Below are positions 1 to 34,840 of a DNA stretch of 34,840 nucleotides, one piece after another. The notes under the pieces were generated by a model. The model saw only the letters and a program-made list of their open reading frames with translations. It was not told where the DNA came from and ran no database searches. The stretch covers positions 1 to 34,840 of the forward strand of contig JAPCJO010000015.1 of the NCBI GenBank assembly GCA_027886905.1. The letters are read 5' to 3'. Made by a program: the position numbers and the translations under genes. Position 1 is the first letter of the stretch, and each line of letters starts with the position of its first letter. This DNA is from Nitrososphaerota archaeon (GTDB lineage: Archaea; Thermoproteota; Nitrososphaeria; Nitrososphaerales; Gagatemarchaeaceae).

Positions 1-795
1 GGGAAGAGGAGGATGAAGAGGACGGCGAGCACAAAGTCGAGGACCACGTTCTGCCTCTCGTCCCCGGAGATCTCCTTGTTCGCCAGGGCGACGAGGAACC
101 CGCCTCCCGCGATGATTATCGCGATGATGAAGATGAAGTCGTAGAACCCCTGCAGGGGCAGGCCGCACGGCGCCGTGGTCGGGGCGCAGTAGATTGTCGT
201 GCCGAGCGTCGTCTCGTTGAAGAGGGGCATCTCCATTATCAGCTGGAACATCTGGTTGCTCCCGCCCGTGACGGAGACAGTGACGCTGGAGTTCGCGAGA
301 AGGCACGAGGTGCTGGTGCACCCAGGCTGGCTCGAGGCCGCGACCCAGTAGGTGTACCCGTCGATGACCGGCTCGCAAAAGTCCGAGTTTACCTGCGGGT
401 TGTTGACCCCTGACTGGCTCTGGCTCGGGAAGTTCATGGGGTTGGGGCTGAAATCGCCCTGGGTCAGGGTCAGCGTCTCGGTCTCTGGCTTGTCGGTCGC
501 CTTGTCGTGCCCGTAGATGGTGATCGAGCCCGTGAGGTAGATGTTGCCGGAGTAGGTCCCCGAGACCGAAACTCCGCCGCTTGCCTGGTAGTTGCCGGTG
601 GACTGGAAGAGCGGGAGTCCGCACCCGAAGGGACTATTCGCATTGACGTTCACGTTGGGCGAGAGGTTGAGAGAACCCGAGCTCGCAAGGGCTGCAGGAA
701 TCGCGAACGAGGCGAGAAGGATGATGAAGAACGCAAACCGCGAACTCTTCCGATAGTAGGTCGCGACCTGCCTGATCGCATTCCGGACTGCCATC
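1..795 (-). CDS. Exported/membrane protein, truncated by window edge
   Basis: The frame is open for 265 codons from an ATG at 795 to the left window edge, so the C-terminus is missing. An N-terminal hydrophobic segment (about residues 21-38, ending in an AIPAALA-type stretch) suggests a signal peptide or anchor. It is followed by about 170 residues rich in Ser, Thr, Asn and Gly with several Cys, typical of an exported beta-rich domain. Two hydrophobic helices follow, from about residue 218 and near residue 255, separated by a charged loop. A TATA-like box at 816-823 places transcription start at the ATG, so the gene is probably leaderless. I do not recognise the family. The order signal, exported domain, membrane helices could fit a cell-surface or secretion/pilus component, which is inference only. 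Confidence 0.7.
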
Positions 796-815
796 TAACG
801 AGGAGCGGTCTTTGT

Positions 816-823
816 AATAAAAG
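816..823 (-). promoter_or_regulatory. TATA-like box for the gene starting at 795
   Basis: On the minus strand this reads CTTTTATT, centred about 26 nt before the ATG at 795. That is the spacing expected for a leaderless archaeal transcript. Confidence 0.45.
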
Positions 824-862
824 ATAGGGAGGGGAGCATCGCTCTCCCCACGGGGTTGTCGG

Positions 863-1204
863 TCAGTCCTCCCTCATCACGAGTAGGCTGCCGACCAGCC
901 TAATCGCCTCGATTACCACGACGATTGAGACGATGAAGAGGAGCGCCGTGTTGAGCACGGTGAGCAGCACCGTCGGGAGGGTCGGGCCGGCCGGAAGCCA
1001 GAGGGAGCTTACCCCGTTCGCCGTGCAGGCCGCGGCCGCGCACGCGGCTATCCCGTAGCCCACCACCGGAAGGGATGTCGCTCCTGTCGCGTTGGCGAGG
1101 ATGTAGACGAAGAACTGGACGATCAGGGGTACGGAGAGTGCGACCAGAAGGATGATGATCCGTTCGCGGGTCTGACCGAGGGTTGCTGCGCTTCGAGAGC
1201 TCAT
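863..1204 (-). CDS. Small integral membrane protein with two hydrophobic segments
   Basis: 113 residues. The N-terminus is short and polar and is followed by a long hydrophobic helix (about residues 15-38). A Gly/Ala/Cys-rich middle comes next, then a second long hydrophobic stretch (about 73-108), and the protein ends in charged residues. A TATA-like box at 1225-1232 sits 25-28 nt before the ATG, so the gene has its own leaderless promoter although it lies just upstream of the 1-795 gene on the same strand. I see no enzyme motif. Small two-helix proteins beside larger exported proteins occur in conjugation and DNA-import (VirB2/Ced-like) and pilus loci, but I cannot assign this one. The function is unknown. 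Confidence 0.65.
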   Translation of the reverse strand: MSSRSAATLGQTRERIIILLVALSVPLIVQFFVYILANATGATSLPVVGYGIAACAAAACTANGVSSLWLPAGPTLPTVLLTVLNTALLFIVSIVVVIEAIRLVGSLLVMRED

Positions 1205-1224
1205 GCGATGCCAGATGGTTCTAG

Positions 1225-1232
1225 CTTAAAAG
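1225..1232 (-). promoter_or_regulatory. TATA-like box for the gene starting at 1204
   Basis: On the minus strand this reads CTTTTAAG, about 25 nt upstream of the ATG at 1204. It implies an essentially leaderless transcript. The rest of the intergenic DNA up to 1430 is AT-richer than the neighbourhood and shows no further gene. Confidence 0.4.
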
Positions 1233-1430
1233 GCGAAACTGCAGCGAATCTGGGAGCAGATGCAAAGAAATGGTTTGCCTCTGGAAACTCATGGCTTGGA
1301 CTGCCACGGAGGGGAGTTGACCTCTTGAGCTCAAATGCCCGGCCGGGATTTATGCCCAAATAGGTTCTTCATCGGACAATGATAGAATAACGCTGATGGA
1401 AAGACGCTCGATATTTCAAATCCATCGCGA

Positions 1431-1440
1431 TTATCTTATA
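1431..1440 (+). promoter_or_regulatory. TATA-like box for the pilin-like gene
   Basis: TTATCTTATA ends 20 nt before the TTG at 1461 and is centred about 25 nt upstream. Transcription would start at the TTG itself. This supports the TTG over the in-frame ATG at 1476. Confidence 0.45.
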
Positions 1441-1460
1441 GCCTTGGACACCGATTAGTA

Positions 1461-1985
1461 TTGAAAAGACGAGCCATGTCTGCAGCGATTCCGGTGGCCT
1501 TGTTGCTTGCTGGTCTGCTGCTTGGCGCGATTATAGTTGAGAACACATCAATATTCGGCAAGCGTGTAGCAGATACAGCGACGATAACGTCGACCGTGAC
1601 CGAAACGGTGACTGCTAGTAATTCTACATCGACGACGCCTTTCATCACGGCTGGCGGCGGAAAACCAGTGACCGACCAAATTTCAATGGCGGCCTATGAC
1701 TATGGCACAATCGCGAGCGGCCTAAATGTCATAATCGAAGACACGGGTTCCACCACAATCTCGATAAGCAGCATATTCTTCGATGGCGAAGTCGCGACAA
1801 TCAGCGGAACTGGGACGCATTCGGGATGTGCTACAGGAACAGCAATCGCTCCAGGAACTACGTGCCAATTCGTACTCGATGGCGCCGCTACAAGCGCGAC
1901 TTCGGGAACAAGCCATTCAATCAAGGTCTTAACTTCGACGGGCGGGACGTTGGTTGCTTCTGTCATGGCTGGCAGGACGGGCTAG
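1461..1985 (+). CDS. Pilin-like or exported beta-sandwich protein
   Basis: 174 residues from a TTG chosen because the TATA box at 1431-1440 points to it. The short Lys/Arg-rich N-terminus precedes one hydrophobic helix (about residues 8-26). A Thr/Ser/Val-rich stalk-like stretch follows (to about 60), then a beta-rich domain with the pattern seen in archaeal type IV pilin-like and other exported proteins: N-I-x-D-T-G-S-T-T-I, a Cys pair around residues 123-135, and a C-terminal I-K-V-x-T-S-x-G-G-T motif. It would be membrane-anchored with the domain outside the cell. GC content is visibly lower than in the window as a whole, consistent with the accessory character of 1-4634. Whether it is a true pilin (class III signal peptide) is uncertain. 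Confidence 0.65.
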   Translation: MKRRAMSAAIPVALLLAGLLLGAIIVENTSIFGKRVADTATITSTVTETVTASNSTSTTPFITAGGGKPVTDQISMAAYDYGTIASGLNVIIEDTGSTTISISSIFFDGEVATISGTGTHSGCATGTAIAPGTTCQFVLDGAATSATSGTSHSIKVLTSTGGTLVASVMAGRTG

Positions 1986-2249
1986 GTCTTCATTCCATCC
2001 CCGGCCAATTACGCTTCAACGAATCCCCTCTCACTCCATTCCCATCCACTCGAATCAGGTTAGCCTTGATCGACATGGTAATTGGGAGTGCCCGTCCGGG
2101 AGTATTAAAGCCCGGGTGGAAATCCCCGATGAGTTCAATGCCCTTGTTGAAAGAGTTCAGGGATTCGACCCCGACGAATTGCAACTAGGAAACCAAGCGC
2201 CCCGCGGACTTTAGTCTCCTTCAGTCTGGAAAGCTTTTTCTCCGGTCGC
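1986..2249. other. Intergenic stretch without a convincing gene
   Basis: About 260 nt between the pilin-like gene and the GIY-YIG gene. Short frames pass through it. A TATA-like GTATTAAAG at 2102-2110 lies about 25 nt before an ATG at 2129 that opens a 19-codon frame ending at 2188. This could be a leaderless micro-ORF, but nothing else supports it. Confidence 0.3.
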
Positions 2250-2717
2250 TCAAGTGTGAAAAGGCACGCCAGCCTGCGACCAATTCTCCAGAGGCGCACT
2301 TATTTCTTTGAAGGCCTTGAAGGACTTCGCCATGTTTAGTTCGTTCGCGTGAGTATCCAGGCTGTAGATATGACGCAGAAGGCCTTCAAGCTCCTTGACC
2401 ATGTCCTCTGAGATGTTCATGTGGACCTCGAACACGGAGAAGTGGTCCCAGAGACCCTTCTTGTTTCTTGCATGCGTCCTCAAACGGTTTCTTATGCTCG
2501 TTGACGACATCCCGACGTAGACAACGTCGAATCGCCCTTTCTTGCCTCCGCCCCTCCTTTTCTTGAAAAGGACGTAGACTCCTCGTGTCCACCGAGGGAC
2601 GAGATTCCTCTTGGACTCTGGGAGCCATTCGTCACATCTGCTAATCAGGAACAACGAATTCGAGTAAGGGCGCTTTGAACGACCTCTCCTACGTCGCATG
2701 CGGGCATCGACCCTCAT
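2250..2717 (-). CDS. GIY-YIG nuclease-fold protein
   Basis: 155 residues. The middle carries the GIY-YIG signature: R-G-V-Y-V-L-F near residue 45 and V-V-Y-V-G-M-S near residue 65. These are followed by R-x-R-L-R-T-H with the conserved Arg and, about 35 residues later, a Glu-rich helix (V-K-E-L-E-G-L-L) that can supply the metal-binding Glu. The domain is known from homing endonucleases, UvrC and stand-alone archaeal proteins. No second DNA-binding domain is evident, only a basic N-terminus rich in Arg. A downstream ATG at residue 7 is an alternative start. It may act in DNA processing of the accessory block, which is inference. Confidence 0.7.
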   Translation of the reverse strand: MRVDARMRRRRGRSKRPYSNSLFLISRCDEWLPESKRNLVPRWTRGVYVLFKKRRGGGKKGRFDVVYVGMSSTSIRNRLRTHARNKKGLWDHFSVFEVHMNISEDMVKELEGLLRHIYSLDTHANELNMAKSFKAFKEISAPLENWSQAGVPFHT

Positions 2718-2783
2718 AGCTTTGACAATGGCCTAGGGTCAGAGCCCCTTCGGACGGTCAGAGATCTGCGTTTCAACAGCAAG

Positions 2784-3074
2784 ATGCTCAAGAACAGCTG
2801 GCAGTCTGTCCTTGGCTACCTGATGATTGGACATAGGGATTCTTTCGTAGAGAACTGCATGAGAGATTTGACCATTATGTTGGACGGTATACCTGACGAT
2901 CAATTTGTCCAGTGCCGGAGGCTGCTACTCAAAGAGATAGCTCGGATGAAAGACAGAGGTAATGGGCCCTCAAGAAGGAGGGCAAGGCAACAGGTGATAC
3001 ACCGAACACTGGAGGAAGCGGCAAGGACATGGCCGAGAATAGGTTGCATGCTCAGGAGTCGGGCTGTCTTCTAA
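2784..3074 (+). CDS. Hypothetical protein, doubtful
   Basis: A 96-codon frame from an ATG. It is helix-prone, with many Leu, Arg and Met in the N-terminal two thirds and an Arg-rich C-terminus. I recognise no family and see no clear TATA box at the right distance. It fills an otherwise empty 430-nt stretch between the GIY-YIG gene and the next small ORF, in the lower-GC accessory block. It may be a real small DNA- or RNA-binding protein, a decayed gene, or a chance ORF. Confidence 0.3.
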   Translation: MLKNSWQSVLGYLMIGHRDSFVENCMRDLTIMLDGIPDDQFVQCRRLLLKEIARMKDRGNGPSRRRARQQVIHRTLEEAARTWPRIGCMLRSRAVF

Positions 3075-3152
3075 CTACTTTCCCCGCCCGCAACTGCGAG
3101 CATTTTAGGAGGCGACCCCCTTCCCTTAAAGCCGCCCCTGACCTGGTTCTCT

Positions 3153-3335
3153 ATGCAAGCCGGTCCCGCTGTCGGCCAATCCATCAATCTCGCCGAGTTC
3201 AAGAGGTTCGCGCTACAGAAGCTGCCCGACGGCCCCCTCCGGGAGGACATCCTGTCCCAGCCTGACGAGATCTCCGCCGATGAGTACCTCGCGGACTGCA
3301 GGGTATGGTTGAGGCTCGCCCGCTTACATAGGTAG
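3153..3335 (+). CDS. Small hypothetical protein, likely leaderless
   Basis: 60 residues, acidic and helix-prone, with an L-R-E-D-I-L-S-Q-P motif followed by I-S-A-D-E-Y-L. A TATA-like CTTAAA at 3125-3130 is placed about 25 nt before the ATG, which argues that this is a real leaderless gene. Its 3' end overlaps the 3' end of the convergent recombinase gene by 12 nt. The family is unknown. A role as a small regulator of the neighbouring recombinase is possible but purely inferred. Confidence 0.5.
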   Translation: MQAGPAVGQSINLAEFKRFALQKLPDGPLREDILSQPDEISADEYLADCRVWLRLARLHR

Positions 3336-4634
3336 CCTCAGCACCGCCCTCCCGTCCGAGAGGTTGCCGATCCACTCCCAGCCCTCGAGCACCGACCTTT
3401 CCACCTCTCCTGAGGAGACAACCTTCTGCCTCTGTCCGTTGTTCATCATGACAGCAACCAGTTTCTGCCTCATGAGGTCCTGGACCGCCTCGTCGCTCAT
3501 CTCCCCGATGTTCAGCTTTTCCATCTCTTCCTGCCTGTACCCCACGGTCAGGAGCATCTGTCTCCTGATTCTCGTCGAGACGTCGTCGTCCGCGGAGACA
3601 GGGATAACCGTCATGAGGTACTTCTGCGACTTTCTATACGAGTCCCTCATCTTCTCGATGAGGTCAGCGGGCAATTTGCTCCTGTTCAGGGTGTAGCGGT
3701 GCTCGATGTCCCCCTTGTGCCCCATGAAGAAGACCCCGAAGTCGCGGAGGATGTGGTGCTCCGACTCCGCCACGAGGAGCCGGTTGTCGAAGTAGTTCCT
3801 CAGAACGTAGGGCCTCGCCTTGATGCCGGCCTTCCGCATCGGGTACCTAATGAGGTTCGAGATCTTCCTGGTCGAGATGAACGGGTTCTTCCTGTACTTC
3901 GCCATCTGCCAGTGCTGGCACCTCAGGATTACCGGCGAGTCTCCGGTGAGTCTTTCTCCCTCACGCATACGCTGCTCCAGGTACTCCCGCAGATACCCGC
4001 ACCCCTCCTCGCACAGGAACGAGAAGTACTGGTGCTTCGCCTTCGAGAGCGAGCCGCGGACCGAGATCATCGTCGGGACCTTCTGGAATGTCACGGTCTT
4101 TGCAGAGTTGTCGACGACCATCTCGGGGATGTCCCTCACCCTCAGCCCGTCGCTGCCGTCGTAGTTGCCGAGGACCTCTATCCTTCCCCCCATGGTGGCG
4201 ATCAGGATGATGGAGACCTTCTCCCTGAGGATGGCCGCGTTCAGTATCCGGTTCAGGTCGCCTTGGGTTGGGACCTGCTCGTCGACCAGTGTGGGAGTGG
4301 CCTCTGTCCCCCTGATTCGTATCTTCCCCACGAGCTGGATGTGGTTGAACACGAGCCAGGATTTCACCGACTTGATGATGCACTCGACATAGCTTCCCGC
4401 GTGGCCCTCCCTCTCCATCGCCGAGACCGTGTCGAGGAGCAGCTCGAAGAGCTCGTTGGGGCTCTTCTGCAGGAGCTCCTGGTGCGTCAGGTTCTTCTCG
4501 CGGAGGAACCACCCCAGCTTCCTGAGGTAGACTTCGCAGGTGACGAGCGATCCCCTGGAGACGTTGTCGTACCACCTCTTGACCTGAGGGTCATCCAGGA
4601 GGTACCGGTAGCGTCCTTCACCCTTGGAGGGCAT
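3324..4634 (-). CDS. Tyrosine recombinase / archaeal-type integrase
   Basis: 436 residues. An N-terminal SAM-like core-binding domain (about 10-110) precedes a catalytic domain. Visible catalytic positions are Arg151 in M-G-G-R-I-E-V-L-G, Arg279 in R-P-Y-V-L-R-N-Y-F, His306 in M-G-H-K-G-D, and the nucleophile Tyr314 in I-E-H-R-Y-T-L. Box II has Tyr276 where H-x-x-R recombinases carry His. Such substitutions occur among archaeal integrases, for example SSV-type enzymes with Lys. A C-terminal extension of about 100 residues follows the nucleophile. The gene starts 56 nt beyond the 3' end of tRNA-Ala on the same strand, the usual position for a tRNA-targeting integrase. A TATA-like box at 4653-4660 makes it leaderless. 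Either an integrated element's recombinase or a resident host copy is possible. Confidence 0.85.
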   Translation of the reverse strand: MPSKGEGRYRYLLDDPQVKRWYDNVSRGSLVTCEVYLRKLGWFLREKNLTHQELLQKSPNELFELLLDTVSAMEREGHAGSYVECIIKSVKSWLVFNHIQLVGKIRIRGTEATPTLVDEQVPTQGDLNRILNAAILREKVSIILIATMGGRIEVLGNYDGSDGLRVRDIPEMVVDNSAKTVTFQKVPTMISVRGSLSKAKHQYFSFLCEEGCGYLREYLEQRMREGERLTGDSPVILRCQHWQMAKYRKNPFISTRKISNLIRYPMRKAGIKARPYVLRNYFDNRLLVAESEHHILRDFGVFFMGHKGDIEHRYTLNRSKLPADLIEKMRDSYRKSQKYLMTVIPVSADDDVSTRIRRQMLLTVGYRQEEMEKLNIGEMSDEAVQDLMRQKLVAVMMNNGQRQKVVSSGEVERSVLEGWEWIGNLSDGRAVLRLPM

Positions 4635-4652
4635 AAACTACTACCTCGGTTT

Positions 4653-4677
4653 TGAATAAAAGGCGGAGGGTTCCGCC
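4653..4677 (-). promoter_or_regulatory. Integrase promoter and adjoining hairpin behind tRNA-Ala
   Basis: The TATA-like box (CTTTTATT on the minus strand, 4653-4660) lies about 24 nt before the integrase ATG. Directly upstream, GGCGGA (4662-4667) and TCCGCC (4672-4677) form a perfect 6-bp hairpin with a 4-nt loop. It sits between the tRNA-Ala 3' end and the TATA box, so it could end the tRNA transcript or act as an operator for the recombinase. Confidence 0.45.
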
Positions 4678-4689
4678 CCTAAACAGAGG

Positions 4690-4806
4690 TGGACCGGGGG
4701 GGACTCGGACCCCCGACCTGTCCCAATCTGGATTTTGGTTTGCCAAGGGATTGGACGACGCAAGACGCGCTCGCGCCTCTATCCTACCAGACTAGACGAC
4801 CGGCCC
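4690..4806 (-). tRNA. tRNA-Ala(GGC) with two introns
   Basis: A 117-nt gene that folds into a 74-nt tRNA once two introns are removed. The acceptor stem is GGGCCGG/CCGGTCC with the G3:U70 wobble that identifies tRNA-Ala. The T arm is GGGGG-TCCGAGT-CCCCC, A73 is at 4690, and CCA is not encoded. Exons are 4806-4779, 4750-4741 and 4725-4690. Intron 1 (28 nt, 4778-4751) interrupts the anticodon stem after position 27. Its bulge-helix-bulge uses GGAT pairing with GTCC and bulges AGA and AAT, and splicing creates GTCCC, matching GGGAC. Intron 2 (15 nt, 4740-4726) is canonical (37/38), with TTGG pairing with CCAG. The spliced loop is TTGGCAT. A TATA-like box lies at 4831-4840. Confidence 0.85.
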
Positions 4807-4830
4807 GCAAGTGGCGCCTGATTCAGCCGG

Positions 4831-4840
4831 CTTAAAAATA
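4831..4840 (-). promoter_or_regulatory. TATA-like box for tRNA-Ala
   Basis: On the minus strand TATTTTTAAG lies about 27-30 nt before G1 of tRNA-Ala, a strong archaeal TATA element for a stable-RNA gene. Confidence 0.5.
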
Positions 4841-4868
4841 ATCCAAAGGCCGCGAAGAACGCGGCTCT

Positions 4869-5408
4869 CTAGCGCTTTTTGGCCGTTCCGCCCTTCGGGC
4901 GCGTCAGGGCGGCGGTGATGAGCGCCTTGGCGAACTTCGCGTCCTCCCACTTGCCCATCTTCACGAACTTGTCCGGCTCGGACGACTTGTAATGGGTGAA
5001 GAAGTGCTCGATCTGCATGCGGGTGAACTCGGGGATCTGCATTATCGTCTCCACGTGGGCGTAGACCGGGTCGATGTGCGCCGTCGGGACCGCGACGAGC
5101 TTCGCGTCAGGGCCTTTCTCGTCCTCCATGAGCAGCACTCCTATGGGCCTGCAGCGAATCACGGACATGGGGAAGACCGGCTCTTCCGTTATCACGAGCG
5201 CGTCGAGGGGGTCGCCGTCTTCGCTCTTCGTCTGGGGGATGAACCCGTAGTTGAAAGGGTAGTGCGTGGACGTGTAGAGGAACCGGTCCACGAAGACGAA
5301 GCCGGTCTTCTTGTCGATCTCGTACTTGACGTCGCTCCCCCTGGGGATCTCAATCACTACGTTGACCTGATTGGGGACGTCGTCTCCAGCGTCCAACTGA
5401 CTAGGCAA
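4869..5408 (-). CDS. ppa: Inorganic pyrophosphatase (family I)
   Basis: Hydrolyses pyrophosphate to two phosphates in the cytosol, pulling biosynthetic reactions forward. From the TTG at 5408 the protein is 179 residues, the normal archaeal length. The frame stays open to 5564, but a TATA-like element at 5447-5453 would start transcription near 5422, so the longer form is unlikely. The signature D-G-D-P-L-D-A lies at residues 64-70 with the metal-binding Asp residues. An upstream D-K-K-T-G motif and the P-x-N-Y-G-F-I-P segment are also typical. It is divergent from the CsaA-like gene. Identity is secure and only the start is open to question. Confidence 0.93.
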   Translation of the reverse strand: MPSQLDAGDDVPNQVNVVIEIPRGSDVKYEIDKKTGFVFVDRFLYTSTHYPFNYGFIPQTKSEDGDPLDALVITEEPVFPMSVIRCRPIGVLLMEDEKGPDAKLVAVPTAHIDPVYAHVETIMQIPEFTRMQIEHFFTHYKSSEPDKFVKMGKWEDAKFAKALITAALTRPKGGTAKKR

Positions 5409-5446
5409 ACCAGCTACGGCCTCTGTCTCGCCGCTCGCCCGGACGG

Positions 5447-5507
5447 CTTTAAGCCTTAGTCGAAATTCGCCGAAATACCCGGCGCGTGTCGAGCCAAGCC
5501 TTATCTC
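5447..5507. promoter_or_regulatory. Divergent promoter region between ppa and csaA-like gene
   Basis: TTTAA (5448-5452, usable on the minus strand) lies about 40 nt before the ppa TTG. TTATCTC (5501-5507) lies about 27 nt before the GTG at 5530, so the csaA-like transcript should be leaderless. Confidence 0.4.
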
Positions 5508-5529
5508 GGGGAGGGGCGAACACGACCCC

Positions 5530-5889
5530 GTGTCAGAACCCGTGGAGGCCCCCGCCACGCCCAAGGTCCCATTTCAGACGTTCGCGCAGCTCGATTTCAG
5601 GGTGGGGAAGATACTTACCGTGGACGACATACCAACAGCAAGGAAGCCCCTCTACAAGTTCACCATAGACTTCGGGGCGCTGGGCGTCAAGCAGTGCGCG
5701 GGAGGCATCAAGGCGTACTACACGAAGGAGCAGCTGGTGGGCAAGCAGGTGGTGGCGGTGCTCAACCTGGAGCCCAAGCCCATCGCCGGGGTCGTGTCCG
5801 AGTGCATGATGCTCGCCTCCTTCACGGAAACCGACCTCTCCCTTCTCCGACCCGACAAGGAGATGCCGCCCGGGACCAAGGTCGCGTAA
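5530..5889 (+). CDS. CsaA/EMAP-II-like tRNA-binding OB-fold protein
   Basis: 119 residues from a GTG directed by the TATA-like box at 5501-5507. After a short Pro/Ala-rich tail, a single OB-fold tRNA-binding domain fills the protein. It begins F-x-x-L-D-F-R-V-G-K-I and continues through K-Q-C-A-G-G-I and V-A-V-L-N-L-E-P-K-P-I-A-G-V-V-S-E-C-M. These are hallmarks of the domain found in CsaA and at the C-terminus of methionyl-tRNA synthetase. It probably binds tRNA non-specifically or assists a tRNA synthetase as a dimer. A tRNA-Gly gene lies directly downstream on the same strand. Family assignment is strong; whether it is chaperone or synthetase partner is not determinable. Confidence 0.85.
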   Translation: MSEPVEAPATPKVPFQTFAQLDFRVGKILTVDDIPTARKPLYKFTIDFGALGVKQCAGGIKAYYTKEQLVGKQVVAVLNLEPKPIAGVVSECMMLASFTETDLSLLRPDKEMPPGTKVA

Positions 5890-5903
5890 GGCCCGTCGTC
5901 ACC

Positions 5904-5910
5904 CTTTTAT
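5904..5910 (+). promoter_or_regulatory. TATA-like box for tRNA-Gly
   Basis: CTTTTAT is centred about 30 nt before G1 of tRNA-Gly at 5937, immediately after the csaA-like stop codon. Confidence 0.45.
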
Positions 5911-5936
5911 CCGGTCAATTTCTCGACGGGAACTGC

Positions 5937-6050
5937 GCGGTCGTCGTCTAGCCTGGTAGGACACCAAGCCTAAGGAAGGCGTGCAAGCTTGCCAAGCTGG
6001 TAATCCCGATAACGGGACCAGAGGCCAGGGTTCAATTCCCTGCGACCGCA
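5937..6050 (+). tRNA. tRNA-Gly(GCC) with two non-canonical introns
   Basis: A 114-nt gene. The acceptor is GCGGTCG/CGACCGC with A73 at 6050 and no encoded CCA. The D arm is GTCT/GGAC and the T arm CAGGG-TTCAATT-CCCTG. The anticodon loop TTGCCAA (5989-5995) reads GCC. The anticodon stem CCAGC/GCTGG only forms if 5967-5986 (20 nt) is removed between positions 29 and 30. A second insertion of about 20 nt lies in the variable region, roughly 6003-6023. CTGG pairs with CCAG there, flanked by bulges TAA and AGG around the hairpin TCCCG-ATAA-CGGGA. The exact ends of intron 2 are uncertain by one or two bases. No intron sits at the usual 37/38 site. Confidence 0.8.
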
Positions 6051-6106
6051 TTCTTACTCACCCAGGCCGCGCCACGCTTTTCTAGACACGTCCCTCGCTG
6101 CGGCGC

Positions 6107-6451
6107 ATGGCAATCAAGGCGGGAGACTACGTCTACGTGAAGTCAGGTCGACAGGCACGCTGGCGACATGCCAAGGGTGAACCTGAAGGGGTCGACGAGG
6201 TCTTGCTGCACGAGCACGAAAACGGGAGCTACACGCATGTCCTTCGCGTAAGGAAGGGGGTCGAATTCAACGAGCCCGTCAAGCACGAGTTCTACGAGGA
6301 GGCATACTATCTCGAAGGAGAGATGGTCAACACGAAGACCAAGAAGAGAATCGGGGCCGGGGCATACGTATTCCACGAGCCCGGCGAAGAGCACGGACCC
6401 TTCAAGTGCCTGAAGACGTGCTTGATCCTCGAGTTCAGATACTACAGATAG
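6107..6451 (+). CDS. Small cupin-domain protein
   Basis: 114 residues forming a single conserved beta-barrel cupin. The first cupin motif appears as K-H-E-F-Y-E-E-A-Y-Y-L-E-G-E (about residues 64-77) and the second as P-G-E-E-H-G-P-F (about 95-102). They provide His and Glu residues able to bind one metal. Similar stand-alone cupins are dioxygenase-like or anti-sigma-sensor-like proteins, but the substrate cannot be read here. A TATA-like GCTTTTCTA at 6076-6084 sits 25-28 nt before the ATG, so the transcript is leaderless and independent of the tRNA-Gly upstream. Confidence 0.75.
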   Translation: MAIKAGDYVYVKSGRQARWRHAKGEPEGVDEVLLHEHENGSYTHVLRVRKGVEFNEPVKHEFYEEAYYLEGEMVNTKTKKRIGAGAYVFHEPGEEHGPFKCLKTCLILEFRYYR

Positions 6452-6593
6452 TCGTCGAGCAACGGCGGGACGCTAGTCTCGCCTGTGAAAAGCGTTCGAA
6501 CCAAGAAGGACTGTCGTCGGAGGAAATCGCCTTCAACTCACTTAAGACCGAGCCAGTTGATGGAAGTGACGGAGCGCGGGGTAGGTGGATGTC

Positions 6594-7658
6594 ATGAAGG
6601 ACGCGGCCATTGAAAACAGAGAAGTGACGTGGGATGTCCTCGACGCGCCGGTTCACGGGACCATCACCGCGCCAACCGACGGGGATGCCCATCCGGCGGT
6701 CGTCTTCGTTGCGGGCAGCGGCCCGACCGACAGAGACTGGTGCTCGCCGCTCCTACTGGGGACAAACGGGAGCGGCAAGCTGCTTGCGGAGGAGCTCGCA
6801 AGGCGGGGCTTTCTGACTCTGCGTTACGACAAGCTGGCCTCGGGGCCTCACGTCCGGGAGAACCTGCCCAAGTTCGCCGGCAAGGTGAGCATGGAAAGCC
6901 ACATGGCCGAGTTGGCGGGCGCGGTCCAGGCCGTTGTCGCCGAAGAGAGATTCGACGGGCGCGGTCTCTACGCGCTGACAAACAGCGAAGGCGCCATTCA
7001 CGCGGTAAACTACCAGCTGCAGGCGAGGAGCGACCGCTTCAAGGGGTTGGTGCTGACCGGAGCTCCAGGCAGGGCGATAGGCGACGTCAGCCGGGGCCAG
7101 ATTTACGCCCAAGCCCGAACGCTGCCCAACGCCGAAGCCCTGATGGGGCACTACGATGAGGCTATCGCGGACTTCGTAGCGGGCAGGCCCATGGTCGTGG
7201 ACCCGTCCCTCCCTGAAGCAATGACGCCCTTCTTCCGAGCGCTCGAAAATCCGATCAACCTGCCCTTCTCCAGAGAGCTCTGGAAATACAGCCTTCCAGA
7301 ATACATCATAGGTGTCCACGAGCCGGCGCTGATCCTAATCGGGAAGAAGGACATCCAGATCGACTGGAAGATAGACGGAGCGGCGCTTGAAAGAGCCGCC
7401 GACAAGTCTGTTACATCCTTCGCCTACCCGGATAACGCTAACCATGTTCTAAAGCACGAAGATCTGTCGCTCGAGCAGCTGACGGCCGAATATGTCAGCC
7501 TGCACTACAACGCCGATGAAGTGAAGCTCGACGAGGAGGCCGTGAACACGATATTCGACTGGCTGGGCCGCCGCTCGGTAGAGGCCTCAACGAGCCCAAT
7601 CAAGGCGGGGATTTCCGCGTCTTATCCCACCCGAGAAGTCCCGAAGCCTCATCCCTGA
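6594..7658 (+). CDS. Alpha/beta hydrolase
   Basis: A cytosolic serine hydrolase fold of 354 residues. Seen: an early V-V-F-V-A-G-S-G-P-T-D-R-D oxyanion-type turn (about 36-48), the nucleophile elbow T-N-S-E-G with Ser131 (the usual first Gly of G-x-S-x-G is Asn), an acid in G-K-K-D-I-Q-I-D, and the catalytic His in D-N-A-N-H-V-L-K. The ATG at 6594 is preferred because AGGTGG lies five bases upstream. An in-frame GTG at 6585 is the alternative. A TATA-like CTTAAG occurs at 6540-6545. The pattern resembles dienelactone hydrolase-like or acyl-transfer hydrolases, with substrate unknown. It converges on the helicase gene, with 9 bases between stops. Confidence 0.8.
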   Translation: MKDAAIENREVTWDVLDAPVHGTITAPTDGDAHPAVVFVAGSGPTDRDWCSPLLLGTNGSGKLLAEELARRGFLTLRYDKLASGPHVRENLPKFAGKVSMESHMAELAGAVQAVVAEERFDGRGLYALTNSEGAIHAVNYQLQARSDRFKGLVLTGAPGRAIGDVSRGQIYAQARTLPNAEALMGHYDEAIADFVAGRPMVVDPSLPEAMTPFFRALENPINLPFSRELWKYSLPEYIIGVHEPALILIGKKDIQIDWKIDGAALERAADKSVTSFAYPDNANHVLKHEDLSLEQLTAEYVSLHYNADEVKLDEEAVNTIFDWLGRRSVEASTSPIKAGISASYPTREVPKPHP

Positions 7659-7667
7659 AGCTAAGGT

Positions 7668-9518
7668 TCATCGCCCGCGCTGATAGTGGTGCTTCCCCAG
7701 CGGGTTTATGGCGACGATGTCGAAGAGAATGCGCCTGTAGTTCATCGTCACCGTCCTCGCATAGAACGGCCCTTCGATGACCATGTCGTGAAGATTGTGC
7801 TCCTTCTTTTCGTGCAGCTCGAACCTCTCGAAGGACAGGCAGTCGTCGAGATAGGGCCTGAGCCTGAACACGTCCGGGTTTGCCACGACCTCCGCGGGGA
7901 TGGGCTCCCTGCCCGAAGACACAAGCAGGTCGTTGAGCGCCTCCCTGGCGGCGCTGTAGCTCTTCCATGCCTCCTCGACGAATCCGAGGTAGATCCCGTG
8001 CCCGATAAGCCTCGAGACGAAGGTCCCTTCCTTGTCCTCCGAGTACCTCTTGAGGAGGAGCGCCTTGACGTTGAGTTCGCTCGTCTTGTCGAGGCCGTAG
8101 AGGAACTGGCGGGCGAGCCCTTCCAGGTCGGTCTTCCACGCATGGTTGAGCGAGTCTCCGAACGCTCCGCTCGCCAAGAGGAACCTCGCCATGTCGTAAT
8201 CTCCGGAGATGAGCGCGCTGGAGATCATGTGGGCAAAATCGGGGTCGTAGGGGATCTCCGTCATCAGGATGCCCTTCTCGGTGATCGCGTGTGAGTGCTG
8301 CTCGATCGCCCCTATCTTGATGAGCCAGTCCTCCGCGAACGCCACCTCGCGTTGGTTGACCTTCGACATGAACTCGAGGTCCGAGAGCTTGAGGCCGTAC
8401 TTTGACATCAGGAGCACGATGTCGAACGGGGTCTCGGTCTCGAGCGCCTTGCGCACCGGGATCGGGGTGATCTTCTTCGGGATGGGGGTGTCGGATATGA
8501 CCACCGCCCGCCCGGGCTTGAAGCGGCCTATCCTCCCTATCATCTGCAAGAGCGAGTTGCTGTCTATCTTCCTGTAGTGGAGGGTCTTCTGGCCCTCCTT
8601 CTCCTTCCCGTCTATCACCTCGTTGAATATCAGGACGTTGTCCACGTAGATGTTGACCGAGGAGGCGATGACATTGGTCGCGAATATCCTCAGGTTCTTG
8701 TCCATCTCCGCCCTCGCCTGGATCTTGTTGATCTCCGAGCCCTCGAGACCGCCATGAATGTAGACGCCGCCGTAGCTCGAGGCGTACTTCTCGACGAGGC
8801 GCCTCGTAGGGAGGAAGACCAGCCACGACTCGTCATGGGGCTGCATGTAGAGGTAGCCCGAGAGGCGCTTGAACATGTCGTCCACGTCCCTGGCCTGCTC
8901 CACCTCCACCTTCACGGGGTACCGACGGCCGGTGAGCGAGTAGAGCTTGGAGATGCCGAGGAAGTAGAGGAACTCGTGGGGGTCTATCGTCGCGCTCATC
9001 ACCCTGAAGAGGTTCCCGGCCCTCGCCTTCTCCTTCTTCGCCAGGGAGAGGCAGAGCTCGAGCTGGGAGGACATCTGGTGGCTCTCGTCGAAGTAGATGG
9101 ACGAGTCGACCACCGAGTTCTCTGCGAGCATCCTCAGCAGGACGCCGTCGGTGACTATCTCGATCTTCCCGCCCACGTTGATCTTCGTGTCCTTCGTGAT
9201 GACCGCGAGCTCGTGCTTTACCTCCGGGTGGAGCGCCTCGAGCGAGTAATACAGGGCGCTGCACGACGCTCTCGAGGGTTCGCGGATGATGATCCGCCTG
9301 CTCCTGCCGCTCAGCTCGAACTCGTGGATGGGGGTCACCGTGCTCTTCCCGGTCCCGACGTCCCCAATGATCACAAAGTGGTCGGAGAAGTCTATCTTGT
9401 CGAGGATTGCGAATATCGGGAGGTCTGGCTTCTTTCGAGGGGCGACCATTGGCGGTTGGACCACCACCTCCAGCTGGGCCGGCTCATTGGAGTCGTCGAT
9501 TTCGGGGTCTTGAGCCAA
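7668..9518 (-). CDS. DExH-box superfamily 2 helicase
   Basis: 616 residues from the TTG at 9518. The frame extends to 9845, but that would overlap the divergent ATPase and its promoter. Motifs in order: Walker A G-D-V-G-T-G-K-S at 52-59, Walker B D-E-S-H at 144-147, S-A-T at 175-177, and motif VI Q-M-I-G-R-I-G-R at 325-332. Together they identify an SF2 DExH helicase. A C-terminal region of about 270 residues resembles the helical accessory part of DEAH/Ski2-type enzymes but has no motif I can name. It probably unwinds DNA or RNA in an ATP-dependent way. It is transcribed head to head with a HerA-like ATPase, suggesting a shared role in genome maintenance or defence. Confidence 0.85.
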   Translation of the reverse strand: MAQDPEIDDSNEPAQLEVVVQPPMVAPRKKPDLPIFAILDKIDFSDHFVIIGDVGTGKSTVTPIHEFELSGRSRRIIIREPSRASCSALYYSLEALHPEVKHELAVITKDTKINVGGKIEIVTDGVLLRMLAENSVVDSSIYFDESHQMSSQLELCLSLAKKEKARAGNLFRVMSATIDPHEFLYFLGISKLYSLTGRRYPVKVEVEQARDVDDMFKRLSGYLYMQPHDESWLVFLPTRRLVEKYASSYGGVYIHGGLEGSEINKIQARAEMDKNLRIFATNVIASSVNIYVDNVLIFNEVIDGKEKEGQKTLHYRKIDSNSLLQMIGRIGRFKPGRAVVISDTPIPKKITPIPVRKALETETPFDIVLLMSKYGLKLSDLEFMSKVNQREVAFAEDWLIKIGAIEQHSHAITEKGILMTEIPYDPDFAHMISSALISGDYDMARFLLASGAFGDSLNHAWKTDLEGLARQFLYGLDKTSELNVKALLLKRYSEDKEGTFVSRLIGHGIYLGFVEEAWKSYSAAREALNDLLVSSGREPIPAEVVANPDVFRLRPYLDDCLSFERFELHEKKEHNLHDMVIEGPFYARTVTMNYRRILFDIVAINPLGKHHYQRGR

Positions 9519-9552
9519 GGAAGCTTTCAGTTTCCAGCCCGCGGTGGGAGGA

Positions 9553-9595
9553 GATAAACAAGTCGAGAGAGACCATTGTCCGCGAATCATTAAAT
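9553..9595. promoter_or_regulatory. Divergent promoter, helicase and HerA-like ATPase
   Basis: The minus-strand TATA-like GTTTATC (9553-9559) lies about 37 nt before the helicase TTG. The plus-strand ATTAAAT (9589-9595) lies about 27 nt before the ATPase ATG at 9621. The two boxes are 30 nt apart, so factor binding at one could affect the other. Confidence 0.45.
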
Positions 9596-9620
9596 CACTC
9601 AAGATACGTTCGGGGAGCCG

Positions 9621-11216
9621 ATGGAAGCCCGCAGTCCGCAGGGTGTCGACGCCCCTGAACCGCTCCTCTACCTGGGGTCGGATGCCAGCGGCCCGTTCGA
9701 GGTCAACGCCAACGTCGTGGCGACGGGAAGGACGTGCGTCATAGGCGCGAGCGGTAGCGGAAAGAGCTACGCCGTGGGCGTAATCTGCGAAGAGCTCTGC
9801 AAGAGCCAGGTCCCATTCGCAATCGTGGACACCGAGGGCGAGCACTCCGGCCTGAAGGAGAAGTACGAGGTCGTCCTGGTCGGGGACGACCCGACCTGCG
9901 ACCTCCAGTGGTCCTCGCTCGACCTGGGGCAGCTCGCGAGCCAGGCACCGGACATAGCCCCCCTCATACTGGACGTCTCGGAGACCGAGGCGCCGAAGGA
10001 GAAGGTCGGCGAGCTCCTCTCGAGGATCTACGAGGAGGTCGAGAGGCGTAGGACGCCCTACCTTGTGGTGGTCGAGGAGGCGGACAGGTTCATCCCCCAG
10101 AACGGCGAGAGGGTGCCTATCTTCGGCGAGATAGCCAGGAGGGGGAGGAAGCGCGGCATAGGGCTAATGGTCTGCACCCAGAGGCCCTCGCTGGTGGACA
10201 AGAACATCCTGAGCCAGTGCGGGAACCAGCTAATCGGGAAGCTGGTCATCAAGAACGACCTTCAGGCAGTGGCCCAGTTCTTCTCGGGTCACGACCTCCC
10301 GAAGCAACTCACGACACTCGAGGCAGGAAGATTCTTTGCCATGGGGGGTCTCTCGCCGGCTCCCAAGTTGGTCGCCATCAGGAAGAAGGACACCCAGTAC
10401 GGAGGCACCACGCCCAAGCTCGGGACCCGCGTGGTCAAGCCGTTCAGCCCCGCCCTCACGCATGCCCTCAGCCGGAGCGTGAAGCCCGGGAAGGCGCCCG
10501 CCGCGCCCCTGATGGGCATCAACCCCACCTTCTCAGCTGAGGACGTCCCAACCATCGTCAAGCGCGACAAGAGCTTCATCTTCTTCGGAAAGGAGGAGGT
10601 CGTCGCTGCCGCCCAGCTCATCCTCCGCCCGATGGTCGAAGTGGGCGTCGCCGTGAAGGCCGGGATGATCAAGAAGAGGATCGAGATGAGGTATCTCATC
10701 CTCGACGGGCAGACCGGGAAGGCGGTCGACCTGCGAGACACCCCCTCATCGTATGAAGGGCTGGAGAGGCTGATCGGGCTGAACTCCCAGGAAATCGAGG
10801 TCTTGCGGACAAGCCGGCCGGACAAGGACATGAGCGCCCTGGAGATTGCGAACAAGGTCGGGGTGTCCAGCGAGATGCTCAGGCGGCCGATGCGGCAGCT
10901 GGAGGAGAAGAGGCTGATAAGGTCGTACAAGGTCGGAAAGACGCGAGTCTTCCGTCGCATCTTTGTCTTCCCAGAATTCCCGTGGCACGAATCGGAGCAG
11001 CCCCTCGAGACTGTGGACGACTCCAAGGCGAAGCTGGAGGAGTACAAGCTGGACGAGGGGAAGGTCCGCGAGGTCATCAAAGGGCTAATCTCCTATTCCG
11101 ACGTCCAGAGCTTCAAGAGGTTCGTCTACCCGCTCTACCGCGTCGAACTGATGATGAAGCGGAGGAAGAGAATCGTGTGGCTCGACGGGCAGACTGGACG
11201 GGAAATCCGCCCCTAG
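9621..11216 (+). CDS. HerA/DUF87-like hexameric ATPase
   Basis: 531 residues. Walker A G-A-S-G-S-G-K-S at 42-49; a D-T-E-G-E-H motif at 70-75; Walker B V-V-V-E-E-A-D-R-F at 149-157; then R-R-G-R-K-R-G-I-G-L and T-Q-R-P-S, typical of HerA-type DNA-translocating ATPases of the FtsK/HerA superfamily. The N-terminal HAS barrel of canonical HerA is missing or very short. The C-terminal half (about 270-531) has a winged-helix-like segment (S-A-L-E-I-A-N-K-V-G-V-S) and two copies of a D-G-Q-T-G motif (near 362 and 523). No NurA nuclease gene is adjacent. It probably acts with the divergent helicase on DNA. Leaderless from the ATG. Confidence 0.85.
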   Translation: MEARSPQGVDAPEPLLYLGSDASGPFEVNANVVATGRTCVIGASGSGKSYAVGVICEELCKSQVPFAIVDTEGEHSGLKEKYEVVLVGDDPTCDLQWSSLDLGQLASQAPDIAPLILDVSETEAPKEKVGELLSRIYEEVERRRTPYLVVVEEADRFIPQNGERVPIFGEIARRGRKRGIGLMVCTQRPSLVDKNILSQCGNQLIGKLVIKNDLQAVAQFFSGHDLPKQLTTLEAGRFFAMGGLSPAPKLVAIRKKDTQYGGTTPKLGTRVVKPFSPALTHALSRSVKPGKAPAAPLMGINPTFSAEDVPTIVKRDKSFIFFGKEEVVAAAQLILRPMVEVGVAVKAGMIKKRIEMRYLILDGQTGKAVDLRDTPSSYEGLERLIGLNSQEIEVLRTSRPDKDMSALEIANKVGVSSEMLRRPMRQLEEKRLIRSYKVGKTRVFRRIFVFPEFPWHESEQPLETVDDSKAKLEEYKLDEGKVREVIKGLISYSDVQSFKRFVYPLYRVELMMKRRKRIVWLDGQTGREIRP

Positions 11217-11253
11217 AAGCGGGCGACCGTCGGCCGCGGCCGCAGCTGACTTG

Positions 11254-11282
11254 ATTCGAATGATTCTAACGACAAACATAAA
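11254..11282 (+). promoter_or_regulatory. Quasi-palindromic operator candidate plus TATA box
   Basis: ATTCGAATGATTCTAAC (11254-11270) is a 17-bp imperfect palindrome centred on GAAT-N-ATTC. The TATA-like ACATAAA follows at 11276-11282, about 40 nt before the TTG at 11319. A close copy occurs at 15808-15824 in the same position relative to another TATA box, so both promoters probably share a regulator. Confidence 0.55.
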
Positions 11283-11318
11283 CGACGCCGCCGGCGCTCA
11301 CACACGGTAGCGTGGAGT

Positions 11319-12923
11319 TTGGCAAGCCATAGCAAGGCCGACGGACGCAACTGGGAGCACCCGTACTTCGACGACTTCAACAGCGCATTCAGCCCGCAGA
11401 CGACGATAAACCGCGACAACGTCCGCAGCCTCGAACTGAAGTGGACGTGCGACCTTACCCCGGCGAACTTTCAGAAGAAGGGAGGGAAATCAGCTCCGCG
11501 GACCTCGCGACCGTCAAGGGTCCAGACGATAGCCCTCGTCCTAGACGGGAACGCCTTCGTGGCTGACGGAAACAACATCGTGTATTCCGTGGACGTCGAA
11601 ACGGGCTCCCCGAGGTGGACCTTCGCCGCCCCGGTCGAGGGGAAGAACGCGTTCGGGCTTGTCCACACCCTCAATTTCCATGGAGGGCTGCTCTACCTCG
11701 TCTCGTCGAATTGCATCCTCTACGGCCTCGACCCAAAGAGCGGGGCGCTGCGCTTCAAGATGGGCGGGATATTTCCCGACGGCGCGAAGGGGTACTCCGG
11801 CAGGACAGCGCCGAGCTTCTTCCACGAGATGGGGATAACCGGTGCGGCCACCCCATACGAGGTGACGGCGAGGGGGTGCGTCGCATCCTGCGACATCTCG
11901 ACCAAGAAGGTCGGATGGAGATGGTTCTCCGTGCCCCCCGCGGTCAAGGGCGCAAAGAACTGGGACGTCGAGGCGCACAAGGGGAACATCAAGGCCTACA
12001 AGGACGACTGGGGGAAGACCGAGTTCTCGGGGAGGGGAAGCGTCTGGAGCCAGCCCGCCGTCGACGAGGAGGCCCAGAGGGTCTACTTCGGCACGGGCGA
12101 CCCGGACCTCTTCATGCTCGAGGGCTCCATGGTGCCCGGGCCCCTGCTCTACACGGACTGCCTGGTGTCTCTGGATCCGAACACCGGAGAGATGCTCTGG
12201 TATTACCAGACCACCCCCCACGACGTGGTGAGCTGGGACATCGGCTGGAACACGATCCTCGCCGACATCGAGGTCGACGGGGCGAAGAGGAGGGTCGCGA
12301 TAGCCGGCACCAAGGGCAACCACGTGTACGTCATCGACGCAAAGACCGGCAAGCCCGTCTACGCGCCGGTCAGGGTGGGGCACAGCACGACGCCTCTCAA
12401 CGTCAACCTGGGCAACAACGCCGACATGACGAGCTCCCTCGGGCCGGGGGTCTATTGTCCCGGGCACGGCGGAGGGATAAACTCGGGGCTCGCCTTCGCT
12501 TACAACCACGTCTATGCGTCCTCGCAGAGGGTTGAGCAGCGCGCCGAATGGCAGCAGGGAAAATACCGCGGCAAGCCCATGAAGACCATCAAGCTCACCA
12601 ACACGGACTCCCCCCAGTACTCCACGATATCGGCCATAGACGCCGGACGCGGAGAGATTAGATGGAGCTTCTTCATTCCAAACCTCTATCAGGGCGCCGC
12701 CCTCGTCGTGAGCGGCGGAGTCCTGTATGGGACGGACCGCAAGGGGATCCTCTACATGCTCGACGCGATCAGCGGGCAGCTGATCCGCAGCGAGGCTCTC
12801 GGCGGGGCGGGGTCTGCGGGAGTCTCGATTGCGGCAGCGAAGGGAGGGGAGATGCGGCTGCTCGTGCCACTGAGCGGGACCGAGGGCTCGCCGAACAAGC
12901 TGCTCTGCTTCGGGTTGCCTTAG
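11319..12923 (+). CDS. PQQ-type beta-propeller protein, paralogue 1
   Basis: 534 residues. The N-terminus reads like quinoprotein dehydrogenases: W-x-H-P-Y-F, F-S-P-Q-T-T-I-N, N-V-R-S-L-E-L-K-W-T. Repeated propeller blades carry D-A-K-T-G-K-P-V-Y, D-P-N-T-G-E-M-L-W-Y-Y and similar Asp-x-x-x-Gly turns. A C-terminal Y-M-L-D-A-I-S-G-Q-L-I repeat closes the ring. There is no signal peptide, no Tat motif, no haem C-x-x-C-H site and no adjacent Cys-Cys, all unlike secreted alcohol dehydrogenases, so it is probably cytosolic and may not be a classical quinoprotein. It is the first gene of the block with the binding proteins and ABC transporter. The TTG start lies about 13 nt after the predicted transcription start. 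Confidence 0.8.
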   Translation: MASHSKADGRNWEHPYFDDFNSAFSPQTTINRDNVRSLELKWTCDLTPANFQKKGGKSAPRTSRPSRVQTIALVLDGNAFVADGNNIVYSVDVETGSPRWTFAAPVEGKNAFGLVHTLNFHGGLLYLVSSNCILYGLDPKSGALRFKMGGIFPDGAKGYSGRTAPSFFHEMGITGAATPYEVTARGCVASCDISTKKVGWRWFSVPPAVKGAKNWDVEAHKGNIKAYKDDWGKTEFSGRGSVWSQPAVDEEAQRVYFGTGDPDLFMLEGSMVPGPLLYTDCLVSLDPNTGEMLWYYQTTPHDVVSWDIGWNTILADIEVDGAKRRVAIAGTKGNHVYVIDAKTGKPVYAPVRVGHSTTPLNVNLGNNADMTSSLGPGVYCPGHGGGINSGLAFAYNHVYASSQRVEQRAEWQQGKYRGKPMKTIKLTNTDSPQYSTISAIDAGRGEIRWSFFIPNLYQGAALVVSGGVLYGTDRKGILYMLDAISGQLIRSEALGGAGSAGVSIAAAKGGEMRLLVPLSGTEGSPNKLLCFGLP

Positions 12924-13005
12924 CTTGACGGACCTCGGAACTCAGGCTCGACCGCCGAGGGGAACGGGCGCACGATGCCCGCCCCGATAGTGGTGAGTGC
13001 GCAAG

Positions 13006-13968
13006 ATGGCTGAGACGACCTCCCGGAATGAGCGCTTGGTCTGGGCGGAGAGGATCAAGCCGATGCCCCTCGACCCGGGGTCCGTCCCGACGCTTGCGTG
13101 CGACTTGGGGATGTTCTCCAGGGCGGGGGTCGAGCTGAAGATCAACGAGTTCCTCGGCAGCCCCGATGCCATGGCCGCCTTTCGCACGGGGCAAGCGCAC
13201 ATAGCCCACCTGCAGCTTCCCGAGGCGATCAGGCTCGCCGCCGAGACGGACAGGCCTGCGAAGGTCTTCTGGGCGAGCAGGATGGGAAAGATGGCCGGGA
13301 TGCTCGTCTCCACCTCTTCCATCTGGGGCGTCGACGAGCTGAAAGGGAAAAGGTTCGGGATAGGGGCGGAGGGAGACTTTTGGGACCCGATAATCTCGAA
13401 GATGCTCAGCTCCAACGGGATAGAACGCGGGGAGATCACGTGGGTCAAGGGCCTTGACCCATCGGAGAGGGCAGACATGCTGCTCAGCGGAAAAATCGAC
13501 GCGACCTTCGTCACCATGCAGACCTACATGAGCAAGCTCGCCGGGAAGGGCGAGATCCGCCTGCTGCTCGACGATGAAGCCATGAAGGAGTTCGTGATAA
13601 GGAGCGAGTTCCTCGTCGCGGTCGCGAGCGACACTCTGATCGAGGAGTCCCCGGACGCCCTGGCCACGATCACGAAGACGCTGATGCGGGCGGCGCGCCT
13701 CTTCAGCGAAGACTCGGAGTCGTGGGTCGAGGCCGCATCCAAGAGGAGGCCTGACGTCCCGAGGGATAGCATCAGGCGACAGTGGCAATATTTCCAGAGG
13801 GACTGGCCTGTGAACGGAGACATAGACACCAAACGCTTCCGCCTTATCTTCCAGAAGCTGAGGAGCGAGGGAGGGATAGCGAAGAGCGGTGAGCTCCCGA
13901 TCGACAGGTGGGTCACCACCAGGTTCGAGGAGCTCGCGTTGAAGGAGTTGGGAGTCCACCCCAGCTAG
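13006..13968 (+). CDS. NMT1/THI5-type binding protein without signal peptide
   Basis: 320 residues with the fold pattern of NMT1/SsuA-type ABC substrate-binding proteins. An early P-x-x-x-A-C-D-L-G-M-F segment leads to a G-V-E-L-K-I-N-E strand. G-Q-A-H-I-A-H-L-Q-L-P-E-A follows, then E-L-K-G-K-R-F-G-I-G-A-E-G (about 108-120) and G-K-I-D-A-T-F-V-T-M-Q. There is no hydrophobic N-terminus and no lipobox, so it should stay in the cytosol. The ATG at 13006 is chosen because GGTGAG lies 8 bases upstream; an in-frame GTG is at 12997. Placed between two propeller paralogues, it may sense or bind the transported compound, or be an enzyme of the THI5 type, but the active-site pattern of THI5 was not recognised. 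Confidence 0.75.
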   Translation: MAETTSRNERLVWAERIKPMPLDPGSVPTLACDLGMFSRAGVELKINEFLGSPDAMAAFRTGQAHIAHLQLPEAIRLAAETDRPAKVFWASRMGKMAGMLVSTSSIWGVDELKGKRFGIGAEGDFWDPIISKMLSSNGIERGEITWVKGLDPSERADMLLSGKIDATFVTMQTYMSKLAGKGEIRLLLDDEAMKEFVIRSEFLVAVASDTLIEESPDALATITKTLMRAARLFSEDSESWVEAASKRRPDVPRDSIRRQWQYFQRDWPVNGDIDTKRFRLIFQKLRSEGGIAKSGELPIDRWVTTRFEELALKELGVHPS

Positions 13969-14040
13969 GCCGCGGAGTCAGAAGAAACCATCATCTCCCC
14001 GGCGACGGCAACTCCCATGACTCGCGCCCCGGGACAAATG

Positions 14041-14046
14041 CTTATA
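14041..14046 (+). promoter_or_regulatory. TATA-like box upstream of propeller paralogue 2
   Basis: CTTATA lies about 25-30 nt before position 14070. This is close to where the conserved N-terminus of the second propeller begins, although no normal start codon is found there. Confidence 0.4.
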
Positions 14047-14047
14047 G

Positions 14048-14206
14048 CGAATCCGGAGGTGTTTCTCGAAGAGGCCATCGAGCACGCAGGTCAACCTATC
14101 GGAAGGCAAGAACTGGGCGCATCCGTTCTACGACGCGGATAACACGAGCTTCAACCCTCAGAACGCGATCAACAGGAACAACGTCCAGGACCTGGAGATA
14201 AAATGG
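14048..14206 (+). other. Conserved N-terminal coding extension of propeller 2, no usual start codon
   Basis: The frame of the downstream propeller is open from 14048. From about 14093 it encodes a segment matching the N-terminus of paralogue 1: N-W-A-H-P-F-Y-D, F-N-P-Q-N-A-I-N and N-V-Q-D-L-E-I-K-W. No ATG, GTG or TTG occurs in frame before 14207. The codon aligned within about one residue of the paralogue's TTG start is TCG at 14078. Non-standard initiation, a mutated start or a sequencing error are all possible. Confidence 0.6.
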
Positions 14207-15724
14207 GTGCGCGAACTTCTACCCCCGAACCCTCCGGCGGCGAGGGAGAACCCCATGGACCTCCCGGCCGCCAGGATCGGGTTGGCAAGGCCGATCCAGT
14301 CCATCCCGTTGGTGATGGACGGGACCGTGTTCCTGGCCGACAACAGCAACGCGGTCTACGCGTTAGACGCGGGGACCGGGGAGGTCAAGTGGTCGTTCCA
14401 GCCCTCGATGCCGAAGCTCGGCGCCCTCCCGATGATTCACACGCTCAACTCGAACGGAGGTCTGCTCTTCGTGCTGTGCGCCCAGAGTGCACTGTACGCC
14501 CTACATCCCGAGACTGGGAAGGTCGAGGTCGAGTGGACCGGATTCTTTCCAGAAACGAAGCACGACGCCGTTCGAAACAAGGAGTGGGGAGCCCCCTCGT
14601 ATTCCGCCCCGTCATTCTACGGGTCCAGCGCCATAGTGGGCTCTTCGACGGAGGACCCGGACGAAGCCAGGGGTTTCGTCGCATCCTACGACCTAGAGTC
14701 AGGGAAGATGCAGTGGGTCTGGTACGTCACACCGCCCGCGGTCGCGGGGCCGAAGAATTGGGACGCCGACGCCGCGAAAGGGAACATCGCCGCCTATCCG
14801 AACGACTGGGGGGAGATTGACATCGCAGGAAGGGCTGCCGTATGGGGTCAGACCCTCGCGGACGAGGAAGGCGGAAGAATCTACCTCGGTACGGGGAACC
14901 CCTGGTTGTTTCACATCGAGGGGTCGATGAGGCCCGGGCCGCTCCTCTACTCTGATTGCATGGTCTGCCTTGACGCCAAGACGGGGAAGATGGTCTGGTA
15001 TCATCAGTCCACTCCGCACGACCACCTCGGATGGGACTTTGGGATGAGCGTCATCCTCGCCCAGCTCGCGGTCGGGGGGCAGAAGCGGAAGGTCTTGATC
15101 GGCTCGTCGAAGAACAGCCATGTCTATGTAGCCGACGCCCTGACGGGGAAGCTCGTCTTCCAGCCGATAAGGGTTGGATACGTCGGGACGCCTCTGAACG
15201 CAAACAAGGGAAACGAGGCCGACATGGTGGGCTCCCTCGACCCCGGGATATACTGTCCCGCGCACAACGGCGGGATAAACGCGGCCGCCGCCTTCGCTTA
15301 CAACACCATCTTCGTCGCCACGCAGAGGTTCGAGCAGCGCCTCGAATATGTCGACGGCGTCCACAAGGAGAAGGCCATCAGGAGGGCCAAGCTCATCGAC
15401 ATGGAGACCCCAAGGTACTCGACGATATCGGCCATCGACGGCTCGAGGGGAGAGGTAGCCTGGAGCTACTTCATTCCAAACGGATACCAGGGGGCCGGCC
15501 TCACGGTGAGCGGCAACGTCGTGTTTGGCGTAGACCGCACCGCGATGCTCCACATGCTCGACGCCTCCAACGGGGCGTTGCTGCGGAAGGAGCCGTTGCG
15601 TGGCCACGGGTCGGCGGGGGCCTCGATTGCTGCGACCCGGGAAGGGGAGATGCGGCTGTTCGTGCCCATCAGCGGGGCGGGCGGGACGGAGAACAAACTC
15701 GTCTGCTTCGGGCCCCGCGCGTAG
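14207..15724 (+). CDS. PQQ-type beta-propeller protein, paralogue 2
   Basis: At least 505 residues from the first in-frame GTG; conserved coding sequence continues upstream to about 14081. It parallels paralogue 1 along its whole length. Shared elements include V-W-G-Q, Y-L-G-T-G-N-P, S-M-R-P-G-P-L-L-Y-S-D-C-M-V, S-T-P-H-D, Y-C-P-A-H-N-G-G-I-N and D-A-L-T-G-K-L-V-F. Blade motifs of the form D-A-x-x-G are frequent. No signal peptide, haem site or vicinal Cys pair is visible, so a cytosolic propeller is likely. It presumably arose by duplication with paralogue 1, with the signal-less binding protein left between them. PQQ binding and enzymatic activity are not proven by sequence. Confidence 0.78.
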   Translation: MRELLPPNPPAARENPMDLPAARIGLARPIQSIPLVMDGTVFLADNSNAVYALDAGTGEVKWSFQPSMPKLGALPMIHTLNSNGGLLFVLCAQSALYALHPETGKVEVEWTGFFPETKHDAVRNKEWGAPSYSAPSFYGSSAIVGSSTEDPDEARGFVASYDLESGKMQWVWYVTPPAVAGPKNWDADAAKGNIAAYPNDWGEIDIAGRAAVWGQTLADEEGGRIYLGTGNPWLFHIEGSMRPGPLLYSDCMVCLDAKTGKMVWYHQSTPHDHLGWDFGMSVILAQLAVGGQKRKVLIGSSKNSHVYVADALTGKLVFQPIRVGYVGTPLNANKGNEADMVGSLDPGIYCPAHNGGINAAAAFAYNTIFVATQRFEQRLEYVDGVHKEKAIRRAKLIDMETPRYSTISAIDGSRGEVAWSYFIPNGYQGAGLTVSGNVVFGVDRTAMLHMLDASNGALLRKEPLRGHGSAGASIAATREGEMRLFVPISGAGGTENKLVCFGPRA

Positions 15725-15807
15725 AGTGCGACGCATCAGGCCCCATCATCGTCGAGTCTGCCTCGCCCGTGACCAGGTTTTGGTCGGTCCGGACGGCGTT
15801 TCTTCTA

Positions 15808-15837
15808 GTTCGAATCATTCTTACCGTAAGTATATCA
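15808..15837 (+). promoter_or_regulatory. Second operator candidate plus TATA box
   Basis: GTTCGAATCATTCTTAC (15808-15824) matches the element at 11254-11270 in 14 of 17 positions and is centred on GAAT-N-ATTC. The TATA-like TATATCA (15831-15837) follows at the same spacing as in the first copy and is about 28 nt before the ATG at 15862, giving a leaderless transcript. Confidence 0.6.
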
Positions 15838-15861
15838 ATAGCGCATTACCAAGAAACCTCA

Positions 15862-17121
15862 ATGAATCTTCGCAGAGGGGTCTCGAACTCGACCTACGCC
15901 GTTGTCGGAATCGTCCTGGTCTTGGTCGTCGTAGGTGGCGCATACGTGCTCCTGGCTCCGTCCAAGACGTCTTCTTCGACCACTACCTCTGTGACTTCCT
16001 CTTCCACCACCTCGACGACGCCGATAGTCCAGGGCAGCCTTACTGTCGGGACTTTCGGTCTGGGGGAGAAGGCTAACGTTGCGAACGCGGGTGAGTCGGC
16101 CTTGTGGCTCGCGCAGCCCGGAGGCTTCTACCAGCAGCAAGGGGTAAACGTGACCCTCGACGCCCTCCAGTCAAGTGCAGTGATCCTACAGGCTCTCGAA
16201 TCTGGCTCCATCAACGTCGCGGACCTCGGGACCCCTGAGGCATTCAAGACGACGGCCCTCGGGCAGGCGAACTTCACTGCCGTAATGGGGGTGGGAGCAA
16301 ACGATTGCTTCACCTGCTTGGGAGGATTTTTCATCATCGGCAAGAGCTCTATAACTAACGCCTCCGAGCTCGCGGGCAAGAACGTCGGAATCTCCGGAGT
16401 CGGAGGTGCCGACCAGGTGGACGCGATTGCGGTCCTGAAGGCCTTGAACGTCACCTACAATCCCGCGACTGCAATAAACTGGGTCCCAGTCAGCAGCGTC
16501 CAGGCACGGGTCGCCGGGTTGCAGCAGGGGTCACTCGACGCCACGGTGACCACCGCCCAGAACCTGCCTGCGCTTGACGCGATACCCAACCTCACGATGA
16601 TCGTCAACGCGACCACCTTCGCTCAGCTCGAGCCCCCCGCGGTCCCAGGGGTAGTCGTCAAGACGAGCTTCCTCGAGAGCAACTACGCCCTTGTCCAAGA
16701 GTTCGTCAGGGGGTTGATCCTCGCGAACAGGGCCTTCGCGAGCAACATGAGCCTATGGCTCAACCTTGCAGAGGCGGCCAGGCCAGACATGAACAGCTCG
16801 CAGTTGACCGCTCTCTACGAAGGATACACGCACGGATTTGCGATCAACGGCGGGATCAACATGGCCCGGGCCCAGCTGGGCGTCAACTATCTCTACACGA
16901 CGACCGAGTTCACCAGCGAGAACGTCCCAGTGATTCCCGCACAGGCGTTCGTCAACACCACCCTCGTCGACAACGTGCTCAGGCAGTATGGCGTCATCTC
17001 CGCGTTCGACGTGGTCGGGAGGACCGTCTCGGGAGCCACCACGTCGACCACGCTGGCTATGGCGGTCCTGCCCCTGCAGTCCTTGGTGGAGACACCGCAA
17101 CAAGTATTAGGGAAGAGGTAG
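15862..17121 (+). CDS. Membrane-anchored ABC substrate-binding protein, NMT1/SsuA family
   Basis: 419 residues from the ATG placed by the TATA box at 15831-15837. One N-terminal membrane helix (about 11-32) is followed by a Ser/Thr-rich linker, the usual archaeal way of tethering binding proteins outside the cell. The binding domain has G-S-L-T-V-G-T-F-G-L, then Q-Q-G-V-N-V-T-L-D and E-S-G-S-I-N-V-A-D-L-G-T-P-E-A. E-L-A-G-K-N-V-G-I-S-G-V-G-G and L-Q-Q-G-S-L-D-A-T-V-T follow. Family substrates include sulfonates, nitrate, pyrimidine precursors and aromatic compounds. It delivers ligand to the permease and ATPase encoded immediately downstream. The substrate is unknown. Confidence 0.88.
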   Translation: MNLRRGVSNSTYAVVGIVLVLVVVGGAYVLLAPSKTSSSTTTSVTSSSTTSTTPIVQGSLTVGTFGLGEKANVANAGESALWLAQPGGFYQQQGVNVTLDALQSSAVILQALESGSINVADLGTPEAFKTTALGQANFTAVMGVGANDCFTCLGGFFIIGKSSITNASELAGKNVGISGVGGADQVDAIAVLKALNVTYNPATAINWVPVSSVQARVAGLQQGSLDATVTTAQNLPALDAIPNLTMIVNATTFAQLEPPAVPGVVVKTSFLESNYALVQEFVRGLILANRAFASNMSLWLNLAEAARPDMNSSQLTALYEGYTHGFAINGGINMARAQLGVNYLYTTTEFTSENVPVIPAQAFVNTTLVDNVLRQYGVISAFDVVGRTVSGATTSTTLAMAVLPLQSLVETPQQVLGKR

Positions 17122-17136
17122 CGCGAGAGGGCCGGG

Positions 17137-18009
17137 TTGGCTCCTAAGGTAGTCGTCCGGAACCTCTCAAAGTCCTTTCCGCTACGACAGGGGAAGGGCT
17201 ACGTCAAACTCAACGTCATCGAAGACCTCTCGATGAGCGTGGACGAGAAAGAGTTCGTGGTAATAATCGGGCCCTCTGGGTCGGGTAAGACGACGCTGCT
17301 GAAGCTCATCGACGGGCTGATACCGCCGGACTCGGGCGAGATCTTGATCGACGGGACCAGCCATCCCAAGCCGGGCCCGAAGATGGGCTTCGTCTTCCAG
17401 TCCTTCAGGCTGATGCCTTGGAAGACCGTCATGGGGAACGTACTGTTCCCTCTGCAGCTAAACCATGTCGACAAGAAGGCCGCCTCAGACCGCGCGGTCA
17501 AGTACATAACCCAAGTGGGGCTCACGGGCTTTGAGAACAGCTACCCCTCCGAGCTTTCCGGAGGGATGCAGCAGCGCGTAGGCCTCGCGAGGGCGATGGC
17601 CCTCGAACCCGAGATAATGCTGATGGACGAGCCGTTCGGCTCGCTCGACGCTCAGACCAGCGAGCTCCTCCAGGTCGAACTTCTGAAGCTGTGGCAGTTC
17701 AGCAATAACACCGTCATCTTCGTGACCCACAATCTGGACGAGGCGCTGCTGCTCGCGGACAGGATTCTGCTGATCGGGGCGAGGCCGAGCAGGGTCGAGG
17801 AGGAGATCAAGGTCCCTTTCCGCAGGCCCCGGTGGACCTACGACGTCCGCTCCGAGCCGGAGTATCCGGTTCTTCGTCGTCACTTGTGGACCAGGCTCAG
17901 AGAGATGGTCTCCAAGTCCGGGACTTTCCCCGGGGTGAACGTGGCGCCCACAGTCACCGCCCCGCTGGCGGGCGAAGAGTGGACGCCGAGAATGGCTGAG
18001 CGCGGTTGA
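17137..18009 (+). CDS. ABC transporter ATPase, SsuB/TauB-like
   Basis: 290 residues from a TTG 15 bases after the binding-protein stop. Walker A is G-P-S-G-S-G-K-T-T-L (about 46-55), the Q-loop F-V-F-Q-S, the signature L-S-G-G-M-Q-Q-R, Walker B I-M-L-M-D-E-P-F-G-S-L-D, and the H-loop V-T-H-N-L-D-E-A. The L-M-P-W-K-T-V segment after the Q-loop is characteristic of the nitrate/sulfonate/taurine importers. It powers uptake by the downstream permease. Its stop codon overlaps the permease start (TTGA), so the two are translationally coupled. The C-terminal tail of about 50 residues is variable and without a recognised domain. Confidence 0.92.
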   Translation: MAPKVVVRNLSKSFPLRQGKGYVKLNVIEDLSMSVDEKEFVVIIGPSGSGKTTLLKLIDGLIPPDSGEILIDGTSHPKPGPKMGFVFQSFRLMPWKTVMGNVLFPLQLNHVDKKAASDRAVKYITQVGLTGFENSYPSELSGGMQQRVGLARAMALEPEIMLMDEPFGSLDAQTSELLQVELLKLWQFSNNTVIFVTHNLDEALLLADRILLIGARPSRVEEEIKVPFRRPRWTYDVRSEPEYPVLRRHLWTRLREMVSKSGTFPGVNVAPTVTAPLAGEEWTPRMAERG

Positions 18010-18788
18010 GCGTCAAAGACGTAGCCGGAATCAGAAGGAGGCGGGTCGGGTGGGCGACACGGATCATCATACTCGCCGCCCTCATCGCGGTCTGGCAGAT
18101 CGCGGCGTTGAGCCTGGGGCCCTTGTTCCTCCCCCAGCCTCTCGCGGTGGTCTACGCGACGATCACGCTGTTTGGGAACGGGACGATAGAATTGGCGCTG
18201 AAACAGAGCATGACGGTCTACCTGATTGCATTCGGAATCTCTCTGGCCATCGGAATCCCCCTCGGCCTGGTGATGGGCGGCATCAAGGCGGTCGGTGACG
18301 CCGTCGACTCGTTCATCAACCTCTTCAACTCGATGCCAAGGATTGCCCTCATCCCCCTGATGGTCGCCTGGTTCGGGCTGGGGGTGACTTCGAAGATAGC
18401 CATCGTCATCCTTCTCGCTTTCTTTCCGATTGTGATAAACACCTACAACGGGGTCCTGAACACGGACAAGGACCTGCTCGAGGCCGCCACCTCCTTTGGC
18501 GCGTCCAGGGGGCAGCTCTTCACACGGGTCATGCTTCGCGCCGCGCTCTCGAACATCATCACCGGTATCAGGCTCGGCGCTTCGGTAGGAATCCTAGGTG
18601 TTGTGGTGGCGGAGCTGTTCACGGCCATTACGGGGCTCGGAGGGTTGATAGTGACCTACGGTAACCTCTTCGAGCTCAACTATTACTTCGTCCCCGTGCT
18701 GGTCCTGTCCGTCATCGGAGTCACGATCTCAGAGGGCCTCAAGTACGTCGAGAAGAGGCTAACCCCGTGGAAACAATTCCAGAGATGA
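18006..18788 (+). CDS. ABC transporter permease, SsuC/TauC-like
   Basis: 260 residues, starting at a TTG that overlaps the ATPase stop by 4 bases. About six membrane helices are visible. The EAA cytoplasmic loop that docks on the ATPase is visible as D-K-D-L-L-E-A-A-T-S-F-G-A-S-R-G-Q-L-F (around residues 156-174). Family features include the N-S-M-P-R-I-A-L-I-P-L segment before it and the G-L-G-G-L-I-V-T-Y-G motif after it. It forms the membrane channel of the importer with the upstream ATPase and anchored binding protein. It ends the propeller/transporter block and converges on the next gene. Confidence 0.9.
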   Translation: MSVKDVAGIRRRRVGWATRIIILAALIAVWQIAALSLGPLFLPQPLAVVYATITLFGNGTIELALKQSMTVYLIAFGISLAIGIPLGLVMGGIKAVGDAVDSFINLFNSMPRIALIPLMVAWFGLGVTSKIAIVILLAFFPIVINTYNGVLNTDKDLLEAATSFGASRGQLFTRVMLRAALSNIITGIRLGASVGILGVVVAELFTAITGLGGLIVTYGNLFELNYYFVPVLVLSVIGVTISEGLKYVEKRLTPWKQFQR

Positions 18789-18812
18789 CGTTGGGCTGGG
18801 AGGCGCGCCGCC

Positions 18813-19247
18813 CTACTTTGGATCGACGGGTCGCGTCGTCACTTCGTCCTCGAGCTTGAGGCCGAGGTCCTTGCCGCTGACGAGCTTGTCGCCCCTCACG
18901 TAGATGTGGATGACCGGAGACTCCGGTGCCCTTAACGCTGGGCACTGGTTGTACCCGACTATCGTGCCGACCTCCTTGCCCCCGGCCAGGACGTGGTCGC
19001 CCGCCCTCACGAATCCTCCCTGCTCCACCTCAAAGTGCCCCACGAGCGAGAACCTCTTCATCTTCCCTCCGGGGGCGGCGTCCGGGTCGTCCGTGACGAA
19101 TATCTCGTAAATCTCCCCCCTGTAAAGCGAGCGAGGGACGACGTCCATCAGCTTGAGGTGAGCTTCGTTTGGCGACCTCGAGGCTCCGCCCGAAACGACG
19201 GCGCGCTCGTTGACGTTAACCAGTTTCCCCTTGATTGGTCGTCTCAT
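18813..19247 (-). CDS. Conserved hypothetical protein, small beta-rich
   Basis: 144 residues from the ATG at 19247. The frame stays open upstream to 19520 but crosses the divergent promoter, so the longer form is rejected. Predicted as soluble and beta-rich, with K-G-K-L-V-N-V-N-E at the start and R-G-E-I-Y-E-I-F-V-T-D-D-P in the middle. F-E-V-E-Q-G-G-F-V-R-A-G-D-H-V and a late H-I-Y-V-R-G-D strand follow. I cannot name the family with confidence. A TATA-like element at 19281-19287 lies about 37 nt upstream. It is divergent from a cupin gene. No catalytic motif is evident. Confidence 0.65.
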   Translation of the reverse strand: MRRPIKGKLVNVNERAVVSGGASRSPNEAHLKLMDVVPRSLYRGEIYEIFVTDDPDAAPGGKMKRFSLVGHFEVEQGGFVRAGDHVLAGGKEVGTIVGYNQCPALRAPESPVIHIYVRGDKLVSGKDLGLKLEDEVTTRPVDPK

Positions 19248-19280
19248 CGAGCCGGTCTTGCTCTTTTGAGGCCTGAAGGC

Positions 19281-19329
19281 TATATTAGCCTTGACCAGAA
19301 GATTCCGAGCGGCTGGCGCCGTGTTAAAG
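19281..19329. promoter_or_regulatory. Divergent promoter region, conserved hypothetical and cupin
   Basis: TATATTA (19281-19287) serves the minus-strand gene starting at 19247. GTTAAAGTA (19322-19330) lies about 40 nt before the preferred cupin ATG at 19366. Confidence 0.35.
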
Positions 19330-19365
19330 TATGCGCGCCCGATGGCGTGGCAGGGGAAGCGAAGG

Positions 19366-19779
19366 ATGCCCAAAGACAAGCTGGCAAGCTGGAAGAAGGC
19401 GGCCAAGAAACCACAGCTCCTGAAGTGGGACGAAATCAAGGAGGAGAAGCTCAACGAGAAGATCACGAGAAAGCTAGCGGTCGGCCAGAACGAGATGATT
19501 GGCCGCCTCCGGCTGGCCAAGGGCGCGTCCGTCCCTCCTCACAAGCACCTTGCCGAGCAGATCACCATGGTCATGAGCGGGGCGCTGAGGTTCACCATCG
19601 GAGGGAAGGACATCGAGGTCCGCGCGGGAGATGTCCTCTTGATCCCGCCCAACGTCGTCCACTCCGCGGTCGCGCTCGAGGACACCGACGACATCGACAG
19701 CTTCAGCCCTCTTCGGGTGGACTGGCTCACAGGCGACGACGCCTATCTGAAGACGGGCAAGTCCACCCTGAAGAGGTAG
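19366..19779 (+). CDS. Cupin-domain protein
   Basis: 137 residues from the ATG at 19366; an in-frame ATG at 19342 is a second option. A basic N-terminal segment is followed by a standard cupin barrel: motif 1 as G-A-S-V-P-P-H-K-H-L-A-E-Q (about 58-70, two His and one Glu) and motif 2 as A-G-D-V-L-L-I-P-P-N-V-V-H-S (about 91-104). These residues can bind a single metal ion. Such proteins act as small oxygenases, isomerases or ligand sensors. No neighbour fixes the substrate. Divergent from the conserved hypothetical at 18813-19247. Confidence 0.8.
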   Translation: MPKDKLASWKKAAKKPQLLKWDEIKEEKLNEKITRKLAVGQNEMIGRLRLAKGASVPPHKHLAEQITMVMSGALRFTIGGKDIEVRAGDVLLIPPNVVHSAVALEDTDDIDSFSPLRVDWLTGDDAYLKTGKSTLKR

Positions 19780-19963
19780 CCCCGGTCACCGACTGGGTCG
19801 CGGCCAGGTGCCAGATTCGCAAGCCCTGCCATGGTGGTTCCCAGTTTCATAATGCTTAATTCGCTGAAGCGACCGAAATGGTGTCTGTTGGACTGAGATT
19901 TCGACGCTTGACGAGCCTATCTTAGGAGTCTCCCTTTCGAGGCTGTTTCCCGGCCTCTTCAAA

Positions 19964-20767
19964 ATGTCCAGACCTATCACCACACCAGACGTCCCAGTCA
20001 TCGTCGCCGCTTCCATCCTGAGCGTCTACGAGGCCCCTATGCTCCCAATCGTGAAGGTGGGCGCTTCGCCGACGCACGTGAAGGAGGGGGTCACGCTCTT
20101 TCAGGCCATCGGGAGCCAGCCGATCATCTCCCTGTTGAGGGAGACCAAGCCAAAGGACTACTACAAGATCCTCTGGAGCTCGTGCACAGCCACGAGCATC
20201 TGGATAGGCGCCCTCGGGTACGACGACAGCCTTGACGAGCTGCTAAGGGTCTTCGTGCTGACAGGCTTCGGCGATGCGAAGGTCGACTCCCCCCCGTCCC
20301 CGCCTGCGCTGATCACTCTGAACGAGGTCGTCGCGCTCTATCGCGAGGGAAAGCTGAGGTGCGAACTGGGCGTGAAGGAGGTGGCGTCGCCTGCGGTGGT
20401 GGTGGACTCTGACATGCCGCTGATGGAGGCGATGAACCTGATGTGCGAGGTGAGGATCAGGAGGCTCTTCCTCCGCGGAAAGGCGGGCGAGTTCGTCTCC
20501 GACAGGAACATCCTCGCCTTCCTCTTCTCACCCAAGGGCTTGAAGATCGCGAGGGACGCCCCGGATGACTGGACCGACCTGAGGCTCTCGGACATCGGGT
20601 CCATGTTCGCCCGCGTCGTCTCGTCGAACGACAGCGTCGAACAAGTCGGGAGGATGGTGGAGCCAGGCCGCGACGTCTTCGTGCTCTCGGACCACGAGTC
20701 CGTGATCTCCAGGTGGGACCTGGTCATCAAGCCGTGGAAGGCCGAGAAGCTCAGGCTTTCGATGTGA
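19964..20767 (+). CDS. CBS-domain-like protein, probable sensor
   Basis: 267 residues. The sequence has the repeating rhythm of CBS modules: an N-terminal L-F-Q-A-I-G-S-Q-P-I half, then V-K-E-V-A-S-P-A-V-V-V-D-S-D-M-P-L-M-E-A-M-N-L-M (about 139-162) followed by R-R-L-F-L-R-G. The C-terminus repeats a weaker V-S-S-N-D-S-V-E-Q-V-G-R-M-V pattern. CBS pairs commonly bind adenine nucleotides and regulate partner proteins. No catalytic domain is attached. An upstream TATA-like CTATCTTA at 19917-19924 would give a leader of about 20 nt. The partner is not evident. Assignment rests on pattern only. Confidence 0.6.
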   Translation: MSRPITTPDVPVIVAASILSVYEAPMLPIVKVGASPTHVKEGVTLFQAIGSQPIISLLRETKPKDYYKILWSSCTATSIWIGALGYDDSLDELLRVFVLTGFGDAKVDSPPSPPALITLNEVVALYREGKLRCELGVKEVASPAVVVDSDMPLMEAMNLMCEVRIRRLFLRGKAGEFVSDRNILAFLFSPKGLKIARDAPDDWTDLRLSDIGSMFARVVSSNDSVEQVGRMVEPGRDVFVLSDHESVISRWDLVIKPWKAEKLRLSM

Positions 20768-20822
20768 GCTGGCGGCGGGAGCCGCCGAGGGCGGCTCTCA
20801 TCGATGAGAAAGACCTGCCAAG

Positions 20823-20829
20823 GTTTTAA
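20823..20829 (+). promoter_or_regulatory. TATA-like box for the ferritin-VIT1 leader
   Basis: GTTTTAA lies about 25 nt before the GTG at 20850, so the transcript probably begins about 97 nt upstream of the ferritin-VIT1 start codon. This is unusual in a window of mostly leaderless genes. Confidence 0.4.
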
Positions 20830-20849
20830 GGGGCGCTCCCGTCCAACGG

Positions 20850-20930
20850 GTGCGTGTGCCGCCGTCGCAGCATAGCCCGGGGCCTCTCCTGCGTGAGGAG
20901 GGCGCCGACGGGCGCCGCGACCACAGCTAG
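20850..20930 (+). ncRNA. Candidate structured leader RNA or 26-codon leaderless micro-ORF
   Basis: The leader predicted from the TATA box at 20823-20829 can fold as a three-way junction. GTCGC (20865-20869) pairs with GCGAC (20917-20921) around two adjoining hairpins: CTCCT/AGGAG with loop GCGTG, and GGCGCC/GGCGCC with loop GACG. The helices abut without unpaired bases. The same stretch is an open frame of 26 codons from GTG at 20850 to TAG at 20930. Either reading could regulate the iron gene that starts 17 nt later. High GC content makes chance pairing possible, so confidence is low. Confidence 0.3.
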
Positions 20931-20946
20931 GGATTGGTAGCCGGGT

Positions 20947-21837
20947 TTGTCCAAGGAAGAGCTCTCACAGACCGCCGCGCAGGAGGCGAGGGACGAGATG
21001 ACGGACTACACGACCTACAAGCGGCTCGCGAGCTCCGAGAAGGCCCAGACCAACAAGGACATGTTCGAGGAGCTGAGCGCGATGGAGCACAACCACTACC
21101 AACTCTGGATGAGATACTGCCCGCCGGGCACGAAGGAGATAGGCCCGAAGAGGGCGACGGTCTCCCTGGTGCTGTTCCTGCGCAGGCTTTTCGGGGCGTC
21201 CTTCGCGATAAAGTTCCTGGAGCGCCGAGAAAAGTCCACCGTCGCGAAGTACGAGGCGCTGAAGGGCTCCGTCCCCGCCGAGGACCAGGCCGAGTTCCAG
21301 TCGATGATAGAAGACGAGAAGGGGCACGAGACTGCCTTCGCGGACGTCGTCGCCGGCAGCTACGTCAAGTACATCTCGTTCATCGTCCTGGGCCTGGCTG
21401 ACGCGCTCGTGGAGATCGCCGGGATCCACGCGGGCTCCCTCGGGATATACAACTCCACCGAGCTGACCGGCCTGGCGGGGATAGTCGCCGGGGCCGCCGC
21501 CTCGCTCGCCATGGCCTCGGCCGCCTTCGCGCAAGCCAAGCAGGGGTTCGAGGGCTCGCCCGGGCTCGCGGCTGGCTACACGGGCGGCTCCTACTTCGTC
21601 GCGGCCGTCGCGCTGGCGCTCCCCTACTTCCTGACCAAGACGATGCTCGTCGCGATCACGTCCTCGGTGGTCGTCGGCCTCGGGATCATCGCCTTCGTGA
21701 CCTGGTACAACTCCATCATCGTGGGAAGCCGCTTCTTCAGGGAGTTCTCGGTGCTCGCGGGCGTGATGTTGGGCGCGACGTTCGCGCTCTACGTCTTCGG
21801 AAGCGTGATACGGGCCGCCTTCGGGATAACGATCTAA
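20947..21837 (+). CDS. Ferritin-like/VIT1 fusion, MbfA-like iron or manganese transporter
   Basis: 296 residues from a TTG. The N-terminal half (1-130) is a ferritin/rubrerythrin-like helical domain with candidate metal ligands Glu13, Glu17, Glu47 and His50, and later Glu103, Glu122, Glu124 and His127. The C-terminal half (about 137-296) is a membrane VIT1/CCC1 domain with the G-L-A-D-A-L-V-E-I-A-G-I segment and about five helices. This arrangement matches membrane-bound ferritin MbfA of bacteria, which exports iron and protects against peroxide. The archaeal protein likely moves Fe2+ or Mn2+ out of the cytosol after sensing or oxidising it. The unusual leader upstream suggests metal-dependent control, which is inference. 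Confidence 0.85.
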   Translation: MSKEELSQTAAQEARDEMTDYTTYKRLASSEKAQTNKDMFEELSAMEHNHYQLWMRYCPPGTKEIGPKRATVSLVLFLRRLFGASFAIKFLERREKSTVAKYEALKGSVPAEDQAEFQSMIEDEKGHETAFADVVAGSYVKYISFIVLGLADALVEIAGIHAGSLGIYNSTELTGLAGIVAGAAASLAMASAAFAQAKQGFEGSPGLAAGYTGGSYFVAAVALALPYFLTKTMLVAITSSVVVGLGIIAFVTWYNSIIVGSRFFREFSVLAGVMLGATFALYVFGSVIRAAFGITI

Positions 21838-21845
21838 GAGAAGGG

Positions 21846-23477
21846 CTAGAACACGCCGGAGACGACGCCGTCGTCGTCGAGCGAAATCCTCTCGGCGGCC
21901 GGGGACGACGGGAGCCCCGGCATCCTGGATATCTCCCCCATCTCGACTATGACGTATCCCGCCCCAGCCGCCAGCTCGACATCGTGAACTGTCGCCACGA
22001 AGCCGCTAGGCCTCCCGACCAGCCTCGGGTCGTCGGAGAGGGAGTTGGCGGTCTTCGCGATGCAGACGGGGAGCTCTCCGTACCCTAGGCTCGTTATCTT
22101 GTCCAGCTCAGCCGACGCCGCCCCTGTGTAGGAGACGCCTGCTCCCCCGTACATCCTCTCGACGACCTTCCTCACCTTCTCGCGTATGGGGTCTTCAGGC
22201 CCGTAGACCGGGACGCACGCGCCGCCGAGGCCAGCCTCCCCGACCACCAGCTCTGCGAGCCTCTTGGACCCCTCGCCTCCCTCCCCGAAGGCGGAGGTCG
22301 TGGAGAAGGGGACTCCCTCGCCCGCGCAAAAATCGGAGACCGCGCGCACCTCCTCCTCCCCGTCGCCCTCGAAGAGGTTCAGGGCCACGACGGGCCGGAG
22401 TCCCAGGGTGCGCACGTTCTCGATGTGCTTCGCGAGGTTGGCGAGCCCCGCCCTCACGGCCTCCGGGTCAGGGGCGTCCGTGGCCGCCGAGGAGGCCTCC
22501 CCTCCCCTCCCGTGGTGCCTCAGCGCCCTCAAGGTCGCGACCACTACCGCCCCGTCCACGGCGACCCCAGAGACGCGTGTCACGATGTCGACGAACTTCT
22601 CGGCCCCGAGGTCGCTCCCGAACCCCGCCTCGACCACCGCGTAGTCGGCGGACTGCAGGGCGAGGAGAATCGAGACTATGCTGCAGGTCCCGTGTGCGAT
22701 GTTCCCGAACGGCCCGCCGTGCACCAGCGCCGGTGTCCCCTCGCTGGTCTGGACGAGGTTGGGCTCGAGGGCCTCCTTGAGGAGCGCCCCCATCGCCCCC
22801 ACGACGCGCAGGTCCGCGGCCGTGACCGGTCGCCCGTCCTTGGCGTAGGCCACGACCATCCTCCCTAGGCGGCCCTTCAGGTCGGCGTAGTCCCTGCTGA
22901 GGCAGATTATCGCCATGACCTCGGAGGCGGCCGTGATGATGAACTTCCCCTCGTGAGGGGTGCCGTTCTTCTCCCCCAGGGCGACCCTGACCTCGCGGAG
23001 GGCCCTGTCCTCGACGTCGAGCGCCCTGGGCCACAGGATCGCGTCGGGGTCGATTCCCAGGGCGTTCCCGTGGAAGACGTGGTTGTCTATCGCGGCTGCG
23101 AGGAGGTTGTGCGCGGACGTGATGGCGTCGATGTCGCCGGTGAGCCGCAAGTTGACGTCCTGCATCGGCTCGAGAGTAGATTTCCCCCCGCCGGCCCCGC
23201 CTCCCTTGATCCCGAAGACCGGCCCGAGCGAGGGCTGCCGTATGCACGCGACAGCCAGCTTCCCGAGCTTGCCGAGCCCCATCGCGAGGCCTATCGACAC
23301 GACCGTCTTTCCCTCCCCGTGCGAGGTGGGGGTCATCCCGGTGACCAGGATCAGCCTGCCCTTGATGGGGCGGCCTCTGAGCGCGTGGAGCGATATCTTG
23401 GCCTTGTACTTGCCGTAGCGAGTCGCGAGCTCTTCGTCGAGCCCGAGCTCCGAGACGACCTCCTCGACGCGTCGCAT
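21846..23477 (-). CDS. fhs: Formate-tetrahydrofolate ligase
   Basis: Catalyses ATP-dependent formation of 10-formyl-tetrahydrofolate from formate, feeding purine synthesis and one-carbon transfer. 543 residues, near the usual 555. The nucleotide-binding motif T-P-T-S-H-G-E-G-K-T is at about 49-58. Further family landmarks are R-Q-P-S-L-G-P-V-F-G-I-K-G-G-G-A-G-G-G, T-G-D-I-D-A-I-T-S-A-H-N-L-L and H-G-G-P-F-G-N-I-A-H-G. It is intact. A TATA-like AATATT at 23506-23511 makes the ATG at 23477 leaderless. The enzyme is mainly bacterial and patchy in archaea, so transfer is plausible. A PurD-like gene at 31202-32587 uses the same pathway. Confidence 0.95.
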   Translation of the reverse strand: MRRVEEVVSELGLDEELATRYGKYKAKISLHALRGRPIKGRLILVTGMTPTSHGEGKTVVSIGLAMGLGKLGKLAVACIRQPSLGPVFGIKGGGAGGGKSTLEPMQDVNLRLTGDIDAITSAHNLLAAAIDNHVFHGNALGIDPDAILWPRALDVEDRALREVRVALGEKNGTPHEGKFIITAASEVMAIICLSRDYADLKGRLGRMVVAYAKDGRPVTAADLRVVGAMGALLKEALEPNLVQTSEGTPALVHGGPFGNIAHGTCSIVSILLALQSADYAVVEAGFGSDLGAEKFVDIVTRVSGVAVDGAVVVATLRALRHHGRGGEASSAATDAPDPEAVRAGLANLAKHIENVRTLGLRPVVALNLFEGDGEEEVRAVSDFCAGEGVPFSTTSAFGEGGEGSKRLAELVVGEAGLGGACVPVYGPEDPIREKVRKVVERMYGGAGVSYTGAASAELDKITSLGYGELPVCIAKTANSLSDDPRLVGRPSGFVATVHDVELAAGAGYVIVEMGEISRMPGLPSSPAAERISLDDDGVVSGVF

Positions 23478-23505
23478 GAGGGCACACCCTGCCGCTCAGC
23501 GGCTC

Positions 23506-23511
23506 AATATT
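23506..23511 (-). promoter_or_regulatory. TATA-like box for fhs
   Basis: AATATT lies about 29-34 nt before the fhs ATG, giving an essentially leaderless transcript. Confidence 0.4.
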
Positions 23512-23544
23512 GTTGGTGGCTGCGCGCAGCGGCTCCCGTCGGCG

Positions 23545-23856
23545 TTACTCTGGGCGGGCCACGAGAGGAGCCGTGGAGGCGAGGCCCAGGGCGGCTTCCC
23601 CGGGGTCGATCCCGGCGCTGTAGAGCGACTCCATGATCGCATGCACCAGCTCCATCGCGGATCCGGGGCTCAGCTCTACCGCGACCCTCGCACCGGGCCC
23701 CTCCTTCTCGTTGTAGAACTCCAGGTTGACGCCCTGCGGCATCGAGGCGTGGTAGGTGCAGTCGTACATGACGCTCAGCTCCTCGAGCTTGAACCAGCCG
23801 TCTGCCGACTTGCCCGCGCCAGCGACCTTGGCCTTTTGGATGAGACCGGTGCACAT
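23545..23856 (-). CDS. DUF6295-like small protein
   Basis: 103 residues from the ATG at 23856. An ATG two codons upstream is possible, but AGGTGG lies six bases before the chosen start, overlapping the stop of the hydrolase gene. The order M-C-T, G-A-G-K-S-A-D-G-W-F-K-L, V-M-Y-D-C-T-Y-H-A and A-R-V-A-V-E-L-S-P resembles the DUF6295 family as I remember it. It has no known activity. It is in an operon with the dienelactone hydrolase immediately upstream (12 bases between stop and start), so the two may act on one compound or stress response. Confidence 0.7.
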   Translation of the reverse strand: MCTGLIQKAKVAGAGKSADGWFKLEELSVMYDCTYHASMPQGVNLEFYNEKEGPGARVAVELSPGSAMELVHAIMESLYSAGIDPGEAALGLASTAPLVARPE

Positions 23857-23868
23857 GCCCATCCACCT

Positions 23869-24648
23869 CTAGGCGCTCCCGCTCAGATTTTTGTCGAGGA
23901 AGGCCCAAATCTTGCTCCAGCCGTCGACGGCCTGCTCCTGACGATACATCGGGGTGTGGTAGTAGAAGAAGCCGTGCCCCGCCTTCGGGTACCTGTGGAA
24001 CTCGTAGTTCTTCCCGAACTTCTTGAGCTCCTCCTCCTGCTGGTTCACCTCCTGCGGCGTGGGATACTGGTCATCATCCCCGAAGAGGCCAAGGAGCGCA
24101 CACGACAGGTCCTTCGTGTAGTCGAGCGGCGCGACCGGGTGGTTTGGGTCGAGGTCCTTCTGAGCCGCCACCACTCTCCCTCCCCAGCAGTCGATGGCAG
24201 CCGTCCAGCCTTTGGTCCTGCAAGCGACAAGGTAGACGTGGCGCCCGCCCGAGCACGTCCCGAACAGGCCTATCTTTCCCGTGCTGGTCGGAAGTGTCGC
24301 GATATACTCCCTCGCCCCGACCACATCTCCGACGACCAGGTCGTCGGGCACCCCTCCCTGAGACCGTGCCTTGGCGCCGATGTCCTCAGGTGTGCCGGCT
24401 CCGAGTCGGAAGTATGTGTTCGGGCTGATCGTCATGTATCCGTGGTAGGCGAACCTCCGCGCGGCCTCCTTGTACCACTCGTCCCACCCGGGCGCGTGGT
24501 GGATCAGGACCATCCCGGGAAAAGGCCCCGGGCCCAGGGGCCGGGCGAAGTACGCGTTGATCGTGTCCCCGCTGTACCCCTTCATCGTGACGGTCTCCGC
24601 GAGCATCCCCTCATACATATCGGTCCGATATTGCTTCTGGTGCGACAA
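23869..24648 (-). CDS. Dienelactone hydrolase family protein
   Basis: 259 residues with the alpha/beta-hydrolase fold of dienelactone hydrolases. The nucleophile elbow F-G-T-C-S-G-G contains Cys132, as in true dienelactone hydrolases, rather than Ser. The acid is in G-D-D-D-Q-Y (191-193) and the His in K-A-G-H-G-F-F (His225). The early V-L-I-H-H-A-P-G-W supports the assignment. Family members cleave dienelactones in aromatic ring degradation or related esters. A TATA-like TTAAG at 24676-24680 places transcription start at the ATG. It heads a two-gene operon with the DUF6295-like gene. The true substrate is unknown. Confidence 0.88.
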   Translation of the reverse strand: MSHQKQYRTDMYEGMLAETVTMKGYSGDTINAYFARPLGPGPFPGMVLIHHAPGWDEWYKEAARRFAYHGYMTISPNTYFRLGAGTPEDIGAKARSQGGVPDDLVVGDVVGAREYIATLPTSTGKIGLFGTCSGGRHVYLVACRTKGWTAAIDCWGGRVVAAQKDLDPNHPVAPLDYTKDLSCALLGLFGDDDQYPTPQEVNQQEEELKKFGKNYEFHRYPKAGHGFFYYHTPMYRQEQAVDGWSKIWAFLDKNLSGSA

Positions 24649-24675
24649 GGCAGCAAAGGTTTGGAGGGTCGGCCC

Positions 24676-24680
24676 TTAAG
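24676..24680 (-). promoter_or_regulatory. TATA-like box for the dienelactone hydrolase operon
   Basis: CTTAA on the minus strand is centred about 29 nt before the ATG at 24648, consistent with a leaderless transcript. It lies in the short gap behind the ABC-2 permease gene. Confidence 0.4.
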
Positions 24681-24689
24681 CGTTGCGAG

Positions 24690-25433
24690 CTAGGCTTCCT
24701 TCCACCTGGCGTTCCGGGAGACGACCACGAGGAGGACGGCTGCGAGCCCGCCTATTATCGCCCAGTCGGTTATCACGGCGCCCTCGCTGAGATTTAGGGA
24801 CCCGGCCACGCTTTGCATTATCTCCGCGACATATGTGGTCGGCGAGAGGTAAGCCAGGTATCTGAATGGGAACGGGATGTAGGTTATCGGGTAATACACG
24901 GGCGTTATGGCGGTGAAGATCGTGGTGAGGAGCCTCGACCAGGCGAAGCTCTGGACGATGTCGCTCGAGAGGGTGGCGAACATGAACCCGATGGTGATCG
25001 AGGTCAGGAACATGAGGAAAAGGGCCGCCCCCAGCTCGATGGCCTGGAACGCGCCGGGGTGGACGTAGACTCCCATTAGGACTATCAGGATCCCCAGCGC
25101 CGGAAGGTTGTAGATTATCTCCGAGGCGGCCATCCCGATGACGTAGGCCGCGGGCGAGGCGGGGGAGCTCACGAGCATGTCCTGGAGCTTGAAGTCGTTC
25201 TTCAGGTGGGAGATGTCCCCCTGGAGCGACATCCCGCTCTGGAACATGCTCATGATGAGACCTCCCTCTATGGCCTGTCCGATCAGCGCCCCCTTGCTCA
25301 CAAAGTCGATCACGACCAGGAAAGAGAGGGGGGAGAGCACCGTGTTGACGAGGTTGATCGGGTAGTTCTTCATCTCGTAGACCGCGTTGACCAGGATCGA
25401 GGCGAGCACCTGGCTGGAGTGGCTCCTCCTCAC
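24690..25433 (-). CDS. ABC-2 type permease
   Basis: 247 residues, starting at a GTG that overlaps the ATPase stop by 4 bases (GTGA), so it is translationally coupled. About six hydrophobic helices are visible. Family features are the amphipathic N-terminus leading into N-Y-P-I-N-L-V-N-T-V-L-S-P-L, and a late Y-L-S-P-T-T-Y-V-A-E-I segment typical of DrrB/NodJ-like exporters. With the upstream ATPase it forms a two-subunit exporter of drugs, lipids or polysaccharides. The cargo is not indicated by neighbours. Confidence 0.88.
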   Translation of the reverse strand: MRRSHSSQVLASILVNAVYEMKNYPINLVNTVLSPLSFLVVIDFVSKGALIGQAIEGGLIMSMFQSGMSLQGDISHLKNDFKLQDMLVSSPASPAAYVIGMAASEIIYNLPALGILIVLMGVYVHPGAFQAIELGAALFLMFLTSITIGFMFATLSSDIVQSFAWSRLLTTIFTAITPVYYPITYIPFPFRYLAYLSPTTYVAEIMQSVAGSLNLSEGAVITDWAIIGGLAAVLLVVVSRNARWKEA

Positions 25434-26374
25434 GCCGACCAGCCCCCGTCCGCGCCCGGGGTCGGCACCTCGTGCTCCCCCTGCGTGGACTCTCCCACGA
25501 GCTGGAAGAATATGTCGTCGAGCGAGACCGGGCGTATCGAGAACCTCGAGCCCGCGACCGAGAGCCTCTTGGAGATCGCGAAGGCCTCGTCCTCGTTTGT
25601 GAGAATCTGGATCTCACCGTTCTTCCCCGTGGTCACCTCTCCCTGGGCGACCTCGGGGACGGGCGAGCCCGCCGGCAGGTTGACGCTGTATTGGTATCTG
25701 ATCCTCCCGCGGATGGACGGGACCGTCCCCACCGCCACGAGGCGCCCGCCGCCGAGGACGGCCAGCGTGTCTGCGAGCTGCTCCGCCTCCTCTAGGTAGT
25801 GCGTCGTCAGGAAGATGAAACGGTCCTTCGCGAGCTCGCGCAGGATCTCCCAAAAGTCCCTGCGAGAGATGGGGTCGAGGCCGGTAGTGGGCTCGTCCAG
25901 GAAGATGATGTCGGCCTCCGAGGCGAGCACCATCGCCGCCAGGGCCTTCCTCTTCGTGCCGCCAGAGAGCTTGCGGTTGAGGGTGTCGGCGTACTTGTCG
26001 AGCTTCAGCCTGGCGAGAGACTCCTCGGCCCTCTTCTTGGCCTCCGAGTACTCGAACCCCCTCCACATGAGGTAGGTCAGGGTAGACTGCTTCGGGGTCA
26101 TCCAGGAGATCGTCCTCGCCTCCTGGGGGACGATCGCAATCCTCTCCCGCAGCCTCTTGTCCTCCCTCACGACGTCGATGCCGTTTATCGACGCGCTCCC
26201 GGAGGTCGGAGCGAGCTCCGTGGCGAGGATCCTGACCAGCGTCGTCTTCCCCGCGCCGTTCCTCCCGATGAGGGCGAGTATGCCAGACGAAGGGGCGGAG
26301 AAGCTGACGTCCTGCAAGGCCATCGATGACCCGCCGTAGGTCTTGCTCAGCTTCTCGGTGACGAGCTGGTCCAT
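25430..26374 (-). CDS. ABC-2 exporter ATPase, DrrA/CcmA-like
   Basis: 314 residues. Walker A is G-R-N-G-A-G-K-T-T-L (about 37-46), the Q-loop I-V-P-Q-E-A, the signature L-S-G-G-T-K-R-K, Walker B D-I-I-F-L-D-E-P-T-T-G-L-D-P, and the H-loop T-T-H-Y-L-E-E-A. The C-terminal 80 residues form the regulatory extension common in DrrA-type subunits, ending in S-L-D-D-I-F-F. A TATA-like element at 26408-26417 gives a leader of about 10 nt. It is divergent from a pair of membrane-protein genes and coupled to its permease downstream. Confidence 0.92.
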   Translation of the reverse strand: MDQLVTEKLSKTYGGSSMALQDVSFSAPSSGILALIGRNGAGKTTLVRILATELAPTSGSASINGIDVVREDKRLRERIAIVPQEARTISWMTPKQSTLTYLMWRGFEYSEAKKRAEESLARLKLDKYADTLNRKLSGGTKRKALAAMVLASEADIIFLDEPTTGLDPISRRDFWEILRELAKDRFIFLTTHYLEEAEQLADTLAVLGGGRLVAVGTVPSIRGRIRYQYSVNLPAGSPVPEVAQGEVTTGKNGEIQILTNEDEAFAISKRLSVAGSRFSIRPVSLDDIFFQLVGESTQGEHEVPTPGADGGWSA

Positions 26375-26407
26375 CTCTCTCGCGGATTACGGCTTTCGTA
26401 GCGAGTG

Positions 26408-26495
26408 CTATTTTAATGGGGGACCGATTCCCTGGACCCTCGCCGCTCTCGACCGCTCGTCGGAAGTAGAGCACTCTTCTACAACCGTATTATAC
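26408..26495. promoter_or_regulatory. Divergent promoter region, ABC-2 exporter and membrane-protein pair
   Basis: The minus-strand ATTAAAATAG (26408-26417) lies about 35 nt before the ATPase ATG. The plus-strand GTATTATA (26488-26495) lies about 35 nt before the TTG at 26527. Confidence 0.4.
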
Positions 26496-26526
26496 CAGAA
26501 TCGAAAAGAAGCCAGACAGACCAAGT

Positions 26527-27009
26527 TTGAACGGACTTCGGGCGGCGAAGTACGCGGTCAGGGCGGCCTCCGTGGTCCTCTCGCTCCTCATAATCCTCAT
26601 AGTGGCCGGGCCCATAGTCGGGGCAGTCTCTCCCCAGCTGATGAGCCAGCAGAAGCCCCTGGGGATAGGGCTGGAGATCCGGTCGGTGCAGTCCCAGCTG
26701 CAGTTCTTCAGCTCCGGCTCCACGATCAACGGGACGCACGAGATCGCAGTCCCCGCGTTCAACAACTGGCCCCTCTCGGGGTCGGCGAGCCTCTCCCTGG
26801 CGCTCATAGTCAACGGGTCCACCCTCTACCAGACCCAGCCGGCCAGCGTGCACCTCGGCGCCTTCCGGTCGGGGGTGATCAACGTCTCCATGGACATCTC
26901 CCCCAGCCTGGTCAATCAGCTCCAAGGCCAGAACGTGAGCGTCGGCGGGTCGATGTCCCTCTCGGAGGGGCAGTTCTGGACGATCACGGTGAACCTCGCG
27001 CAACAGTGA
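26527..27009 (+). CDS. Membrane-anchored exported protein of unknown function
   Basis: 160 residues from a TTG. One N-terminal membrane helix (about 10-33) is followed by a beta-rich outer domain with alternating hydrophobic and Ser/Thr/Asn residues and several N-x-S/T sites. The segment N-N-W-P-L-S-G-S-A-S-L-S-L-A-L-I-V-N-G resembles WHy/LEA14-like beta sandwiches, but the match is too loose to assign. It is followed after 6 bases by another membrane-protein gene, so the two form an operon, divergent from the ABC-2 exporter. The pair might sit with the exporter in the membrane, which is speculation. Confidence 0.6.
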   Translation: MNGLRAAKYAVRAASVVLSLLIILIVAGPIVGAVSPQLMSQQKPLGIGLEIRSVQSQLQFFSSGSTINGTHEIAVPAFNNWPLSGSASLSLALIVNGSTLYQTQPASVHLGAFRSGVINVSMDISPSLVNQLQGQNVSVGGSMSLSEGQFWTITVNLAQQ

Positions 27010-27015
27010 TGAAAG

Positions 27016-27458
27016 ATGGCGAAGATAGCGAAAGGCGTCCTCAGCGCGGCGGTGAGGTTCATCGTCATAGGGATTGCGGCCCCCTACCTGCTGGAGTACT
27101 TCTCCCCGACCATCTCGACCTATCTCCAGCTGCCCCCGGCCAACGAGGTCTGGGCCGTCCTCATCCTCCTGGGGGCCTTCTTCGCCGTGACAGGATACCT
27201 CCAGAACGCCTACTCCAAGGGCGACTACCCCTGGCTCTTCGGCAAGATAGGGAGCGGGCTGGGCGAGGCGGCCTTCTTCACCTACGTCTTCCTATTGCTC
27301 CCGAACAGCGTCTCGCTGTCCGGGACGGGGGTCCAGTCAGGAGGCCTCCTCTCACTGATCTACCTGGCGGTGGCGCTGTCCTACGGCTATCTGATCCTTG
27401 ACTTCTTCGACGCAAGAAGGTCCCGGCCCGTCAGGCGAGTGGAAACCGACAAGATGTA

Positions 27459-27462
<4 letters not shown>
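27016..27462 (+). CDS. Integral membrane protein, four predicted helices
   Basis: 148 residues. Hydrophobic segments lie near 7-26, 44-60, 82-98 and 108-129, with a basic Arg-rich C-terminal tail that should face the cytosol. It starts 6 bases after the preceding stop, with GATGAAAG just upstream, so it is co-transcribed with the exported protein gene. Its last bases overlap the convergent HMG-CoA reductase gene. I recognise no family or catalytic motif. Confidence 0.65.
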
Positions 27463-28739
<1,277 letters not shown>

Positions 28740-28771
28740 CTGCTCTCTGGGCGGCTCACCCCCGGCCATGT

Positions 28772-28777
28772 ATTAAG
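28772..28777 (-). promoter_or_regulatory. TATA-like box that decides the HMG-CoA reductase start
   Basis: CTTAAT on the minus strand lies directly before the upstream ATG at 28769 but about 35 nt before the ATG at 28739. Only the second start fits normal promoter spacing. Confidence 0.45.
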
Positions 28778-28804
28778 TCTGAAACCCGCAGGGCCGCCGG
28801 TCTG

Positions 28805-29725
28805 TCAGGGCTCCGGGGCGTCAGGAGGCCTGGGGGTGCCGATCATTCCTCGCGCCGCGAGCTCCCGCAGGATAGCCTTCGCGTCCTGCCCCCTCCCCAA
28901 CGCGCTCCTCAGCGCGCGCTCGCCCGCCTTGGACTCACCCTGCTGGAGCATCCCGAGGGCGAGCCAGAGCCTCAGCTCCGGGCTCTGCGGGGCGAGGGAG
29001 ATGGCCTTCGAGAACTCCCTCGCTGCGCGCTCGACGTCCCCCTTCGAGAACAGCTCCTCGGCGCTCGCTGCGTGGCCGTAGGCCTCCTCCACCTTCAGAA
29101 GGGCCTTCAGCTCTCTGAGCGGGGCGTCACTGCTCTCTACCCGCAGGTCCAGCAGCCTGCCCTCCCACGGGGTGTTCGTCGGCAGCGCTGCGACAACGAC
29201 CACCGCGGCGGACCGCGCAGCCCCGCCCCTCTTCGCTCCTCTCGAGGCCTGTTCTCCCGCCTCGAGCGCCGAGACCATCCTCTCCGACAGCGTGCCCCTC
29301 GCGCCGCGGAAGGCCGCCGCCATCGACCTCCAGACCCTCTTCGCGTTGACGAAGTTCGCCTGGACGGAGAACCCCCTCCCTGCCAGGTACCCGGCCTCGG
29401 GCAGGCAACCCTTGCCGGTGTGGGCCGCGGCGCGTCCCCTCGCATCGATAATCATGACCTGCCTCACCCCCGGCCTCGGGTCGGTAGCCAGCAGAGACTT
29501 TAGGGCCTGAGGCGGGGTCTTCCCGCCCTTCAGCAATACCAGTCCCAGCGGCCCGTACGTGGGCTCTATCGTCCCCTGCGCGACGACCACCCCGACGCCC
29601 GGCTCTGACCAGACCGTCTTGGAACCCACAGAGAACGACTGCGACAGCACGGCCGCACCCATCTCGCCAGACCTCCTGTCGACCGCGACTATCGAAAGGG
29701 TCCCTCCCAGAGGCATCCGGACCAT
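28805..29725 (-). CDS. DUF1028 (Ntn-hydrolase-like) protein with TPR tail
   Basis: 306 residues from the ATG at 29725, preferred over an ATG at 29767 because the TATA-like element at 29745-29752 points to it. The N-terminal 200 residues match DUF1028: T-L-S-I-V-A-V-D at the start, G-A-A-V-L-S-Q-S-F-S-V-G-S, then V-A-Q-G-T-I-E-P-T-Y-G-P-L-G and later A-N-F-V-N. DUF1028 is related to Ntn-hydrolases, of unknown substrate. The C-terminal 90 residues form two tetratricopeptide-like helix pairs (A-A-R-E-F-S-K-A-I-S-L-A-P-Q-S-P-E-L). The combination suggests a hydrolase or acylase with a protein-interaction tail. Confidence 0.82.
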   Translation of the reverse strand: MVRMPLGGTLSIVAVDRRSGEMGAAVLSQSFSVGSKTVWSEPGVGVVVAQGTIEPTYGPLGLVLLKGGKTPPQALKSLLATDPRPGVRQVMIIDARGRAAAHTGKGCLPEAGYLAGRGFSVQANFVNAKRVWRSMAAAFRGARGTLSERMVSALEAGEQASRGAKRGGAARSAAVVVVAALPTNTPWEGRLLDLRVESSDAPLRELKALLKVEEAYGHAASAEELFSKGDVERAAREFSKAISLAPQSPELRLWLALGMLQQGESKAGERALRSALGRGQDAKAILRELAARGMIGTPRPPDAPEP

Positions 29726-29744
29726 CGTAAAGTCGGCGCCAGCA

Positions 29745-29752
29745 CCGGATAA
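29745..29752 (-). promoter_or_regulatory. TATA-like box for the DUF1028 gene
   Basis: The minus strand reads CTTTTATC, about 26 nt before the ATG at 29725, giving a leaderless transcript. It limits how far left the neighbouring TnpB element can extend. Confidence 0.45.
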
Positions 29753-29769
29753 AAGCCCTCGCCCCAAAT

Positions 29770-31010
29770 GCTTTGGACCCGATTCAGGGGCACGCGCGCC
29801 TTTTTCTGATGGTGGTGGCTAAATACGAAATCCGGATTGTCCAATGTGAAAGAGGCATCAGTCAAAAGGCTCGTCTACAAGTTCAGACTCTACCCGACGC
29901 CGACCCAAGAGATAACACTGAATAACACTCTCGAGACCTGCAGAAGGCTATACAACTCGATGCTCGCCCACAGGATTGAGAGTCAAATCGGCTTCTACGA
30001 GCAGAAGCGCACTTTGACAGCTGTTCGCAAAGAGAACAAGTTCCTCAAAGCCATCCAATCCCACGTGCTCCAAGACGTGGTGCTGAGGCTAGACAAGGCA
30101 TTTGGCGCGTTCTTCGCGGGGGTCAGCCAGTACCCTCACTTCAAAAGGCGGGGAAGGTACAACTCGTTCACATTCGACTACACCGGGTTTAGGCTGAGCG
30201 GGAATCGGGTCCGGCTAAGCATGGTAGGCGCCGTGAAAATCGTGGTCCACCGATCGTTGCTTGGGCGTCTCAAGAGGTTGACCGTAATCAAAGACATCGA
30301 CCAGTGGTTTGCAGCAATCTTGGTCGTGGGAGAACCCGAAATCGAGCCATCCGCGGAGGGTAAGGTAGGCGTGGATGTAGGCGTGTCAAATGTCGTGGCT
30401 CTTAGCGATGGGACGATTGTCAAGAACCCGCGCTTCTTGGACAGCTCGATAGAGCGGATTAAGACTCTTCAACTGCGCCTCGCGCGGAAGAAGACCGGTT
30501 CGAGAAACAGAGAGAAGATGAAATTCTCTCTGGCGAAGGCCTGGAGAAAGGTGAGGAGGCAGAGGGACGACTTCGCCCATAAGCTCTCGCATCAGTTGGC
30601 GGAGAAGAACAACATCATCGCCTTCGAAAACCTAAGGATTCAGAACATTGTCAAGAAACACAGCATCGCGTCGGCAATAATGGATGCCTCCTGGGGAAAG
30701 TTGCGCCTACTAACTGCCTACAAGGCAGAACGGCGCGGTGGGCGAGTAATTCTCGTCAACCCAAGCGGGACATCGCAGAAATGCTCGGAATGCGGGAAAA
30801 CCGTCCAGAAAGATCTCTCAGTTAGGGTGCATTCGTGCCCTGACTGTGGCTTGGTCCTGGACCGGGATGTCAATGCTGCAAGGAATGTCATGCAGGCGGG
30901 CTTGGAACGAGCCCGTGTGGAGGCCGAACCTCTGCTTATCCAGCGAAGGAGGATAAGCAAGTTTGGCTGATGAAGCAAGAAGCCCGCAACCTCAAGCGTG
31001 GGTTGTTCAC
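29770..31010 (+). mobile_element. Solo TnpB element (IS605/IS1341 type), approximate ends
   Basis: Contains tnpB without a tnpA transposase. The right end is estimated at 31010, where a subterminal hairpin (GCAACC 30986-30991 pairing with GGTTGT 31001-31006) is followed by TTCAC, a common right end of this family. The left end is not visible as a motif; it must lie between the DUF1028 promoter (29752) and tnpB. GC content is lower than in the neighbours. Transposition would need a TnpA supplied elsewhere. Confidence 0.6.
29846..30970 (+). CDS. tnpB: RNA-guided nuclease TnpB
   Basis: 374 residues from the GTG at 29846, which fits the TATA-like CTAAATAC at 29819-29826; a TTG at 29837 is an alternative. 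An N-terminal helix-turn-helix-like OrfB domain (Y-K-F-R-L-Y-P-T-P-T-Q) is followed by the RuvC domain: Asp177 in V-G-V-D-V-G-V, Glu261 in I-A-F-E-N-L, Asp341 in L-D-R-D-V-N-A-A. The zinc finger C-x-x-C (313, 316) and C-x-x-C (331, 334) lies between the last two. All catalytic residues are present, so it is probably active: it cuts DNA guided by an omega RNA from its own 3' end. Confidence 0.92.
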   Translation: MKEASVKRLVYKFRLYPTPTQEITLNNTLETCRRLYNSMLAHRIESQIGFYEQKRTLTAVRKENKFLKAIQSHVLQDVVLRLDKAFGAFFAGVSQYPHFKRRGRYNSFTFDYTGFRLSGNRVRLSMVGAVKIVVHRSLLGRLKRLTVIKDIDQWFAAILVVGEPEIEPSAEGKVGVDVGVSNVVALSDGTIVKNPRFLDSSIERIKTLQLRLARKKTGSRNREKMKFSLAKAWRKVRRQRDDFAHKLSHQLAEKNNIIAFENLRIQNIVKKHSIASAIMDASWGKLRLLTAYKAERRGGRVILVNPSGTSQKCSECGKTVQKDLSVRVHSCPDCGLVLDRDVNAARNVMQAGLERARVEAEPLLIQRRRISKFG

Positions 31011-31030
31011 TAAGGATAAAAACTGCAGTT
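30860..31030 (+). ncRNA. Putative omega RNA of the TnpB element, with guide
   Basis: In this family the guide RNA overlaps the end of tnpB and runs through the right end, and the bases just outside (here from 31011) serve as guide. The hairpin at 30986-31006 and the TTCAC end support this position. The 5' end is not determined. The guide would begin TAAGGATAAAAACTG, which contains the TATA box of tRNA-Val. Confidence 0.35.
31014..31023 (+). promoter_or_regulatory. TATA-like box for tRNA-Val
   Basis: GGATAAAAAC lies about 30 nt before G1 of tRNA-Val at 31050. It starts only 4 bases beyond the right end of the TnpB element. Confidence 0.5.
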
Positions 31031-31049
31031 TGCCGGCTGGCCAAACAGT

Positions 31050-31146
31050 GGGCCGATCGTCTAGCTTGGTTTGGACATCGCTCTGACACGGCGAATACGC
31101 GAAAGCGTCGTCAGGGTCCCCGGTTCAAATCCGGGTCGGCCCACCA
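31050..31146 (+). tRNA. tRNA-Val(GAC) with a variable-loop intron and encoded CCA
   Basis: The acceptor is GGGCCGA/TCGGCCC, A73 at 31143 and CCA encoded at 31144-31146, followed by a TTTT run. The D arm is GTCT/GGAC, the anticodon stem TCGCT/GGCGA, the loop CTGACAC with anticodon GAC, and the T arm CCCGG-TTCAAAT-CCGGG. A 19-nt intron at 31096-31114 lies between positions 44 and 45. Its bulge-helix-bulge uses GGCG pairing with CGTC, bulges AAT and AGG, and an inner ACGC-GAAA-GCGT hairpin. Splicing gives the normal variable loop AGGTC. No intron sits at 37/38. Confidence 0.88.
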
Positions 31147-31169
31147 CTTTTCATCATCCGTCAGACTAC

Positions 31170-31176
31170 GGTTAAA
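31170..31176 (+). promoter_or_regulatory. TATA-like box for the purD-like gene
   Basis: GTTAAAG is centred about 29 nt before the TTG at 31202, so the transcript is leaderless and the long upstream open frame through tRNA-Val is not coding. Confidence 0.45.
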
Positions 31177-31201
31177 GCGCAGGGACGCCGGAGCCCTCCC
31201 G

Positions 31202-32587
31202 TTGGACAAGGTAGGCATCCTCATAGTCTCAAAGTGCCTGAGCTCCGCGGCGATAATCGACACCTTCGCGAGGAGCGAGAGGTACGCCCCCGAGTTCTAC
31301 ATCGCAGAAAGGCAAGTCAACCCGCTCAACTTCAAGAGGGCGAAGGTCCACCGGGTTGTCCCCGACCTGAACGTCGCGGACGTCACGAAGTTCGCCAGCA
31401 GGCATGAGAGGCAGATTGACTTCGGGCTGACGGACACCGAGGACTTCGTCACCGCCGGGGGCAGGGACATCGTGGAGAGGGAGACGGGGATCCCGATGCT
31501 CTGCGTGACCAAGGAGTTCGCGGTCGAGGCGAGCAAGGCCGACCAGCGGCTGCTCTTCGAGAGGATCTGCCCGAAGGCCAACCCGCGCTACAAGGTGTTC
31601 GACCCCTCGAAGTACCCGAGCGAGGGGGCGGCCGTCGCGGACCTCAGGAGCTTCTCCAAGGAACTGGACGCCGGGTTCGCGATAAAGCCCGACGCGCCCG
31701 CGAGGGGCGCGGGGGTCGGGGTCTGGGGGAAGGACTTTTCGACCGAGGAGGAGGCCGTCGCGTTCTTCCTCAACGTCTACTCGAAAGGGAGGGTGGTCGT
31801 CGAGGAGCGCATCGAGGGGGAGGAGTCGAGCTTCCACGCCTTCAGCGACGGGCGCCACTTCGTCGCAGCCCCGCTCACGAGGGACTACAAGCGCGCCCTC
31901 GACGGGGACAAGGGAAAGCTCACCGGGGGGATGGGGAGCTACAGGGGCCCCAAGGAGGGGCTCCCGTTCCTGCCGCCCTCCGAGTGGGAGAGGGTCGTGC
32001 GCATGGAGCGGGACGCCTTCGAGAAGTGGAAGGGGAGGGGCTCGAACCCCGCCCTCCGCGGGATAGTGCTCTACGACGCCCTGATGCACACGCGCGGGGG
32101 GTTCAAGATACTCGAGAGGAACAGCAGGGGAGGAAACACGGAGCAGATCTGCCTCCTGACGACGATGCTCGACGATTACGTCGACGTCTGCTACAGGATG
32201 GTCGACGGGAGCCTCAAGGGGATCCGGTTCTCGAACAAGGCCTCGGTCGTGACCTGCGCGGTGCCGCTCAACTACGGCACCTCCGCCAACCAGGCGCCCG
32301 GGGAGGCGGTCGACCTAGACCGGGCCTACGCCCTCGAGAAGCAGCGCGACGGGGACCTCCGCGTCTTCCCCATGGACCTCAGGCTCGACGAGACAGGCCT
32401 CACCGTGATGGGCTCGTCGCGGTCGGTCGCTGTCGCGGGCATCGCGGCGTCCCTCAAAGAGGCGAACGCGATCTCGGACGAGGGCGTGAGCGAGCTTGGC
32501 GACAAGTTCCGCCACAGGACGGACGTGGGGAGCGAGACCGACATCGCCAGGAGCAAGGAGCACCTCCGCAGGGTCAGGAAGGCCTGA
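31202..32587 (+). CDS. purD: Phosphoribosylamine-glycine ligase (PurD-like ATP-grasp)
   Basis: 461 residues from a TTG set by the TATA box at 31170-31176. The enzyme joins glycine to phosphoribosylamine in purine synthesis. An N-terminal Rossmann-like part is followed by the ATP-grasp domain: G-F-A-I-K-P-D-A-P-A-R-G-A-G-V-G-V-W with the ATP lysine, V-V-E-E-R-I-E-G-E-E, and the PurD hallmark D-G-D-K-G-K-L-T-G-G-M-G-S-Y. Metal ligands appear in L-E-R-N-S-R-G-G-N-T-E-Q. It is divergent from bacterial PurD at the N-terminus and is longer. PurP is a weaker alternative because it lacks the T-G-G-M-G signature. Confidence 0.82.
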   Translation: MDKVGILIVSKCLSSAAIIDTFARSERYAPEFYIAERQVNPLNFKRAKVHRVVPDLNVADVTKFASRHERQIDFGLTDTEDFVTAGGRDIVERETGIPMLCVTKEFAVEASKADQRLLFERICPKANPRYKVFDPSKYPSEGAAVADLRSFSKELDAGFAIKPDAPARGAGVGVWGKDFSTEEEAVAFFLNVYSKGRVVVEERIEGEESSFHAFSDGRHFVAAPLTRDYKRALDGDKGKLTGGMGSYRGPKEGLPFLPPSEWERVVRMERDAFEKWKGRGSNPALRGIVLYDALMHTRGGFKILERNSRGGNTEQICLLTTMLDDYVDVCYRMVDGSLKGIRFSNKASVVTCAVPLNYGTSANQAPGEAVDLDRAYALEKQRDGDLRVFPMDLRLDETGLTVMGSSRSVAVAGIAASLKEANAISDEGVSELGDKFRHRTDVGSETDIARSKEHLRRVRKA

Positions 32588-32618
32588 GCGTAACCAAGGC
32601 GCGAACCTAGACCAGTCT

Positions 32619-33524
32619 CTACTGGACGTAGACGCCCATCTGCTGGCCGATCTTCCTCAGCCTCTCGACCCTGTGCTGCATCGACGGGTGGGTCGAGAAG
32701 AGCTCCAACATGGAGCTGCCCCTGAACGGGTTCACTATCCAGAGCGACGCGGTCGCGGGGGACGGGGTCCCGCCAGGGTTCTGCCGACCCGAGGACATCC
32801 CTCTCGTCTGGACCCTCATGCTGATCTTCTGGAGCGCGGAAGCCAACGCCCCTGGGTCCTGGGTCAGCTTCGCGCCGTACTCGTCGGCGTTGTACTCGAG
32901 TCCCCGGGAGATCCCGAGCCGGACGAAGGTGGCGCCGAGTGGCACCAAGACTATCGCGGCGACAAGCGCGATGGGGTTCCCTCCCTGCCTGTTGTTGCCG
33001 CTCCCCCCGAACATCATCGAGTAGAGCGCGATGTTCCCGATGTAGGAGATGACGCCAGCCATCGTGGCGGCGACGCTGGACGTGAGGACGTCCCTGTGCA
33101 CGACGTGGCCTATCTCGTGGCCGATAACCGCTTCAAGCTCGGCGGGCGTGAGCGCCTGCAGGATGCTCGACGTCGCCACGACGACCGACTTTTGCGGCCC
33201 TCGCCCTGTGGCGAAGGCGTTGGGCTGAGGGGAGTTCACGATCCCGACCCGGGGCATGGGTATCCCTGCCTTTTGGGCGACGTGCTGGACCGCCGCGTAG
33301 AGCGCAGGGTTGTCGCTCTCCTGGATTATCTTCGCCCTGGTCATCTTGACGACGATGGTGTCGCTCCAGTAGTAGGAGACGAAGTTCACGACCCCCGCGA
33401 GGACCAGGCCGAGCAGCAAGAACAAGAGCGGGTCGCCGAAGTAGAGCCCTATGGCGTAGCCTATCAGCATCAAGAGCCCCGTGAGGACGAAGAAGAGCGC
33501 GAGCATCCTTGTGTACAACCCCAT
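32619..33524 (-). CDS. htpX: Membrane zinc metalloprotease HtpX
   Basis: 301 residues. Two N-terminal helices (about 8-26 and 33-51) precede the M48 peptidase domain with H-E-I-G-H at 136-140. Two further hydrophobic segments lie at about 147-170 and 185-203. The third zinc ligand is Glu210 in G-L-E-Y-N-A-D-E. The C-terminal S-T-H-P-S-M-Q-H-R-V-E-R-L is also typical. It degrades damaged membrane proteins at the inner face of the membrane. It is divergent from the Hsp20 gene, with a perfect palindrome between them. Confidence 0.95.
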   Translation of the reverse strand: MGLYTRMLALFFVLTGLLMLIGYAIGLYFGDPLLFLLLGLVLAGVVNFVSYYWSDTIVVKMTRAKIIQESDNPALYAAVQHVAQKAGIPMPRVGIVNSPQPNAFATGRGPQKSVVVATSSILQALTPAELEAVIGHEIGHVVHRDVLTSSVAATMAGVISYIGNIALYSMMFGGSGNNRQGGNPIALVAAIVLVPLGATFVRLGISRGLEYNADEYGAKLTQDPGALASALQKISMRVQTRGMSSGRQNPGGTPSPATASLWIVNPFRGSSMLELFSTHPSMQHRVERLRKIGQQMGVYVQ

Positions 33525-33563
33525 GCCTAAAACACCGAAGATTTTCCGAGCGAGGCGAGAACC

Positions 33564-33593
33564 GTAAAAACCTTTTCCGAAAAGGGTTTATAG
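33564..33593. promoter_or_regulatory. Divergent htpX/hsp20 promoter with perfect palindrome
   Basis: CCTTTTC-C-GAAAAGG (33571-33585) is a perfect 7+7 inverted repeat. It is bracketed by the htpX TATA-like element (TTTTTAC on the minus strand, 33564-33570) and the hsp20 TATA-like TTTATAG (33587-33593). A protein bound here would cover both BRE/TATA regions, so this is a good operator candidate for joint heat-shock control. Confidence 0.55.
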
Positions 33594-33624
33594 AATCTGA
33601 TGGAGTTTCCCTCCGACCGGTCAG

Positions 33625-34215
33625 TTGTCGTCAGGGGACGAGTGGTTCAAGCGCTGGGGGAAGATGATGCCCTTCGGCCCGTGGTCCTATGCCGACGTCG
33701 ATGAGATGATGAGGGAGATGGAGAAGGAGTTCATGGCCCTTACGGGCGCCGAGGCCCGGCTCCCCAAGGAGCTCGTGAGGGAGAGGAGGGCGGAGGACGG
33801 GAGCGTGACGAGGGAGGTCGGCCCGATAGTCTACGGGTACTCGATGACCATCGGCCCAGACGGGAAGCCGGTCATCCGCGAGTTCGGGAACGTGAAGCGC
33901 TCCCCCAGCAAGGAGTGGAGGGAGGCGATAAGCGACACGCGAGAGCCTCTGGTGGACGTCGTCGAGGGGCCCAAGGAGGTCAAGGTGCTCGCCGAGCTCC
34001 CCGGCGCGAAGAAGCAGGACATCGAGCTTACCCTGCAGGGGAGGAGCCTCGTGATCTCCGCTGACACGCCAGCGAGGAAGTATCGGAAGGAGCTAGAGCT
34101 CCCCTACGCCGTCAGGCTCGAGGGGTCCAAGTCCACCTTCAACAACGGCATCCTCGAGGTGACGCTGCCGAAGCGGAGGGGCAGGTCGTCGAGCGTAAGG
34201 ATCAAGGTGGACTGA
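33625..34215 (+). CDS. Small heat-shock protein Hsp20
   Basis: 196 residues from a TTG about 35 nt after the TATA-like box. The N-terminal arm (1-100) is acidic and helix-rich and carries a G-P-I-V-Y-G-Y-S-M-T motif typical of archaeal Hsp20. The alpha-crystallin domain occupies about 105-196: P-L-V-D-V-V-E, V-L-A-E-L-P-G-A-K-K-Q-D-I-E-L and the G-I-L-E-V-T-L-P-K signature. No C-terminal I-x-I motif is obvious beyond V-R-I-K-V. It is an ATP-independent holdase that keeps unfolded proteins soluble, probably induced together with htpX. Confidence 0.92.
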   Translation: MSSGDEWFKRWGKMMPFGPWSYADVDEMMREMEKEFMALTGAEARLPKELVRERRAEDGSVTREVGPIVYGYSMTIGPDGKPVIREFGNVKRSPSKEWREAISDTREPLVDVVEGPKEVKVLAELPGAKKQDIELTLQGRSLVISADTPARKYRKELELPYAVRLEGSKSTFNNGILEVTLPKRRGRSSSVRIKVD

Positions 34216-34222
34216 GGAGCGC

Positions 34223-34678
34223 TCAGCGGTAGGGCCCGCCCTGGCCTTCCTCCTTCAGCCTGGCCAGCGCGTTCAAGGCCGGGTCTTGGAAGTCGTTCAT
34301 CTTGGCCAGCCACCGCGCCAACTCGAGCGACGTGATTACACCCGCGAGCGAGCCAGACTCGTCCACCACCGGGAGCTTGCGAACGCCGTAGTCGCTCATT
34401 ATCTCTGCGGCCTCCTTTATGGTCCCCATCACTTTGACGGTGATGACCGGGGTCGACATGATGTCCCTGACGTAGACCTCAGCGGGGTTGGCGCCCACCG
34501 CTATCACCTTCTCGATCATGTCCGTGGACGTGACAATCCCCACGACGAGGTCGTCCTTCGCAACTATGAGGCACTGCTCGCTCCTCTTTGCGATGATGGA
34601 CGCGGCCGCCGTCACGGTCATGTCGGGGTCGACCGCCTCCGGCTTCTTCCTCATTATGGAGTCGACGAGCGCTTCCAT
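34223..34678 (-). CDS. Protein with two CBS domains
   Basis: 151 residues from the ATG at 34678. The frame is open to 34771, but the TATA-like element at 34701-34708 sits about 26 nt before 34678. CBS1 covers about 5-60 (K-K-P-E-A-V-D-P-D-M-T-V to G-I-V-T-S-T-D). CBS2 covers about 70-128 (V-R-D-I-M-S-T-P-V-I-T-V to G-V-I-T-S-L-E-L). The paired domains should bind an adenine nucleotide and regulate a partner. No effector domain is attached. It converges on hsp20. Confidence 0.88.
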   Translation of the reverse strand: MEALVDSIMRKKPEAVDPDMTVTAAASIIAKRSEQCLIVAKDDLVVGIVTSTDMIEKVIAVGANPAEVYVRDIMSTPVITVKVMGTIKEAAEIMSDYGVRKLPVVDESGSLAGVITSLELARWLAKMNDFQDPALNALARLKEEGQGGPYR

Positions 34679-34700
34679 CGCCACTTCCCACGCTCGTGGC

Positions 34701-34746
34701 GGATTAAACGTTTGGAGAAGATGAAGAGATTTGGGAAAACCCTTAT
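34701..34746. promoter_or_regulatory. Divergent promoter region, CBS protein and DUF1059 gene
   Basis: The minus-strand GTTTAATC (34702-34709) is about 27 nt before the CBS ATG at 34678. The plus-strand CCTTATTA (34741-34748) is about 29 nt before the ATG at 34774. Both transcripts should be leaderless. Confidence 0.45.
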
Positions 34747-34773
34747 TACCATTGCGACTAGAAAATTCCACTC

Positions 34774-34840
34774 ATGGGCAAGATGATGTCGTGCGAATGC
34801 GGCTGGACTCTCATCACCCCGATGGGCGAGGCCGACCTCA
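34774..34840 (+). CDS. Start of a DUF1059-like gene, truncated by window edge
   Basis: 22 codons before the window ends. The start M-G-K-M-M-S-C-E-C-G-W followed by P-M-G-E-A-D-L resembles DUF1059 proteins, which are small (about 60 residues) and carry a conserved C-x-C-G-W. The function is unknown. The TATA-like box at 34741-34748 supports the ATG as a leaderless start. The identification rests on a short sequence. Confidence 0.6.
   Translation, partial: MGKMMSCECGWTLITPMGEADL

Follow-up and report, generated by a model that had tools for sequence, protein, structure and literature searches.

What does the DNA between a distant TATA box and the TTG start codon of a predicted iron gene do in an archaeon in which leaderless genes are common: Does it give rise to an RNA regulator, does it open a small reading frame, or does it simply separate promoter and gene? 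We asked this for one window, by which we mean the whole stretch of 34,840 nt of DNA that was analysed (contig C37 of a 1.6-Mb genome that is 76.6% complete and whose nearest relatives with a name are MAGs recorded as Thaumarchaeota, archaeon or Nitrososphaerales). A first-pass annotation had proposed here a possible metal-responsive structured leader that also encoded a short frame. The reading that we favor, at a probability of about 0.62, is that of an ordinary, clade-restricted 5′ untranslated leader in front of an MbfA/VIT1-like gene, with control exerted at the level of the promoter. The features on which the argument draws are collected in Table 1.

Table 1. Coordinates of features in and around the leader (positions in the window; T1 denotes the initial T of the TATA box; L032 and L056 are loci of orthologues).
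Feature	Position	Strand	Remarks
Perfect inverted repeat GAGCCGCC-GAG-GGCGGCTC	20779-20797		Follows the upstream gene
Conserved promoter block (upstream element, BRE, TATA box)	20794-20840	+	35/47 identical to L032, ungapped
Perfect 14-nt palindrome TCTCATCGATGAGA	20796-20809		Candidate operator, 15-28 nt ahead of the TATA box
TATA box TTTTAAGG	20824-20831	+	Shared with L032; L056 has a related box
Predicted transcription start	20850-20859	+	From promoter spacing; 10/14 identical to L032 at T1+26 to T1+39
Predicted 5′ leader, ~88-97 nt	20850-20946	+	Fold z −0.06 to −1.42; core not conserved
Micro-ORF a	20850-20930	+	GTG start, 26 codons, TAG at 20928-20930
Micro-ORF b	20854-20940	+	GTG start, 28 codons, TAG at 20938-20940; in the main-gene frame, stops 6 nt before the TTG
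MbfA-like gene	20947-21837	+	TTG start; ferritin-like (rubrerythrin) N-terminus, VIT1-like membrane C-terminus

The iron role that had been ascribed to the gene was supported by its homologues and by a structure model. Taken alone, the window protein scored under the Pfam cut-offs for both Rubrerythrin (20 bits, cut-off 22.8) and VIT1 (14.9 bits, cut-off 28.1). Among 17 aligned homologues, 16 matched VIT1 and 14 matched Rubrerythrin, and the ferritin-like E..H motifs (E47, H50, E95, E124, and H127) were invariant in the homologue alignment. The predicted structure of the protein (mean pLDDT 80.3) had the VIT1 iron transporter entries 6iu4 and 6iu3 as its closest structures (E = 2.2e-3, probability 1.00, TM score 0.63 by target length). 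Together, the homologue matches, the model, and the MbfA layout make “iron gene” a fair label, and the product is probably an MbfA/VIT1-like iron exporter, as predicted from sequence and model. In the sections of PMC7762939 that we draw on, the membrane-bound ferritin MbfA shares this combination of a ferritin-like N-terminus and a VIT1-like membrane C-terminus, and it is under Irr control, whereas the gene studied here is archaeal and its regulator only putative.

That leaderless starts prevail in this DNA, as the first-pass annotation had put it, agrees with the spacing of promoters. Using first-ATG starts in place of earlier rough TATA-spacing histograms, which had been uninformative, we found that TATA-like hexamers peak 25 to 39 nt before the first ATG, with 32 in this interval vs ~7 in each 15 nt further upstream (rough calls for 243 genes). 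Similarly, a TATA-like box was located 23 to 40 nt before the start codon, i.e., at leaderless spacing, in 33 of 39 non-redundant homologues of the iron gene (65 sequences, window included, minus identical starts). This comparison covered the homologues with a locus, setting aside those listed without one, and included loci L059 to L064, most of which were dropped as duplicates. In the window, the sole TATA-like box upstream of the TTG lies 123 nt away from it. Among the homologues with a TTCAAATA box, the distance from the first T to the leaderless start was 32 to 35 nt, a spacing that would place the transcription start of the window gene near 20850 to 20859 and would give a leader of 88 to 97 nt, which makes the ~97 nt proposed earlier plausible. 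A leader of ~88 to 97 nt is probably present in the real mRNA. Positions 20823 to 20849, which had been counted with the structured element, comprise the TATA box and the DNA between box and start, and fall outside the predicted RNA.

We sought orthologues in 61 relatives, in the genus (8 genomes), in the family (46 genomes), in GTDB contigs (25 loci), and in viral contigs, the last of which held none. The nearest orthologue (L003/L032; 84% in the best stretch) has the same neighbours and the same TATA box at 107 nt from its start, and the next one (L002/L056; 79%) has a related box ~42 nt away and a leader of only ~12 to 16 nt. Among the loci read from relatives, genus, family, and GTDB contigs, only one other long leader was found, and a search with the leader DNA in 61 genomes, its own included, returned no match besides itself. 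The predicted leader is probably restricted to a small clade. An apparent frameshift near codon 26 of the nearest orthologue (L032, ~3076 to 3082) coincides with an ambiguous assembly base (X in the translation), and we therefore do not take it as a sign of a broken gene.

Two observations concern the surroundings of the gene. A gene at 19964 to 20767, without a match in Pfam (E 0.001) or NCBIfam, lies between a cupin-like gene (recognized by eye) and the iron gene; it has a counterpart at 2067 to 2795 of L032 but none in L056, in which the cupin-like gene is directly followed by the iron gene. The sole tRNA that we found is a tRNA-Val (GAC) of 97 nt at 31050 to 31146, probably with an intron and far from the leader, which lies on the same strand as, and inside, a rough ORF call at 30998 to 32587 whose true start is probably downstream.

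A comparison of the two long-leader orthologues revealed that the conserved part is the promoter block. From T1−30 to T1+16, 35 of 47 positions were identical, vs 27 in the best of 300 shuffles, and identity continued at T1+26 to T1+39, where the transcription start is predicted. Past T1+39, only 7 of 35 and then 11 of 32 positions were identical. The leader core is not conserved: Its best 30-nt match to L032 had 15 identities, as good as that of 220 of 500 shuffles, and the score of the global leader alignment was reached by 142 of 1000 shuffles.

Within the promoter block, the upstream element is a candidate site for a regulator. The sequence of its perfect palindrome is partly kept in L032, as is, to a partial degree, the dyad symmetry. 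Allowing for up to two mismatches, the palindrome occurred at 15 places in the genome, itself included, vs 1 for the reversed control; many of the 14 other places look by eye like coding DNA. The string CAAGGTTTTAAGG occurs once in this genome, once in the genus genome G007, and not at all in the six other genus genomes, and when we searched more widely for the pattern of the upstream element, we recovered it and the orthologue without mismatch, with three more places at 3 mismatches. The inverted repeat that follows the upstream gene has no conserved counterpart in L032, which shares 7 of 30 positions from T1−60 to T1−31. Since MbfA genes elsewhere are under transcriptional control by Irr, as stated in the relevant parts of PMC7762939, the promoter is the most economical site for iron control. 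In our preferred reading, transcription would begin in the predicted start region, driven by the TATA box at 20824, and selection would act on the promoter DNA, namely on the upstream element, the BRE and TATA box, and the start region. An iron response would most likely come about via a putative DNA-binding regulator at the conserved element (~20794 to 20823), and the RNA downstream would be a passive, GC-rich spacer whose folding may simply follow from its composition.

Folding of the leader bears directly on this last point, and we found that it is no better than chance when tested against dinucleotide shuffles. The span 20823 to 20946 folds at −61.2 kcal/mol (z = −0.82; 41 of 200 shuffles equally stable). 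The 93-nt leader from T1+30 is mildly stable alone (z = −1.42; 48 of 500 shuffles as good), and together with 30 nt of the gene it gave z = −0.06 (222 of 500 shuffles as stable); the orthologue leader (L003) yielded z = +0.79 and +1.24. The minimum-energy fold of the window leader consists of hairpins and one long imperfect helix (−48.2 kcal/mol), with an alternative closed by GUCGC/GCGAC being ~4 to 5 kcal/mol costlier (−43.0 or −44.1 kcal/mol). The compact three-way junction that had been drawn for the leader thus differs from the best fold, and forcing three arms, in a drawing of our own rather than the exact original one, gave only −20.2 kcal/mol. For the tree distance between the folds of the two orthologues, 376 of 500 shuffles did equally well or better. 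We used pairwise comparisons, as the short-leader orthologue was misplaced in a three-sequence MAFFT alignment. On one such alignment (A4), the consensus energy was −6.7 kcal/mol, vs −51.8 and −25.8 kcal/mol for the single leaders with 30 nt of gene. The best fold of the window leader had 57 countable cells on A4, 78.9% of them paired, a percentage reached by 19 of 500 shuffles; however, the window itself supplies 33 of the 57 cells, so that the orthologue forms 12 of 24. Four pairs of this fold were changed on both sides, and 98 of 500 shuffles reach four. The alternative fold showed one double change on the two-leader alignment, which 248 of 500 shuffles reach. The search for compensatory changes that the first-pass annotation had called for thus compared two sequences, of which the orthologue leader is unalignable and folds differently; as the long leader occurs in two orthologues only, the missing covariation counts as weak evidence.

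These data say little in favor of the original proposal of a metal-responsive riboswitch, or of any other structured RNA regulator. An iron-linked gene, a foldable leader, and the four double-sided changes on one alignment would all suit such an element, but neither stability nor similarity in sequence or fold rises above that of shuffles, the leader is nearly absent in the 79% orthologue, and the accessibility of the start region (0.35) equals that of shuffled leaders (0.344). An Rfam scan at the gathering score returned no match in the leader, and at a permissive threshold it returned two at chance level only, in line with the earlier remark that no known riboswitch was recognizable. We consider a structured regulator very unlikely. 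The conserved promoter could alternatively serve a separate small RNA gene between promoter and main gene, an idea that we regard as exceedingly improbable given that the stretch is not conserved in sequence between the orthologues, matches no Rfam family or tRNA, and has no T-rich end before the main gene; no run of T in the leader exceeds 3 nt, and hence an obvious U-tract terminator is lacking there. It is also conceivable that the cell makes no long leader at all, with an unseen proximal promoter or processing setting the 5′ end near 20947. Most homologues indeed look leaderless, and the transcription start in the window is predicted from spacing, but no AT-rich box is found 22 to 40 nt upstream of 20947, i.e., none is placed for a start near that position, and the single box farther away is the conserved one, which makes this course of events improbable.

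A different alternative arises from the frames within the leader. The 26-codon frame noticed in the first pass exists exactly as described, running from the GTG at 20850 to a stop that ends 16 nt before the TTG, and the GTG codons at 20850, 20854, and 20856 all lie within the predicted transcription start region. In L003/L032, a GTG at T1+26 opens a frame of 24 codons whose TAG, like that of micro-ORF b, stands 6 nt before its TTG, and at T1+30 a start codon occurs in both, namely the GTG of the window and, in L032, an ATG that opens 20 codons. Hence, the transcript might begin at a GTG or ATG, a frame of 20 to 28 codons might be translated in leaderless fashion up to its stop, and ribosomes might then reinitiate at the main TTG. 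If true, ribosomes would in this way reach a start codon whose Shine-Dalgarno (SD) sequence is weak, and translation of the main gene would be coupled to the leader. Such an ORF, in the frame of the main gene, is present in both long-leader orthologues; it begins where the transcript is predicted to begin and stops 6 nt short of the main start codon. Closed frames of this length from the start region were rare, occurring in 1.6% of 5000 shuffles for the window and in 1.0% for L003, although the choice for the window was post hoc, its frame having been picked beforehand in the first pass; frames of at least 20 codons occurred in 7.2% and 5.3%. Several possible starts per leader also make coincidence easier. 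Upstream of the TTG, pairing to the anti-SD is weak to moderate (−6.0 kcal/mol in the window, −4.6 kcal/mol in the orthologue), yet −6 kcal/mol is reached by 54% of rough operon-internal genes and 29% of control stretches, so that −6.0 does not amount to a clearly absent SD. In the portions of the literature at hand, S. solfataricus extracts did not translate SD-less leaders (PMC7531240), and for H. volcanii, 16 of 97 very long leaders were suggested to carry uORFs (PMC4983044). Against this reading, the peptides of window and orthologue bear no resemblance to each other, and the two open frames have codon scores (0.044 and −0.082, vs 0.242 ± 0.118 in true coding windows, i.e., 1.7 and 2.8 SD below) that are not coding-like. 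Among 34 rough gene calls with only a far box in a 487-kb genome sample, 3, this gene included, had a leader-spanning frame where 1.14 were expected, and the 33 others displayed no trend to such frames. One far-TATA gene call, around 11470 of L081, has a frame spanning 91% of its leader and may be a missed small gene. On balance, we regard translation of a leaderless uORF as unlikely, if less so than the other alternatives. Rather less probable again is a more specific version, in which an ancestral leaderless start codon would have been kept at the 5′ end, detached from its gene, and would open a leaderless uORF that is independent of sequence and stops 6 nt ahead of the weak TTG, such that exporter expression would need both leaderless initiation and reinitiation.

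Both the untranslated leader that we favor and the uORF have counterparts in known systems. Archaeal mRNAs that have a leader but lack a clear SD are known, and how they are translated is an open question (PMC7531240, in the sections consulted). According to the excerpts of PMC7531240 and PMC4983044 used here, the leadered mRNAs of the largely leaderless S. solfataricus and H. volcanii are, like the present one, TATA-driven, with leaders of tens of nucleotides and no clear strong SD; the leader here, by comparison, is predicted from sequence. The H. volcanii uORFs, as presented in the pertinent part of PMC4983044, resemble the present frames in being of 15 to 31 residues within an archaeal leader, whereas the present leader is shorter than the 150- to 250-nt class and belongs to another phylum. 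In bacteria, leaderless small ORFs and 5′-terminal AUG regulators act on downstream genes (Beck and Janssen; Canestrari et al.; PMC9031893). As far as these sources describe them, such short ORFs likewise have a start codon at or near the 5′ end, predicted in our case, and a small frame that ends before the main gene; unlike them, the present frame is archaeal and predicted, starts with GTG in the window, has no run of cysteines, and encodes a peptide that is not conserved.

Of the readings that remain, the uORF holds the most interest, and any follow-up should center on the promoter element and the leaderless micro-frame. If the uORF were translated, this locus would become a test case for how archaea translate SD-less leadered mRNAs, the question posed in the cited parts of PMC7531240. 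If the plain reading of an untranslated leader is true, the iron gene would add another leadered mRNA to those of an archaeon whose genes are mostly leaderless, the search for a metal riboswitch would be spared, and the promoter element would be the better lead toward iron control.
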